This document shows, piece after piece, positions 1-64,000 of a stretch of DNA of 64,000 nt (position 1 is its first letter; each line of letters opens with the position of its first letter). Made by a program: the position numbers and the translations under genes. This DNA comes from Oxalobacteraceae bacterium AB_14 (GTDB lineage Bacteria; Pseudomonadota; Gammaproteobacteria; Burkholderiales; Burkholderiaceae_D), in contig KB906726.1 in assembly GCA_000381565.1 (NCBI GenBank), forward strand, positions 1 through 64,000, given 5' to 3'. Below the pieces are notes generated by a model. The model was not told the origin of the DNA. It was given only the letters and a program-made list of their open reading frames with translations, and did not search any database.

Positions 1-109
1 GTGCACTTTCATCAAACGTCCACACTTATCGACTGTAAATTTTTAAAGAACTTCAATTCGGCACTGCTTGCAACCGCTGACAAAGCGTTGTGTTTGTCAG
101 TTGCGAAGA
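1..109 (-). other. 16S rRNA operon leader, partial
   Basis: Read on the minus strand, this segment holds a boxA-like GTTCTTTAAAAATT (positions 51-38) followed by CGATAAGTGTGGACG, the arrangement found just upstream of 16S rRNA genes in betaproteobacteria. The mature 16S gene itself would lie outside the window to the left. The segment contains no convincing coding sequence. The identification rests on the boxA-like block and on the strong promoters immediately upstream; the structural RNA is not visible. Confidence 0.6.
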
Positions 110-115
110 AGGAAG

Positions 116-144
116 ATTATGAGGCGTTTTCAGCATTTCGTCAA
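116..144 (-). promoter_or_regulatory. rRNA operon promoter, proximal
   Basis: On the minus strand TTGACG (144-139) and CATAAT (121-116) are separated by exactly 17 bases. Transcription would start near position 109 and run leftward through the boxA-like leader. This is the closer of two tandem sigma70-type promoters. Confidence 0.6.
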
Positions 145-200
145 CCTTCTTTTTTCCCGCTCTTCACTGCATTTGCATGCTGCGTTTTGCGGGGAGGCGA

Positions 201-229
201 ACTATAGCAAAGGGCACCCGCGCTGGCAA
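201..229 (-). promoter_or_regulatory. rRNA operon promoter, distal
   Basis: On the minus strand TTGCCA (229-224) and TATAGT (206-201) are 17 bases apart, upstream of and in tandem with the promoter at 144-116. Tandem promoters are usual for rRNA operons. The promoter diverges from the radical SAM gene starting at 267. Confidence 0.5.
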
Positions 230-266
230 GGGTAAAATAGCGGTTTCACCGAAACATAAGTACGTC

Positions 267-1739
267 ATGTCCATTCTGCTCACCACCCTCAACGCCCGCT
301 ACACCCACGCCTCGCTGGGACTGCGCTATCTATTAGCGAACATGGGGGCGCTGCAGGAGCAGACCCGCTTGCAGGAATTCGTCGTCGGCGCGAAGACCAC
401 CGAGATCGTCGAACGCATCCTGGCGCATGCGCCGCAGATCGTCGGTTTCGGCATCTATATATGGAACGTCGAGGAATCCACCAAAGTCGTCGCCATGCTC
501 AAGCGCGTGGCGCCGCATGTGGTGGTGGTCTTGGGCGGGCCGGAAGTGTCCTACGAGTCGAACGAGCAGGAGATAGTCAAGCTGGCCGATTACCTGATTA
601 CCGGCTGGGGCGACGTCACCTTCCCCAAGCTGTGCGGCGAGATCCTTCACGGCCCCAAGCCGCTGATGAAGATCCACGCCGGCGTGCAACCGCCGATGGC
701 CGAGATCAAGCTGCCCTACTCGCTCTACACCGACGACGACATCAAGAACCGCACCATCTATGTGGAAGCCTCGCGCGGCTGCCCGTTCAAATGCGAATTC
801 TGCCTGTCTGCACTGGACAAGACGGCATGGCCGTTCGCCCTTGATCACTTCCTGGCCGAGATGGAGTCGCTGCACGCGCGCGGCGCGCGGCTGTTCAAGT
901 TCGTCGACCGCACCTTCAACCTGAATATCAAGACCAGCCTGAAGATCATGCAGTTCTTCCTCGATAAGCTGGAAGCGAACCCGGACGACCCGGTCTACGC
1001 CCACTTCGAACTGGTGCCCGACCATCTGCCGGACGCATTGAAAGAGGGCATCAGCAAATTCCCGCACGGCGCGCTGCAATTCGAGATCGGCATCCAGAGC
1101 TTCAACCCTGCGGTGCAGACGCTGGTCAGCCGCAAGCAGGACAACCAGAAAGCCGCCGACAACATCCGCTGGCTGACCGACCATTCCAACGCCCACATGC
1201 ACGTGGACCTGATCGCCGGCCTGCCCGGCGAAACGGTGGAGAGCTTCGCAACAGGCTTCAACAAGCTGTGGGCCTTGAATCCGCACGAGATCCAGTTCGG
1301 CATCCTCAAGCGCCTGCGCGGCACGCCCATCATCCGCCACACGCAGGAATTCGGCCTGGTGTTCGAACCGTACGCGCCGTACACCATCCTGGCCAACCGC
1401 GACATCGACTTCCCGACCATGCAACGGCTGGTGCGCTTCGCCCGCTACTGGGATCTGGTGGCCAACTCCGGCCGCTTCGGCCACACGCTGCCGGTGCTGC
1501 TGGGGGAAGACGCCTTCGGCCGTTTCATGGCGTTTGCCGACTGGTTGTACGCCAATACCGACGCCACCCACCGCATCGCGCTGGAGCGCCTGGTGGCGAT
1601 GGTGTGCAAATACCTGCAAAACCAGGGCATGGACAAGGACGCCGCCGAAGCGCTGCTGGCCAGCGATTATGCGGGCGCCAAGCCGAAACCGGTCGAGACG
1701 CCGGCGCCCAAGCGGCAGGCCCGCAGGCTGGCCGCCTGA
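267..1739 (+). CDS. B12-binding-domain radical SAM protein
   Basis: This 490-residue protein has an N-terminal cobalamin-binding-like Rossmann domain (roughly residues 1-140, with ILLTTLNARYTHASLG at the start and a VVLGGPEVS block) followed by a radical SAM barrel. The 4Fe-4S site is visible as CPFKCEFC (CxxxCxxC), and a conserved HMHVDLIAGLPGE block follows. The C-terminus matches the DUF4080 type of this family. The ATG at 267 was chosen because the protein family begins at this motif; an upstream in-frame extension would run through the rRNA promoter region. Its substrate is unknown; relatives act as methyltransferases or modification enzymes. It stands alone, divergent from the rRNA operon. 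Confidence 0.88.
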   Translation: MSILLTTLNARYTHASLGLRYLLANMGALQEQTRLQEFVVGAKTTEIVERILAHAPQIVGFGIYIWNVEESTKVVAMLKRVAPHVVVVLGGPEVSYESNEQEIVKLADYLITGWGDVTFPKLCGEILHGPKPLMKIHAGVQPPMAEIKLPYSLYTDDDIKNRTIYVEASRGCPFKCEFCLSALDKTAWPFALDHFLAEMESLHARGARLFKFVDRTFNLNIKTSLKIMQFFLDKLEANPDDPVYAHFELVPDHLPDALKEGISKFPHGALQFEIGIQSFNPAVQTLVSRKQDNQKAADNIRWLTDHSNAHMHVDLIAGLPGETVESFATGFNKLWALNPHEIQFGILKRLRGTPIIRHTQEFGLVFEPYAPYTILANRDIDFPTMQRLVRFARYWDLVANSGRFGHTLPVLLGEDAFGRFMAFADWLYANTDATHRIALERLVAMVCKYLQNQGMDKDAAEALLASDYAGAKPKPVETPAPKRQARRLAA

Positions 1740-1807
1740 GCGGAACGGCCCACCCCGCTGCACATCCATTGGTAGCCGCCGGGGCGAAACTCCCTTAAAC
1801 TGACGAA

Positions 1808-2935
1808 ATGCCTATTGCCAAAGAGCCCACACTCACTCTCAATCCCGGTGCCGCCAAGGGGCCTTCGGTCGCCGCAGGCGGCACCTGGCAAGTGCACGCG
1901 CTGGCGCAGGGCCGCACCATGGCCACCATCACGGCGCTGATCAAGACCCTCAAGGCCGACAACCTCAAATGGGATTTGACGGCGATCGACAGCATGGACC
2001 ACATCGGCGCCCAGCTGCTGTGGAACGCCTGGGGCAAGACCCGCCCCTCCGATCTGCAACTGGCCCCCGGCCAGGAAGAATTCTTCCGCCGGCTCGAAAC
2101 CACCGGCAAGCTCGAACTGCCGCGCCCCCGCGCGCAACGCCTGACGTGGGTGATGAAACTCGGCTTCGCGATGCTGCTGTTCTTCGAGCACCTGATCGCG
2201 CTGACCGCGCTGATCGGCCAGGTGATGCAAGAGTTCTGGCGCTTCCTGCGTGCGCCCATGCGCGGACCGTGGAAGGAAATCTCCGCCAATATTTTCCATG
2301 CCGGCTTCCAGGCGCTGGGCATCACGGCGCTGGTCGGCTTCCTGATCGGCGTGGTGTTCTCCTATCTGTCGGCGCAACAGCTGCGCAACTTCGGCGGCGA
2401 CATCTTCCTGGTCAACCTGCTCGGCATGAGCATCATCCGCGAACTGGGCCCGCTGCTGGCGGCGATCCTGGTGGCCGGCCGCTCCGGCTCCTCCATCACC
2501 GCGCAACTGGGCGTGATGCGCGTGACCGAGGAACTCGACGCCATGCTGGTGATGGGCATCTCGCACGGCTTCCGGCTGATCATGCCGAAGGTGCTGGCCC
2601 TGGCGATCGCCATGCCGCTGCTGGTGATCTGGACCGACACCATCGCGCTGTTGGGCGGCATGGTGTCGGCCAAGGTCGAGCTGAACCTGTCGCCGCAGTA
2701 CTTCATCCTCAAGCTGCCGGACGCGGTGCCGCTGGCGAACTACATGATAGGCCTGGGCAAGGGCGTGGTGTTCGGCATCCTGATCGCGCTGGTGTCCTGC
2801 CACTTCGGCCTGCGCATCAAGCCGAACACGGAAAGCCTGGGACGCGGCACCACCACCTCCGTGGTCACGGCGATCACCGCGGTGATCCTGGCCGACGCCG
2901 TGTTCGCGATCGTCTTCAGCGGCGTGGGGTTCTGA
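1808..2935 (+). CDS. MlaE/YrbE-family ABC permease with STAS domain
   Basis: This 375-residue inner-membrane permease belongs to an MCE-type lipid importer or exporter. Residues 1-100 form a STAS-like domain (LKWDLTAIDSMDHIGAQLLW), and the remainder is the MlaE permease fold with several hydrophobic segments and the conserved block IIRELGPLLAAILVAGRSG, where Glu and Arg/Gly positions are typical of the family. The STAS fusion is common in betaproteobacteria. The stop codon overlaps the ATG of the ATPase gene by one base (TGATG), so the genes are translationally coupled. Gene order permease, ATPase, MCE protein, lipoprotein matches known MCE operons that move phospholipids between inner and outer membranes. 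Confidence 0.9.
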   Translation: MPIAKEPTLTLNPGAAKGPSVAAGGTWQVHALAQGRTMATITALIKTLKADNLKWDLTAIDSMDHIGAQLLWNAWGKTRPSDLQLAPGQEEFFRRLETTGKLELPRPRAQRLTWVMKLGFAMLLFFEHLIALTALIGQVMQEFWRFLRAPMRGPWKEISANIFHAGFQALGITALVGFLIGVVFSYLSAQQLRNFGGDIFLVNLLGMSIIRELGPLLAAILVAGRSGSSITAQLGVMRVTEELDAMLVMGISHGFRLIMPKVLALAIAMPLLVIWTDTIALLGGMVSAKVELNLSPQYFILKLPDAVPLANYMIGLGKGVVFGILIALVSCHFGLRIKPNTESLGRGTTTSVVTAITAVILADAVFAIVFSGVGF

Positions 2936-3792
2936 TGGTCAGCCACGCACTGGTTCCCGAAAAAGCCTGCGGCCCCGGCACCGGCGAGCTGACGCTGGAC
3001 GGCAGCGTTCCCATCGTCGAGATCACCGGACTGTGGACCAAGTACGGCCGCACCGTGGTCCACCAGGATTTGAACCTGGAGATCGAACAGGGCGAGATCC
3101 TGTCCATCGTCGGCGGCTCCGGCACCGGCAAGACCACGCTGCTGCGCCAGATGCTCGGCCTGGAAAAGCCGGCGCGCGGCTGCGTGCGCGTGTTCGGCGA
3201 GGACATCAGCGAAATCGATTCCGGGCAGCTGCAGCAGCTGCGCAACCACTGGGGCATGCTGTTCCAGCAGGGCGCGCTGTATTCGGCGCTGACGGTGTTC
3301 GACAACATCGCCCAGCCGATGCGCGAGCTGCACACGCTGCCCGAGGACCTGATCCTCGACGCCGTGCTGCTGAAGATGAACATGGTGGGCCTGGGCCCCG
3401 AACACGCGAACAAGATGCCGTCCGACCTGTCCGGCGGCATGGTCAAGCGCGTGGCGCTGGCGCGCGCGCTGGCGCTCGAACCCAAGCTGCTGTTCCTCGA
3501 CGAGCCGACCGCCGGCCTCGATCCCGACCTGTCCGAAGCCTTCGTCTCGCTGATCAAATCGCTGCACCGCGAACTGGGGCTGACAGTGGTGATGGTCACC
3601 CACGATCTCGATACGCTGTTCGCGCTGTCGACCCGCATCGCCGTGCTGGCCGAAAAACACGTGATCGCTCTGGGGCCGCTGAAAGAGGTGCTGACAGTCG
3701 ACCACCCCTTCATCAAGGAGTTCTTCCTCGGTGACCGCGGCCGCCGCGCGCTGGAAGCGCTGGACGAAAAAACCAATACGGAGTCCCATTGA
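2935..3792 (+). CDS. MlaF-family ABC transporter ATPase
   Basis: The 285-residue ATP-binding subunit drives the MCE transporter. Walker A is GGSGTGKTTL near residues 60-69, the ABC signature is LSGGM, Walker B runs into LFLDEPTAGLDP, and the H-loop histidine is in VMVTHDLD. The start at 2935 is the ATG overlapping the permease stop; the reading frame is open further upstream, but that extension is only the shadow of the permease gene. The stop again overlaps the next ATG by one base. It should act on the cytoplasmic face with the preceding permease. Confidence 0.92.
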   Translation: MVSHALVPEKACGPGTGELTLDGSVPIVEITGLWTKYGRTVVHQDLNLEIEQGEILSIVGGSGTGKTTLLRQMLGLEKPARGCVRVFGEDISEIDSGQLQQLRNHWGMLFQQGALYSALTVFDNIAQPMRELHTLPEDLILDAVLLKMNMVGLGPEHANKMPSDLSGGMVKRVALARALALEPKLLFLDEPTAGLDPDLSEAFVSLIKSLHRELGLTVVMVTHDLDTLFALSTRIAVLAEKHVIALGPLKEVLTVDHPFIKEFFLGDRGRRALEALDEKTNTESH

Positions 3793-4730
3793 TGGAAAAC
3801 AGATCCCACGCACTCACCACCGGCTTCTTCACGATCACGCTGCTGATCGCGGCCATCCTGTTCGGCCTGTGGTTCAACCGCGACCGCGTCGAACGCGCGC
3901 CCTACGTCATCGCCACCGCGCAATCGGTGCCGGGCCTGAACCCTCAGGCGCCGGTGCGCTACCGCGGCCTCGAGGTGGGCAAGGTCGCCAGCATCGCCTT
4001 CGATCCCAAGATGGCCGGGCAGATCCTGGTCACCCTCAACATCAACACCGACGCGCCGATCACCAGGACCACCTTCGCCACGCTGGGCTACCAGGGCGTG
4101 ACCGGCATCGCCTTCATCCAGCTCGACGACGACAAGGTCGGCTCCCCCCCGCTGGCCACCAGCAGCGGCGAGCCGGCCCGCATACCGCTGCGCGCCGGCT
4201 TCTTCGACCAGCTGGAAAAGCGCGGCAAGGAAATCCTGACCCAGTCCGAAGAAGTCACGCGCAAACTCAATAATCTGCTCAGCCCTGAAAACCAGAAGAC
4301 CATCCTCGGCGCCTTCTCCGACGTCAGCGCCACCGCCAACGCCTACCGCGAACTGCCGGCCAGGCTGGAGCCGACCATCGCCAGGCTGCCGGCGCTGACC
4401 GAACAGACGCAGCGCACGCTGAACTCCTTCAACACGCTGGCCAACGATTCCGACCGCCTGGTCAAAACCCTGCAGGCGCCGGACGGCCCGATCGCCCGCA
4501 TCGCCGCCACCGCCGAGCGCATCGGCGGCTCGGTCGAGGCGGTGGCCGGCGGCATAGAACTCGACACGCTGCCGCAAGTGGACGCGCTGTCCGACGACAC
4601 CAAGGCCTCGATGCGCGCGCTGCGCAAGACCCTGAACAAGATCAACGACCGTCCGCAAAGCCTGATCTTCGGTTCGCCCGGCACGCCGCCTGGCCCAGGC
4701 GAAGAAGGCTTTACCGCCTCGTCCAAATAA
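3792..4730 (+). CDS. MCE-family (MlaD-like) substrate-binding protein
   Basis: This 312-residue protein has one N-terminal membrane anchor (about residues 8-26, TTGFFTITLLIAAILFGLWF) followed by a single MCE domain (VRYRGLEVGKVASIAFDP) and a long helical C-terminal region with repeated leucines and alanines. MCE domains form hexameric rings that guide lipids across the periplasm. It is coupled to the ATPase gene by a TGATG overlap; a TTG three bases earlier is less likely as a start. The C-terminal 50 residues are proline- and glycine-rich and probably disordered. Confidence 0.9.
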   Translation: MENRSHALTTGFFTITLLIAAILFGLWFNRDRVERAPYVIATAQSVPGLNPQAPVRYRGLEVGKVASIAFDPKMAGQILVTLNINTDAPITRTTFATLGYQGVTGIAFIQLDDDKVGSPPLATSSGEPARIPLRAGFFDQLEKRGKEILTQSEEVTRKLNNLLSPENQKTILGAFSDVSATANAYRELPARLEPTIARLPALTEQTQRTLNSFNTLANDSDRLVKTLQAPDGPIARIAATAERIGGSVEAVAGGIELDTLPQVDALSDDTKASMRALRKTLNKINDRPQSLIFGSPGTPPGPGEEGFTASSK

Positions 4731-4741
4731 GGATCACTGAG

Positions 4742-5356
4742 ATGACCACCGCCATCCGCAATGCCATCCGCAACGCCATCCTGACTGCCGCCGTCGGCCT
4801 GCTGCTGGGCGCCTGCGCCAGCAAGGGCCAGCCGACCGCGCAATACGATTTCGGTCCGCTGCCGCAGGCGCAGGCGCAAGCGCCGGCCGCCATCGGCGCC
4901 GTCATCGTGGCCGACGTCGTCGGCCCCGCCGCGCTGGACACGGAACGCATGCAATACCGCCTGCTGTACGCGGACGCGCGCCAGTCGCGCCCCTACGCCT
5001 ACAACCAGTGGACCGCCACGCCGTTCCAGCTGATGACCCAGCGCATCAAGGCGCGCATCGCGCAGGCCGGCGTCAAGGTGCTGTCGACCACCGACGCCGC
5101 CGCCAGTCCCACCGTGCTGCGCATGGAGGTCAACGACTTCGCGCAGAACTTCGCCAGCGCCACCAGCAGCGCCGGCATCATCAGCCTGCGCGCCTCGGTG
5201 TTCCGCAATCACAAGCTGGTCGACCAGAAGACCTTCAGCCGCAGCAGCCCGGCCCCGAGCCCGGACGCCGCCGGCGGCGCCCAGGCGCTGGCCGCCGCCA
5301 CCGACGCCGTCACCGCCGACGTGCTGGCATGGCTGACGGCGCTGCCGTCGCAGTAG
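4742..5356 (+). CDS. PqiC/ABC-transport auxiliary lipoprotein
   Basis: This 204-residue protein begins with a signal peptide ending in the lipobox LLGAC (cysteine near residue 22), so it should be a lipoprotein. The rest matches the ABC-type transport auxiliary lipoprotein family (PqiC/LptE-like alpha-beta fold) that partners MCE proteins at the outer membrane; the block YAYNQWTATPFQLMTQRI is characteristic. It lies 11 bases after the MCE gene and is the fourth member of the same operon. It probably docks the MCE tunnel to the outer membrane. Confidence 0.85.
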   Translation: MTTAIRNAIRNAILTAAVGLLLGACASKGQPTAQYDFGPLPQAQAQAPAAIGAVIVADVVGPAALDTERMQYRLLYADARQSRPYAYNQWTATPFQLMTQRIKARIAQAGVKVLSTTDAAASPTVLRMEVNDFAQNFASATSSAGIISLRASVFRNHKLVDQKTFSRSSPAPSPDAAGGAQALAAATDAVTADVLAWLTALPSQ

Positions 5357-5358
5357 GC

Positions 5359-6492
5359 ATGACGGAGACCACCACCTTCACGCCGGCCAGCAAGCCGTCG
5401 CCGTTCACGCGGGCGGCGCTGTTGGCCTACGTGCTGCTGATCGTCTACGCCAGCTGGTTCCCGTTCTCGGGCTGGCACAACCAGGGATTGTCGCCGCTGA
5501 TCTTCCTGGAACACAACAGCATGCCGCGCTACTGGACCAAGTTCGACGCCATCACCAACGTGGTCGGCTATATGCCGCTGGGAACGCTGATCGTCTACGC
5601 GCTATACCCGCGCTTCAAGGGCGCCGCGGCCTGGCTGATGGCGGCCGCGGGCGGCGTGCTGGTCTCGGGCCTGATGGAGGGCGTGCAGACCTACCTGCCC
5701 AGCCGCGTGTCCTCCAACCTGGACTTCTACACCAACGCCGCCGGCTGCGCGCTGGGCGCCGTGGTCGGCGTGCTGACGGTGCGCCGCCTGCTCGACCGCA
5801 GCCAGTTGCAGCGCCTGCGCCAGGCCTGGTTCGCGCCGCACGCCAGCCAGGGCCTGGTGCTGCTGGCGTTGTGGCCGCTGGCGCAGATGTATCCGCAAAG
5901 CTTTCTGTTCGGCCTGGGCCAGCTGCTGCCGATCTTTTCGGAATGGCTGTCGCAGCTGCTCGACACCGAGATCGACCTGGCCAGCTATGTGCGGCCGGAC
6001 GCCATCCTGACGGTGGAGCAATACTGGCTATCCGAAACCATCATCACCGCCTGCGGCATGGTGGGCGCGGCGCTGACGCTGCTGTGCCTGCTGCGCAAGC
6101 CGGCCCCGCGCGGCCTGCTGGTGGCCGGCATGATAGGCGCCGCCATCGTCGTCAAGGCGCTGGCGACGGCGCTGCTGTTCTCGCCGGAAAACGCCTTCGT
6201 CTGGGTCACGCCGGGCGCCGAGGGCGGTTTTTTGATCGGCGCCATCATGCTGGCCGGCCTGGCGTTCGCGCCGCATGTGGCGCAGCGGCGGCTGGCGGTG
6301 ACGACGCTGTTGCTGAGCCTGGTGATCGTCAACACCACGCCGGCCAACCCGTATTTCGTCGCCACCTTGCAGACCTGGGTGCAGGGCAAGTTCCTCAACT
6401 TCAACGGCGCGGCGCAGTTCCTGACCCTGCTGTGGCCCTTCTTCGCGGTCTGGTTCCTGTGGCTGCCTTCGCATAAGCTGAATAAGCCCTGA
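5359..6492 (+). CDS. VanZ-family membrane protein
   Basis: This 377-residue polytopic membrane protein starts with the VanZ domain (YASWFPFSGW near residue 30, then a DAITNVVGYMPLG block and a GLMEGVQTYLPSR motif), followed by a second half with at least five more hydrophobic helices. VanZ homologues occur in many bacteria without vancomycin-resistance genes and their role there is unknown. The ATG at 5359 is two bases after the lipoprotein stop, so it probably belongs to the same transcript, although nothing ties it functionally to lipid transport. Confidence 0.82.
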   Translation: MTETTTFTPASKPSPFTRAALLAYVLLIVYASWFPFSGWHNQGLSPLIFLEHNSMPRYWTKFDAITNVVGYMPLGTLIVYALYPRFKGAAAWLMAAAGGVLVSGLMEGVQTYLPSRVSSNLDFYTNAAGCALGAVVGVLTVRRLLDRSQLQRLRQAWFAPHASQGLVLLALWPLAQMYPQSFLFGLGQLLPIFSEWLSQLLDTEIDLASYVRPDAILTVEQYWLSETIITACGMVGAALTLLCLLRKPAPRGLLVAGMIGAAIVVKALATALLFSPENAFVWVTPGAEGGFLIGAIMLAGLAFAPHVAQRRLAVTTLLLSLVIVNTTPANPYFVATLQTWVQGKFLNFNGAAQFLTLLWPFFAVWFLWLPSHKLNKP

Positions 6493-6543
6493 CTAAGGGT
6501 TAGCGGGTATCATAGCGGCTACCCACACCCCCGAGAAACATCG

Positions 6544-6861
6544 ATGAGCGACACTCCTTATTTCAAACACCACGTCTTCTTCTGCATGAACAAGCGTGAC
6601 GACGGCCGCAACAGCTGCGGCGACCACGGCGCGGAAGCCGCGCAAAAACACGCCAAGAAGCGCTGCAAGGAACTCAACATCAACGGCCAGGGCCAGGTCC
6701 GCATCAACCAGGCGGGCTGCCTGGACCGTTGCGAAGAAGGCCCGGTGCTGGTGGTCTATCCCGAAGGCACCTGGTACACCTACGTCGACACCAGCGACAT
6801 CGATGAAATCATCGACACCCACCTGGTGCAGGGCAAGCTTGTCGACCGTCTTAAAATCTGA
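6544..6861 (+). CDS. thioredoxin-like 2Fe-2S ferredoxin
   Basis: This 105-residue protein has the pattern of stand-alone thioredoxin-fold [2Fe-2S] ferredoxins: Cys14, Cys25, Cys59 and Cys63 are the expected cluster ligands (FFCMNKRDDGRNSC and QAGCLDRCEEGP), with an additional Cys41. Such proteins transfer electrons in the cytoplasm and are close to the NuoE C-terminal half. The gene has its own short upstream region and is followed 17 bases later by a hydrolase gene, a pairing common in this bacterial family. Confidence 0.88.
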   Translation: MSDTPYFKHHVFFCMNKRDDGRNSCGDHGAEAAQKHAKKRCKELNINGQGQVRINQAGCLDRCEEGPVLVVYPEGTWYTYVDTSDIDEIIDTHLVQGKLVDRLKI

Positions 6862-6878
6862 ACGCATTTCTACAGCTC

Positions 6879-7544
6879 ATGAACAAGAACGAAAAATTCA
6901 CCCTGGCCGGCGGCGCCGGCCAAATGGAAGGCGTCCTCGACTACCCGAAGGACGCGCCGCGCGGCGTCGCGCTGGTGGCCCATCCGCATCCGCTGTACGG
7001 CGGCACCATGGACAACAAGGTGGCCGTCACACTGGCGCGCACCTTCGTCAACCTGGGCTACGTGGTGGCGCGCATCAACTTCCGCGGCGTCGGCGCCTCG
7101 GAAGGCGTGCATGACCACGGCCTCGGCGAAACCGACGACATGGCCGCGCTGCACGCGTGGATGACGGCCAAATATCCGGGCCTGCCGGTGGCGCTGGCGG
7201 GCTTCTCGTTCGGCACCTTCGTGCAGTCGCAGCTGGCGCCGCGCCTGGCCGCCGCCGGCACGCCGGCCGAACGCCTGGTGCTGGTCGGCGCCGCCGCCAA
7301 GAAGTGGGACATGGCCGCGATCCCGGCCGACACCATCCTGATCCACGGCGAAAACGACGACACCATCCCGCTGATCGACGTGCTCGACTGGCTGCGCCCG
7401 CAGGACATACCGGTCATCGTGATCCCCGGCGCCGACCACTTCTTCCACCGCAAACTCCAGCACATCAAGAGCTGGGTGACGCAGCTGTGGCAGCGCGGCA
7501 GCGACGTTGCCGAGATGGAAACGGACGGCGCAAGCGCCGACTAA
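6879..7544 (+). CDS. alpha/beta hydrolase
   Basis: This 221-residue hydrolase has the HPHPLYGGTMDNKV oxyanion-hole region near residue 32, a nucleophile elbow GFSFG (the serine is the likely nucleophile), an aspartate in the ILIHGENDDTIPL block and a terminal histidine in PGADHFFHRKL, completing the triad. It belongs to the short COG2945-type family of predicted hydrolases. Substrate unknown. It follows the ferredoxin by 17 bases and may be cotranscribed. Confidence 0.85.
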   Translation: MNKNEKFTLAGGAGQMEGVLDYPKDAPRGVALVAHPHPLYGGTMDNKVAVTLARTFVNLGYVVARINFRGVGASEGVHDHGLGETDDMAALHAWMTAKYPGLPVALAGFSFGTFVQSQLAPRLAAAGTPAERLVLVGAAAKKWDMAAIPADTILIHGENDDTIPLIDVLDWLRPQDIPVIVIPGADHFFHRKLQHIKSWVTQLWQRGSDVAEMETDGASAD

Positions 7545-7592
7545 GGCCCTATAATCCCTACGCCTTTAACTTTTCACCGAATAAAGCACCCC

Positions 7593-8738
7593 ATGAAAAA
7601 AATTATCGCGGCCCTGGCCACCAGTGTCCTGTTGATGTCCGCCGCCGTCGCCCAAACCCTGCCGCCGCCGACCATCGCCGCCAAATCCTGGCTGCTGCTG
7701 GACGCCACCAGCGGCCAGATCATCGCCTCGCAAGACCCGAACGCCCGCATCGAACCGGCTTCGCTGACCAAGATCATGACGGCCTACGTCACCTTCGGCG
7801 CGCTGCGCGACAAGAAAATTGACCTGAAACAGATGGTCAACGTCTCCACCAAGGCGTGGAAGGTCGATGCCAGCAGCTCCAAGATGTTCATCGACCCGGC
7901 CACGCCGGTCAGCATCAACGACCTGCTGTACGGGCTGATGGTGCAGTCGGGCAACGACGCCGCCGTGGCGCTGGCCGAGGCGGTCGCCGGCGACGAGTCC
8001 GCCTTCGTGGTGATGATGAACACGGAAGCCCAGCGCATGGGCCTGACCAATACCCACTTCGCCAACCCGCACGGCCTGCCGAGCCCGGAAAACTACTCGA
8101 CCGCGCAAGACCTGTCGGTACTGGCCAAGCGCGTGATCCTGGACTTCCCGGAGTTCTACAAGATCGATTCGGTCAGGAGCTTCACCTACAACAAGATCAC
8201 CCAGCCCAACCGCAACCGCCTGCTGTGGCTGGATCCGACCGTCGACGGCATGAAGACCGGCCACACCGAAGCGGCCGGCTACTGCATGATCGCCTCGGCC
8301 CACCGTCCGAACGGCGCCAGCGAGCGCCGCCTGGTGGCGGTGGTGCTGGGCACCACGTCCGACCAGTCGCGCACGCAGGAAAGCCAGAAGCTGCTGAACT
8401 GGGGTTTCCAGAACTTCGACACGGTCAAGCTGTACTCCAAGGGCCAGGCCATCGCCACGCCGGAAATCTGGAAGGGTTCCAAGGGCGCGGTCAAGATCGG
8501 CTTCGCCAACGACGTGCTGGTGACGGTGCCGAAGGGCGTGGCCGCCAAGATGAAGCCGCTGCTGGAGCGCAAGGACCCGCTGGTCGCGCCGCTGGCCGAG
8601 AACAGCCGCGTCGGTTCGCTGAAGATGATGGTGGACGGCAAGCCGCTGCTGGAGTTGCCGGTGGTGGCGCTGGAAACCGTCAATCAAGCCTCGATCTTCG
8701 GCCGCGCCTGGGACTCGATCCGCCTCTGGCTGAAATAA
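7593..8738 (+). CDS. dacC: D-alanyl-D-alanine carboxypeptidase (PBP5/6 family)
   Basis: This 381-residue penicillin-binding protein trims the terminal D-alanine from peptidoglycan pentapeptides in the periplasm. A signal peptide is visible at residues 1-20 (cleavage near AVA-Q). The three active-site motifs are Ser57-Leu-Thr-Lys60 (SLTK), Ser119-Gly-Asn121 (SGN) and Lys221-Thr-Gly (KTG). The C-terminal PBP5-type beta domain follows, and the last residues (FGRAWDSIRLWLK) form an amphipathic helix suited to membrane anchoring. A -10-like TATAAT lies upstream at about 7550. The dac paralogue letter is a guess. Confidence 0.9.
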   Translation: MKKIIAALATSVLLMSAAVAQTLPPPTIAAKSWLLLDATSGQIIASQDPNARIEPASLTKIMTAYVTFGALRDKKIDLKQMVNVSTKAWKVDASSSKMFIDPATPVSINDLLYGLMVQSGNDAAVALAEAVAGDESAFVVMMNTEAQRMGLTNTHFANPHGLPSPENYSTAQDLSVLAKRVILDFPEFYKIDSVRSFTYNKITQPNRNRLLWLDPTVDGMKTGHTEAAGYCMIASAHRPNGASERRLVAVVLGTTSDQSRTQESQKLLNWGFQNFDTVKLYSKGQAIATPEIWKGSKGAVKIGFANDVLVTVPKGVAAKMKPLLERKDPLVAPLAENSRVGSLKMMVDGKPLLELPVVALETVNQASIFGRAWDSIRLWLK

Positions 8739-8746
8739 GCCCCGAA

Positions 8747-8772
8747 CGTCATTCCCGCGCAGGCGGGAATCC
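8747..8772. repeat. REP-like palindrome (copy 1)
   Basis: The segment CATTCCCGCGCAGGCGGGAAT is an imperfect hairpin-forming palindrome just after the carboxypeptidase stop. Near-identical copies stand at 8804-8823 and 27687-27712, always between genes. It may terminate transcription from both directions here, because the flanking genes converge. Confidence 0.75.
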
Positions 8773-8803
8773 ATGCTGAGGCGACTGAACACGCTGCCTA
8801 TGG

Positions 8804-8823
8804 GTTCCCGCTTGCGCGGGAAC
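8804..8823. repeat. REP-like palindrome (copy 2)
   Basis: The palindrome GTTCCCGCTTGCGCGGGAAC is related to the copy at 8747-8772 but with a different loop. The two copies are about 31 bases apart, filling the short gap between two convergent genes, the paired layout seen for REP elements. Confidence 0.7.
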
Positions 8824-8831
8824 GACGTTGC

Positions 8832-10166
8832 TTATTCGTCGTTGGCGTGGGTGTGCTGCATCGATTCCTGCGCCCACTTGAAGGCCGCCTGGCCGACCAT
8901 GCCCAGCCCCTCCATATCCAGCCCCTCCTTCTCGGCGATCTCCAGCGCCCGGTCGACCTTGTCGCGCTCGAGCAGCAGCACGATCGTCAAATACGGCCCG
9001 TAGACCCCGTCACTGTTGAGCAGCACGTCGCGGATGTCGTCCGACAGGTGCATCTTGTCGACCAGGTTGGCCATCGGCACCCCCAGCAGGACATCGAACA
9101 GCGACAGCAAGCCCACCAGGAACAACTCGTCGCGCCGCGCCTGCGGCAGCTTGCTGCACGTCTCCAGGAAACGCGCGCGCGTCAGCGCCACTTCCAGCAG
9201 CGATTCATCGCGCGCCTGGTTGGCGCCGCCGCCCAGGCGGAACATCGACACCGTCAGGCCGCGGTACAACTGATTGCGCCCCAGCACCATGAACGCCTGC
9301 TGCAAACTGGTCACCTTGGTGGTCTGGCCGTTGCTCGGCGCGTTGGCCCATTGCAACACCTGGTAGGTCATGCCGGGATCGCGCTTGGCCACCTCGATCA
9401 TGGCCGGCAGTTCGGCGTCGGTGCGCAGCAGGTTGAGCAGCTCGATCGAGGTCATGCGGCTCTGGTCGACCTTGGCGTCCGGGTCCACCTTGTCGCTGGT
9501 GGTCAGGAAGTGCCCCATGAAGTAATTGCAGCCCCACGACAGGCACATGCGCTGCTCGTCCCACGATTCGACGCCATCGACCGCCAGCTTCATGTCGGGA
9601 TAGCGCATGCGCAACTGCTTGATCAGGGACTGGAAATCGGCCAGCGTATGCTCGCCCAGCGACAGCATGGCGACGTCGCACACCGCCAGCAGCGGCGCGT
9701 CGGCCGGGTCCAGCGACACGCCGCGCAGCGCCACCTTGCAGCCGGTCTCGCGCAGCGCCGTCATGCGGCCGGCGATCTGTTCCACCGGCAGGGTGGCGCC
9801 CTTGCGGTCGAGCATGAAAACGGTGTGCGGCGCCACCAGCGACGCATGGCGGTTGAAGATCACCGCGTCCATGCTCAGCTGCACCAGCGCGATGCGGTTC
9901 TGGGCAAACTGCGGCAGGCGGGCCGCGACCAGGGTCTCGACCAGCACCGGCTCCGGCAGCGGCGCGCGGTTGCCGCCGAAGGGCACGGAAAAGCGGTAGC
10001 CGCACAGGCGGTGGCGCTCGTCGACGATCTCGGCGCGCACCACGATCGCCTCGGGATCGCCGTCATGTTCGGGGGCGGGGACAGGCGCCGGCGCCGCCTT
10101 GGCGGGCGCGACGGCCAGCGCAGGCGCGGGTTCCGGTTTGGTTTTCAGAAACGATAAGAAGCCCAC
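8832..10166 (-). CDS. degenerate EAL-HDOD signalling protein
   Basis: This roughly 444-residue protein has a proline/alanine-rich N-terminus, a divergent EAL-like domain (around residues 50-240) in which the catalytic EAL motif is absent (it reads VVRAEIVDER), and a C-terminal HDOD domain (around 255-400). Proteins of this YuxH-like class usually lack phosphodiesterase activity and bind signals or partners. I chose the GTG at 10166 because GGAGGG stands eight bases upstream of it; an in-frame ATG at 10181 overlaps that ribosome binding site and is therefore unlikely. It converges with dacC across two REP-like hairpins. Confidence 0.82.
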   Translation of the reverse strand: MGFLSFLKTKPEPAPALAVAPAKAAPAPVPAPEHDGDPEAIVVRAEIVDERHRLCGYRFSVPFGGNRAPLPEPVLVETLVAARLPQFAQNRIALVQLSMDAVIFNRHASLVAPHTVFMLDRKGATLPVEQIAGRMTALRETGCKVALRGVSLDPADAPLLAVCDVAMLSLGEHTLADFQSLIKQLRMRYPDMKLAVDGVESWDEQRMCLSWGCNYFMGHFLTTSDKVDPDAKVDQSRMTSIELLNLLRTDAELPAMIEVAKRDPGMTYQVLQWANAPSNGQTTKVTSLQQAFMVLGRNQLYRGLTVSMFRLGGGANQARDESLLEVALTRARFLETCSKLPQARRDELFLVGLLSLFDVLLGVPMANLVDKMHLSDDIRDVLLNSDGVYGPYLTIVLLLERDKVDRALEIAEKEGLDMEGLGMVGQAAFKWAQESMQHTHANDE

Positions 10167-10335
10167 TTGCTTACCCTCCATCACCGAATATTAATTTCGA
10201 TCATACAATGAAAAACCGGGCGAAAAACGCCCGCTGCCGAAAAATTCATTGCCAGACAAACATAGGCCCGCGTAACTCAAGTACAAGCTTGCCGCTATAA
10301 TCTCCGTCACTCCCCTCACCCCAGAAAGAGCGACC

Positions 10336-11262
10336 ATGAGCTACGCCCCGCCGACCGACCTGACCTGCCCCGCCATCGTCACCAGCAAAGGCGGGCTGAC
10401 CCTGTCGCGCATCGTGGCCGGCATGTGGCGCATGAACGAATGGCAGCTGACGCCGCAGCAGCGCGTCGCCTTCATCGAGCAATGCCTGGCCTTGGGCGTC
10501 AGCAGTTTCGACCATGCCGACATCTACGGCGGCTACGGCGTCGAGGCGGAGTTCGGCCAAGCGCTGGCGCTGCAGCCGTCGCTGCGCGCGCGCATGCAAC
10601 TGGTGAGCAAGTGCGGCATCAAGCTGGTCAACGCGGCGCGTCCGCAGCACAGCATCCAGCACTATGACACCAGCGCCAGCCACATCATCGCCTCGGCGGA
10701 AAACTCGCTGCGCCAGCTGGGCACCGACCACCTGGACCTGCTGCTGATCCACCGCCCCGACCCGCTGATGGATTTCGACGAGATCGCCGGCGCCTTCGAG
10801 CGGCTGCGCCAGGCCGGCAAGGTCAGGCACTTCGGCGTGTCCAACTTCAGCCGCCACCAGTTCGAATGCCTGAACCGCCGCATTCCGCTGGCCACCAACC
10901 AGGTCGAGTTCTCGCCGCTGTGCGTGGCGCCGCTGTTCGATCAGACCTTCGACGGCCTGCAAGACCTGGGCGTGGCGCCGATGATCTGGTCGCCGCTCGC
11001 CGGCGGCCGCCTGTTCAGCCGCGACGACGCCGACGGCAGCCGCGTGCGGGCGGCGATCCAGCAGGTGGCCGGCGAGTTGCGGCGGCCGTTCGGCAGCGTG
11101 GTGTTGGCGTGGATTATGCAGTTGCCGAGCCGGCCGCTGCCGCTGACCGGCTCGGGCCGCATCCAGGCGGTGGCCGAGGCGGTGGAGGCGACCCAGTTCA
11201 GCCTGAGCCGCAGCCAGTGGTTCGCGATCCTGCGCGCGGCGCGCGGCCACGAAGTGGCTTGA
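10336..11262 (+). CDS. aldo/keto reductase (YdhF-like)
   Basis: This 308-residue NADPH-dependent oxidoreductase has the aldo/keto reductase barrel: FDHADIYGGYG carries the catalytic Asp and Tyr, the lysine is in LVSKCGI, and HLDLLLIHRPDPL and GVSNFSRHQFE are family signatures. It matches the COG4989 group (E. coli YdhF). Physiological substrate unknown. It is preceded by a free-standing promoter region and converges with the phosphatidyltransferase gene, with only four bases between the stops. Confidence 0.87.
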   Translation: MSYAPPTDLTCPAIVTSKGGLTLSRIVAGMWRMNEWQLTPQQRVAFIEQCLALGVSSFDHADIYGGYGVEAEFGQALALQPSLRARMQLVSKCGIKLVNAARPQHSIQHYDTSASHIIASAENSLRQLGTDHLDLLLIHRPDPLMDFDEIAGAFERLRQAGKVRHFGVSNFSRHQFECLNRRIPLATNQVEFSPLCVAPLFDQTFDGLQDLGVAPMIWSPLAGGRLFSRDDADGSRVRAAIQQVAGELRRPFGSVVLAWIMQLPSRPLPLTGSGRIQAVAEAVEATQFSLSRSQWFAILRAARGHEVA

Positions 11263-11266
11263 GCGC

Positions 11267-12085
11267 CTAGTCTTGGTACACCAGCGGCGGCGCGATGCCG
11301 CGCCAGCCCTGGCGCCACGCCAGGTTCAGCGCCAGCGTGGCGGCGATGTAGACGGCGAAGAACAGCGCAAAATACATGGCCTGCAACCAGGCCAGCAGGC
11401 CCAGGTTGACCACCAGCAGCAGCAGCGCGGCCTTGCTTTTCTTTTGCTTGGAACTGGGGAAGCGCACCGTGGTCACCATCAAGCCGCCCACCACGAACAG
11501 CAGCGCGACGATCAGGCCGCCATGCAGCACCGAGGCCGCCGGCTCCGGCCACGCCACCACCACCGAGGCCACGCAGGCCGCGCCCGCCGTGCTCGGCATG
11601 CCGACGAAGTAGCGCGGATCGGTGCGGCCGACATTCACATTGAAACGCGCCAGCCGCAGCGCGCCGCAGGCGACAAAAAAGAAGCTGGCGATGCCGCCCA
11701 CGCGCAGCAGGGTCGGATGGTCGGCGCCCAGCTGCACGAAACCGTAACAATACAACAGCAAGGCCGGCGCGCAGCCGAAGTTCATCATGTCGGCCAGCGA
11801 GTCGAGCTGCATGCCGAAGGCGGAGGCGGTGTTGGTGGCGCGCGCGACCAGGCCGTCGAGCGCGTCGAACACGCCGGCCAGCACCAGCAGCACGGCGGCC
11901 AGCCGGTAGTCATGGGCGGACCCGACCAGGGCGTTGTCGACCGAGATGACGATGCTGCCGAAGCCGCAGGCGATCGACATCAGGGTGACCAGGCTGGGCA
12001 GGGCGAACTTGGCGCGCTGCACGCGCGCATGGTGTAATGGCTTCAAATTGGGGGCAATCAAAAAAAACGCCGCGGTGCACAGCAA
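11267..12085 (-). CDS. pssA: CDP-diacylglycerol-serine phosphatidyltransferase
   Basis: This integral membrane enzyme makes phosphatidylserine from CDP-diacylglycerol and serine, the first step to phosphatidylethanolamine. The CDP-alcohol phosphatidyltransferase signature DGxxARx8GxxxDxxxD is complete (DGLVARATNTASAFGMQLDS, continuing to LAD), and the LPSLVTLMSIACGF N-terminal helix and several further helices are present. The 5' end is uncertain: the open frame begins with TTG at 12085, a GTG lies at residue 22, and an eight-T run near 12060 could hide a frame difference from a true ATG start at 12101 in another frame. Confidence 0.82.
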   Translation of the reverse strand: MLCTAAFFLIAPNLKPLHHARVQRAKFALPSLVTLMSIACGFGSIVISVDNALVGSAHDYRLAAVLLVLAGVFDALDGLVARATNTASAFGMQLDSLADMMNFGCAPALLLYCYGFVQLGADHPTLLRVGGIASFFFVACGALRLARFNVNVGRTDPRYFVGMPSTAGAACVASVVVAWPEPAASVLHGGLIVALLFVVGGLMVTTVRFPSSKQKKSKAALLLLVVNLGLLAWLQAMYFALFFAVYIAATLALNLAWRQGWRGIAPPLVYQD

Positions 12086-12208
12086 ACGGCAAGCTTACCA
12101 TTTTAACCCGCTGGCCTCCTTGTTCATACCGGGTGCTGCCGGACTGAAATCTGGCATAAAATTGCTACAGCCGGCCACGGCCCGGCGGCACACTGCACAG
12201 GAGTTCCC

Positions 12209-13189
12209 ATGATGACCCACCGTCGCCGCGCCCCCGCGCTGCCCGCCTTGCTGCCGGCCCTGCTGCCGGCCCTGCTGTTGAGCCTGCTTTTGTCCGCCTG
12301 CGGCGGCGGTGGCGGCGCGTCCACCAGCGCCAGCACCGGCGTCGCGCCGCCCGACCTGACCCAGGCGCCGGGCGCGCCGGCCTACAGCGGCAACACCGCG
12401 CTCGACGGCTACAACTGGATCAACTACCGGCGCGCGCTGCTGGGCCTGTCCGTGCTGGCGCGCAACGCCAGCATCGACGCCGCGGCCCAGAGCCATTCCG
12501 ACTACCAGCGCCTGAACAACAGCGTCACCCACGAGCAGACCCCCGGCCTGCCCGGCTACACCGGCGTCACCCTGCTCAACCGCCTGACCAGCGCCGGCTA
12601 CCAGGTGACGCCGCCGTACGCGATCGGCGAAGTGATTTCCGCCACCAGCAACCCGTCCGGCTTCTATCAGGCGGAGGAACTGATCACGGCGATCTACCAC
12701 CGCTTCGTGATGTTCGAGCCGGTGTTCAAGGAAATCGGCACCGGCGCCGCCACCAGCAGCGCCAGCTACACCTATTTCACCGCCGACCTGACCGCCGTCG
12801 GCGGCTACGGCGCCGGCCTGGGCGCCGGCCGCATCGTCAACTACCCGGCCGCCAACCAGGGCGGCGTGCCGGTCAACTTCTTCAGCGACAGCGAATCGCC
12901 CGACCCGGTGCCGGGACGCAACGAGGTCGGCTATCCGATCAGCGTCCACGCCGACACCGTGCGCAGCGGCGTCGGCGTCACGGTGCAAAGCTTCACGGTG
13001 GCGCCGCGCGGCGGCGCCGCGCTGGAGGTGCGCCTGCTCAGCCACGCGGCCGACGCCCTGACGCCGGAGACGGCGGCCGCCATCGTGCCGCTGGCCCCGC
13101 TCAAGGGCGCCACCGTCTACGACGTCAGCTTCAGCGGCGTGGTGGCCGGCGTGCCGGTGACCCGCAACTGGTCCTTCACCACCCGATGA
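12209..13189 (+). CDS. CAP-domain lipoprotein
   Basis: This 326-residue exported protein has an unusual leucine/alanine/proline repeat in its signal peptide (LPALLPALLPALLLSLLLSAC), ending in a lipobox cysteine followed by a glycine run. Residues 60-220 form a CAP/SCP-like domain (NYRRALLGLSVLARNASIDA, then AAQSHSDYQ and VTHEQTPGLPG), a fold often found in extracellular proteins of unknown activity. A good ribosome binding site (AGGAG) precedes the ATG. The last codons overlap the start of the Hpt gene. Confidence 0.83.
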   Translation: MMTHRRRAPALPALLPALLPALLLSLLLSACGGGGGASTSASTGVAPPDLTQAPGAPAYSGNTALDGYNWINYRRALLGLSVLARNASIDAAAQSHSDYQRLNNSVTHEQTPGLPGYTGVTLLNRLTSAGYQVTPPYAIGEVISATSNPSGFYQAEELITAIYHRFVMFEPVFKEIGTGAATSSASYTYFTADLTAVGGYGAGLGAGRIVNYPAANQGGVPVNFFSDSESPDPVPGRNEVGYPISVHADTVRSGVGVTVQSFTVAPRGGAALEVRLLSHAADALTPETAAAIVPLAPLKGATVYDVSFSGVVAGVPVTRNWSFTTR

Positions 13190-13752
13190 ACGCGCCCGCC
13201 GACGCCGTGCTGGACGTGGCCGGCGGCCTGCGACAGCTGATGGGCGACTACGCGCTGTACCTGAACATCCTGCGGCGCTTCCAGCAGCGCTACCACGCGG
13301 CCGCGGCCGAGGTGGAGGCGGCGCTGGCGGCCGGCGAGCGCGCCGCCGCGGTGCGCATCGTCCACACCGTCAAGGGCGCGGCCGGCATGGTAGGCGCGCG
13401 CCAGGTGCAGCAGCTGGCGGCGGCGCTGGAGGCGGCCGGATGCGCCGCGCCGCTGGCGCCGCTGGAACGGGCGCTGGCGCGGCTGATGGAGGCGATCGCC
13501 GCGCTGCTGGCGGCGGCGCCGGCGGCCGCCAGCCCGGCCGCGCCGGGCCCGGCGCCGGACGCGCGCCTGCTGCTGCAACGCCTGGCGCGGCTGCTGGAGG
13601 AAGGCGATGGGGCGGCGATCGATGTGCTGGAACAGTCGGCCACGGTGCTGGCCGGCGCGCTGGGCGTGGCGCGCTACGCGCAGGTGGCGGGCGCGGCCCA
13701 CCAGTTCGATTTCGAGACGGCGCTGGCCCGGCTGCGCGCCGATCCGGGCTGA
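13186..13752 (+). CDS. Hpt-domain phosphotransfer protein
   Basis: This 188-residue, alanine-rich helical protein contains a histidine phosphotransfer domain; the phosphoacceptor region reads AVRIVHTVKGAAGMVGA, with the histidine expected to receive phosphate from a hybrid kinase. A second, degenerate helical half follows. It overlaps the CAP lipoprotein gene by four bases (ATGA), implying cotranscription. No hybrid kinase is adjacent, so its partner is probably encoded elsewhere. Confidence 0.78.
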   Translation: MNAPADAVLDVAGGLRQLMGDYALYLNILRRFQQRYHAAAAEVEAALAAGERAAAVRIVHTVKGAAGMVGARQVQQLAAALEAAGCAAPLAPLERALARLMEAIAALLAAAPAAASPAAPGPAPDARLLLQRLARLLEEGDGAAIDVLEQSATVLAGALGVARYAQVAGAAHQFDFETALARLRADPG

Positions 13753-13767
13753 GCACGCGGCCTGAAC

Positions 13768-13974
13768 TCAGCGGGTATATTCCTTTTCCTCGTCGAAGGC
13801 GTCGGCGCACTCCTTGTCGCAGAAGCGGCGCACATTGTCCAACGGCTTGTCGCAGTACCAGCAGGCGCCCTTGGGCGGCAGCGTCTGCCGGGTGCGCGCG
13901 GGCGCGGGCGGCGCCGTGGCGGACGGCGCAGCGCCGGCGCCATCATCCGGTACGCTCTCTTGTGTCGGTTCCAC
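13768..13974 (-). CDS. small zinc-ribbon protein
   Basis: This 68-residue protein has a proline/alanine-rich first half and a C-terminal CWYCDKPLDNVRRFCDKECADAF motif, shown here in parts: CWYC and FCDKEC provide four cysteines in a treble-clef or zinc-ribbon pattern. Similar small proteins are annotated as hypothetical in related bacteria. The cysteine spacing and the acidic tail support a genuine gene. It converges with the Hpt gene. Confidence 0.65.
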   Translation of the reverse strand: MEPTQESVPDDGAGAAPSATAPPAPARTRQTLPPKGACWYCDKPLDNVRRFCDKECADAFDEEKEYTR

Positions 13975-14282
13975 AATCGCCTCCTTTCCAGGCAGTGCTC
14001 AGGTCCACGTTTGCAAGATTACTTCAGCGGAATATCCGATGTATGAGAATTCTCAAGCAAATCATGATAGCAGGTTCGGCGTGGCGGCCCCATGCGTCAA
14101 AAGCCCGAAAATGTGGCGGCCCAGCCGCAGCGCCAGCGCTGTAGAATGAGGAAAAATTTATTAATGGAAAAGTCAACCATGATAGTGAGTCCGACAGGCA
14201 ACGCTAGCCGGCGCAAAGGCGCATAGGCGCATAGGCCCAAGGTCCAATAGCCGCGCAGTTGCCGCCGGGCTATTGTGCAGTC
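13975..14282. other. intergenic region with possible 20-residue peptide
   Basis: This stretch holds no long gene. A 20-codon frame at 14164-14226 starts MEKSTMIVSPTGN and is preceded by GAGGAA twelve bases upstream, so it could be a leader peptide, but support is weak. An 8-bp hairpin lies at 14245-14275. The sequence AGGCGCATAGGCGCATAGG contains a short tandem duplication. Confidence 0.35.
14245..14275. repeat. perfect 8-bp hairpin upstream of broken response regulator
   Basis: CAATAGCC (14245-14252) and GGCTATTG (14268-14275) form a perfect 8-bp stem with a 15-base loop, ending eight bases before the ATG of the response-regulator remnant. No T-run follows, so it is more likely a leader structure or operator than an intrinsic terminator. 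Confidence 0.5.
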
Positions 14283-14369
14283 ATGGATACCTCACTTCCC
14301 TGGGTGGCTGTAGTGGAAGACGACGACGCGGTACGGCGCGCGCAGCTGGCCACGGCCGCCGGAGGCTGA
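14283..14369 (+). pseudogene. response regulator remnant
   Basis: The 28-codon frame reads WVAVVEDDDAVRRA after its first residues, which is the beginning of a receiver domain (strand 1 and the acidic pocket), and then jumps to QLATAAGG and a stop. A working receiver domain needs about 115 residues with a phospho-aspartate, and all of that is missing. The stop is one base before the ATG of the kinase remnant, as expected for an original operon, so the likely history is an internal deletion that kept both ends. Confidence 0.6.
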
Positions 14370-14370
14370 C

Positions 14371-14784
14371 ATGCATCCGCTGCTGGCCAGTCAGTTCGAC
14401 TTGCTCGATCCGGGTTCGCCGCAGTCCGATCCGGCCGCCTTCAGCGCCGCCGTCGACGCCAGCTACGAGGCCTACGACGAACAGCTGCGGGTGCTGCGCC
14501 GCCTGCCGCCGCTGCAAGGCCTGCCCTCGCAGCTGAGCCAGGTGGTGATGAACCTGGTGGTCAACGCTTCCCACGCGCTGGGCCCGCAACGCGGCCGCAT
14601 CACCCTGCGCACCGGCGCCGGCGACGGCGAAGTCTGGTTCGCCGTCAGCGACAGCGGCAGCGGCATCGCGCCCGAGCATGTGCCGCGCCTGTTCGATCCC
14701 AGCTTCACCACCAAGCCGATCGGCCAGGGCGCCGGCCTGGGCCTGTCGCTGGTGCAGGACATCGTGCGCAGGCACGGCGGCCGG
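14371..14784 (+). pseudogene. histidine kinase remnant (fused to next gene)
   Basis: The frame starts with a helical N-terminus typical of PAS-type kinases (HPLLASQFDLLDPG) and at about residue 45 jumps directly into the ATPase domain: LSQVVMNLVVNASHALG is the N box, SDSGSGIAPE the G1 box, and GAGLGLSLVQDIVRRHGG the G2 region. The phosphoacceptor histidine and dimerisation helices are missing, and the last strand of the ATPase is replaced near 14784 by sequence of a cytochrome c peroxidase in a different frame. The protein cannot be a working kinase. Confidence 0.7.
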
Positions 14785-15463
14785 CGAGCCGATCACGCCG
14801 GTGCCGCTGAGCTTGCACCAGGACCCGGCCAAGGCGGCGCTGGGCCGGCGCCTGTTCAACGACGTCCGGTTGTCGGGCAACAGCAGCGTCTCGTGCGCCA
14901 GCTGCCACAACGTCGCGCGCGGCGGCGGCGACCAGCGGGCCAAGTCGCTCGGCTTCCTGGGCCAGCCGGGCGCCGTCAACGCCCCCACCGTGCTCAACGC
15001 CGCGCTCAACTTCAAGCAATTCTGGGACGGCCGCGCCGACACGCTGGAAGCCCAGCTCGACATGGTGATCCGCAATCCGGTGGAGATGGGCTCGTCGTGG
15101 CCAGCCGTGCTGGCCAGGCTGGCGGGCGACGCCGCCTACCGCGACGGCTTCGCGGCCGCCTACCGCGACGGCCTGACCATCGCCAACCTGGACTTCGCCC
15201 AGCGCGGCGGCGCCAACGACGCCGACCGCGGCCGCTACGCCGTCATCCACAATTCCGACGACCTGCATGTGTTCAAGGTGCCCAGCCTGCGCAACGTCAC
15301 CCGCAGCGCGCCCTACTTCCACGATGGCTCGGCCGCCACGCTGGAGCAGGCGCTCGACGTCTTGTTCAAGTTCCAGCTGGGACGCAGCGGCAGCAAGCAG
15401 GACAAGGCCGACATCATCCGGTTCCTCAACACGCTCAACAGCACGCCGGCCGGACAGCCATGA
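14785..15463 (+). pseudogene. di-haem cytochrome c peroxidase remnant
   Basis: The reading frame from about 14786 encodes the start of the mature peroxidase (SLHQDPAKAALGRRLFND), one haem-binding CASCH, and then FWDGRADTLEAQ and ENP-like motifs. The signal peptide is missing. After GLTIANL the sequence jumps to FAQRGGANDADRGRYAV, omitting the segment that carries the second CxxCH haem site; the C-terminal part with HVFKVPSLRNV and APYFHDGSAATLEQA is intact. The loss of one of two haems and of the export signal implies no activity. It overlaps the next ATG by four bases. Confidence 0.7.
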
Positions 15464-16428
15464 ACGCGCCCGTCCACTGGATGAAGCAACGATGGCGCTC
15501 GCTGCCGCTGGCCTGCCTGCTGCTGGCCGTGCTGCTGGGCGCGATCTACGCGCGCAGCCTCGGCTACGACAGCAAGGACTACTTCGCCAACGTCGCGCTG
15601 CTGCGGCAAGTGGGCCAGCTCGACCCGCACTGGGAGCTCGACGCGGTCAAGACGCGCATCGGCCAGAATCCGAACTACGACGCGCTGGCCAGCCCGCTGG
15701 AGGCCTTGCACGAGCTGCCCTTGCAGATCGAGGCGTCGCCGCCGCTGGCCGCCGCGCTGATCTACGCCGACAACCCGTCCGACGGCAGCCGCGCCGACCT
15801 CGAGCGGGAACTGGCCGGCCTGGCGGACTCCCGCGACCGGATCGACCTGGCCTACCTGAAGGAAGACATCCCGGCGCGGGTGGCCGAATCGCGCGACGGC
15901 ATGCAGCGGGTCGGCAAGATCGTGCAGGACCTGAAGCAGTTTTCGCGCGTGGAGGCCAGCCAGGAGTGGGAACGGGCCGACCTGCGCCGCGGCCTGCAAT
16001 CGACGCTCAGCCTGATCGGCAGCGACCTGGACGCGGTGGCCGAGGTCCAGACCGAGTTCGGCCCGATGCTGGAAATCGAATGCATGCCGTCGCAACTGAA
16101 CCAGGTGTTCCTGCACCTGCTGCAAAACGCCGCCCAGGCCATCGGCCCCGAGCGCGGCCGCGTCACCGTGCGCTGCGGCAGCGAAGGCGCCGAGGTCTGG
16201 GTCGAGATCAGCGACACCGGCGCCGGCATCGCCGCCGAGGCGCTGCCGCGCATCTTCGCCCCCTTCTACACCACCCGGCCGATCGGCAAGGGCACGGGGC
16301 TGGGGCTGTCGCTGTCCTGCGGCATCGTGCAAAACCACTACGGCCGTATCGACGTGCAAAGCACGCCGGGCCGGGGCAGCACCTTCCGCGTGACGCTGCC
16401 GGTCAGCCACCGCATGGCCGAGGCGTAG
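15460..16428 (+). pseudogene. DAHL-domain sensor histidine kinase with internal deletion
   Basis: This 322-codon frame has a start (ATGA overlap with the peroxidase stop), a membrane helix (about residues 14-32) and the beginning of a DAHL-type periplasmic sensor domain (GYDSKDYFANVALLRQVGQL). Near residue 105 it jumps into a kinase linker (DLAYLKEDIPARVAESRDG) and continues with VGKIVQDLKQFSR and a complete ATPase domain with N, G1 and G2 boxes. Half the sensor domain, the second membrane helix and the phosphoacceptor histidine helix appear to be missing, so it is probably a nonfunctional deletion product despite an open frame. Confidence 0.6.
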
Positions 16429-16510
16429 AAAAGGCGGGCGCGGCGCGGCTGCGCTTATAATCGCGAGGTCACGCCACAGCCACCACACGGTCACGCCAGG
16501 AAAACAGCGC

Positions 16511-17500
16511 ATGCAAGCAAACACCACCGTCACCCCGCCTGCCGCCGGCAGCCACACCCACCTGTCCGGGCGCGTGCTCGGGCTGGCCAACCTGGGGCTG
16601 ATGGTGCTCGACGCCAGCGGCCGCATCGTCATGTGGAACCAGTGGCTGGCCAGCCATTCCGGCCTGTCCGCCCACCGCGTGCAGGGCAGCGACCTGTTCG
16701 AGCAGTTCCCCGAGCTGCGCGGCCAGCGGCTGGAGCAGGCGCTGCACAGCGCGATGCAGAGCAACCTGCCGCAGCAACTGTCGCCGGCGCTGAACCGCTC
16801 GCCCTTCCCGCTGTACCCGACCGGCACCTGGGGCGGCGAACGGGTCGAGCAGGCGGTGTCGGTCACGCCTTTCACCGAAGGCAAGGAACGCTTTTTCCTG
16901 ATCGAGGTGAGCGATATCAGCACCACCGTCGGCCGCGAACGCCAGCTGCGCGGCCAGGCCGAGGCGCTGCGCGCGCAGTCGTACGTGGACGGCCTGACCG
17001 GCATCGCCAACCGCCGCCACTTCGACGTCGCGCTGGACCGCGAACTGCGCCGGGCGCAGCGCAACAACGGCCAGCTGTCGCTGCTGCTGATGGACATCGA
17101 TTCCTTCAAGGCCTATAACGACCACTTCGGCCACCAGCAGGGCGACGCCTGCCTGACCCTGGTGGCGGAAGCCTTCGCCGCCATGCTGCAACGCCCGGCC
17201 GACCTGGCCGCGCGCTACGGCGGCGAGGAGTTCGCCGCCGTGCTGCCCGACACCGGCCCGGAACAGGCGGCCCGGCACGCCGAAGCGATCCGCGCCCGCA
17301 TCGCCGCGCTGGAGATCACCCACGCGCCGGCCGCCACCCGTCCGCACGTGACGATGAGCATCGGTGTGGCCACCTACGACAAGGACCGTTTGTGTGACGC
17401 CGCCGCCATGCTGGCCGCCGCCGACAGCTGCCTGTACGCCGCCAAGCGCGCCGGCCGCGACTGCGTGATGGTCGACCGCCCGGCGGAAAACGCCGCCTGA
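16511..17500 (+). CDS. PAS-GGDEF diguanylate cyclase
   Basis: This 329-residue protein makes cyclic di-GMP. An N-terminal PAS-like domain (residues 15-140; GLMVLDASGRIVMWNQW) precedes a GGDEF domain whose active-site loop is GGEEF at residues 237-241, so it should be catalytically competent. The DGLTGIANRRHFD block is intact. No RxxD inhibitory site is obvious before the active loop. No membrane helix is visible, so it is cytoplasmic. It follows the broken kinase genes but has its own upstream region of about 80 bases. Confidence 0.88.
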   Translation: MQANTTVTPPAAGSHTHLSGRVLGLANLGLMVLDASGRIVMWNQWLASHSGLSAHRVQGSDLFEQFPELRGQRLEQALHSAMQSNLPQQLSPALNRSPFPLYPTGTWGGERVEQAVSVTPFTEGKERFFLIEVSDISTTVGRERQLRGQAEALRAQSYVDGLTGIANRRHFDVALDRELRRAQRNNGQLSLLLMDIDSFKAYNDHFGHQQGDACLTLVAEAFAAMLQRPADLAARYGGEEFAAVLPDTGPEQAARHAEAIRARIAALEITHAPAATRPHVTMSIGVATYDKDRLCDAAAMLAAADSCLYAAKRAGRDCVMVDRPAENAA

Positions 17501-17609
17501 GCGGCAGGCGGAAAAACTAGCAATTTACCAACATCCCCGTCATCTGCGGTATGATTCCTCATGGCAACGTTTTTTATGTCGGCAGCATCTTCAACCGCAG
17601 GGACAGCAC

Positions 17610-19322
17610 ATGATCGTAGGGATAGACCTCGGCACCACCAATAGCCTCATCGCGGTATGGGAAAACGGCGCCGCCCGCCTGATACCGAACAGCCTGGGCG
17701 ACGTCCTAACGCCGTCGTGCGTCAGCATCGACGACGACGGCAGCATCCTGGTCGGCCGCGCCGCGCGCGAACGCCTGCAGACCCACCCGCAACTCAGCGC
17801 CGCCGCCTTCAAGCGCCACATGGGTAGCGACAAGCAGATCACCCTCGGCAAGCGCGGCTTCCGGCCGGAGGAATTGTCGGCGCTGATCCTGCGCTCGCTG
17901 AAGGACGATGCCGAAGCCGCGCTGGGCCAGCCGGTCACCGAAGCGATCATCACCGTGCCTGCCTATTTCTCCGACGCCCAGCGCAAAGCCACGCGCGCGG
18001 CCGGCCAGTTGGCGGGCCTGAAGGTCGAACGCCTGCTCAACGAACCGACCGCCGCCGCGCTGGCCTACGGCATCCACTTGCGCGACAGCGAAAGTAAATT
18101 CCTGATATTCGACCTGGGCGGCGGCACCTTCGACGTCTCGGTGCTGGACTTGTTCGACAACGTGATGGAAGTGCGGGCCTCGGCCGGCGACAACTACCTG
18201 GGTGGCGAGGACTTCGTCGCCTGCCTGGTCGAGCGCTTTTTCGAGCACAACAAGATGTCCACGCTCTACAAGAACGATGCCGGCTTCATGCAGCGCCTGG
18301 GCGCGCAGGTGGAGGCGGCCAAGCGCGCGCTCAGCGACGCCGCCAGCACCACGATACGCATCAGCGACAACGGCGCAGATTTCGCGATGGAACTGGACGA
18401 GGCCGGGTTCGAAAAATACTGCGCGCCGCTGCTGGCGCGCCTGCGCGATCCGGTCGAACGCGCGCTGCGCGACGCCCAGCTGCCGAGCACCGAACTGGAC
18501 AACGTCGTGCTGGCCGGCGGCGCCACCCGCATGCCGATGGTGCGGCGCATGGTGGCGCGCATGTTCGGCCGCTTCCCTGCCTGCGACATCAACCCGGACG
18601 AGGTGGTCGCGCTGGGTGCGGCGGTGCAGGCCGGCCTCAAGGCCAAGGACGCGGCGCTGGACGAGGTGGTGATGACCGATGTGGCGCCCTACTCGCTGGG
18701 GATAGACACGTCGATGCGCCTGAGCCAGGACAGCTATTCGCACGGCCATTTCGATCCCATCATCGAGCGCAACAGCGTGGTGCCGGTCAGCCGCGTCAAG
18801 CGCTATTTCCCGCTGCACGATAGCCAGCGCCAGCTGGAAATCAATGTATTCCAGGGCGAGGCCCGCATGGCGGCCGACAATATCAAGCTGGGCCAGCTGC
18901 AGATCGCCCTGCCCGCCGGCGTCCGCGACGAGGGCGGTGTCGATGTGCGCTTCACCTACGACGTCAACGGCCTGCTGCAAGCCGAGGCAACCGTCCTCAA
19001 GACGGGCGACACCGTGTCGCTGCTCATCGAAGGCAATCCCGGCTTGTTGTCGGAGGATGACATCGCCCGGCGCTTTGCCGCCTTGTCGGCGCTGAAGATC
19101 CATCCGCGCGAGCAGATGGAAAACCGCACGCTGCTGGCGCGCGGCGAACGGCTCTACCAGCAGTTGCGCGGCAGCGCGCGGGAGCACCTGGGCGTGCAGA
19201 TCGTCCGCTTCGAACAGGCGCTGGAAACCCAGGACAAGCACCAGTTCGCCCCGGCCAGCAAGGCCTTCGCCCAGTTGCTCGACGAACTGGAGCACCAGAG
19301 CTTCCTTCAACCTAACGATTAG
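17610..19322 (+). CDS. hscC: HscC-type Hsp70 chaperone
   Basis: This 570-residue protein has an Hsp70 nucleotide-binding domain starting at residue 1 (IVGIDLGTTNSLIAVWENG) with phosphate loops FDLGGGTFDVSVLDL and VVLAGGATRMPMVRR, and a shortened substrate-binding domain (PYSLGIDTS, ERNSVVPVSR, NVFQGEARMAADN). Length and the absence of a long lid match HscC rather than DnaK. HscC proteins work with dedicated J-like partners instead of general DnaJ; the next gene, nine bases downstream, is a divergent J-like protein, which supports that pairing. Confidence 0.88.
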   Translation: MIVGIDLGTTNSLIAVWENGAARLIPNSLGDVLTPSCVSIDDDGSILVGRAARERLQTHPQLSAAAFKRHMGSDKQITLGKRGFRPEELSALILRSLKDDAEAALGQPVTEAIITVPAYFSDAQRKATRAAGQLAGLKVERLLNEPTAAALAYGIHLRDSESKFLIFDLGGGTFDVSVLDLFDNVMEVRASAGDNYLGGEDFVACLVERFFEHNKMSTLYKNDAGFMQRLGAQVEAAKRALSDAASTTIRISDNGADFAMELDEAGFEKYCAPLLARLRDPVERALRDAQLPSTELDNVVLAGGATRMPMVRRMVARMFGRFPACDINPDEVVALGAAVQAGLKAKDAALDEVVMTDVAPYSLGIDTSMRLSQDSYSHGHFDPIIERNSVVPVSRVKRYFPLHDSQRQLEINVFQGEARMAADNIKLGQLQIALPAGVRDEGGVDVRFTYDVNGLLQAEATVLKTGDTVSLLIEGNPGLLSEDDIARRFAALSALKIHPREQMENRTLLARGERLYQQLRGSAREHLGVQIVRFEQALETQDKHQFAPASKAFAQLLDELEHQSFLQPND

Positions 19323-19330
19323 TCCCAAGC

Positions 19331-20626
19331 ATGCGCGACACGATGCCCTTTCTTTTCCGGCTAGGCCTGAATGACGACGCCGACGCCCGCACCATACGCC
19401 GCGCCTATGCGCGCGAACTGAAACTGATCGACCAGGAGCGCGACGCCGCCGGTTTCCAGGAGTTGCGCGAGGCCTACGAGGCCGCGCTGCACTGGGCCGA
19501 CTATCGGCACCGCGAACCGGCGCCGGCGCCGCTCCAGCCGGCGCCGCCCATTGTGAATTTCGGCATGCCGCGCACGCCGGTAACGCTGGGCAAAATACAG
19601 CGCGCCGATGCTGCGCCCCGCCACGCACCGGCCTCCGTACCGGGCGGCGATCCGCGCCTGTGCGCAGAACAGGCTTTCCGCACTTTTGCGGCAGCCGTCG
19701 CGGCACTGCAACGCGATCATCCCGGACAACATCTGCCGCGCTGGCAGGCCACGCTGCAACACAGCCTGGAGGACGAACAGTTGTTGAACCTGACGGCGCG
19801 CACCCTGTTCGAGTCGCATATCGCGCAGCTGCTGGCCGGCGGCTGGCGGCCGGGACACGAAATGCTGTTTGCCGCCGCCATCGAGGTCTTTCATTGGTCC
19901 GACGACCAACGCCGGCTGCTGCAACTGGGAGCGGCCGGCTCCAGGATCAATCAGGCGATTAAAGAGATGAGTGGTCTCGATACGCTGCCTGAGTCTCAGC
20001 AGATGAACCACCGGACTGCGATGGCGCTGCTGCGCACGGCAAGCGAACCGACCACGCAGCAATTGCGCGACGCCATGCCGTATGTGGAAAACCTGATGAG
20101 CTACTTCCCCGTCTGGATGTCGTTGATGGTCGATCTGGAGACGGTCGCGCAATGGCGGGGGCGCTATGAGTCGCTACCCGCAGGGAAGAAGAAACCGGAG
20201 GCCAAGGCCAACACCGGCGCAAGCAGTCCATGGACGACCTGGATCACGGTCGTGTTTATCCTCAACATGGTACGCATAGTGTTCAGCAATTATTCCGCGC
20301 CGTCGGCGCCGCCGCAAGCCATCCCCGCCAGCATTCCATCGTCGCTCGTTATTCCGGCGCCGCAGCTGTCCCCCTATCAAATGAAGCTCATCGAAGCCAG
20401 GATACCGCGCCTGCCCGTGAGCGCGCCGGGTACCGGCCCGCATCAGGCAAACTTCCGCGTGGAACTGGATGAGAATGGCGGGATCTACTTGCTGGTCATG
20501 CTGAGTACGTCCGGCAGCAGCATCTATGACTATGCCGTCTCCAAGGCAATCCGCGAGTCCGCGCCATTCCCGCAGGAGACGCCGAGGAAGTTTGAAGTGT
20601 CGCTCACCGAACCGACAAATCCGTAA
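19331..20626 (+). CDS. J-like membrane protein with TonB-type C-terminus
   Basis: This 431-residue protein starts with a J-domain-like hairpin (DARTIRRAYARELKLIDQE, then GFQELREAYEAAL) in which the canonical HPD tripeptide is absent. A middle helical region follows, then one membrane helix (WTTWITVVFILNMVRIVF near residue 300) and a C-terminal domain resembling TonB/TolA C-termini (FRVELDENGGIYLLVML and SSIYDYAVSKAIRESAPFP). It is next to hscC and is likely its partner, with the J-like part in the cytoplasm and the C-terminal domain outside. An ATG at 19343 is an alternative start. Confidence 0.72.
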   Translation: MRDTMPFLFRLGLNDDADARTIRRAYARELKLIDQERDAAGFQELREAYEAALHWADYRHREPAPAPLQPAPPIVNFGMPRTPVTLGKIQRADAAPRHAPASVPGGDPRLCAEQAFRTFAAAVAALQRDHPGQHLPRWQATLQHSLEDEQLLNLTARTLFESHIAQLLAGGWRPGHEMLFAAAIEVFHWSDDQRRLLQLGAAGSRINQAIKEMSGLDTLPESQQMNHRTAMALLRTASEPTTQQLRDAMPYVENLMSYFPVWMSLMVDLETVAQWRGRYESLPAGKKKPEAKANTGASSPWTTWITVVFILNMVRIVFSNYSAPSAPPQAIPASIPSSLVIPAPQLSPYQMKLIEARIPRLPVSAPGTGPHQANFRVELDENGGIYLLVMLSTSGSSIYDYAVSKAIRESAPFPQETPRKFEVSLTEPTNP

Positions 20627-20660
20627 ACAGGACTCTCCCCCGGCATCGGCGGCATAAGGG

Positions 20661-20703
20661 CGCCCCTCCGAAAATTTCATCGGCAGGCTTTTTGAGAGGG
20701 GCG
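20661..20703. terminator. hairpin between convergent genes
   Basis: CGCCCCTC (20661-20668) pairs with GAGGGGCG (20696-20703) around a 27-base loop. It stands between the J-like gene and the convergent GST gene. No long T-run follows either arm, so termination is likely but not certain. Confidence 0.45.
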
Positions 20704-20785
20704 TCCATCAAGAGGATAGTGACAGGTTTAGAACACTACACTTCCACGAATATGAACTGCAATCCGCAATCAGATGCCGTCTAGC

Positions 20786-21451
20786 CTAGGTCGGCGACTC
20801 TGTCGCCGGCCGCGACGATACACCTTGCGCCAATGCGGCAGCCTGCTCGGCGGCCTGCGCGCGCAGGAAGGCGGGACGCTGGCGCAGTCGCTGCCAGTAG
20901 GCGGCGACTGCCGGTGTGAAGGAGGTGTGCAATCCCAGTTGTTCGGCCAGCAGCAGCGCGTAGCCGACCGAGACATCGGCCGCCGTGAAGCGGCCGGCAG
21001 ACAGGAACTGGTTCTGCTCCAGGCGCGGCGTCAGCGTTTTCAGGCGCGACAAAAACCAGCGCGAATAATCCTCCACCACCTGCGGCTGCAAGCGCTCCGG
21101 CGATTCGAAGCGGCTGTAGCGCAGCACCAGCGTTTGCGGAAAGGTTAGCGTGGCTTCGCCAAAGTGCAGATAGTTCAACCACGCGCCGTAGTCCGCCTCG
21201 TCCAGCGCGACGTTCAGCTGCGCCGCCGGATGGCGCTCGGCCAGGTACTGGCAGATCGCCGCCGATTCCGTCATCCGCATGTCGCCGTCGAAGAAGGCCG
21301 GCACGGTGCCGCAGGGGTTGATGTCGAGGTAGGACTTGTCATGCACGCGCGGCGGGAAAGCCATCACGCGCAACTCATATGGCAGCCCAAGCTCCTCGAG
21401 CATCCACAACGGACGGAAGGAGCGTGCTGCGATGCTATGGTAGAGAATCAT
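20786..21451 (-). CDS. glutathione S-transferase family protein
   Basis: This 221-residue protein has the GST fold: an N-terminal thioredoxin-like half (ILYHSIAARSFRPLWMLEELG; the Ser is in the position of the catalytic residue), a cis-proline in GTVPAFFDG, the glutathione-binding MTESAAICQYLAE, and an all-helical C-terminal half with the FTAADVSVGYALLL motif. I chose the ATG at 21451 because the fold begins there; an upstream extension to 21574 overlaps the divergent higA control region. Substrate unknown. Confidence 0.86.
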   Translation of the reverse strand: MILYHSIAARSFRPLWMLEELGLPYELRVMAFPPRVHDKSYLDINPCGTVPAFFDGDMRMTESAAICQYLAERHPAAQLNVALDEADYGAWLNYLHFGEATLTFPQTLVLRYSRFESPERLQPQVVEDYSRWFLSRLKTLTPRLEQNQFLSAGRFTAADVSVGYALLLAEQLGLHTSFTPAVAAYWQRLRQRPAFLRAQAAEQAAALAQGVSSRPATESPT

Positions 21452-21547
21452 GTAGCGCCCATTGAAGATTCCGATCATGTAAATTCTATCATTGACCGAG
21501 TCGCCATCCTGATGGAGCATCAGGACTATCACTGCAAAGGAAATACC

Positions 21548-21859
21548 ATGGCACGCATGTTTAATCCGCCGCATCCGGGCCTGACCTTACGCGATGACGT
21601 TTTGCCCGCGCTAGGATTAACCGTTACTGAAGCGGCGCAACAGCTGGACGTCAACCGTGTGAAGCTGTCCCGCGTCCTCAATGGGCGCGCTGCCATTTCA
21701 CCTGAAATGGCTTTGCGGCTTGAGGCTTGGCTAGGCGTAGAGCGCGGCGGTGACGCCCGCCTTTGGCTGGCAGAGCAAAGTGCCTACGATGTTTGGCAAG
21801 CTGCACAACGCTTCCTGGATACTCCGATGCAGGTTCAGCCCGCCCCTTTGGCGGCCTGA
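21548..21859 (+). CDS. higA: HigA-family antitoxin, orphan
   Basis: This 103-residue XRE-type DNA-binding protein has the HigA N-terminal signature FNPPHPGLTLRDDVLPALG and a helix-turn-helix (VTEAAQQLDVNRVKLSRVLNGR). HigA normally neutralises and represses a HigB toxin encoded just upstream. Here no higB is present; the codons immediately before the start read EHQDYH in frame, similar to the DYH end of HigB proteins, so a toxin remnant is possible. A ribosome binding site (AAAGGAAA) lies six bases upstream of the ATG. Confidence 0.8.
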   Translation: MARMFNPPHPGLTLRDDVLPALGLTVTEAAQQLDVNRVKLSRVLNGRAAISPEMALRLEAWLGVERGGDARLWLAEQSAYDVWQAAQRFLDTPMQVQPAPLAA

Positions 21860-21871
21860 ACTGCAAGCTGC

Positions 21872-23251
21872 TTATTTCCCGATACAGAAACGCGAGAAGA
21901 TCACACCCAGCAAATCATCCGACGAAAACGCGCCGGTGATGCTCGACAGCTGCACCTGCGCCAGCCGCAGCTCTTCCGCGAACAGGTCCAGCGACTGGTC
22001 GTTCTGCGCCGCGTGTTCGCCGGCCCGTTCCAGATGGGCGCCGGCGTTCTTCAGCGCGATCAGGTGGCGTTCGCGCGCCAGGTACAGCGATTCGCCGGTC
22101 TGCTGCCAGCCGGCGATGCGCAGCAGCTCGGCGCGCAGCAGGTCGATGCCGATGTGCTCGTGCGCCGACAGGTACACATGCGTGGCGTCGTCCATCGGAT
22201 CGACGCCCGGCTTGTGGCCCGACAGGTCGATCTTGTTCCAGATGCGCAGCACCGGCACGCCGGGCGGGAAGGCGGCGACGATGCCCTCGTCCGCGCGCGT
22301 CGGGCCGTGGTCGGCGTCCAGCAGGTGCAGGATGACGTCGGCCTTGCCGACCTCGCCCCAGGTGCGCTCGATGCCGATGCGCTCGACCACGTCGACGCCG
22401 TCGTCGATCGCGCGGATGCCGGCGGTGTCGATGATGTTGAGAGGGATGCCTTCAATCTGGATGGTCTCGGTCACCTTGTCGCGCGTGGTGCCGGCGATCG
22501 GCGTGACGATGGCCACGTCCGTGCCCGCCAGCGCGTTCAGCAGCGACGACTTGCCGACGTTGGGCTGGCCGACCAGCACCACGTTCAAGCCCTCGCGCAG
22601 CAGCGCGCCCTGCGAGGCCTGCTTGAACACCAGCTCCAGCGCATTGACGATGCCGGCCAGCTGGCCGCGCGCGTCGGATTTTTCCAGGAAGTCGATTTCC
22701 TCTTCCGGGAAGTCCAAGGTGGCTTCGACCAGCATGCGCAGGCCGGTCACGCCGTCCACCAGCGCGTTGACCGTCTTCGAGAACGCGCCCGACAGCGATT
22801 GCGACGCCGACTTGGCCGCCGCCTCGGTGGAGGCGTCGATCAGGTCGGCCACGGCCTCGGCCTGCGCCAGGTCGAGCTTGTCGTTGAGGTAGGCGCGCCG
22901 GGTGAACTCGCCCGGCTCGGCCAGCCGCAGGCCCAGTCCGGCGCCCGCCTCCAGCACGCGCGCCAGCAGCAGCTGCAGCACGATGGGGCCGCCGTGGCCC
23001 TGCAGTTCCAGCACGTCTTCCCCGGTGTAGGAATGCGGCCCCTTGAACCAGATGGCGATGCCCTGGTCGATCAGCGCGCCGTCGGCCTGCTTGAACGGGA
23101 TGTAGGTGGCGTGGCGCGGCTGCAGGGCGGTGGTTCCGAACAGCGCGGCGATCAGCGCTTGCAGGTTCTTGCCGGAGGCGCGTACCACGCCAATGCCGCC
23201 GCGGCCCGGTGCGGTGGCGATGGCGGCGATGGGGGAAGAGTCGATATTCAT
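21872..23251 (-). CDS. mnmE: tRNA modification GTPase MnmE
   Basis: This 459-residue enzyme, with MnmG, installs the carboxymethylaminomethyl group at U34 of certain tRNAs. The N-terminal folate-binding domain starts at [17 protein letters not shown]; the G domain has P-loop [12 protein letters not shown], switch TxAGTTRD, and NKID motifs; the C-terminal FSRFCIGK with its catalytic cysteine is intact. The ATG at 23251 matches the family start; a longer frame upstream crosses a terminator and is rejected. It is the last gene of the conserved leftward origin cluster. Confidence 0.95.
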
Positions 23252-23265
23252 AGGGGAATTGTAAA

Positions 23266-23300
23266 GTAAAAAAAAGCCCGCGATTAACACGGGCTTTTCT
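23266..23300 (-). terminator. intrinsic terminator after yidC
   Basis: On the minus strand an AGCCCG...CGGGCT stem with a short loop is followed by a run of eight T residues, directly after the yidC stop and only about 15 bases before mnmE. It should end most yidC transcripts, so mnmE needs read-through; TACAAT just before the mnmE ATG could be a -10 element, but I see no matching -35. Confidence 0.75.
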
Positions 23301-23315
23301 GCAACAAGCTTGCTA

Positions 23316-25010
23316 TCAGGAGTTGGCGGCCGTCGCCGGCGCAAACTTCTTGGAGATCACGTACTGCTGGGCGATCGACAGCACGTTGTTCACCACCCAG
23401 TACAGCACCAGGCCGGACGGGAAGAAGAAGAACATGACCGAGAACGCCAGCGGCATGAACAGCATCATCTTCGCTTGCATCGGATCGGCAGGCGCCGGGT
23501 TCAGCTTGGTGGTGATGAACATCGAGATCGCATACAGCACCGGCAGGATGTACCAGGGGTCTGGCGCGGCCAGGTTGGTGATCCAGCCGATCCACGGCGC
23601 GCCGCGTATCTCCACCGACGCCTGCAGCACCCAGTACAGGGCGATGAAGACCGGCATCTGCACCAGGATCGGCAGGCAGCTGCCCATCGGGTTGATCTTC
23701 TCGGTCTTGTACAGCTCCATGGTGGCCTGGTTCATCTTGGCCGGATCGCCTTTGTAGCGCTCGCGGATCGCCTGCATCTTCGGCGTGACCAGCTTGACCT
23801 TGGCCATGCTGCGGTAACCGGCGGCCGACAGCGGGAAGAACGCCAGCTTGATCAGGATGGTGAAGGCGATGATGGTCCAGCCCCAGTTGCCCAGCACCTG
23901 GTGGATGTGGTCCATGACCCAGAAGATGGGCTTGGCGATGATGGTCAGCCAGCCATAGTCCTTGACCAGTTCCAGGCCGGGGGAGACCTGTTCCAGCAGC
24001 TTCGCTTGCTGCGGGCCGGAGTACAGCTTGGCCTCGTTGCTCACGGTGGCGCCCGGCGCCAGCGTGCCCAGCTGCTGGATGGTGCCGATCGCGTACTGGT
24101 TGGTCGTCACTTTCTTGGTGAAGATGGTGCGCGCCAGCTTGTCCTGCGGGACGAAGGCCGAGACGAAGAAGTGCTGCGAGATCGCGAACCAGCCGTTGTC
24201 GGCCTTGGTCGGGTGATCCTGCACGGCGTCCTTGCCGGTCTTGGCGGCTTCGGCGGCTTCTTTTTCCAGCGTGTCGAACTTCAGCTTCTTGTAGTGGTCT
24301 TCGGCGGTGTACAGCGTCGGGCCGGTGTAGCTGCTGTTGAAGTAGGAGTCGCCGGCCGGCTTGCTGCCGTCGTGGACCAGTTGCAGGTACAGCTCAGGCT
24401 TGACCGGGGCGGCGCCGACGTTGGTCACGTCGTGGCGCACGTCGATCGTGTAGTCGCCGCGCTTGAAGGTGTAGGTCTTGGTCAGCTTGACGCCGCCCGA
24501 TTCCGCTTCCAGCACCAGTTGCACCTGGTTGGCGTCGCCCAGCATGCGCGGGCCAGGCTTGGCGACAAAGCCGGTCTGGTGGTTCGGCAGGCCGGCGGCG
24601 CCGATCAGGCCGGTTTGGGCCAGATAGGTCCTGCCGGTGCCGGCGTCGACGTCGAACAGCACCTCGTTCTTGGTGGGGTCGACGCCGTCCTTGAACTTCA
24701 GCAGTTCCAGGCGCTTGATGGTGCCGCCCAGGGTGTCGACGTCGACCCGGAACAGATCGGTGGTGACGGTGATGCGCTCACTCTTGAACGGCTCGGCCGC
24801 TGCGGGCGCGCCCGGCAGTGCCGAAGCGGCGGCGGCGGCCGCGGTGGCGGCCGGCAGTTCGGATTTCTTCGCTTCCGCGGCCTTGGCGGTCTGCGCCGGG
24901 GCGGGAGCAAACATGGAAGGTTTGCCTGTCGAGACCATCCAGTTGTTCCAAAGAACTACCAGCGACAGGGCAAACACGATCCACAGGATGGTACGTTTAT
25001 TGATATCCAT
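23316..25010 (-). CDS. yidC: membrane protein insertase YidC
   Basis: This 564-residue insertase places proteins in the inner membrane, alone or with Sec. It starts [21 protein letters not shown] (first helix, given here in part as an N-terminal anchor), has a large periplasmic beta domain (about residues 60-340), and ends with the conserved five-helix core ([17 protein letters not shown], then [17 protein letters not shown]). Length is normal for Gram-negative YidC. It lies 11 bases after yidD in the rpmH-rnpA-yidD-yidC order universal near the origin. Confidence 0.96.
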
Positions 25011-25021
25011 TAGGCTATTTG

Positions 25022-25291
25022 TCAGGAGTGGTTGCAACCGCGAGCGGTCGTAGAAGAGGATTTTTTGTCACCGGGTGCCCCCAAGGGGACCGGATCGTGG
25101 CCGCCATAATTCCAGGGATTGCAGCGGCACACGCGCTTGACCGCCAGCAGGCTGCCCTTGGCGGCGCCGTGCACCTGCAACGCTTCCAGCGCATAGTTCG
25201 AGCAGCTCGGATAAAACCGGCAGCGCGGCGTCATCATCGGGCTGATGGCCAGCTGGTAAAAGCGCAGCAGGAAGCGGAGCAGTTTTTTCAT
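25022..25291 (-). CDS. yidD: membrane protein insertion efficiency factor YidD
   Basis: This 89-residue protein has the family signature [15 protein letters not shown] followed by KRVCRCNPW, with three conserved cysteines, and an N-terminal amphipathic helix ([18 protein letters not shown]). It assists YidC-dependent insertion. The ATG at 25291 overlaps the rnpA stop by four bases. The C-terminus is short and slightly basic, as usual. Confidence 0.93.
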
Positions 25292-25740
25292 GATGCCACA
25301 GATGGAGGCGGCGGCGCCGAAGGCAAGGCCGGTTTCGGCAGCTTGGCCACCTTGGCCTGCGCGAACAGACGTGCCAGTTCCACCCGCAAAGCCGCTTTCA
25401 GCTTGGCAGTGGTGGCCGGCCCGTCCTTGCTGTTGACCGGCTTGGCCAGGCGGATCAGGCAATCGATCGCCGGCAGGCTGGTCTGGCGGAACAGTTCGCG
25501 GGTCACGCGCTTGATCGTGTTGCGCGTGACGGCGCGCGGCGCAAATCGCTTGGCCACAACGACGCCCAGCCGCGCATGCGGCAATTCATTCAGACGGGTG
25601 TAGAGCACGAAGTGCGCGCTTTTTTGGGTAGGGCGCAAACGAAAAACGGATGAAAATTCATCCGTTTTAACGATACGCCGAACGCGCGCGAAGTCGTGTG
25701 AACCTTCGCCTGTCGAGCCGCTTGAAATACAGCTTTCCAC
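25288..25740 (-). CDS. rnpA: ribonuclease P protein component
   Basis: This protein is the basic cofactor of the RNase P ribozyme, which removes 5' leaders from tRNA precursors. The core reads [17 protein letters not shown], and the RNR-type motif is [18 protein letters not shown] with [11 protein letters not shown]. The start is uncertain: GTG at 25740 (used here) or TTG at 25755, eight bases after the rpmH stop; neither has a clear ribosome binding site, so translation is probably coupled to rpmH. The C-terminal tail is proline/alanine-rich and longer than usual. Confidence 0.9.
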
Positions 25741-25763
25741 GCGATCAGCTAACAAGCGATGGC

Positions 25764-25898
25764 TTATACAGCCAGACGCTTGCGGCCTTTGGCGCGACGT
25801 GCGTTAAGCACTTGGCGGCCGCCACGGGTAGCCATACGTGCGCGGAAGCCGTGGGTACGCTTACGGCGTACAACGGAAGGTTGGTAAGTACGTTTCAT
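25764..25898 (-). CDS. rpmH: 50S ribosomal protein L34
   Basis: This 44-residue, highly basic protein is L34: it begins [18 protein letters not shown] and ends [11 protein letters not shown]. It is a structural component of the large ribosomal subunit and leads the leftward operon rpmH-rnpA-yidD-yidC. Its upstream region is shared with the putative replication origin. Confidence 0.97.
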
Positions 25899-26094
25899 GT
25901 TGGTCTCGCTAAAAGCAGAAAAAAATGCAAAATCGGGTTGTGGCCCCGTCAGTTTTTGGTGCCAATGACACTTCGCGCACCCATGCCAACGCTACCGGCA
26001 CAAGCTGGGTCCATCTCATCGCCCGCTAAATCCACGCTTACTCCATATTGACGTTCATGTGAATAAACTAGGAATACGGGCGGGGAACCCTGAA

Positions 26095-26103
26095 TTATCA
26101 ACA
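26095..26103 (+). promoter_or_regulatory. DnaA box (one mismatch)
   Basis: TTATCAACA differs at one base from the DnaA consensus TTATCCACA and lies within the gap between rpmH and dnaA. Confidence 0.5.
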
Positions 26104-26184
26104 TTTCGGTCCCGCTTGTCAACAACTGATGGTCTCCGGCCGCCATTCGCGGGCCGCCTAAAGTGCGAAAATAAGCGTCGTGCC

Positions 26185-26193
26185 TGTGGATAA
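26185..26193 (-). promoter_or_regulatory. DnaA box (perfect)
   Basis: TGTGGATAA is the exact complement of TTATCCACA, 92 bases before the dnaA start. It could serve replication initiation and autoregulation of dnaA. Confidence 0.65.
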
Positions 26194-26284
26194 CTTGGGC
26201 CGGCGAGAGTAGAATAGCGCGTTACGTGTGGCGAACCCAGGTTCGCCGACACCCTTATCAGCAGTAGAGAATAGATAAAGATTC

Positions 26285-27682
26285 ATGGAAAATTTCTGGC
26301 AGACCTGCTCCGCCCAGCTGGAGCTGGAGCTGACGCCGCAACAATTCAGCGCGTGGATAAAACCGCTCATCCCCCTCGACTACGAGGCGGGCAAGTTGCG
26401 TGTGGCCGCGCCCAACCGGTTCAAGCTGGACTGGGTCAAGACCCAGTTCGCCAGCCGCATCACGGCCCTGGCCTGCCAGTATTGGGAAGCGCCGACCGAG
26501 GTGCAGTTCGTGCTCGATCCGCGTTTGTCCATGCCGAAAAAGGCCGCGACCGTGGCGCCCGTACCCGACCACAACGGTGGCGTCCCGAGCGGCAACGCGC
26601 GCATGGCCGATCCGGTGCCGTCGGTGCCGGAGTTGCCGGCTTCGGCCGCGCCGCGCCGCGAACAGAGCCGCATCAACACCGACCTGACCTTCGACAGCTT
26701 CGTCACCGGTAAGGCCAACCAGCTGGCGCGCGCCGCCGCGATCCAGGTGGCCAACAACCCGGGCGTGTCGTACAACCCGCTGTTCTTCTACGGCGGCGTC
26801 GGCCTGGGTAAGACCCACTTGATCCACGCGATCGGCAACCAGGTGATGGCCGACCAGCCGGGCGCCAAGATCCGCTACATCCACGCCGAGCAGTACGTGC
26901 GCGACGTGGTGACGGCCTACCAGCGCAAGGGCTTCGACGACTTCAAGCATTACTATCATTCGCTCGACATGCTGCTGATCGATGATATCCAGTTCTTCGG
27001 CGGCAAAAGCCGCACGCAGGAAGAGTTCTTCTATGCGTTCGAAGCGCTGATCGCCGCCAAGAAGCAGATCATCATCACCTCGGATACCTATCCGAAGGAA
27101 ATCACCGGCATGGACGACCGCCTGATCTCGCGCTTCGATTCCGGCCTGACGGTGGCGATCGAGCCGCCGGAGCTGGAAATGCGCGTGGCGATTCTGTTGA
27201 AAAAAGCCAAGCAGGAAGGGGTCACGTTCTCGGACGACGTCGCCTTCTTCGTGGCCAAGCACCTGCGCTCGAACGTGCGCGAGCTGGAAGGCGCGCTGCG
27301 CAAGATCCTGGCGTACTCGCGCTTCCACGGCAAGGACATCACGATCGACATCGTGAAAGAAGCGCTGAAGGATCTGCTGTCGGTGCAGAACCGCCAGATC
27401 TCGGTGGAAAACATCCAGAAGACGGTGGCGGACTTCTTCAACATCAAGGTGGCCGACATGTACTCCAAGCGTCGCCCGGCCAACATCGCGCGGCCGCGCC
27501 AGATCGCAATGTACCTGGCCAAGGAGCTGACGCAGAAGAGCCTGCCGGAGATCGGCGAACTGTTCGGTGGCCGCGACCACACCACCGTGCTGCACGCCGT
27601 GCGCAAGATCGCGCTGGACCGCACCAAGAACCCGGAATGCAACCACGAGCTGCACGTGCTGGAGCAAACCTTGAAGGGCTGA
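26285..27682 (+). CDS. dnaA: chromosomal replication initiator DnaA
   Basis: This 465-residue AAA+ initiator binds DnaA boxes and opens the origin. Domain I is at residues 1-90 ([21 protein letters not shown]), a short linker follows, the ATPase domain has Walker [10 protein letters not shown] and Walker [10 protein letters not shown], and the C-terminal DNA-binding domain ends with the signature [15 protein letters not shown]. Length is typical for betaproteobacteria. A REP-like palindrome follows its stop. Confidence 0.98.
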
Positions 27683-27686
27683 CAAC

Positions 27687-27712
27687 GTCATTCCCGCGCA
27701 GGCGGGAATGAC
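27687..27712. repeat. REP-like palindrome (copy 3)
   Basis: GTCATTCCCGCGCAGGCGGG continuing to AATGAC forms an almost perfect 26-base palindrome four bases after dnaA. It matches the copy at 8747-8772 and may serve as a terminator or stabilise the dnaA transcript. Confidence 0.75.
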
Positions 27713-27824
27713 ACAGTGGCGGACCGGATGGTTTGGCTTTATGATCTAGGCAAAAAAGCACGTCTGCTCACAAGGCAACATTGTTATAAAAATATCGTTT
27801 AATCTTTACTATTGAGGATAATCT

Positions 27825-28931
27825 ATGCAATTGGTCAAAACCACCCGAGATACCCTTCTCCGGCCACTGCAGATCGTGAGCGGTATTGTCGAGCGTCGGC
27901 ACACTATGCCGATTCTGGCCAATATCCTCATCCGCAAAGAGGGCGAGAGCGTATCCTTCCTGTCGACCGACACCGAAGTCCAGATCACCACCAACGCCGA
28001 GATCGGTTCCGGCAGCGAAGTGGCCGGCACCACCGTGGCCGCGCGCAAGCTGCTCGACATCCTGCGCGCGCTGCCTGAATCGGGCGACGTGACGATGACC
28101 CTGCTGAACAAGCGCCTGACGGTACAGACCGGCAAATCGCGCTTCGCGCTGCAGACCCTGGCCGCCGAAGAATTCCCGACCGTGCAGCAGGCCGACAGCT
28201 ACAGCGCCTCCGTCACGCTGCCGCAGAAAACCCTGAAGCACCTGTTCAACATGGTGCACTTCTCGATGGCCCAGCAGGACATCCGCTACTACCTGAACGG
28301 CCTGCTGCTGGTCCTGGACGGCAAGAACGTGATCGCCGTGGCCACCGACGGCCACCGCCTGGCGTTCTGCCAGGTCGAGACCGAGCAATCGTTCGAGCGC
28401 CAGGAAGTGATCATCCCGCGCAAGACCATCATCGAACTGCAGCGCCTGCTGGAAGAGAACGACGAAACCGTGCAGCTGGACATCGCCGCCAACCAGGTCA
28501 AGCTGACCTTCGCCGACATCGAGCTGATCTCCAAGCTGGTCGAGGGCAAGTTCCCCGACTACACGCGGGTGATCCCGAAGGGCTACAAGAACGAATTCAC
28601 GATCGGCCGCGATGAGCTGCTGCGTTCGCTGCAACGCGCCGCCATCATGACCAGCGACAAGTTCAAGGGCGTGCGCTGCATCATCACGCCGGGCAGCATG
28701 AAGATCAGCTCGACCAACGCGGACCAGGAAGAGGCCGTGGAGGAAATGGAAATCGACTACGGCGGCGACAGCGTCGACATCGGCTTCAACGTCACCTATC
28801 TGCTGGACGTGTTGAACAACCTGAAGTGCGACCAGGTCAACGTCGCGCTGGGCGATTCGAACTCGTCCGCGCTGATCTCGATCCCGGACAATGCCGACTT
28901 CAAGTACGTCGTCATGCCGATGCGTATCTAA
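27825..28931 (+). CDS. dnaN: DNA polymerase III beta clamp
   Basis: The 368-residue sliding clamp tethers DNA polymerase to its template. It begins MQLVKTTRDTLLRPLQIVSG, contains the three-domain repeat, and ends with the clamp signature YVVMPMRI. The length is canonical. It follows dnaA after a 142-base gap that contains the REP-like hairpin and an AT-rich stretch (TTATAAAAATATCG) that probably supplies a separate promoter. Confidence 0.97.
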   Translation: MQLVKTTRDTLLRPLQIVSGIVERRHTMPILANILIRKEGESVSFLSTDTEVQITTNAEIGSGSEVAGTTVAARKLLDILRALPESGDVTMTLLNKRLTVQTGKSRFALQTLAAEEFPTVQQADSYSASVTLPQKTLKHLFNMVHFSMAQQDIRYYLNGLLLVLDGKNVIAVATDGHRLAFCQVETEQSFERQEVIIPRKTIIELQRLLEENDETVQLDIAANQVKLTFADIELISKLVEGKFPDYTRVIPKGYKNEFTIGRDELLRSLQRAAIMTSDKFKGVRCIITPGSMKISSTNADQEEAVEEMEIDYGGDSVDIGFNVTYLLDVLNNLKCDQVNVALGDSNSSALISIPDNADFKYVVMPMRI

Positions 28932-28982
28932 CGCATCGCAGCTTAACCTTGCTACAGCCGTAAGAACGTAAGTAATCGATAA

Positions 28983-31502
<2,520 letters not shown>

Positions 31503-31754
31503 TAACAAGTGTAGCAAGACCCGTAACCTGAGATTTTGAGACACATCCCTTGAGACATCTATCTAGGGGTGCGTTTCGATAGCACAGGCGTAGGGCGCCA
31601 GAATAATTTGTCGGGTGACATCGTAGGGCACCCAAGTATTCGCAAATAGCGCCACAGTTCTGCAACTAAAAGACGCTAGTTGATGCGGCTGACCTATTGT
31701 TTTAATCTAAATTGGTAGGTGAAGAACGCGCACGTTCGTGATAACTGACGACAT
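31503..31754. other. boundary between core genome and accessory islets
   Basis: This 250-base stretch after gyrB has no convincing gene and no intrinsic terminator. It ends exactly where a tRNA-Phe fragment begins. Base composition falls from the gyrB region onward. Confidence 0.5.
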
Positions 31755-31805
31755 AAGGATTGAAAATCCTTTTGTCGGTGGTTCGATTCCGCCCCGGGGC
31801 CACCA
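31755..31805 (+). repeat. 3' fragment of tRNA-Phe (attachment-site remnant)
   Basis: The 51 bases AAGGATTGAAAATCC...GGTTCGATTCCGCC...CCACCA are the 3' two-thirds of a tRNA-Phe: anticodon arm with GAA, variable loop, T arm with GGTTCGATTCC and an encoded CCA. The acceptor 5' strand and D arm are absent (the preceding bases do not resemble them), so this is not a working tRNA. Such 3' fragments are left when an element integrates at a tRNA gene. Confidence 0.8.
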
Positions 31806-31821
31806 AGAATGCTTCAGAGAG

Positions 31822-31850
31822 AACGCCAACCCATGCAGGTTGGCGTTTTT
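31822..31850 (+). terminator. tRNA-associated terminator, Phe copy 1
   Basis: AACGCCAACC-CATGCA-GGTTGGCGTT followed by T residues is an intrinsic terminator 16 bases after the tRNA-Phe fragment. It was evidently carried along with the fragment, because a diverged partner follows the second tRNA-Phe remnant at 33094. Confidence 0.8.
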
Positions 31851-31966
31851 GTTTCAACGACGCATAGTCCTTGCGTCGGTCCATTTCCGGTGCGCGCGAC
31901 TCCATCGTCTACGCTGGAGCTCCCGAACTTCAGTTGAAGCATCACCTCAACAGACTCCCGTTTCTT

Positions 31967-32254
31967 TCATTTTTTCTTTCTGGACTTCGCCACAGAGTTG
32001 GCAATATCATCAAAGACTGCAGTCGGGATTTTGTTCGTTACAATGCAACCATTCTTTCCTGCCTCTTTAACAGCCACAACAACCGAATTCCTTTGCGACT
32101 CTTCCAGCGATCTACCCTTTTCTGGATTAGCTTCTTTAACATGGCCCAATGCTCTCGTTGAAGCCAATTCCGGATTCGGAGCAGACACCATCATTTCCGA
32201 TATGTGCGGATGGTCCAGTGTTTTTACATATACCCGGTATAGTTTCTCTGCCAT
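31967..32254 (-). CDS. hypothetical protein, islet 1
   Basis: I do not recognise this 95-residue protein. It starts MAEKLYRVYVKTLDHPHISE, is rich in charged residues, has no membrane helix and ends with the lysine-rich SVAKSRKKK. GGGGGACGGAG stands directly before the ATG at 32254, and the start at 32287 is less likely. Base composition is lower in GC than the host core. It lies inside the islet bounded by the two tRNA-Phe fragments, with no neighbours that suggest a function. Confidence 0.55.
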   Translation of the reverse strand: MAEKLYRVYVKTLDHPHISEMMVSAPNPELASTRALGHVKEANPEKGRSLEESQRNSVVVAVKEAGKNGCIVTNKIPTAVFDDIANSVAKSRKKK

Positions 32255-32668
32255 CTCCGTCCCCCAATTTCGATTAAGAAAAATCACGTGCCCACCTGTC
32301 GATCATCGCTACACTTGCAACCAACAGTAGCAGATTACATCAAGGCAAAACTACCGAATTGTCACCTTAGCCCTTGAATGAAAACTACGCCTGGAGGTTG
32401 CTGCCTTGACCGCTGCCCTTTCGTACATGACGTACAAATCACGAACAGGCAGCAGCTCACTAACCAAACAACTCTCAACATTGCCCTCCAGTGGCAGTCA
32501 AATGAGCTGGTAAGCGTTGGTCGCAAATAATTTTGCTCTTTTGAAACTCCGTGCTGTACACTCATCGCGTCAGCTTTCCTGGCTGTTGATGTGCCTCTTC
32601 TAGGCGTTCCGGACACTCGTGTTCAAACGAGAACGACCTTAGAAAACCATTAACTTAAAGGAAATAAA
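32255..32668. other. gene-poor stretch inside islet 1
   Basis: I see no convincing gene in these 414 bases. A short minus-strand frame at 32362-32616 has a cysteine-rich hydrophobic segment but no ribosome binding site and odd composition. The region between the two divergent small genes probably carries both promoters. Confidence 0.4.
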
Positions 32669-32893
32669 ATGGCAGAAAATAGCAATACTCAAGACGTGAA
32701 CGAACTGGGCTACTCAGATGGCTTAGAATTGTCAAAGCGCCTGATTTACACCACCGCAATCGAACAGTTAGGCGTCATTTTTGGACAGCACGGCGCAACC
32801 CTGATTGAAGACCAGCTTTTTAAACTTCTGATTGAAGCGCGCGCCCGCTCCATTGAAGCTGCAGAGAAATTCGGGTTTGACGCTATGAAGTAA
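32669..32893 (+). CDS. hypothetical small protein, islet 1
   Basis: This 74-residue, mostly helical, acidic protein (ELGYSDGLELSKRLIYTTAI, then IEARARSIEAAEKFGFDAMK) is not recognised. A strong ribosome binding site (AAAGGAAA) precedes its ATG, supporting expression. It shares the islet with a divergent hypothetical gene. No membrane segment or metal site is visible. Confidence 0.55.
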   Translation: MAENSNTQDVNELGYSDGLELSKRLIYTTAIEQLGVIFGQHGATLIEDQLFKLLIEARARSIEAAEKFGFDAMK

Positions 32894-33043
32894 GTGTAAG
32901 CGCAGGGACAATTGAGCAGTGTGAATCCGGAAGGCGTACCGGTGGAGCGCTGCTTCTTCTCTCCCCATGAACTATACAGTTGTGGCGATTTTTCATAACC
33001 TGCCGTCATATAGTCAGTGTGCGGTTTCGCCAAAAGCTAGAGG

Positions 33044-33078
33044 CTTGTGTCAGTGGTTCGATTTCTCCCCGGGCACCA
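33044..33078 (+). repeat. 3' fragment of tRNA-Phe, second copy
   Basis: CTTGTGTCAGTGGTTCGATT continuing to CCCCGGGCACCA is the T arm and acceptor 3' end of a tRNA-Phe-like gene, shorter and more diverged than the copy at 31755-31805. Both are followed by AGAAT and a related terminator. It marks the border between islets 1 and 2. Confidence 0.7.
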
Positions 33079-33093
33079 AGAATATACGTCACG

Positions 33094-33123
33094 AAACGCC
33101 GATCCATGTAGATCGGCGTTTTA
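33094..33123 (+). terminator. tRNA-associated terminator, Phe copy 2
   Basis: AAACGCCGATC-CATGTA-GATCGGCGTTTT is homologous to the hairpin at 31822-31850. The stem bases differ on both arms in matched pairs, so the hairpin is conserved while its sequence has changed. Confidence 0.75.
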
Positions 33124-33301
33124 GTTTCCGGGATGCGAAATGCTCGTGACCGGTATATTACCGACACCTTTCGCCAGTCGGGCAACCGTCCGAATCGTCC
33201 AATCGTCCAGTACGCTCAACTGCTCGATCCGTAGCACTAGCCTCAAATGAGCAATCGTCCAAACGTCCATATGCGGATAATCACAGCGACCGGGTGGACG
33301 C

Positions 33302-33450
33302 CTAGTTGGTTTCGAGTGTTCCGGTCCATTTCTGGTCTTGTTGGAAGGCCGGTGCTAGGGCGTAGGTGTCTGCACACTCTGCACAGGCTTCCACGAACGC
33401 CCGTACCTGCACTTGATCGAAAACCCCACAATGTCCATTTTTTCCATTAC
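33302..33450 (-). pseudogene. possible decayed divergent gene
   Basis: Reading leftward from ATG in the inverted repeat gives MEKMDIVGF, and one frame over the sequence continues VQVRAFVEACAECADTYALA and ends WTGTLETN before a stop. The two pieces would join with a one-base frameshift. This may be a broken gene divergent from the islet-2 operon, or chance. Confidence 0.3.
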
Positions 33451-33475
33451 AATTGAGTTGGAAAAAATGGACATT
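33430..33475. promoter_or_regulatory. perfect 17-bp inverted repeat operator
   Basis: AATGTCCATTTTTTCCA (33430-33446) and its exact complement TGGAAAAAATGGACATT (33459-33475) flank a 12-base centre containing TACAAT. It lies 10 bases before the ATG at 33486 and is a strong candidate operator for the XRE protein encoded downstream (34131-35213). Confidence 0.8.
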
Positions 33476-33485
33476 GGGAGCTTCT

Positions 33486-34124
33486 ATGGATGCGATCGTT
33501 CGACAGGATTCTGGTGATGTGCAATCTCGCTTGGCGCAACTTGGCTTGAAGCGTGAGCATTTGATCGAGGTTGTGAAGGCTTGTGTCGCGGGCTTCACGA
33601 GCTGCACAGATAACGATCCTCCAGGAGCTCCAGGCTGGTTGTCTTGGCGATGGGGCGTGCGGCGAGCGCGGGAAGTGCTTCTGCCCTTGGGCTGGGAAAA
33701 GAGCGACTCCGGCATCTCCACTGTCGTTAACAGATCCCTCAAGCTGCGCTTAGCTATTTTGAATGCTGACGAGGGGGCGGGCTCCAGGGACGCTGTTCCG
33801 CAAAACCGTTCGCGGAAAGGACCGAATTCGGAGCGCCTAGCTCAGGTAAACAGGCAGATGATGCCGGGAGCGGAGGATTGGCCAATTCCAGCAGGCGAGC
33901 CGCAAGAAAGCATTGAGGATTTCTCTACTTGGCATCTTTGCGTGAACGTAGGAAAGGATCAGGTGACTGCTGAGCTCACCTTGTTGTCCGATTTTGAGGA
34001 TGGATATTTTACGCGGTTTATTGAAAAGATAATTATTGTGGGATCTGGTGAGTGGAATGCGATTGTGTTTAGCGAACCAGATGATGATTCACCTGAGCCT
34101 GAGGTTCGTGTTGTTAGGAAGTAA
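33486..34124 (+). CDS. hypothetical partner of XRE-ImmA/IrrE protein
   Basis: I do not recognise this 212-residue soluble protein. Its N-terminal part (LKREHLIEVVKACVAGFTSC and GAPGWLSWRWGVRRAREVLL) looks like a compact helical domain, the middle is basic, and the C-terminal third is acidic with beta-strand character (KIIIVGSGEWNAIVF). GGGAG five bases before the ATG fixes the start. It is followed six bases later by an XRE-ImmA/IrrE gene, an arrangement used by two-gene toxin-antitoxin or defence units (compare RosmerTA, by memory only). Control by the perfect inverted repeat just upstream is likely. Low GC suggests transfer. Confidence 0.7.
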   Translation: MDAIVRQDSGDVQSRLAQLGLKREHLIEVVKACVAGFTSCTDNDPPGAPGWLSWRWGVRRAREVLLPLGWEKSDSGISTVVNRSLKLRLAILNADEGAGSRDAVPQNRSRKGPNSERLAQVNRQMMPGAEDWPIPAGEPQESIEDFSTWHLCVNVGKDQVTAELTLLSDFEDGYFTRFIEKIIIVGSGEWNAIVFSEPDDDSPEPEVRVVRK

Positions 34125-34130
34125 GATTTA

Positions 34131-35213
34131 ATGTTTAACCCGTTGAGATTGAGCTTGGCGCGTCGTCGGAGAAAATTTACAAAGAAAGCCTTAGCTGAGG
34201 CCGCAGGATTTGATCAAAAAACTATTATTAGGTATGAAAGTGGTGAGGTTGATCCTCCAGCTGAGAGTGTCGCTTCTTTAGCGACGGTCCTGCAGTTTCC
34301 GCAGTTGTTTTTCTTTGGAATGGATGTGGACGAGCCAAGCGCGGAAGCGGCTAGTTTCCGTTCGCTAAGTACGATGCCTGCTAGGGACCGAGATGCGGCT
34401 CTGGCGGCAGGTGCTTTTGCGTTTATGTTTAATGATTGGGTTGATTCACGTTTCCATTTGCCCGAAGCGGATTTGCTTGATTGCAAAGAAGATACTGATC
34501 CTGAGGCGGCAGCAAGGACTCTCCGGGAGAAATGGGGAATGGGGGAGCGTCCTATTCGTAACATGGTTCATTTACTCGAATCTAAGGGGATTCGTGTTTT
34601 CTCATTGGCCGAGAATACAAAGACAGTCGATGCTTTTTCAATGTGGCGTAATGACGTCCCTTACGTATTTTTGAATACTACGAAAACGGCAGAGAGAAGT
34701 CGGTTTGACGCTGCTCATGAGCTTGGTCACTTGGTTCTGCACAAGCATGGTGGTCCGCAGGGCGGGCGGCTAGTCGAGGATCAGGCCAATCAATTTGCCT
34801 CAGCTTTTTTGATGCCAGAATCACAAGTGCGGGCGAAGATGCCACGAGTTGATAGCCTCGCGAATATTGTCGAGGGAAAACAGTATTGGCGAGTTTCAGT
34901 TGCTGCATTGAATTATAGACTTCATAAGCTGGGAGTAACCAGTGATTGGCAGTATAGGAATTTCTGCATTCAGATTGCAGAGAGGTATCGTCAATCTGAA
35001 CCTAACGGAATAGCCCGGGAGACTTCGACTGTTTGGGATAAGGTCTTAGGCGAACTGCGTGCGGAAGGGATTAGTAAGTCCAATATTGCGACTGATTTAG
35101 CTTTGCCTGTTTTCGAGGTCGAGAATCTCGTGTTTAGATTAACCAATATGCAAAGTATTGATGGCCTTGGAGCAAATACAACTAAGATGACGGGGCATTT
35201 GAAACTAGTATGA
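34131..35213 (+). CDS. XRE-family regulator with ImmA/IrrE peptidase domain
   Basis: This 360-residue protein fuses an N-terminal helix-turn-helix (residues 1-60; KKALAEAAGFDQKTIIRYES) with an M78-type metallopeptidase whose zinc site is HELGH at residues 196-200. Proteins of this type cleave partner repressors or act as antitoxins with a co-encoded toxin. Its operon partner lies six bases upstream, and the 17-bp inverted repeat at 33430-33475 is a plausible binding site. Codon use is AT-rich relative to the core. The C-terminal 80 residues are of unknown fold. Confidence 0.85.
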   Translation: MFNPLRLSLARRRRKFTKKALAEAAGFDQKTIIRYESGEVDPPAESVASLATVLQFPQLFFFGMDVDEPSAEAASFRSLSTMPARDRDAALAAGAFAFMFNDWVDSRFHLPEADLLDCKEDTDPEAAARTLREKWGMGERPIRNMVHLLESKGIRVFSLAENTKTVDAFSMWRNDVPYVFLNTTKTAERSRFDAAHELGHLVLHKHGGPQGGRLVEDQANQFASAFLMPESQVRAKMPRVDSLANIVEGKQYWRVSVAALNYRLHKLGVTSDWQYRNFCIQIAERYRQSEPNGIARETSTVWDKVLGELRAEGISKSNIATDLALPVFEVENLVFRLTNMQSIDGLGANTTKMTGHLKLV

Positions 35214-35562
35214 TGATCGCGCCGTGAACCGTGGCTATCACAATGGTAGTTATGAAAATTGCCACTCGGCCTTGAAAATGATGCTATAGTAAGAATGCTT
35301 CATGTAAAGACATGGAGGTGTGTTACAAGTTGTCAAATCCGCCCGGCAGCGAGATCGCCAGGACGATTGATAGCAGCGCGATGACAGGTCTCCGCAAGGT
35401 AGCCTCCAGTAGCATGTGAACATTGTACGTCATTCCTAACAAACGCGGCCAGGCCCCTAACAGGGTGAAATGGTAATAAGATTACTCGGTTTATCCGGAA
35501 GGGCGGTTCGTAGATTGCCGCCATCTTCGCTCTTCCGGTTTGCTAAGCGAGGACGCTAGCTG
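35214..35562 (+). ncRNA. candidate structured non-coding RNA upstream of reverse transcriptase
   Basis: These 349 bases lie between the ImmA gene and the reverse transcriptase and hold no credible sense-strand gene. An extended -10 (TGCTATAGT at 35281-35290) could start an RNA near 35297. Hairpins include CATGT-AAAG-ACATG, GTAAT-AAG-ATTAC, and a strong two-tier stem at 35495-35538. DRT2-type and related defence reverse transcriptases use such a leader RNA as template. The RNA ends and folding are inferred. Confidence 0.55.
35495..35538 (+). repeat. two-tier hairpin before reverse transcriptase
   Basis: CCGGAAG (35495-35501) pairs with CTTCCGG (35532-35538), and inside it GGCGG (35502-35506) pairs with CCGCC (35518-35522). 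The structure ends 24 bases before the GTG start of the reverse transcriptase. Confidence 0.7.
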
Positions 35563-36840
35563 GTGTATAAAAAGAAAGAACCTTGGTTTCGTAGGAGGGG
35601 GTACCTTCATTTTGATCGCCCAGTAGGTCAAACTTCGGCACATGCGATTGTCGCCGATCCCGCACGTGTCGCCGCGCGTAGCTTTTTCCCTTTTCTCGAT
35701 TTCGATATCACCAGTACTAAGGTGAAGTGGGACGATGATTTGCGAAAACTTGTGCGCAAGCGCAAGGATCGAAAAGTTGCTTATGCATCGCATATTGACT
35801 GTCATATTTTCTCCTATTATTGCCACGCGCTTTCTGCTCGGTATGAAGCGGAAATAGCTAAGCGCGGACTTTCTAAGAACGTCTTAGCATTTAGGGCACT
35901 AGGGAAGAGCAATATACACTTTGCCGCCGAAGGTTTTTCCGCAATTGCGCAACGAGGTAGCTGCTACGTCTTGGGGCTGGATATCAAGGGGTTTTTCGAT
36001 AATCTAAATCACAAGATACTGAAGACTGCTTGGGCTTCGGTTCTTGGAGAAGAACATCTGCCGAGCGACCACTATGCCGTCTTTAAGGCCATTACACGAT
36101 TTTCGATGGTGAATTTGGATAGCGTACTTGATTTATTGAGGATTTCTAAAAACAATCCCAAGAACAAGCGCCACCGGCTCTGTACTCCGCAGCAATTCAG
36201 GGATACGGTCCGAGCGTCTGGCCTGATTAGGCCGCATAAGCAGGCTTATGGAATTCCCCAGGGATCTTCCATCAGTGCGCTTTTGTCGAATATTTACATG
36301 CTTGAATTCGATTCCTGTATAAAAGTATACGTTGAACAGTGTGGAGGGCAATATTTCCGATATTGTGACGATATGCTATTTATTGTGCCGCTTGAAGAAA
36401 AGCCTAATTGTGAGGCGTTTGCTAAAACGGTTATTGCCCGTTTTGGGCTGGAAATTCAAGATGCTAAGACGGAGCGTCGCGAGTTCGTTTTGAAGGATGG
36501 CCGACTTGTTACTGAAAAGCCGCTCCAGTACCTTGGGTTCTTGTTTGATGGCGAGAAAACATACCTCCGCTCGGCATCTTTAGCTAGGTATTCTGACCGA
36601 GTAAAGCGAGGCGTGCGCGTTGCGAAGGCAACTATGGCGAAGCGGAATCGAGCGCGGGTCGCGCGTGGCGAGGACCCGCGCCCCCTCTTTACTAGTAACC
36701 TTATGCGCCGGTACACATACTTCGGGCGGCGAAATTTTATTAGTTATGGTTATCGAGCTGCGAAAATTATGAACTCGGATGGCATCCGCAAGCAGCTGCG
36801 CCCACTATGGGGAAAGTTCCGGCTTGTGCTAAAGAGCTGA
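35563..36840 (+). CDS. defence-type reverse transcriptase (DRT2-like)
   Basis: This 425-residue stand-alone RNA-dependent DNA polymerase has finger motif YVLGLDIKGFFDNLNH with the first catalytic aspartate, the GIPQGSSISALLSNIYMLEF motif, and the catalytic box YCDD at residues 267-270, followed by LQYLGFLFDG. It lacks maturase and endonuclease domains (not a group II intron protein) and no variable repeat is nearby (not a diversity-generating element). The YCDD box, the PWFRRRGYLHFD N-terminus and the 349-base leader fit the DRT2/UG2 class, though from memory. It starts at GTG with GAGG upstream. GC is low, implying transfer. Confidence 0.8.
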   Translation: MYKKKEPWFRRRGYLHFDRPVGQTSAHAIVADPARVAARSFFPFLDFDITSTKVKWDDDLRKLVRKRKDRKVAYASHIDCHIFSYYCHALSARYEAEIAKRGLSKNVLAFRALGKSNIHFAAEGFSAIAQRGSCYVLGLDIKGFFDNLNHKILKTAWASVLGEEHLPSDHYAVFKAITRFSMVNLDSVLDLLRISKNNPKNKRHRLCTPQQFRDTVRASGLIRPHKQAYGIPQGSSISALLSNIYMLEFDSCIKVYVEQCGGQYFRYCDDMLFIVPLEEKPNCEAFAKTVIARFGLEIQDAKTERREFVLKDGRLVTEKPLQYLGFLFDGEKTYLRSASLARYSDRVKRGVRVAKATMAKRNRARVARGEDPRPLFTSNLMRRYTYFGRRNFISYGYRAAKIMNSDGIRKQLRPLWGKFRLVLKS

Positions 36841-36930
36841 ATTCGACTAACGGTGCTTGGGACTAGTGCGGAAAGGAGCTGCTGGGGCGGCTGAGGCGTT
36901 TTCGCACGCGACCAGAGAGCGACCAGAAAC

Positions 36931-36962
36931 AAAAAAGTCCACGAACCGAAATTCGTGGGCTT
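36931..36962. terminator. degenerate tRNA-associated terminator, Lys copy A
   Basis: CCACGAA (36939-36945) pairs with TTCGTGG (36952-36958), preceded by an A-run. It matches the terminator at 42984-43019 with point changes (GTCC for GCCC), so it is a decayed copy of the same element. Confidence 0.6.
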
Positions 36963-36975
36963 CCTTAATAATTCT

Positions 36976-37022
36976 TGGTAGGCCATGCGGGATTCGAACC
37001 TGCAACGCATTAAAAGTTCTTG
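36976..37022 (-). repeat. 3' fragment of tRNA-Lys, decayed copy A
   Basis: On the minus strand the sequence contains GCAGGTTCGAATCCCGCATG and GCCTACCA, the T arm and CCA end of tRNA-Lys, plus a trace of the TTTT anticodon region. Relative to copy B (43029-43084) it has a four-base deletion and several substitutions. The two copies are direct repeats flanking the type I restriction operon. Confidence 0.7.
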
Positions 37023-37162
37023 GAGCGCGCGCTGGAGGTTTGTGCAGCAAACCTCGCAGAAAATCGCACCTTTCATGGCGGCATCATATTCTGCCGGAAC
37101 TATCTTCTTACCCTTTGCACGAAGGGTTTCTTTACCCCATGGTCGAAGTCCTAGTTACTTAA

Positions 37163-38950
37163 TCAGAGAGCCATCTCACCTATAACAGCGTGCTCAACTA
37201 ACACATCCGCCAACTTTTTCTGCTGTTGGCTGGCCGCAGTGATACGCGATCTAACTTGGTCGCACAACCCCATCAGTTCATCAACTTTAGCGACGATGCG
37301 GTGTTGTTCCGCGAAGGGTGGTAACGGAATAGGAATACTTCGGAAGTTACCTAAACCTATTCTCGTAAGCGTCAATCCGTGGTGATGTACTGCTGCGAAC
37401 TCGTGTGCCGTTACTGAGTTTAAGTAATGAAGAACATAGCTAGGAAAAACGAATGGATGTACCGAAAGACGGTAGCAATCTGCCTTAACGATTGCATGAC
37501 CAATATCATTCGGCGCAGCACAGCATCGGATCGAGGTATCGATTAGTCCTGCCACAATAAGATCGCCACCACGAACCTGATGCTTTGCCAATTTCTCAAA
37601 ACGCGCTTCGTCGATATAGGACTGGTACTCATTCCGGAACTCCCCATGGCCAATATTCTGCAACCGAATAACTCGATAGCCAGGTTGGTCGACGTAGTGT
37701 TCAGTCTTCAAATTTGCACCAAAAGGCCCATCGGTTATTGCGCTCGGATCGTCTGCGGAAATTTGATCTATCGAGGTCCATGACCAAGAATTGGGTAGAA
37801 AATCTTCTCGCAAAGGATCTATCTCTTCGCTCAGTGTAACGATCTTCCGCTTAGCTATTCTGGACCTTTGAATGCGATATGACAGCTCAAGCCCGGATTC
37901 ATCTCTCGAATCTTGTGCTACTAGTTTCCCCATGACCGCCAGCTGCAGCAAGGTTCGCTTGAGAGCGTTGATGCTTGCTTCAGTGATAAACAAGGTGTCG
38001 AAATGCGTGGCGATGCGTTGCCAGTTGGCGTTGAAGTCTGCTGCGCTTTGCGATTGCGTGAGAGTGCCTAGCAGGTGGCTGACGAGCTGTTCGTGGGCGT
38101 CGGCGGCGTTGCTGTGCTGGGTCTCTAGTTGGTCGCATAGGGCCATCAGTTCATCGACTTTGGCGACGATGCGATGTTGCTCTGCTAATGGCGGGAGCGG
38201 GAATGGATTTGACTCCAAAAATTCCTTTGGTAATCGCTTCTGACCAGCTGTGCCAGTCATTCTTCTTTCGCCATTTACCAAAAACTGTGGGGATTTGAGA
38301 TATGCTAAGACATAGCGTGGTGCGAGCGTTGAATTAATTGGCCTTACTACGTGTAATTCTGTCGTGCCCGCACCGATTTTATTTAAAAGCCCGGAAAAAA
38401 CGCACGCTTTACTGTTTTCAAAGCAAGGCGTGATTTTTGCTACGCCAATATCACCCTCCGCGAAATGGGTGAATCCTTGTTTAATTTCTTTCCAAAGTCG
38501 ATGCTCTTGATCGTGATGTGAATTAAATTTAGCTTCAATCATTGTCATGGTTACAAACGACACAAGCAAATCGTCTTCTACGGAATTTCTCGGATTAACT
38601 AAGGAAACAGCGGAAAGTGTTGACCACTCCCAGCCCAGTGGTAAATTGAAGGGTTTTTCAGTTCCGCTAATTGCTCCAAGTAGTTTGTCTTTCTTTATCT
38701 TGCCTTCCGCGACCAGTTTGCTTCTTTCAATCTGTATGCGTTTGATCAATTCACTGGCCGGTTCGTCGCTCGAATCTTGCGGCACCAGCTTCCCGCGTAC
38801 GGCGAGTTCCAGAATTAACTCGCGCAGTTTTTTGATGCCGTACACGCTCGCGGCGCTACCGGATGCACGGCCACGTCCCGATTTCTTTTCGGTTTCTGCT
38901 GCTGTCCAGATGTCGATGTGATCGGTCAGCAATTGCTGAATCGCACTCAT
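37163..38950 (-). CDS. hsdS: type I restriction-modification specificity subunit
   Basis: This 595-residue protein sets the DNA sequence recognised by the type I complex. It contains two target-recognition domains, each preceded by the conserved helical repeat: ILELAVRGKLVPQDSSDEPA near residue 45 and LLQLAVMGKLVAQDSRDESG in the middle, and each followed by a PLPPLAEQHRIVAKVDELM or PLPPFAEQHRIVAKVDELM block. Both halves look complete. It overlaps hsdM by four bases (ATGA). It is the final gene of the leftward hsdRMS operon. Confidence 0.93.
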   Translation of the reverse strand: MSAIQQLLTDHIDIWTAAETEKKSGRGRASGSAASVYGIKKLRELILELAVRGKLVPQDSSDEPASELIKRIQIERSKLVAEGKIKKDKLLGAISGTEKPFNLPLGWEWSTLSAVSLVNPRNSVEDDLLVSFVTMTMIEAKFNSHHDQEHRLWKEIKQGFTHFAEGDIGVAKITPCFENSKACVFSGLLNKIGAGTTELHVVRPINSTLAPRYVLAYLKSPQFLVNGERRMTGTAGQKRLPKEFLESNPFPLPPLAEQHRIVAKVDELMALCDQLETQHSNAADAHEQLVSHLLGTLTQSQSAADFNANWQRIATHFDTLFITEASINALKRTLLQLAVMGKLVAQDSRDESGLELSYRIQRSRIAKRKIVTLSEEIDPLREDFLPNSWSWTSIDQISADDPSAITDGPFGANLKTEHYVDQPGYRVIRLQNIGHGEFRNEYQSYIDEARFEKLAKHQVRGGDLIVAGLIDTSIRCCAAPNDIGHAIVKADCYRLSVHPFVFPSYVLHYLNSVTAHEFAAVHHHGLTLTRIGLGNFRSIPIPLPPFAEQHRIVAKVDELMGLCDQVRSRITAASQQQKKLADVLVEHAVIGEMAL

Positions 38951-40422
38951 GCCTTGGCTTCCCGTTGCAGAGCCTCGGTTAGTACGTCTTTGAGTTGTCC
39001 GCGCAGTGCGGCGATACCCTCCTGCATGGTCTTGTATTGGGCCAGCAGCAAATCAGGGTCGTAGGTTTCCTGCTCGCCGATGTGCGGGTTCCTACAGTCT
39101 AGATTGTAGTTGCGCCCCTTGATTTCTTCCAGGCTGACCTTCCACGCCTGTTCGTTCTCGACCCGGTGCGCGAAGCCGTCGGATTCCGTGCCCCACCACG
39201 CTGCCTCGGTATCGAATTCTTCGATCTTCATCGGCTTGGTCTTGTTGTAGCTTTTTATGCCGGGCGGGTATGGGTGCTCATAGAACCAGATGTGCTGGGT
39301 TGGCGTGCCCTTGCTGAAGAACAGCAGATTGGTCTTAATTCCGGTGTACGGGGCAAATACGCCATTGGGCAGGCGGACGATGGTGTGCAGATTGCAGTCT
39401 TCCAGCAGCTTTTCCTTGATGCGGGTCTTGATACCTTCGCCGAACAGGAAGCCGTCCGGCAAAACCAGTGCGGCGCGGCCGCCGGCTTTGAGCATTTGCA
39501 TGATCAACACGAGAAACAGATCGGCGGTTTCGCGGGTACGTAAAGCGGCGGGGAAGTTGGTTTCGATGCCGTCTTCCTCCATGCCGCCGAACGGCGGATT
39601 GGTGACGATCACATCGACGCGCTGTTGCGGCCCCCAGCTGATCAGCGGGTAGGACAAGGTGTTGTCGTGGCGGATGTTGATAGGTACGTCGATGCCATGC
39701 AGGATCATGTTGGTCGTGCACAGCAAGTGAGGCATCGGCTTCTTTTCGATACCCAGTATGCCCGTTTGCAGACGGCCTTCATCTTCTACAGTCTTCACAT
39801 CCTGTTTACGAATGTGCTCAATCGAACACGTCAGGAACCCGCCTGTACCGCAGGCTGGGTCCATCACCTTTTCGCCAAGGCGCGGGTTCACCATGCGTAC
39901 CATGAATTCGGTTACAGCGCGTGGCGTGTAGAACTCGCCAGCGTTGCCTGCGGCCTGCAGGTCGCGTAGCAATTGTTCGTACATGTCACCGAACAGGTGG
40001 CGCTCCTGCGCCTTATTGAAGTCAACGCCTTCCTGGATCTTGTTCACGACCTGCCGGATCAGCTGGCCGGACTTCATGTAGTTGTAGGCGTCCTCGAACA
40101 CGGAGCGGATCACGTAGGCGCGCTGGTCGCCACCTTTTGCTTCCAGCTGTTGGAGGGCGGGGAACATGTCGTTGTCGAGAAACTGCTTGAGTGCTTCGCC
40201 GGTCATGCCTTCGGCGTTTGCGGCCCAGTTACGCCAGCGGTATTTTTCAGGCAGCGGCGATTTGTAATTGTCTTGCAGCAGTTCCCATTCGCTCTCGCGG
40301 TCGTCGAAGATTTTCAGGAAAAGCATCCAGACCAGCTGGCTAAGGCGCTGAGCGTCGCCGTCGACGCCGACGTCTTTGCGCATAATGTCTTGGATGGATT
40401 TGATAGTGCTGGAAATGCTCAT
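38947..40422 (-). CDS. hsdM: type I restriction-modification DNA methyltransferase subunit
   Basis: This 491-residue N6-adenine methyltransferase has an N-terminal helical HsdM domain, the AdoMet-binding motif DPACGTGGFL and the catalytic NPPF (VIVTNPPFGG). Both are intact, in contrast to the degenerate homologue at 43446-45287. With HsdS it forms the modification enzyme and with HsdR the restriction complex. There are 45 bases between hsdR and hsdM. Confidence 0.95.
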   Translation of the reverse strand: MSISSTIKSIQDIMRKDVGVDGDAQRLSQLVWMLFLKIFDDRESEWELLQDNYKSPLPEKYRWRNWAANAEGMTGEALKQFLDNDMFPALQQLEAKGGDQRAYVIRSVFEDAYNYMKSGQLIRQVVNKIQEGVDFNKAQERHLFGDMYEQLLRDLQAAGNAGEFYTPRAVTEFMVRMVNPRLGEKVMDPACGTGGFLTCSIEHIRKQDVKTVEDEGRLQTGILGIEKKPMPHLLCTTNMILHGIDVPINIRHDNTLSYPLISWGPQQRVDVIVTNPPFGGMEEDGIETNFPAALRTRETADLFLVLIMQMLKAGGRAALVLPDGFLFGEGIKTRIKEKLLEDCNLHTIVRLPNGVFAPYTGIKTNLLFFSKGTPTQHIWFYEHPYPPGIKSYNKTKPMKIEEFDTEAAWWGTESDGFAHRVENEQAWKVSLEEIKGRNYNLDCRNPHIGEQETYDPDLLLAQYKTMQEGIAALRGQLKDVLTEALQREAKA

Positions 40423-40467
40423 GAAATAGACTGCTTTACTGTGATGGGTAAGTATGAAACCTTGCTG

Positions 40468-42849
40468 TTATGCGTAGAGTTGCTTCTCTAGCTCGTGCAG
40501 GGCGGTAGTATAGCCTTGCTTGCCGCCGAACGCCGATACCAGTTCGCTGGCGGTGCCCATGTTTTTGAAGGGATCAAGCGTGAGAATCTTGATGTCTTCG
40601 ATATTCTCTATGCCGGTGTCGGCGTATTTCTCGATCAGGGTTTCGAGTACCCTCCGCGCCTGCTCGCCGTACTTAGCAAAATAGTTGCGCTTCTTGACGT
40701 TGTCGGCACGTTCACGGCGGGTCAGCGGCGGCTGGTCGAAGGCGACATGGCAGATCAGATCAAAGGCGTCGAAATGCTTGCCGACTTCTTCTGCCAGCGG
40801 TTCGAGCAACACGCCATGCTCTTCCAATTCGCGCAGGATGGCGGCCTTGCGTTCGGTCTTGTCCCAGCAGCGCAAAAAGTCATCAAGGGATGAGTAATCC
40901 TTGCGAATGGTCTGGCGTGTGTAGTCTCTGAGAGATTCGGTGATCAGCTTGCCTTCGGGGCCGTAATACTGGACACGCTCGGCGACGATATATACTGTCA
41001 CGTCACCGAGCACGTATTTGACACGCCCTGAACCTGGTCCGCCCCCTTCGGCTGGCCTTGCGGTGGTGGGGCCGATATTAGCGCCGCCCGGTGGTATAGG
41101 CTGGCCGTCTTCGCCAATGACCACTTCGGTTGGATCGTTCTCTGGCGGTACGGGGGACTCTTCGCCTTTGGGTTCGTAGATGATGACGGGTTCGCCATCA
41201 AATGCGGGATCGGCAAACAGTTCCGTGGCTTTCTTGAAGTCCATGATGGTGAACCAGAACTTGCCGTAGTCTTCATTGATACGAGTGCCGCGTCCGATTA
41301 TTTGCTTGAACTCGGTCATTGACTTGATGTGCTGATCCAGTACCACCAACTTGCAGGTCTGCGCATCGACGCCAGTTGTCATCAGCTTGGATGTGGTGGC
41401 GATCACCGGGTAGCGTTCTTCAGGGTTAATGAAGTTGTCCAGCTCTGCCTTGCCTTCGATTTCGTCGCCGGTGATGCGCATGATGTATTTGCGGCTTTCC
41501 TTGACCCGTTCCGGATTCAGGTTGACCAGGGCCTGGCGCATGCGCTCGGCGTGGTCAATGTCGTCGCAGAAGACGATGGTCTTGGCGTAGGGATCAGTTG
41601 CCGTCAGAAATTCGGTGATCTTCTTGGCGACCAACTCGGTGCGCTGCTCCAGAATCAGGGTGCGGTCCATGTCGATCTGGTTGTACACCCGGTCTTCGAT
41701 CAGTTGGCCTTTTTTATCTACTTGGCCCTTGCTGGGACGCCAGCCCTGCACGTCTTTGTCGATGTCGATACGCACCACTTTGTATGGCGCGAGGAAGCCG
41801 TCCTCGATGCCTTGCTTAAGCGTGTAGCTATAGACCGGTTCGCCAAAATAGACAATGCTCGACACATCCTTGGTTTCTTTCGGTGTCGCCGTCAAGCCGA
41901 CGTGCGTGGCCGACGAAAAATAAGCCAGAATTTCGCGCCAAGCCGAGTCTTCCGCTGCGCTGCCGCGATGGCACTCGTCGATCACGATCAGATCGAAAAA
42001 GTCAGGCGAGAACTGCTTGTAGATGTTGTGTTCGTCCTCGCTGCCTGTGACAGCCTGATATAGGGACAGGTAGATTTCGTAGCTCTTGTCGATCTGGCGC
42101 TTGCTGATCTTGGTCATTGCCGCGCCGAAGGGCTTGAAGTCGTTGTTCTTGGTTTGATCCACCAAGATGTTGCGGTCAGCCAGGAACAAGATACGTTTTT
42201 TTGTGCTGGACTTCCACAAGCGCCAGATGATCTGGAACGCGGTGTAGGTTTTTCCGGTGCCGGTTGCCATGACCAGCAGAATGCGTTGCTGACCTTTGGC
42301 GACCGCTTCCACCGTGTTGTTGATGGCATTGGCTTGGTAATAGCGCGGCGCACGCCCGCTGCCGTCGTCGTAGTAGGGCATCTCGACCGTTCGGCAAGCT
42401 TCTGTCGTATTAAGGCCCTTCCACTCGCAATACCGTTGCCAAAGTTCAGCTGGCGACGGGAAGGCATCCAGCGCCAGTTCTCGTTCGACCGTGTCGGCCA
42501 AGCCAGTCCGGTCGTGCATCAGGAAGGCATCGCCGTTGGAGCTAAACACAAACGGTACGCCTAGCGTTTCAGCATAGTTCAGCGCTTGCTGCATACCGGC
42601 GCCGACGCTGTGCCCATTTTCTTTGGCCTCGATAACGGCGACCGGGATATTGGACTTGTAGTACAGAATGTAGTCGGCGCGTTTTTGTTCACCGCGCGCA
42701 TGGAGCTTGCCACGGACGATGACACGGCCCTTGGTGAAGCTTACTTCTTCGCGAATCTGCGAGTGTAGATCCCAGCCTGCAGTAGTGATAGCTGGTGTGA
42801 TGTACTTGGTGCAGATGTCGCGCTCGGAAAGGCTTTTTTTGTCGGTCAT
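40468..42849 (-). CDS. hsdR: type I restriction endonuclease and translocase subunit
   Basis: This 793-residue subunit cuts DNA and moves along it using ATP. The N-terminal nuclease site is Asp59 with Glu74-Ala-Lys76 ([11 protein letters not shown]); the helicase has Walker [13 protein letters not shown] and DECH ([15 protein letters not shown]); the C-terminal domain matches the EcoEI-type HsdR C-terminus. I chose the ATG at 42849 ([19 protein letters not shown]) over a TTG at 42918. It heads the operon and should be transcribed from a promoter between it and the tRNA-Lys remnant. Confidence 0.93.
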
Positions 42850-42983
42850 CGGAATATTGGGCCTTGAACGCTCTGGCTGTGATGTTTGAGTACGTGCAAG
42901 ATCATAGCTCAAAAGCAACGTTTAGTCGTGGGATACCTACCACCACCTCAACCGAGGCAAGCGACCAGAGAGTGAACAGAAAC

Positions 42984-43019
42984 AAAAAAGCCCACGAACG
43001 TAAATTCGTGGGCTTTTTT
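42984..43019. terminator. tRNA-associated terminator, Lys copy B
   Basis: GCCCACGAA (42990-42998) pairs with TTCGTGGGC (43005-43013), with an A-run on one side and a T-run on the other, so it can terminate in both directions. It lies just downstream of the tRNA-Lys fragment in the tRNA's orientation. Confidence 0.85.
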
Positions 43020-43028
43020 GATTATTCT

Positions 43029-43084
43029 TGGTAGGCCGTGCGGGATTCGAACCTGCGACCAACGGATTAAAAGTCCGCTGCTCC
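43029..43084 (-). repeat. 3' fragment of tRNA-Lys, copy B
   Basis: Read on the minus strand the 56 bases run from GGAGCAGCGG through the anticodon arm (ACTTTTAATC, anticodon TTT) and GGTTCGAATCC T arm to GGCCTACCA. The first 20 or so bases of tRNA-Lys (acceptor 5' strand and most of the D arm) are replaced by unrelated sequence, so it is an attachment-site remnant, not a gene. Confidence 0.85.
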
Positions 43085-43236
43085 GGTCGAAAGGGCCGAT
43101 ATGGTCCGTTGCAGTTCAATGGCCCCTAGGTATTACTTTGACTGTCGTGCGGGTGTCTTCTTCGCTACTCAGCCGCCCCTTTCGGATGCACATTCGCATC
43201 GGACAAACGCCGTTTCCACGTTAAACCAATCGTCTT

Positions 43237-43449
43237 CTAGACCACCCGAAGCTTCAGCACAATCACCAATATTGTCATCACAAGACCAATAATTGCAGTG
43301 GCACATATAGCCAAATCGCGCACGGCCAAGCGGCGCTGAAGCTGCTTCCATGCCTCCAGTTTGACTTCGGGGGGATCTGCCCGAAAGTGCTTGAAGTCGT
43401 CATGGTCTGGGGGGATTTTTAACATCGCTAGCATCCTCAATATCCTCAT
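43237..43449 (-). CDS. small membrane protein coupled to pseudo-methyltransferase
   Basis: This 70-residue protein has a cytoplasmic N-terminal half (LKIPPDHDDFKHFRADPPEV and a basic helix WKQLQRRLAVRD) and one C-terminal membrane helix (LAICATAIIGLVMTILVIVL). The ATG at 43449 overlaps the stop of the preceding gene (ATGA), so the two proteins are made together. I do not recognise a family. A small single-helix membrane protein attached to a DNA-recognition protein is the layout of several defence systems with membrane effectors, which makes it a candidate effector. Confidence 0.7.
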   Translation of the reverse strand: MRILRMLAMLKIPPDHDDFKHFRADPPEVKLEAWKQLQRRLAVRDLAICATAIIGLVMTILVIVLKLRVV

Positions 43450-45287
43450 TCCAACCGCCATAGGTCGGATGCAATAGCGGCCTGCTCACGAACCAGTAGA
43501 GCTAGCTGATCTTGAATCTCGCGTTCTTGCGCTAATGCATTGATTGCCCTCTGCGTCTCGTTGGAAGTCGGGACTGGAATTTTCAAGGACAGGAGTTCCC
43601 GTAGTTGAATAAGCGGCGTGGTGGCACCTGATACAACTCCGGCTAACAATGCCTGTCCCAACGGCGATCTAAGTAGCAAGTACAGGGCTGATGGATCAAT
43701 ATGTTTAAAGTCTTTCAAGCGCAGTACGATGCCAGACTGCCCTACTACCCATCCATTTGCTCCCGCAGCAGGAGCATTACTGGGCACAATACCAACCTTT
43801 CCAACACTGCCTTTGACGATCAGCACGATGTCATACGGCCGCAAAAAGTGAGCTGAAAATTCTTGTAGCGCAGACTCAGGCAGTTCTATTCGGCGAGGAG
43901 GCGATGAAATGAAGCCATACGCAGGAAGATCCAGCGCTCCCACTTCAGAAATCTCGCATCGGATCCCCACGTTGCCCAAATAAGCTCTTGTCCCCACGGC
44001 AGATAGTGGACGTACGGTCGCAACCAAGTCTCGCATTGTAAACGTTGGAACTCTGCTTAATTGAATAAGGAGGCTCCTTTTCGACGCTGGCAAGACGTGT
44101 CGATTGACCTGTAGATTCGAGTCGTTATGACAAAGATCCTCCACGGCTACTTTAGTGTACGCAGAGATGCTATCTCCGGTGTGCGTCAGAACCTCATCAT
44201 CATTTAGCGCTAACGAAACTAGCTCTTGAACCCCTTTCAATTTTGTCTGGGTTTTGGAAATCTGTTCCTGAAATTGAATTGCCGAGGCATCTACAAAATT
44301 TACGAATCGATTGCCACCAGATGGATCCAAAACAAGCACGGCAAATCCAGTTGTGGCACTCTCATGCAGTCCCTCTGGCATTGCGATCACTGCACGAACC
44401 ATTCCAAGTTTGAGTATATATTCTCGAAGTGACTTCTCAGCCCCCGAACTAAACAGCAAGCTATTAGGAACGGCCACCACAATTCTGCGCATCGTTTGCG
44501 CCAGGAGATGCCGCAAAGTCAAGACCGATCCGGCTGCTGTTTTTTCTGGAAATCTACGATATTGGTCTCCTCCAGCGATAGATTTGTCGTAACGAGCTGA
44601 AAGGGGAGGAAATGCTAAAGATGCTTCAAATTTATCCAGAATGCCACCATGAGTGGCTTGTGGTCGGACGATTGGATCCGTATAACAAATTTCTATGTTC
44701 GATGCCATCAGGATCTGAATCAGCTTTGGCACTTCCGAATGAATAGGAGTTTCAAGATACGCACGAGCGCCAACTATGCTGGTCAACGTAGCTAAATGAC
44801 CGAAGAAATCCCACGGCGTATAAACCGCATCACCCGGCGATAGCTCGCACAGTCGAACCATTAGATCGCATATTTCCGTCGGAATCGCTCCTAAGACTGC
44901 CACGCCGGCAGTCAGACTCGGCATCAAATCATCAATGGAAGGATGATCCAGCAGTCCATCCATGGCTAATTTCTCAGCCAAGTACACCAGGGAATTCACT
45001 ATAGCGGGGTCAAATTCCCGAACCTTAATAATGCTCGCGAACACGTCGTCGCGTTGCATATTGGCAGTTGAAGATATAAGGTTTTGTAGCGTCGACTCTA
45101 GGCCGCACATCCTAACTGTTGATATATGTTCATCGCCAGGGAGGGGGAGCTCGAAAGATAGCTTCGCCCAAGCCAGAAGTGCGATGCCCATGTGAAATGC
45201 CTCGTATTCGGACGCAGTTGCGGTCTTAAGGGTTGCGGTCGCTTGGCGTACGAAGTCGCGAACAGTAGGTGCTAAGTAGGATGTCAT
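43446..45287 (-). CDS. catalytically dead type I methyltransferase-specificity fusion
   Basis: This 613-residue protein has the order of a type I methyltransferase followed by a specificity domain: an N-terminal helical region (1-145), a methyltransferase-like core (150-380) and a target-recognition domain (about 400-613, with FSAHFLRPYDIVLIVKGSVG, VVGQSGIVLRL and a helical tail). Homology to HsdM is clear at AVPNSLLFSSGAEKSLREYI and AVIAMPEGLHESATTGFAVL. Yet the AdoMet loop reads YTPWDFFGH (residues 156-164) in place of DPxCGSGG, and the catalytic NPPF is FPPL at 226-229. It should bind DNA without methylating it. It is driven by a strong promoter and coupled to a small membrane protein. Confidence 0.8.
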   Translation of the reverse strand: MTSYLAPTVRDFVRQATATLKTATASEYEAFHMGIALLAWAKLSFELPLPGDEHISTVRMCGLESTLQNLISSTANMQRDDVFASIIKVREFDPAIVNSLVYLAEKLAMDGLLDHPSIDDLMPSLTAGVAVLGAIPTEICDLMVRLCELSPGDAVYTPWDFFGHLATLTSIVGARAYLETPIHSEVPKLIQILMASNIEICYTDPIVRPQATHGGILDKFEASLAFPPLSARYDKSIAGGDQYRRFPEKTAAGSVLTLRHLLAQTMRRIVVAVPNSLLFSSGAEKSLREYILKLGMVRAVIAMPEGLHESATTGFAVLVLDPSGGNRFVNFVDASAIQFQEQISKTQTKLKGVQELVSLALNDDEVLTHTGDSISAYTKVAVEDLCHNDSNLQVNRHVLPASKRSLLIQLSRVPTFTMRDLVATVRPLSAVGTRAYLGNVGIRCEISEVGALDLPAYGFISSPPRRIELPESALQEFSAHFLRPYDIVLIVKGSVGKVGIVPSNAPAAGANGWVVGQSGIVLRLKDFKHIDPSALYLLLRSPLGQALLAGVVSGATTPLIQLRELLSLKIPVPTSNETQRAINALAQEREIQDQLALLVREQAAIASDLWRLE

Positions 45288-45322
45288 CAAAAAAGTATCT
45301 GATACTTTTCAACCAGTGTCAA
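45287..45322 (-). promoter_or_regulatory. leaderless promoter with overlapping palindrome
   Basis: On the minus strand TTGACA (45322-45317), a 17-base spacer and GATACT (45299-45294) form a near-consensus promoter. The A of the ATG at 45287 is seven bases after the -10, so transcription probably starts on the start codon itself. The perfect palindrome AAAAGTATC-A-GATACTTTT (45309-45291) covers the -10 and is a likely repressor site. Confidence 0.7.
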
Positions 45323-45616
45323 CAAGAGTATGCTCTAAGACGCAAAAACCCTTATCCCCGGCGTGTCTGATCGAACCCTGCAAGTTAGAAGGATTTGATC
45401 TGATTACTCGGGAGGGATGTCTACGGCGTTATTGTATGGAGAGAGGTCCGGAGGGGCGTCACGAGCGCATACCTGTTAGCGCGCATTAAAGCGCAGTCGT
45501 ATTGGTCCATGAGTTGCATGGACAGCGGGATCCTCGCGGTGCTCTTCGTCGAATGGATCTGCCAGACGATCATGCCGATAGTGGCGATTACCAGGGCCAC
45601 CGTCGCCCATGCGGTG

Positions 45617-45620
45617 ATCT
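45617..45620. repeat. target-site duplication, left copy
   Basis: ATCT immediately precedes the left end of the insertion sequence and is repeated at 47677-47680. Confidence 0.7.
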
Positions 45621-45728
45621 TGTCAACAGCGATTGAAAACTGATACAGTTTTGGCGCCAGCAGCGATTTAAAACTGATACACCTCCATCACCAACTCACG
45701 CTGGCTTTTCACACTTTTTCCTATCCGC

Positions 45729-47569
<1,841 letters not shown>

Positions 47570-47676
47570 ATACACCTCGTTGGGTTTCAAGGCTGCTCCG
47601 CAAAGCAGCCATCTTCTCAAAACGGTGTATCAGTTTTCAATCGCTGAGGTGTATCAGTTTACAACCGCTGCTGACA

Positions 47677-47680
47677 ATCT
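47677..47680. repeat. target-site duplication, right copy
   Basis: ATCT directly follows the right end of the insertion sequence and matches 45617-45620. Confidence 0.7.
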
Positions 47681-47738
47681 GAAGGTACAGCAGGTCCGGG
47701 GGCTCTTCGACGGTGTATTTCGCGGCTTCCATGGTCAT

Positions 47739-48199
47739 TCGGCTTGGCTCCAAGGTTGTGATGCGCTAGGGTGGGCGAGGCACGAGGCGTTCGGTTGGAA
47801 AGCGGTCCTACAAGTAGTCTTTGATCCGTTCAAAGAAGTAGAGCCCCTTGTAGGCTGCGTACCGAAGCCGGCTGCTATGACGCTGTTGGCATGGATTCGG
47901 AGCTAGTTGGCCGGACGGTGACGGCGCCGGTGGGACCTTTCATTTCTTTGAAGGCCATATCAAGCGAACGGCCGATAGACTTCCGGCGCACGCGCCATTT
48001 GATCGATATGTTGGGGTAACGAAGGATTTACAGATAGAATTCGATGCATAGGCCGGTCCCGATGGTATGTGTTTTGTGTGAGAACTAACACGATATCAGA
48101 GGAGTACTGGCCTATCTTTTTTTACGCTACATCCCATGCTGTCATGGGTGCGCGTTCAATGGTCGCCCTGGAAAAACGTGGGAATTGGCGCACTGGTGA
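47739..48199. other. gene-free debris between insertion sequences
   Basis: I see no convincing gene here. It would contain the upstream region of the split membrane-protein gene. Short open frames lack ribosome binding sites and recognisable domains. Confidence 0.4.
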
Positions 48200-48352
48200 C
48201 CCTCGGATTTCAAAGGACGTAACACCGTCACCGGCGCCAACAATTTCTGCACCATCCGCTCCTGCCTCGATACGCTGCGCAAGCAAGGCCACGGCATGCT
48301 TGAAGTATTACGTCGCGCATTTATTGGCGACCCGATCATGCCTGCCGCATAG
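48200..48352 (+). pseudogene. C-terminal fragment of IS66-type transposase
   Basis: The frame ending at the TAG 48350-48352 reads NNFCTIRSCLDTLRKQGHG, then MLEVLRRAFIGDPIMPAA. This resembles the C-terminal element of IS66-family transposases (IRSYLxTxRKQG). Only about 50 codons remain, without start or inverted repeats. Confidence 0.5.
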
Positions 48353-48367
48353 CGGCTGAATAGTTAC

Positions 48368-48634
48368 CTATTTTGAAGAGAACGTGCCGATCGTCGAGAT
48401 CAGCGTGGCGCCGCAACTTGTCTTGTCACCCTCGTATGCCACCGCTTTACCATTGACGTTATGCTTGGCATTACCGCTCACGATCGTGCAATTTTGATGC
48501 CCATAGACAGGGCAAGTGCATTTATCGCCGACTAACGCCACAGATTTTCCGCTGACGGTAATATGGGTGGCACCGCTTTCTACAACTTGGCCGCCGTGTG
48601 AGGTAGGATCCCCCAACCGAATGACATTTGGCAT
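48368..48634 (-). CDS. PAAR-domain type VI secretion tip protein
   Basis: This 88-residue protein sharpens the VgrG spike of the type VI secretion needle. It starts MPNVIRLGDPTSHGGQV, with the PAAR-like HGG and repeated glycine turns, and has cysteines (CTCPVYGHQNC, TSCGA) and histidines suited to bind the tip metal ion. It directly follows the immunity gene (no gap) and is the last gene of the leftward type VI cluster. Confidence 0.9.
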   Translation of the reverse strand: MPNVIRLGDPTSHGGQVVESGATHITVSGKSVALVGDKCTCPVYGHQNCTIVSGNAKHNVNGKAVAYEGDKTSCGATLISTIGTFSSK

Positions 48635-49711
48635 TTAGCCCCCCTTGTCTGGAATAGCTATCGGCTTTGCCGTGCCAACAGGCCGTCGGCGCAGGCTGGA
48701 GGAGATCTTGTCCCACAACGCAAGAGCCTCAGCCTCCGATATACTGGAATTTATAGGCTTACCCGGCTGACCAAGTCCGGTGTCAAGCTCCAAACTCAGA
48801 TTGGGCAGGTAAACATCATCCTTGTTCCCGATCGACTCCCACATAAAACCCAGGACCTTGACTCCATTTAATTCATCCACTCGCTGAAGCACTTCCTCTC
48901 CGGGGACGCCATTTAACGAACGCGCTCCTGCTCGCATGCGATGGAATTGCGATGAGTACTCCCTCTGTATATCGCTAACCGCATCTCGCTGAAGCAACGT
49001 CCGGCCAGACTTGATCCCGGCAGACGTGCTCAGCGAAATTGCCAAATCTGGATGTTCTCTCATACCTAAGAAAATAGATGCGTGTTCATTCTGTTCTGCC
49101 GTCAGAGGATCATCAATGAACCCGTGATCAAAGCAAAACCCAGCACCTTCCGGGATACGTGCTTCAGTAACGGCATGCAGTTGGTACAATATTTTCTCAA
49201 GTTGCTCGATCTGAGCAGGGCGTCGGAAGTTCGCTTTAAACTCGTAGCTGACACCGTTTGATCTGACCAATGCGTCAATCGCTACAATCTCCGAAATCAT
49301 CTCCTTACCAGCCCTGATGAGAGCGATCCACCTTCGATCGAACAGAAATATTTTCCCTTTAATTCCATCATTTTTCACCTCGCGCACGACTTCGAGTGCG
49401 GCCCCACCACGTTCATTTCGTTGGGCCGCAAGTGAGTCGCCTTTTTGTTGGACTCGCAGAGCGAAGTCGGCTTCGGTTTCCTGGATCGTTGAAATATCCC
49501 AACCAGCTACCGAGGCGGGACGGTAAGTGACCACCATGTTCGTTGGAACATCGACGATAAATCGCCCAACACATACCGACTTTATCGGCAACGAACTAAT
49601 TCTCTCATCCATTTTTCTTACCTCCAATCGATGATTTCCCCATAAGCAGACCACTGCCAAGCCCAAACTCAGCACGGTGACAAAAACGACTTTTGCGTGA
49701 AGAGCCTTCAT
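48635..49711 (-). CDS. Tli4-family immunity protein
   Basis: This 358-residue protein protects against the lipase encoded just upstream. It has an N-terminal membrane anchor or signal (VVFVTVLSLGLAVVCLW, residues 9-25), so it faces the periplasm, where phospholipase effectors act. The Tli4 features include LPIKSVCVGRFIVDVPTNM and a C-terminal part with LNGVPGEEVLQRVDE and FMWESIGNKDDVYLPNLSLE. It overlaps the effector stop by four bases. Assignment is by family resemblance and position. Confidence 0.82.
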   Translation of the reverse strand: MKALHAKVVFVTVLSLGLAVVCLWGNHRLEVRKMDERISSLPIKSVCVGRFIVDVPTNMVVTYRPASVAGWDISTIQETEADFALRVQQKGDSLAAQRNERGGAALEVVREVKNDGIKGKIFLFDRRWIALIRAGKEMISEIVAIDALVRSNGVSYEFKANFRRPAQIEQLEKILYQLHAVTEARIPEGAGFCFDHGFIDDPLTAEQNEHASIFLGMREHPDLAISLSTSAGIKSGRTLLQRDAVSDIQREYSSQFHRMRAGARSLNGVPGEEVLQRVDELNGVKVLGFMWESIGNKDDVYLPNLSLELDTGLGQPGKPINSSISEAEALALWDKISSSLRRRPVGTAKPIAIPDKGG

Positions 49712-51351
49712 ATAACCTTTTGAAGAAGCTTTACGATGAGGTGCTGAGTCAAAGCTAACATGGCCTTGTTTTTATAAGCCCCTTGGTGGTCGTAACCTAT
49801 GGTACGGAATATGTGCAAGACTTTTCCTGTTGGTCCTTGGCCCGAACTGGTCGGTACTGTGCCGTCGCCGGCAGCATCTTGGATACTGGGCTCAAAAAAT
49901 AGCGACGGCCCTTGGACGATCGAAACGTTTCGAGCGCCGTTAAAGTTGTAACTGTTGACAGTGCCGGTTTGTAGCTTAGGGGGAGCGACAGCCACGGAAG
50001 TGGTCGCGATCCATTGATAGGTACCAAACGAGCGTTGCTGAGGATCCGCACAATAAAAAGCAGCCGTATTGGGGTGGTAGTAAGTGTCGAGCAGTTTCGT
50101 ATGAAATTTCTCAGCCTGGTTCACGGCATCAACGACCTTCTCTTCCACAGCGTCTTTAAATTTCCCTGCAGGGTCAGCCAAGGCAAGGTTAATGGCGCGG
50201 TACCAGCATTCAAAGTCTTTATAGAATTTGTAAGGACTTCTATCAGGAAAATTAAGCGGCACTGAATACGGGTCCTTGGGCAACTTTATCTGAGCAAAAA
50301 GCCACGAGGGATGAAGATGAGTTGGCAGAAGCTCCAGCGGCCCCGGAGAAAGAGCCAAGACGGGCGTCGTTTCATCGGGCGTAGTCCCTGCGATTTCAGC
50401 GAATTTTCCCATTGCATAGAGATCCAACTTCCCCTTTCCTGGGCTACTGGACTCGGTTCCGCAAGCAAGACGCCTGTAGCAAGCTGGCGCGCCTAATGCA
50501 GGCATCACTCCATGAACGACTCCCGCTATTTTCTCTGGTATTTGTTTGGCACAAGCACGGGCAACAATCCCTCCCATGGAATGAGTAACTAGCATCACCT
50601 TTGTGCACTGCCGCTTGGCCGCCACCCAAGAAGCTATGATCAATTCAATCCGCTCTTTTAAACGAGCAGCTGACATCTCGTTCGACTGCAACCAGTTATA
50701 GCCGAAGGCATACACCGGATAGTGGTACGCAGCGAATTTTTTTAGCTCGTCCACAGTTATGACGGTCTCTATGCCACCAGAAGGCGCACCCCAATCGCTC
50801 CGATCAAAATCATTTATATCCACCCAAGCGGACTCTAGTTCAACGCCGTCCGACGAAACTCTGAAGGTGCTGTTAAGATTTTCCTCCAAGGTAGACAATA
50901 AGCCTCCATAGCTGTCCGCATGAATTTCACCCCATCCGCGGGTCCTGCAAGTATCTTCATTGGAGCGGGCGGGAATTTCTTGGATATCACCACTGGGATC
51001 CACTTCGAGCGTGCCCGCATCCAGAATTTTTTGACGGATGTCGGGCGTACGTTTGCTCCATTTACTCGCCTCGCTGAGGCCTGCTATTTTTCCATTGGGC
51101 GGACGCCATGCGGCCTCGCCGGGTTTCAACGCTTGGTTCCTTGCCGCACCCGAAGTACTTGCTCTCAGATTACTACCCATGATGCCGGCTATAACAATGA
51201 CCGGAATAATTTTGTTCGGCGGGACTGCGATACTTGCTCGTGTAGTATTGGTCTTGGGCGAAAGGAGCGTCCGAGCATGCAAATTTCCATCACTATCAAT
51301 TTTTGTAACCGGCACGAGACGGGTCGGGTCGGAAATGCCATTCGTAGCCAT
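49708..51351 (-). CDS. type VI lipase effector (alpha/beta hydrolase)
   Basis: This 547-residue predicted phospholipase has an alpha/beta hydrolase core with VIVIAGIMGSNLRAS near residue 51 and a nucleophile elbow THSMGG, catalytic Ser258. The large size, the LCAT/PGAP1-like core and the Tli4-type immunity gene directly downstream point to a Tle-type antibacterial effector delivered by the VgrG encoded just upstream. I chose the ATG at 51351 because GGAG precedes it by nine bases; an ATG at 51366 is possible. No signal peptide, as expected for a type VI cargo. Confidence 0.82.
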   Translation of the reverse strand: MATNGISDPTRLVPVTKIDSDGNLHARTLLSPKTNTTRASIAVPPNKIIPVIVIAGIMGSNLRASTSGAARNQALKPGEAAWRPPNGKIAGLSEASKWSKRTPDIRQKILDAGTLEVDPSGDIQEIPARSNEDTCRTRGWGEIHADSYGGLLSTLEENLNSTFRVSSDGVELESAWVDINDFDRSDWGAPSGGIETVITVDELKKFAAYHYPVYAFGYNWLQSNEMSAARLKERIELIIASWVAAKRQCTKVMLVTHSMGGIVARACAKQIPEKIAGVVHGVMPALGAPACYRRLACGTESSSPGKGKLDLYAMGKFAEIAGTTPDETTPVLALSPGPLELLPTHLHPSWLFAQIKLPKDPYSVPLNFPDRSPYKFYKDFECWYRAINLALADPAGKFKDAVEEKVVDAVNQAEKFHTKLLDTYYHPNTAAFYCADPQQRSFGTYQWIATTSVAVAPPKLQTGTVNSYNFNGARNVSIVQGPSLFFEPSIQDAAGDGTVPTSSGQGPTGKVLHIFRTIGYDHQGAYKNKAMLALTQHLIVKLLQKVI

Positions 51352-51370
51352 GAGAAGTGACTCCATGTCA

Positions 51371-54127
51371 TTAAAGGTCTTCAGGGAAAATCGTAACCTC
51401 GATATCTCCTATCTCCTTACCTGTCGCAAGGGAAGTCCTACCCTGCCCGTCAGTGACTCCTTCGATAGTGCTGCCATCTGGAAGTTTCAGCCGATAGCGG
51501 CGCCCAACTACAGGTTCGCCATTCTGAGAATGAAATAGGATTACGCGCTCGTCGGTTACGATTTCAGTGCTTGGGAATTTGATCTCACCGACATCGCCAC
51601 CGCCGCCGGTTGTATGAACGAACTGGGAGGACTTGATCGTATGAGCACTTTTACTCTGCTGAGTGATCTCACCACCACCTAAATTAACCTGGGCTCCCTG
51701 GGCAGCAATCTTTACTTCAGGAGACATGATCTCGACCCCCTTACCTGCACTGATTCTGATACGTCCGGTCGCAGTTAAGTCGATATCTCCGTTGTGAGCC
51801 TGAATAAGTACGTTTCCACTGGCCGCAACCAGCTTCATCCCTAGGCTGTGAGCGAACACACTCACGCTCTTCAACGCACGAACAAAGATATTCTTTCCAC
51901 CTGAAAGTTGGAGATCCTGAGAGCACACCAAATCCAAATTCGTCTGTGCGGCAATTGCTATGTTTTTTTCGCTCCCCAATAGCAGCCCGCCAGGCGCGCT
52001 ACCAGCAATAATTCCAAGCTTCTTTTTTGGATTCCAGCTGCGGACGCTGGATATGAGAGCCGACAATTGAGGACTGACGTCTTCGTCTGCTGAGTGAATT
52101 TTCGCAAGAGCAGCAAGCTGATCGGCAATACTGCTCAAAAGCTCTGAGGTACCTATCAATTCCGCTCTCGCCAATTGGGCACCAGAAGCATCAAGTTTCG
52201 CTGCTAGCAAAATGCCGTTTCCTGCCCGGACGGCTATGGATTCCGCCGTGACAAGCTCGGCACCCTCACCTCTTGCGGAGCCAACGCCGTCCCTTCTAAG
52301 ATCGGTAAGAAAGCCTAAGTTCAGCTCCGTGTCAGCATGGTCGCTAGACAATTGAGCGCTAATTTGACCATTCGTATCGTCTAACCGCAGCTGGTTGGCG
52401 CGGGCGCCTTTGATTTCACGGCTTTTGATGCCGGAGAGGTAGCGGTTGCCAGGAAGATCGCCGACGTTGCTGAGGGCTGGCGGGCAAGCTTGCTGGTTGT
52501 AGAGCTGGCCGACAATCACCGGCTTGTCCGGGTCTCCTCCGAGGAAGTTGACCAGTACTTCGGTGCCGATGCGTGGCAGGCCGATGGTCCCACATTGCTG
52601 CAGACTGCCGGGTCCGTTGCCTGCCCAGTTCGACGCTACGCGCACCCACGCGGAATCAGTCTGGGTATCGGATGCGCCAGCATTGGCGGCCTGCTCGTGA
52701 TCCACCGCACGCGTACCGGGAAAGCGTATCTTCACCCGCCCCATCTGGTCGCAATGCACCTCCTCCCCCTCCGGCCCGACAACAATCGCGCTTTGCATCA
52801 GCGCCTGCGGCAAATCCGTGCGCGGATCGTAAGCCGGCACGATGATCACCCCACGCCGCACCGCCGTGAACTGGATATGCATGCGCAGCGGTCCCGACGC
52901 CACCTTGTCCGCCACATCCCTCTGCATCTGCAACTCCTGCGCGCCCTGCATCCAGCGGCTGCGGGCGAACAAGCGCTCCACGCGCGCCGCCAGCGCCTTG
53001 GGCAGGTTGTTCTGCGCATTCACCTGCAAGGCCGTGACCACAAAATCCCGCTCCGCGGCCGGATGCCCATCCACCTCCGGATGTTCGGCCAGCGTGAAGT
53101 ACTCCCCCGCGCACAGATCGCGCACGCTGCCTTCGCCGTGGAAGCATTTCGTTTCGTAATCGTGCCGCTGCATGCGCAGCTTGCCCAGGCGGCACAGCTC
53201 CTCGTTGTCATCCCCCGCATGCGGCGCCAGGATTTGATAGTCGTCCAGGCTCGCGGCCAGCTCGTTGCCGTTCACGCCCTGGTTCACGCCGCTGCCGACG
53301 TCCATCATCATGAAGTCGCGGCCTTGCGCGTTGCGATAGTCCCAGCTATGCCGCGTCACCGCGCCCGGCTGCAGGCTGCGCACCGCACTCCAGGAGGTAA
53401 TCGTGTCGCGCTCCTCGGTCGCCGCGTCGCGGTGATAGCGGATGGTGCCGGCGGCGTTCCGGCGCAGGCTGTCGGCGTTGTTGAACAGCACCAGCGTATG
53501 CACCGGGTATTCGCCGCCCTCCGCGCGCACGAACCAGCCGATGCCGCGCCGCTTCAGCAGGCGCCGGATGAAGGCCGCGTCCGATTCGTTGTGCTGCATG
53601 GTGAACTCGCGCTGCGGATATTCGCGCTGGTGGAAGCATTCGTCCACCTCGTGCTTGAAGCAGACGCCGAGCGTGGCGTTCTTCTGCCGCCACTCGTTCA
53701 GGATGCGCTGCACGATCTCCACCTCGTCCATGTGGCGGAACACGCGCGTGTTGGTGCGCTTCTCCAGTATCGACAGCGCGTCGCGCAGCACCAGCTGGTA
53801 GCTGGCCAGGCCGCCGTCGCTGTCGCCCGAGCTGGCCTCGGTGACGATGCCGCAGACGCTGCGCAAGTCGCCCACATCGGTGACGAACTCCAGCGCGGCC
53901 GGCACGGCGATCATTTGCTTCAGCGGCAGATACGCGTCGGACGACACGCACAGCACGCGATACTCGATGCCGCCGCACAAGCTCTCCGAACCGAACACCC
54001 GCTGCGGCAGCAGCATGTCGTCGTTGACGCCGCCCGGCAGGTCCAGCCGCAGCCGCAACGGTCGGTTGCTGGCCACCAGTTCCTTGGCCAGGCCCATGAA
54101 GCTGAAGAAATCATTATCGCTTTCCAC
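51371..54127 (-). CDS. vgrG: type VI spike protein VgrG
   Basis: This 918-residue spike begins with a gp27/gp5-like base (VAALEFVTDVGDLRSVCGIV and the late-control D-type fold), followed by the OB-fold and beta-helix needle (QMGRVKIRFPG, VRVASNWAGNGPGSLQQ). A DUF2345-type region (INLGGGEITQQ-like repeats) and a C-terminal 70-residue extension (GRRYRLKLPDGSTIEGVTDG) follow, which probably docks the effector. It starts with GTG at 54127, preceded by GAGGAG. The next gene encodes the cargo lipase. Confidence 0.93.
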   Translation of the reverse strand: MESDNDFFSFMGLAKELVASNRPLRLRLDLPGGVNDDMLLPQRVFGSESLCGGIEYRVLCVSSDAYLPLKQMIAVPAALEFVTDVGDLRSVCGIVTEASSGDSDGGLASYQLVLRDALSILEKRTNTRVFRHMDEVEIVQRILNEWRQKNATLGVCFKHEVDECFHQREYPQREFTMQHNESDAAFIRRLLKRRGIGWFVRAEGGEYPVHTLVLFNNADSLRRNAAGTIRYHRDAATEERDTITSWSAVRSLQPGAVTRHSWDYRNAQGRDFMMMDVGSGVNQGVNGNELAASLDDYQILAPHAGDDNEELCRLGKLRMQRHDYETKCFHGEGSVRDLCAGEYFTLAEHPEVDGHPAAERDFVVTALQVNAQNNLPKALAARVERLFARSRWMQGAQELQMQRDVADKVASGPLRMHIQFTAVRRGVIIVPAYDPRTDLPQALMQSAIVVGPEGEEVHCDQMGRVKIRFPGTRAVDHEQAANAGASDTQTDSAWVRVASNWAGNGPGSLQQCGTIGLPRIGTEVLVNFLGGDPDKPVIVGQLYNQQACPPALSNVGDLPGNRYLSGIKSREIKGARANQLRLDDTNGQISAQLSSDHADTELNLGFLTDLRRDGVGSARGEGAELVTAESIAVRAGNGILLAAKLDASGAQLARAELIGTSELLSSIADQLAALAKIHSADEDVSPQLSALISSVRSWNPKKKLGIIAGSAPGGLLLGSEKNIAIAAQTNLDLVCSQDLQLSGGKNIFVRALKSVSVFAHSLGMKLVAASGNVLIQAHNGDIDLTATGRIRISAGKGVEIMSPEVKIAAQGAQVNLGGGEITQQSKSAHTIKSSQFVHTTGGGGDVGEIKFPSTEIVTDERVILFHSQNGEPVVGRRYRLKLPDGSTIEGVTDGQGRTSLATGKEIGDIEVTIFPEDL

Positions 54128-54136
54128 AATCGCTCC

Positions 54137-55093
54137 TCAGGTATGCAGCAGGTACATCAATTCTTCGCGGTCCCGGCTTGGCGGCCCGTCAACCAGGCAG
54201 GCGTTGACGCCCAGCCTGGATCCGCCATCCAGGCTGGGCGCCCGCACATCCCCGGCCCGCCGGATCAGATGCACTTCATACGTCATGCCCACGCCGCAGT
54301 GCAGGCCCAGCATCGCCTCCAGCCGCCGCGCGGCGCTGTGGCCGGGCAGGAAATCCTCGTAGGCCGCCCGGTCCAGCGGACCGATGCGCAGCCGCACGCG
54401 CGCATCGCAACCGTAGATGCGCTCGCCCAGCAGCACGCCCGCGCCCAGGTCGACATGGGCCTTGCCCAGCCGCGCCTGGTCCGCGGCCGTCAGCGCCTGC
54501 CACTGCCCGACCAGCTGCTCCACCACAAAGCGCACGTTGAAGTATTCCGAGTAGATCCCCGCCATCAGCGGCGCTGACACGCTGCGGCCGCGGATCTGCA
54601 TCGCGTAGCGCGCCAGCGTCTCGCGCTCGACCGATTCATCGGGAGCCGCACCGGACAGTGCAAGCAGCATCGCGAGAAAACCGTCGCCGCCGTCCGCCGT
54701 CGTCATGCATTCCGGCCGGTGCTTGGCCCACGCCTGGTAGAACATGCACAGCGACCGGTGCGACAGCATGTCCAGGAAGGCGCGCGGGCCGCCGTCGTTG
54801 CTGTTCCTTTCGTGCCGCTGGATGCGCTCCGAGTAGTGCAGCGGCAACGCGCCGTGGCTGCCCAGCAGGCCCATGAAGGCGGGCGTCAGGCGGATCAGGT
54901 CGTCGCCATCGTCGCTGACGTTCTCGATCTGGTTCGGAGGAAACGCCAGCGACAGCCGGTTGCGATAGCGCAGCCGGCGCGCCGGCTGCGCCTGCTCGAC
55001 CAGGCGCACCGCCTGGAAGAACTCGAAGCCTTGCGGCTCCGCCAGCAGTGCGTCGATCAGGCCAGCGTCAGTGCGCCGTTGCGGGGCAGGCAT
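54137..55093 (-). CDS. tssG: type VI baseplate protein TssG
   Basis: This 318-residue baseplate wedge component starts with EPQGFEFFQAVRLVEQ and has the TssG block LSLAFPPNQIENV and a late GLHCGVGMTYEVHLI. It forms the TssF2-TssG wedge. Its start overlaps the tssF stop by 37 bases, indicating translational coupling. Its presence without the sheath, Hcp, TssE, TssK or ClpV genes nearby is unusual. Confidence 0.9.
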   Translation of the reverse strand: MPAPQRRTDAGLIDALLAEPQGFEFFQAVRLVEQAQPARRLRYRNRLSLAFPPNQIENVSDDGDDLIRLTPAFMGLLGSHGALPLHYSERIQRHERNSNDGGPRAFLDMLSHRSLCMFYQAWAKHRPECMTTADGGDGFLAMLLALSGAAPDESVERETLARYAMQIRGRSVSAPLMAGIYSEYFNVRFVVEQLVGQWQALTAADQARLGKAHVDLGAGVLLGERIYGCDARVRLRIGPLDRAAYEDFLPGHSAARRLEAMLGLHCGVGMTYEVHLIRRAGDVRAPSLDGGSRLGVNACLVDGPPSRDREELMYLLHT

Positions 55094-56895
55094 CGCAGCA
55101 GCTCCTTTCCGCTCACGTGGGACAGCACGACCAGTTGCGTGAAGCTATTCAAATGCACGTGCAGCCCGAACAGGTGATCGAGCACCTGCGCGAAGGCGTG
55201 CACACCGGTGCCGGCATACGCCTCCTCGTCCAGCGACACCCGCACTTCCACGCCGCGCAGATAGGCGCTGCCGCGCGCCTGCCGCACCCACGCGCTGGCC
55301 GGCTGCTGCGACAGCGCCATGACGCCGTCGATCTGCCGCTGCGAGACGGCGCTGTCCCGCTGGGCGTACAGGCGCAGCATCGCGGTCAGCGCCGGCAAGC
55401 CCTCCTGCGTCAGCGAGCGGTGGTTCAGGGCCAGCTGCGTGATGAGGCCCCATTGATTGCCGCCGCTTGCCTGGCGGTAGGACATTGTCGGTCGCCGCAG
55501 CAGGCGGATCGGCAAGTTGCCGGCGGCCGCCTCGGTGCCGAAATCGCCGGCCGCGCGGCCGTACTGCATGCCATGCGGCAGGTTGCGATTGGTGCAGGTG
55601 AGGCGCACCGACGCCGTGCCCTCGTCCAGCGTCAGCGGCGAGAAATCGCGGTCCACCAGCGCGAGCGTGTATTCATGGCCGGAGGCTGCATCGGCCAGCT
55701 GCTCGTCGCGATGGGCGAGCCAATAGTGGCCCTTGCGGCTGTCCGCCTCGCCGTGGCGCAGCGAATAGTAGGGAAAGAATTCGGTGAGCGAGCTGCCCTG
55801 CGGCGTCTTGCGCTGCAGCTGCACCGTGTCGATGCTGTAGATTTCGCAGGCGCTGCCTGGCATCTCGTCCGGCATCAGCGGATAGCTGCTGCGGCGATGG
55901 TCGATGCGGATCGGCGTGGCCGGCTGCGTGAACAGGTTGATCACGGGCGTGCAGCCCAGCACCAGATGGTCTTCCGACAGCGTGCGCAGGATGCGCGCGG
56001 CCGGCGCGTCGGGGCGCAGCCCGGCCAGGGCGATGCGCAGCGTCAGCCGCGCGCATCCGGGCGGGCTGGCGGCCACCAGTGCGGCCAGGTCGATATCGAA
56101 GAAGTCGAACTTTTCCGGGAAGGCGAAGTATTCGCTCAGCAAGCGGTAGGCGCCGTGCTCCGACGGTGCGCCAGGCAGCAAGGCATCCTCGGCGGCGAAG
56201 CCGGCCGGTGCGATCGGCAGGCGCTCCAGCATGCGCCACCGGCCGCCGGCCTCGACGCAGGCGCAGGCAGCGCGCATGAAGAGCATGTCGCGCAGGGTGG
56301 CCCGCAGCGACGCCTCGCCGTCGATGAAGACGCGCAGGCTGGACAGCTCCAACGCCGCCAATCCGCGCGCGGCGGCGGTGCTGTCGATGGTGATGCAGAT
56401 CGCGGAACCGGCCTCGCCCGGCAGCGGCAGCGTCGACGGCGCCTGGATGTACGGTTCGAACCAGGCGGCGCTGATGGTCAGCGGCGCCACCGTCACGTCG
56501 TAGACGGTGCGGAAGCGGCAGGCGACGGCGCTGCGGCCCAGCGACTTCATCTCCGTGCCGCGCGGCAGGGTGGTAACGCTGCTGATTTCGTTGACCTTGG
56601 CGCGGCTGTAGTCGAGGCGGGCGATGGAGCAGGCAGGAATCGGCCGCAGGTAATGCGGATACAGCATGCCCAGCAGCGCTTCGGTGAAGTTGGAATAGCC
56701 GTCGTCGAGCAGCTTGGCAACTCGGGCGTTGAGAAAGGCGGTGGCCTGGATCAGCCGTTCGACGTGCGGATCGGCGCAAGTCTCGCCACTCATTTGCAAA
56801 CTGCCCGCCAGCTTGGGATAGCGACTTGCAAACTCGGCGCCAGTGCGCCGCAGCATGCTCAATTCGCGTTCGAAGTAAGGCAGCAGTTTTTCCAT
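55057..56895 (-). CDS. tssF: type VI baseplate protein TssF
   Basis: This 612-residue baseplate protein begins MEKLLPYFERELSMLRRTGAEF (given in part: ERELSMLRRTGAEFASRYP), followed by GSLQMSGETCADPHVERLIQ and LDDGYSNFTEALLGMLYPHY, all signature TssF motifs. I chose the ATG at 56895. It is the first gene of the leftward run tssF-tssG-vgrG-effector-immunity-PAAR, and the gene to its right is an unrelated helicase on the same strand. Confidence 0.92.
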   Translation of the reverse strand: MEKLLPYFERELSMLRRTGAEFASRYPKLAGSLQMSGETCADPHVERLIQATAFLNARVAKLLDDGYSNFTEALLGMLYPHYLRPIPACSIARLDYSRAKVNEISSVTTLPRGTEMKSLGRSAVACRFRTVYDVTVAPLTISAAWFEPYIQAPSTLPLPGEAGSAICITIDSTAAARGLAALELSSLRVFIDGEASLRATLRDMLFMRAACACVEAGGRWRMLERLPIAPAGFAAEDALLPGAPSEHGAYRLLSEYFAFPEKFDFFDIDLAALVAASPPGCARLTLRIALAGLRPDAPAARILRTLSEDHLVLGCTPVINLFTQPATPIRIDHRRSSYPLMPDEMPGSACEIYSIDTVQLQRKTPQGSSLTEFFPYYSLRHGEADSRKGHYWLAHRDEQLADAASGHEYTLALVDRDFSPLTLDEGTASVRLTCTNRNLPHGMQYGRAAGDFGTEAAAGNLPIRLLRRPTMSYRQASGGNQWGLITQLALNHRSLTQEGLPALTAMLRLYAQRDSAVSQRQIDGVMALSQQPASAWVRQARGSAYLRGVEVRVSLDEEAYAGTGVHAFAQVLDHLFGLHVHLNSFTQLVVLSHVSGKELLRCLPRNGALTLA

Positions 56896-57011
56896 CGTGG
56901 CATCCGTCGCAGTTTGGTACCGCACAGGCTGCCGATGATGTCATGCTCGGGTATTCCGCCATTTGATGTGCAGCAACGCATATCGCTGCTCGTACACTTT
57001 TGCTGCGAACC

Positions 57012-60000
57012 TCACTCCGCCGACAACACCCCCAGCAAATCCTCCGCCGTGATCTGCAAGCCCTGCATCTCGCCGCCGGCCAGCACCGCGTCGGCCAGGC
57101 CGGCCTTGGTGCGTTGCAGCTCCTGGATTTTTTCCTCCAGCGTGCCCCTGGCGATCAGCCGGTAGACAAACACCGGCTTGTCCTGGCCGATGCGCCAGGC
57201 GCGGTCGGTGGCCTGGTTTTCGGCGGCCGGATTCCACCACGGATCGTAGTGAATCACCGTGTCGGCCGCCGTCAGGTTCAGGCCCACGCCGCCCGCCTTC
57301 AGGCTGATCAGGAACAGCGGAACCTGGCCGGCCTGGAAGGCATCCACCTGCGCCGCCCGGTCGACGGTATCCCCGGTCAGCAAGGCGTATGGCACCTCGC
57401 GCGCCTGCAGTTCGGCCTCGATCAGCGCCAGCATGCTGGTGAACTGCGAGAACACCAGCAGCTTGCGGCCTTCGGCCAGCAATTCGTCGACCAGCTCCAT
57501 CAGCACCTGCAGCTTGGCCGACGGCGCCTCCGTCTTGCGCTTGCCGGCCACCTTCAACAGGCGCGGATCGCAGCACACCTGGCGCAGCTTGAGCAACGCG
57601 TCGAGGATGATGATCTGGCTGCGCGCCACGCCTTTGCGGGCGATTTCATCGCGTACCTTGCGGTCCATCGCCAGCCGCACCGTTTCGTACAGGTCGCGCT
57701 GGGCGCCGGCCAGGTCGACCATGCGCACCATTTCCGTCTTGGGCGGCAGCTCCTTGGCGACATGGTCCTTGGTCCGCCGCAGCAGGAAGGGCTTGATGCG
57801 GCGGATCAGCAGGGCGTTGCGCCCGCTGTCGCCCAGCTTTTCGATCGGCTTGCGGAAGTCGGCATTGAACGCCTGCTCGTTGCCCAACAAACCCGGCATC
57901 AGGAAATGGAATTGCGACCACAGTTCGCCCAGATGGTTCTGCAGCGGCGTGCCGGTCAGGCACAGGCGGTGCCGCGCTTGCAACAGGCCCGCCGTCTGCG
58001 CCGCCTTGGAGCGGCTGTTCTTGATGTACTGCGATTCGTCCAGGATCAGCAAATGGAAAGGTTGCTGGCGCAACGCTTCCTCGTCGCGCGGCAGCAGCGC
58101 GTACGAGGTCAGCACCAGATCGGCGCCCGCCATGTCGCCAAAGCGCGCCAGGCGTTCCGGTCCGGTCAGCGCAAGCACCCGCAAGCCCGGTGTGAAGCGC
58201 GCGGCTTCCGCCTGCCAGTTCGGCATCAGGCTGGTCGGGGCGACCACCAGTGCCGGCGCCGTCAAGCGGCCGGCCTCTTTTTCGGTCAGGATATGGCTGA
58301 GCGTCTGGATGGTCTTGCCGAGACCCATGTCGTCGGCCAGGATGCCGGCCAGCCCGTATTCGCGCAGGAACTGCATCCAGGCCAGCCCTTCGGCCTGGTA
58401 GGGACGCAGACTGGCCTGCAGACCGGCCGGGGCCGCCACCGGCTGCACCCGTTCGAACGCGGCCAGCTTGCGGCCCAGCGCGCGCAAGCGCTCGCCGCCG
58501 GTCCAGCGCAGTTGCGCGCTGGCCTCCAGCTCGGCCAGGCGCGCCAGGTCGAGCGCCGGCAGGCGCAGCGCGCTGCCGATGCGGTCGCTGAAATACAGTT
58601 CGCCCAGCGTGCGCAGGATGGGTTTGACGCGTCCCCACGGCAATGCCACCCTGGCGCCGTCCGGCAGCGTGGCCAGCAAGGGCTCGTCGTCGGCGCGCGC
58701 CTCCAGCGCGGCAGGCTCGAAGTCGCGCGGCGCCTGGCGTATCAGTTGCACCAGCACCGGCAGCAGCGGCACCGGCTGGCCGTGGACGACGATGCCCAGC
58801 TCCAGATCCAGCCAGTCCTGGCCGGCGCCGGCCGGCTCCTCGTCCACCCGCGCATACCAGTCGTCGATGTCGCTCAGGTCGAAGCGGAAACCCGGCGCCA
58901 GCTCGATCAGCCATCCCTGGGCGCGCAGCCGCGGCAAGCCTTCGTCCATGAAGCGCAGCCAGGCGCGCCCGGAATCGAGCCGCAGTTCGCCGGCCAGCGC
59001 CGGCGCCCCGTCCGGCGGCCGCAAGCCCTCCGCGTCCAGCGCCGCCCAAGCGGCGGCCTCGTCCTGCGCGTGGCGCTCGATCCGCTCGATTCCCTGCGCG
59101 CCGACGCGGGTCAGTTCGCCATGCGGGTCGGCGCCGGCGCGCAGGCCGTCGTAGACAAAGCCCAGCAGGGCGCTGTCGCCCTGCTCCGTGCTGCGCAGCG
59201 TCAACGCCGCCTGCGGCCGCACGCCGCTGCGCACGCTGACGCTGTATTGCGGCAGCGGCAACAAACCATTCAGGCTGGACGACTGCATGGCCTGCGCGAA
59301 CGCCGTCGTCTGGGCCGGCGCCAGGCGCGGGCTGCGCGCCACCAGCGACAGCCAAGCCTTGATCGGCAATGCCGCCAGCGCCGCCGGCAGCTCGAGTTGC
59401 CCGATATGGTCGCCGCTCAAGTACTGCGCCGGCGTCACCGGCAGCAAGCCATCCGGCGCGGCGCCGTCGTCGAACTCCCAGCCCAGGCGCAGATGGCCGT
59501 CGTCGCCGGCGCGCCAGGCCAGCAGGCCACTGCGTGCCGGCCCGGCCCGCAATTGCCGCAAGCCGGCGCGCAAACCGGTCCGGTCGTCGGCCAGGTACAG
59601 CGCGCCCATCCGCTCCAGCTGCAGCAACAGCTTGCCCACGTTCTCGCCAGCCAGTTCCAGCCCGCCCGGGCCCCAGACGCTTTTCAGCAGGACGATAAAG
59701 GTTTGCGCGGGCTCGTGGTCTTGCTGGAGCAGAAACGCCGGCGGCGAATGCTGGAAGGCGTACAAGTCCTTGATCTGGGTGGCGCTGCGGATCGCGCCGT
59801 CGGCGGCGATGCGGCCTTTGCACAGATACAGGCGCAGCTGGGGACCGCCGGCCTCGGGCATCAGCACGTAGATCAGCCGGAAGGTCGCCTTGGCGGCCGG
59901 CGGCCGCGCCTGCTGCTCGCGCTGCGCGGCCTGGACGTGCAGCGCCACCGTGCCCAGCCAGTTCGATACTTCATACGGCAGCGCCGGCTGCGCGGCCGGC

Positions 60001-60326
60001 GCGACGGCCTCGCGGGCGGCCAGCAGCACCGCCACCACATGCTTGCAGTTATACGCCATCGGGCAGCTGCAGTCCCCCTCGAAACGCAGGGCGGCGCCGC
60101 GCGCGACCAGCTTGATCGATTGCCGGTACGGGGTGCGGGCGTTGCCGCGCACCCTGCCCTTGATCAGTTCGCCCTCAAGGCCGGCCTGCATGACCAGTTT
60201 GCGCCGGTGGTAGTCGGCGCCGCGCGCGTAGGTGGTGCTGTCGAACTGGCGACGCACATCGTCGGAGGTGTACAGTTGCATGCGGATCGAGCGCTCGGGC
60301 TCGCGGGAAAATGGCTGGGCCGCCAT
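57012..60326 (-). CDS. SWIM-domain SNF2 helicase
   Basis: This 1104-residue ATPase has an N-terminal SWIM zinc finger (GDCSCPMAYNCKHVV), a long middle region and a C-terminal SNF2 helicase: Walker A DDMGLGKTIQTLSHI, DESQ box in LLILDESQYIKN, LTGTPLQNHLGELWSQF, and ATDRAWRIGQ. Proteins of this type (HepA/RapA-like) remodel protein-DNA complexes; the precise role is unknown. ATGs at 60326 and 60281 are both plausible starts. It precedes the Wadjet operon on the opposite strand but is widespread outside it. Confidence 0.87.
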   Translation of the reverse strand: MAAQPFSREPERSIRMQLYTSDDVRRQFDSTTYARGADYHRRKLVMQAGLEGELIKGRVRGNARTPYRQSIKLVARGAALRFEGDCSCPMAYNCKHVVAVLLAAREAVAPAAQPALPYEVSNWLGTVALHVQAAQREQQARPPAAKATFRLIYVLMPEAGGPQLRLYLCKGRIAADGAIRSATQIKDLYAFQHSPPAFLLQQDHEPAQTFIVLLKSVWGPGGLELAGENVGKLLLQLERMGALYLADDRTGLRAGLRQLRAGPARSGLLAWRAGDDGHLRLGWEFDDGAAPDGLLPVTPAQYLSGDHIGQLELPAALAALPIKAWLSLVARSPRLAPAQTTAFAQAMQSSSLNGLLPLPQYSVSVRSGVRPQAALTLRSTEQGDSALLGFVYDGLRAGADPHGELTRVGAQGIERIERHAQDEAAAWAALDAEGLRPPDGAPALAGELRLDSGRAWLRFMDEGLPRLRAQGWLIELAPGFRFDLSDIDDWYARVDEEPAGAGQDWLDLELGIVVHGQPVPLLPVLVQLIRQAPRDFEPAALEARADDEPLLATLPDGARVALPWGRVKPILRTLGELYFSDRIGSALRLPALDLARLAELEASAQLRWTGGERLRALGRKLAAFERVQPVAAPAGLQASLRPYQAEGLAWMQFLREYGLAGILADDMGLGKTIQTLSHILTEKEAGRLTAPALVVAPTSLMPNWQAEAARFTPGLRVLALTGPERLARFGDMAGADLVLTSYALLPRDEEALRQQPFHLLILDESQYIKNSRSKAAQTAGLLQARHRLCLTGTPLQNHLGELWSQFHFLMPGLLGNEQAFNADFRKPIEKLGDSGRNALLIRRIKPFLLRRTKDHVAKELPPKTEMVRMVDLAGAQRDLYETVRLAMDRKVRDEIARKGVARSQIIILDALLKLRQVCCDPRLLKVAGKRKTEAPSAKLQVLMELVDELLAEGRKLLVFSQFTSMLALIEAELQAREVPYALLTGDTVDRAAQVDAFQAGQVPLFLISLKAGGVGLNLTAADTVIHYDPWWNPAAENQATDRAWRIGQDKPVFVYRLIARGTLEEKIQELQRTKAGLADAVLAGGEMQGLQITAEDLLGVLSAE

Positions 60327-60368
60327 TATCGCCGATCCCGGCGCCGACTTCCCTACGGTTGCGGCGCG

Positions 60369-61493
60369 TCAGTCAAAAAACCACGCCTCGTCGTACTGGC
60401 TTTCACGGTAAGCCTTGAGCCATGCCTTCAGTTTCTTGATGTCCCGCAGCTCGTCGAGCTCGCGCGCCGCGGCGGCCACCCGCGCCTGCATCTCCGCCAC
60501 GTCCTCGCGCACCCCGCGCAAGGCCGCCTGCGGCGTCAGGCGCCGGTACAGCGGCAGCTCCCATTCCATCGCCACGGAGGTCTCCAGGCTCATATTGTCG
60601 CCTTCCAGCTCCTGCACCTGCGCGCGCAGCACGGCGTTGAACTGGCCGATGCGCTCGTCGCTGAGGCCGTCGATGGCGGCCTGGTCGATCTGTTCGATCT
60701 CCAGCTGCAGCTCCAACAGGCCCAGCAAATCGTTGTTCTTGTAGGCCACGTTGACGCGCTGCATCAAGCCGGTCTTGCGGCTACGTTCGGCGGGATCGGT
60801 CTCGCGGTCCGGATGCAGCGCGCTGGCTAGCTTGCGGTAGATTTCCCTGACCGACTGCTTCATCAAGGCCGCTTCGGCCTCCTTGCGCTGGGCCTGCTTG
60901 ATGGCGCCGGGCGTCTTGGCCCGCCGCGCTTCCGCCTGCCGCCTATGCTCCTCGGCCTGGCGACCTTGCTGCTCGGCATGGCGTTCCAGTTCGTCCATCT
61001 TGGCGTGCAGCGCGGCCATCACCTCCTCGTCGGTGCCGCCGCCCTCCAGTTCCATGCCGAACAGGCGCGCCATGTCCGCCTTGAGGCCGGCGCCGTCCTC
61101 CGGGGCGGGCGCACCGAAGGGCGAGTCGTCGTACTTGTCGACGATGCGCTCAAGCTCTTCGTCTTCACCACACAGTAACAGATCGCAGCCAGTCTGGTAG
61201 ATGTAGTCCGCCAGCGTCTCCTTGTTGCGCACTCCCATGGACTTGTGGCCGTAAGCCTGATCGCAGAGCAGCACCATCTGCCGTCCATGGGCGCGGACAG
61301 CGGCGCCCAGCGGCATCAGCTCGTGTTCGGCGAGCTGGCGCAGCAACGGCAAGGTTTCCTGCCAGCCCGCCAACAGCGCGCGCTCTTTCTCCAGCTTCTT
61401 GATCAGGGTGTTGAATTGCTGGCGGATGCGCGACCGCGGCGCTGCAGGGATATCGGCAACACGGATGGCGGAGTTGGGCTTTTTCGACGGCAT
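60369..61493 (-). CDS. J-domain protein with coiled coil
   Basis: This 374-residue protein has an N-terminal helical region (LIKKLEKERALLAGWQ), a long charged coiled coil (about residues 165-215, rich in Glu, Gln and Arg) and a J domain at roughly 225-265 with the intact HPD (YRKLASALHPDRETDPAER). It should stimulate an Hsp70. It is encoded 42 bases upstream of the helicase gene on the same strand and diverges from jetA. Confidence 0.83.
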   Translation of the reverse strand: MPSKKPNSAIRVADIPAAPRSRIRQQFNTLIKKLEKERALLAGWQETLPLLRQLAEHELMPLGAAVRAHGRQMVLLCDQAYGHKSMGVRNKETLADYIYQTGCDLLLCGEDEELERIVDKYDDSPFGAPAPEDGAGLKADMARLFGMELEGGGTDEEVMAALHAKMDELERHAEQQGRQAEEHRRQAEARRAKTPGAIKQAQRKEAEAALMKQSVREIYRKLASALHPDRETDPAERSRKTGLMQRVNVAYKNNDLLGLLELQLEIEQIDQAAIDGLSDERIGQFNAVLRAQVQELEGDNMSLETSVAMEWELPLYRRLTPQAALRGVREDVAEMQARVAAAARELDELRDIKKLKAWLKAYRESQYDEAWFFD

Positions 61494-61590
61494 GGCTGGC
61501 GGACATAGGGCAATCGCCCATTATACCGCCGTGCCGGCGCGGCATGAAGCCGCGATCACCGGTTTCACCCGCCTGCCTTACAATGGCGTC

Positions 61591-63051
61591 ATGAAAGCCG
61601 ACCAAGCCCTTGCCGCCAACCGCCGCCTGCGCCAACAACCGTTGTGGCGGCTGCTGGCCGCGCCCAGCGGCCCGGTCGCGCTGGCGCTGCTGCAAACGCA
61701 TCTGTACGACGGCGAGCGCACCTTGCCGGCCTCGATCTTCCACGAGCGCATCGGCCGCGACCTCGAACACCTGCGCGGCCTGGGCGAGGACTGGCCGCAG
61801 ACGGCGCAGGCCTATGTGGCCGCGTGGCTGGCGGACGGCCACCTGGAACGGCGCTACCCGCCCGGCGCTTCCGAGGAAGAGTACGAACTGGCGAGCTCGA
61901 CCATCGAAGCGATCCGCTTCGTCACGGCCCAGGTCAAGCCGCATTCGGCCGCCACCGAAAGCCGGCTCGGCCTGGTCATCGACGCGCTGGCCCGCCTGTC
62001 GGAGGACACCGACGCCGACCAGGCCCGGCGCATCGCCCGGCTGCGCGAGGAACAGCAGCGCATCGAGCGCGAGATCGCCGCCATCGAACAGGGCGTGCTG
62101 CACATCCTGCCGCGCGACGCCGCGCTCGAGCGCACCCGCGAAATCATCACGCTGGCCGACGGCCTGGCCGGCGACTTCCGCCGCGTGCGCGACCAGTTCG
62201 AGCAGCTCAACCGCGACCTGCGCGCGCGCATCATGGAAAGCGACGGCAACCGCGGCGACGTGCTCGACTCGCTGTTCGCCGGCATCGACCTGATCAGCGA
62301 CAGCGAGGCCGGCCGCACCTTCTCGGCCTTCTGGCGCCTGCTGACCGATCCGGAACAGTCGGCCACGCTCGAGCGCGCGCTCGACGAGCTGTTGTCGCGC
62401 GACTTCGTCGCCAGCCTCGACCCGCACGAACGCAAGTTCCTGCTGCGCCTGACGCGCACGCTGCTCGAGCAGGGCGGCCTGGTGCACGACGTGCTGCAAT
62501 CCTTCGCCCGCAGCCTGAAGCACTTCGTGCAAAGCCGCGAATTCCAGGAGCAGCGCCGCGTCAACCAGTTGCTGCGCCAGGCCCAGCTGGCCGCGCTGGC
62601 GCTCAAGGACGAGCTCAAGGCCACCGACGCGCTGCACTACGCGCTGACGCTCACCAGCAGCAAGCTGGCCTCGCTGTCGCAGTGGCTGCTGCACGATCCC
62701 GCGCTGCAGGCGCTGCCGGACGCGATGCGGGCCGGCGAGGCCGCGCCGATCAGCCTGGAGTCGGTCGGCGAGCTGGTGGCGCAGTCCGAGATCGACTTCC
62801 GCAGCCTCAAGGCCCAGGTGCGCGCGGTGCTGGCGCTGGCCTCGCAAGCCTCGGTGGCCGACGTGCTGCGCGCCTACCCCGCCGCCCAGGGCCTGGGCAG
62901 CGTGCTCGGCCTGCTGGCGCTCGGCAGCCGCCACGGCCTGGTCGCCGGCCACAGCGAAACGGTCAGCTGGACCGGCGGCGACCGGCAGCCGCGCAGCGCC
63001 CGCATACCCGTCATCTACTTTGTGAAAGAACGCGCCCATGAGCTCGTCTGA
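61591..63051 (+). CDS. jetA: Wadjet anti-plasmid protein JetA (DUF3375)
   Basis: This 486-residue protein is the kleisin-like subunit of a type I Wadjet complex, which recognises and cuts small circular DNA. It begins QPLWRLLAAPSGPVALALLQ near residue 15 and carries DUF3375 features such as FHERIGRDLEHLRGLGEDWP and LARLSEDTDADQARRIARL. The ATG at 61591 was chosen by family start. Its stop lies beyond the start of jetB (14-base overlap). Confidence 0.93.
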   Translation: MKADQALAANRRLRQQPLWRLLAAPSGPVALALLQTHLYDGERTLPASIFHERIGRDLEHLRGLGEDWPQTAQAYVAAWLADGHLERRYPPGASEEEYELASSTIEAIRFVTAQVKPHSAATESRLGLVIDALARLSEDTDADQARRIARLREEQQRIEREIAAIEQGVLHILPRDAALERTREIITLADGLAGDFRRVRDQFEQLNRDLRARIMESDGNRGDVLDSLFAGIDLISDSEAGRTFSAFWRLLTDPEQSATLERALDELLSRDFVASLDPHERKFLLRLTRTLLEQGGLVHDVLQSFARSLKHFVQSREFQEQRRVNQLLRQAQLAALALKDELKATDALHYALTLTSSKLASLSQWLLHDPALQALPDAMRAGEAAPISLESVGELVAQSEIDFRSLKAQVRAVLALASQASVADVLRAYPAAQGLGSVLGLLALGSRHGLVAGHSETVSWTGGDRQPRSARIPVIYFVKERAHELV

Positions 63052-63751
63052 AGACCAGGACTACGCGCCGCCCGCCGAGGCCATGGCCGGTGCCGACGGC
63101 GCGCCGCCGTCCACCGCGCTGTTCGGCGGCGACAGCGGCGAACTGCCGCTCGACACCCGCCGCGTGCTGGTGCAGTTGCTGTCCGGCCCGGCCTTGGACG
63201 GGCGCCGCCACGCCAAGCTGTGGCCGGTGCTGCTGCGCGACGAGCAGGCCGTCAAGCGCCGCCTGGCCGAACTGTTCCTCGAGCTGGTCGTCGACCGCGA
63301 CATGCAGGTCGCCTTCACCCGCCAGGCCGACACCGGCGACCTGGAAGTGCCGCTGCTGCTGCGCCGCGCCCAGCTGACCTTCATCGATTCCGTGCTGATC
63401 CTGTACCTGCGCCAGCGCCTGACCCAGGCCGACGCCCACGGCGAGCGCGCCGTCGTCTCCACGCCCGAGATGGTCGAGAACCTGACGCTGTACGAGCGCG
63501 CCGCCAGCACCGACCGCGCCGGCTTCGCCAAGCGCGTGCACGCCTCGGTGGAAAAGGTCAAGAAGCACAACATCCTGCAGAAAATCCGCGCCAGCGACGA
63601 GCGCTACGAGATCGCGCCCACGCTCAAGCTGCTGTTCTCGGCCGAGGAAATCCAGAGCCTGACGCTGCTCTACCAGCGCATGGCCGCCGGCGAGACCGCC
63701 CTGCCCGGCAAGCAGCCGGCCGACGCCGACGAGACGGAGGACGACGCGTGA
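63038..63751 (+). CDS. jetB: Wadjet protein JetB (DUF4194)
   Basis: This 237-residue protein is the kite-like subunit of the Wadjet complex. It contains the DUF4194 core (RRVLVQLLSGPALDGRRHAK, then LFLELVVDRDMQVAFTRQ) and a winged-helix-like second half (HASVEKVKKHNILQKI). It overlaps jetA by 14 bases and jetC by four. The order jetA-jetB-jetC is that of type I Wadjet. Confidence 0.93.
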   Translation: MSSSEDQDYAPPAEAMAGADGAPPSTALFGGDSGELPLDTRRVLVQLLSGPALDGRRHAKLWPVLLRDEQAVKRRLAELFLELVVDRDMQVAFTRQADTGDLEVPLLLRRAQLTFIDSVLILYLRQRLTQADAHGERAVVSTPEMVENLTLYERAASTDRAGFAKRVHASVEKVKKHNILQKIRASDERYEIAPTLKLLFSAEEIQSLTLLYQRMAAGETALPGKQPADADETEDDA

Positions 63752-64000
63752 GCGCCGACGCCACGCCGGCGGCGCCGGGCTGGCGCGAACCATCGCGCGA
63801 ACAATTCCGCATGGCGCGGCTGCAGGTCTACAACTGGGGCACCTTCGGCGGCCTGCACGAGGTGCCGATCAGCGAGCGCGGCTTCCTGATCGTCGGCCGC
63901 TCCGGCGCCGGCAAGTCCACCCTGCTCGACGCCTTTTCGGCGCTGCTGGTGCCGCCGCGCTGGGTCGACTTCAACGCCGCCGCGCGCGAAGCCGACCGCG
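63748..64000 (+). CDS. jetC: Wadjet SMC-like ATPase JetC, 5' end only
   Basis: The first 84 codons of the MukB/SMC-like subunit are present, starting at GTG 63748 inside the jetB stop (GTGA). Walker A is GRSGAGKSTLLDAFSALL, preceded by LQVYNWGTFGGLHEV, as in JetC proteins. The gene continues past the window edge, and the JetD nuclease is expected after it. Confidence 0.92.
   Translation, partial: MSADATPAAPGWREPSREQFRMARLQVYNWGTFGGLHEVPISERGFLIVGRSGAGKSTLLDAFSALLVPPRWVDFNAAAREADR

Follow-up and report, generated by a model that had tools for sequence, protein, structure and literature searches.

A DRT2 reverse transcriptase locus with a predicted neo template in an Oxalobacteraceae bacterium, and a template rule in homologous loci

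The window, a stretch of 64,000 nucleotides from contig KB906726.1 of Oxalobacteraceae bacterium AB_14, contains a reverse transcriptase (RT) gene preceded by a noncoding leader (together 35214–36840). The RT gene (35563–36840, plus strand) is intact, with a GTG start and a TGA stop codon, and encodes a protein of 425 amino acids with the catalytic Asp motif LDIKGFFD at residue 139 and YCDD at residues 267–270. The first-pass annotation, made from the nucleotide sequence without database searches, had described a lone RT with YCDD at 267–270 and with neither a maturase nor an endonuclease domain; open reading frame and translation bore out the former, and Pfam analysis revealed RVT_1 alone. 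In the PADLOC profile search, the protein scored 633.5 bits with Drt2 (E 4.9e-191, residues 2–421 of 425), with a second Drt2 score of 513.7 bits; the next class among the best 25 of 76 matches was UG17 with 80.2 bits. The closest solved structures were DRT2 entries (9c0i and others, 472 to 465 bits), followed by the next entry at 29 bits, and the identity to Klebsiella DRT2 was 51% over 409 residues. In a phylogenetic tree of 55 rows (L031, L052, and L055 were left out as too short, and the Klebsiella row contained one wrong letter), the window RT grouped with homologues from Duganella and Rugamonas (support 98/94) within a betaproteobacterial clade (97/96), itself nested in a clade of 31 rows that includes Klebsiella DRT2 (98/88). 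Profile, tree, and similarity to the solved Klebsiella enzyme support the DRT2 class suggested in the first-pass annotation, for which placement in a clade lacking leader RNAs would have been the contrary outcome; the clade found has such leaders. The own genome of 7.03 Mb gave one match to the RT, and a match at E ≤ 1e-50 was obtained in 5 of 148 relatives, the own genome included.

An RmrA-like gene (34131–35213) lies directly upstream of the leader and is itself preceded by an RmrT-like gene (33453–34124); in the parts of the open-licence literature that were searched, RmrT/RmrA appeared in one passing mention. Further upstream are genes named from sequence (26285–31502), which we take to be dnaA, dnaN, and gyrB. 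The type I restriction operon hsdS-hsdM-hsdR (37163–42918, minus strand) is located downstream and is flanked by a 96 bp direct repeat with 89.6% identity (36908–37003 and 42961–43056), which carries a terminator-like hairpin together with a tRNA 3′ end; the corresponding tRNA is intact in the homologous locus L006. The restriction operon thus lies between two attachment-like copies, one of which adjoins DRT2. An Rfam tRNA match of 30.5 bits at 43032–43097 (minus strand), which ARAGORN did not report, is probably a truncated copy since it overlaps the tRNA 3′ part of the repeat at 42961–43056. The order RmrT-RmrA-DRT2 was conserved in the alignments with L006 and L017; L007 and L008 aligned only from the DRT2 leader onward and carry a different gene before it, which in L007 encodes an AAA domain. 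We infer that DRT2 acts as a cargo gene at insertion sites in tRNA genes. The window also contains an IS21-type pair (45729–47620) of an IstB-like ATPase and an rve-type transposase, the latter presumably IstA. A protein encoded beside this pair (43446–45290) matched both N6_Mtase and Methylase_S.

As the RmrA-like gene stops at 35213, the leader comprises 349 bases (35214–35562), and this length as well as the extended −10 element noticed earlier were confirmed. The element (TGCTATAGT, 35282–35290, plus strand) is the likely promoter of ncRNA and RT, and its pattern TGnTATAGT is conserved in L006–L009 and L017. In Klebsiella DRT2, the template starts at nucleotide 29 of the ncRNA (PMC12039810). 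By analogy, the window RNA should start near 35297, the first ~83 leader bases being promoter, and the predicted ncRNA would extend over 35297–35562 (plus strand), as deduced from the alignment and the Klebsiella start.

An Rfam search identified the 3′ scaffold as RF03016 RT-12 RNA (35437–35547, plus strand) with 70.4 bits at a gathering score of 44.2 (E 7.6e-10). It was the sole Rfam match in the leader, and in the whole window RT-12 and one tRNA alone reached gathering scores. The two-tier stem at 35495–35538 (plus strand), singled out among several hairpins in the first-pass annotation, falls within this match and corresponds to the long hairpin of the scaffold, with helix 2 covarying; it is scaffold and not template. 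When 20 further loci were searched, six of them (L006, L009, L010, L014, L020, and L025) had RT-12 at or above the gathering score, and the other 14, among them L062 and the divergent loci, did not. The open-licence literature searched did not name RT-12.

The secondary structure was analyzed by RNAalifold in an alignment of 20 leaders, which gave a 5′ handle hairpin (35298–35317, plus strand; 6 pairs, 5 of them changed on both sides) and the base of the long 3′ stem; in total, 12 of 14 pairs were changed on both sides. Paired cells amounted to 84.9% versus 66.8% in shuffled alignments, and covariation to 0.627 versus 0.296, with 0 of 500 shuffles as high, and the number of pairs changed on both sides was equaled in 6 of 500, values favored by the derivation of the consensus structure from the same alignment. 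A covarying structure is thus shared by leaders of homologues, the absence of which had been named beforehand as an argument against a template RNA. The folding energy of the single sequence was rejected as evidence, as the predicted stability of the leader did not exceed that of shuffled sequences (z −0.02).

Published DRT2 repeats have been inferred as the stretch between two ACA triplets, the first one included; their length is divisible by 3, one frame is free of stop codons, and a −35 and a −10 element meet over the repeat junction with a 17-bp spacer (PMC12039810). In the window, ACA-1 (35325–35327, plus strand) and ACA-2 (35439–35441, plus strand) are the putative jump triplets, with roles assigned according to PMC11100668 and PMC12039810. 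The former lies within and the latter just beyond a template of 114 nt (35325–35438, plus strand; 3 × 38) that ends at the base before ACA-2. The sequence ATTCC (35432–35436, plus strand) occupies the place that the primer-binding site has in Klebsiella (C, 5 nt, 2 nt, then ACA-2) and may serve the same function, as judged from PMC12039810. The opposite strand carries the hexamers TTGACA (−35; TGTCAA on the plus strand, 35331–35336) and TACAAT (−10; 35422–35427) of the gene neo, which are 17 nt apart only over the repeat junction, reading TTGACA ACTTGT/TAGGAATGACG TACAAT with the slash at the junction; this promoter agrees with 11 of 12 sigma-70 letters. In six repeats of the reverse complement, 12, 6, and 0 stops were counted in the three frames. 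The repeat (GMTYNVHMLLEATLRRPVIALLSIVLAISLPGGFDNLL, cyclic, 38 codons; 35325–35438, minus strand) is therefore stop-free in one frame alone, which is hydrophobic with a GRAVY of 0.98 versus −0.63 and −0.29 for the other frames. A stop-free frame by itself is weak evidence, as it was present in 54% of shuffled 114-mers. The complete ACA-promoter-ACA construct (≤1 mismatch) was found nowhere else on either strand of the 64 kb, and in 0 of 20,000 dinucleotide-shuffled leaders. Purifying selection on the window Neo was not found in the comparison with L006, which showed 1 synonymous versus 7 nonsynonymous differences. The earlier proposal that the leader is the template RNA is upheld by the ACA-bounded 114-nt template with its promoter and stop-free frame, and by the recurrence of this arrangement in 30 of 32 loci described below. 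It has to be narrowed, however, in that the evidence supports only the middle 114 nt of the leader as the putative template.

Two candidate start sites of neo are present on the minus strand. A GGAGG sequence (35403–35407) is a possible ribosome-binding site, with an in-frame TTG (35395–35397) after a gap of 5 nt. Alternatively, an in-frame ATG (35413–35415) begins at the seventh nucleotide after the neo −10, that is at about +1, and could act as a leaderless start. Both GGAGG-5-TTG and the ATG are shared by L006–L009 and L017, and peptide comparison revealed a Met codon in place of the TTG in several other loci. For Klebsiella neo, PMC11100668 reports that GUG was partly tolerated as start codon and that every other start-codon change was inactive. 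Translation in the window may possibly start at the TTG or at the ATG on the first base of the transcript.

Templates in homologous loci were selected by triplets and promoter letters only, and length and frame were evaluated afterwards; the selection was kept blind to the frame because circularity was to be avoided. The collection comprised 55 genome loci, of which L056–L060 (weak) and L049 (RT represented by no more than its final 71 residues) were not used as DRT2 loci, together with 3 of 57 viral loci (L065–L067) and 8 of 30 plasmid records; L001–L005 duplicate the window, L006, L007, L008, and L017. From 58 leaders given in the first selection (window, L006–L055, and L061–L067), 28 gave a match. 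All 22 leaders with at most 2 of 12 mismatches had a length divisible by 3 and the same frame open; the six weaker matches had no open frame. For an extended selection, the strand of three loci was corrected, one plasmid locus was added, and the triplet was permitted to be A[CT]A or to vary freely. The rule then held in 30 of 32 loci with an RT identity of at least 43%, a cut that was set after the results, with L139, L140, and L145 failing at 41%. The number of independent cases is lower than 32 because L006, L008, and L017 are near-copies (L064, left out, has the template of L013). The rule was obeyed by the window, L006–L013, L015–L028, L031, L061, L063, L065–L067, and L122; among these, L022, L025, and L026 passed in one selection and not in another that picked a different pair. 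Two loci failed in all selections, namely L014 from Marinomonas, where the RT-12 RNA is present with no recognizable template, and L062, where 133 nt between the triplets are not a multiple of 3 and the hydrophobic frame is shifted. Template lengths ranged from 99 to 129 nt. RNA family, covariation, and template rule all exceed what is expected by chance.

The jump triplets were ACA/ACA in most loci, GTA/GTA in L063, and ATA/ATA in L025; with ACA/ATA, two of three letters agree in L020, L024, L027, L028, and L122. The matched pairs lend natural support to the published model, according to which the growing DNA end is exchanged between the two triplets.

Nine Bacteroidota loci with a longer RT contain ATACC words that flank 150–159 nt, a length divisible by 3 in 9/9, with one frame open in 9/9. 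When 30,290 column pairs of these loci were tried, 1,890 gave lengths that were all divisible by 3, of which 1,759 had a common open frame. The open frame is therefore a property of the region, and the boundary is marked by the repeated word together with the promoter: among the 1,759 pairs, only the three registers of ATACC had identical triplets in 9/9. In the nine loci, the junction has the form TTTG-N20-TAnCTTTG, from which L047 and L048 deviate by one mismatch. According to PMC2483708, TAnnTTTG and TTTG are the −7 and −33 consensus of Bacteroides fragilis housekeeping genes. The boundary is not unique in L046 and L054, where CAATTTC (141 nt) is a further fitting word. The summed pN/pS of the nine loci was 0.70 and was counted neither for nor against.

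ATACC-flanked templates of 141–159 nt were observed in L041–L043, L045–L048, L050, and L054, and also in L032, L055, L127, and L128. These leaders have a stop-free concatemer frame and an ATG after the junction promoter TTTG-N20-TAnnTTTG. For a locus of the L046 type, repeats of 153 nt and a transcript start after TATCTTTG are predicted. Other jump words (AATT, ATAC, TATTTC, AATTC, TATTT, TTTC, TAATT, and TTCTAAA) occur in L033, L037, L038, L040, L051, L131–L133, L135, and L136.

An earlier test of the Bacteroidota leaders (word of at least 5 nt, TTTG and TAnnTTTG with ≤1 mismatch, spacer 19–21) gave matches in 16 of 32 versus 11 of 320 shuffled leaders. The wider pattern (T/C)TTG-N20-TA(A/C/T)(A/C)TTT(G/A), to which CTTG and TTTA had been added after L033, L037, and L040 were seen, matched 21 of 32 leaders versus 0 of 640 shuffled ones; it required word agreement of at least 4 nt at both ends and did not require the word to change from clade to clade. 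Templates flanked by these Bacteroidota words measured 129–162 nt. L131, L132, L133, L135, and L136 stood outside the choice of the widened pattern, although L131 and L136 had already come up in the earlier test, and L033/L038, L037/L051, and L043/L127 are near-copy rows. No match to the wider pattern was found in the other 11 of 32 leaders (L035, L039, L044, L047, L048, L052, L129, L130, L134, L137, and L138), among which ATACC fits in L047 and L048 if one promoter mismatch is allowed, and a different single candidate exists in L137. Viral contigs, searched with a Bacteroidota RT, gave no match.

Outside the Bacteroidota, two related Moraxellaceae loci (L141/L029) showed TATGT words 138 nt apart with a sigma-70-type junction, and two related Rhizobiaceae loci (L142/L143) showed CGTT, 129 nt, again with a sigma-70-type junction; the null for such fits was 15 of 300 at that threshold and 2 of 300 at one mismatch. 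The annotation of L142 and L143 contains a short minus-strand 'hypothetical protein' at the template site, immediately before the RT. L030 fits the rule only loosely. No rule-conforming template was identified in Nitratidesulfovibrio L139 (where the best candidate, of 145 nt, is not divisible by 3), Calothrix L140/L145, Ketogulonicigenium L144, and Patescibacteria L036, and in Bacillaceae L034 and L053 the candidate templates disagree with each other.

The annotation of Neo in divergent clades has been called 'more challenging' and alternative mechanisms have been raised in a preprint (PMC11100668), and diverse DRT2s have been predicted perhaps to rebuild other, phage-specific promoters (PMC12039810). 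No Bacteroidota neo was found in the open-licence literature searched or in these two texts. The Bacteroidota sequences favor the same mechanism, which would operate with a host-type promoter. Taken as a joint reading, we consider it likely that the neo rule is wider than published, in that distant clades keep neo, that jump word and junction promoter change jointly from clade to clade, in step with the RNA polymerase, and that Neo of the window clade starts at UUG or at a leaderless AUG.

Judged by its sequence, the locus 35214–36840 is a complete DRT2 (UG2) phage-defence locus of a known type, in which nearly all sequence features of DRT2 that could be checked are present. Enzyme class, RNA family, template boundaries, length, frame, and junction promoter were demonstrated in this work; a possible novelty could lie in the family-wide rule and not in this copy. 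We are highly confident that the locus is a DRT2 system that builds neo by repeated copying of its template. According to the Klebsiella experiments, on which the proposed binding, jumping, transcription, translation, growth arrest, and phage trigger are modeled, one promoter at about 35282–35290 would give rise to an RNA of ~270 nt plus the enzyme, which would grip the RNA through the 5′ hairpin and the 3′ scaffold. Upon phage infection, the enzyme would copy the 114-nt template; at the template 5′ end, the new DNA ending with TGT would re-pair with ACA-2, and copying would restart. The resulting tandem repeats would then become double-stranded, and every repeat junction would form the sigma-70 promoter TTGACA-17-TACAAT that is absent from the genome. 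From this junction promoter, an endless hydrophobic neo frame with 38 codons per turn would be transcribed, the product of which is predicted to halt growth and so the phage.

The locus might also be DRT2 by descent and have decayed or been reassigned, the enzyme still acting on the RNA with neo no longer being expressed or toxic. The lack of detectable amino-acid conservation of neo, its unusual start codon, and the decayed or altered leaders of the relatives L062 and L014 would fit this scenario, which we nevertheless regard as improbable: the enzyme ORF is intact with YCDD, and −35, −10, both ACAs, and the frame are kept here and in five relatives with 67–76% RT identity, apart from two mismatches in the −10 of L009. 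Even less probable is an enzyme of the DRT9 or DRT10 kind, whose product would be homopolymer or short-repeat DNA and not a gene. The layout with an RNA upstream of a lone RT would be the same, but the Drt9 (UG28) profile scored 59.8 bits versus 633.5 for Drt2, so that the enzyme did not qualify as Drt9, no DRT10 profile was among the best 25 of 76 matches, and a 114-nt coding template with a junction promoter exists. A retron or group II intron remnant, with which the locus shares general RT motifs, is virtually discounted, being refuted by the retron profile (54.4 bits among the matches listed, >400 bits below DRT2), by group II and retron structures (≤29.3 bits, >400 bits below DRT2), and by Rfam, which at gathering scores gave RT-12 and a tRNA alone in the window.

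With neo synthesis by DRT2 as the preferred reading, the window adds a betaproteobacterial DRT2 with nearly all checkable parts intact, whose predicted Neo peptide and non-AUG or leaderless start are directly testable. Across the family, the covarying jump words provide evidence from nature for template jumping as modeled, and the promoter type in Bacteroidota points to the same route of gene synthesis in divergent DRT2 clades.

One close counterpart is DRT2 from Klebsiella pneumoniae (KpnDRT2; PMC12039810, PMC11100668; PDB 9c0i). Both systems have a 425-aa RT with YCDD, an upstream ncRNA, an ACA-bounded template with a length divisible by 3, a junction promoter with a 17-nt spacer, and a stop-free hydrophobic frame. 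They differ in protein sequence (51% identity), in the repeat length (114 nt here versus 120 in Klebsiella), in the −10 hexamer (TACAAT versus TATAAT), and in the putative neo start, TTG or leaderless ATG here versus the canonical start implied for Klebsiella. Rfam RF03016 RT-12 was matched over its full length (model positions 1–117); the match begins 2 nt upstream of ACA-2 and runs to the end of the scaffold, template and 5′ hairpin lying outside. The Duganella/Rugamonas loci L006, L007, L008, and L017 and the Telluria locus L009 (67–76% protein identity) have the same 114-nt repeat and frame as the window, with templates that differ from it at 7 to 27 of 114 positions. On the 3′ side of DRT2, two intact tRNA genes are found in L006, whereas the window carries a truncated copy and the type I restriction operon.
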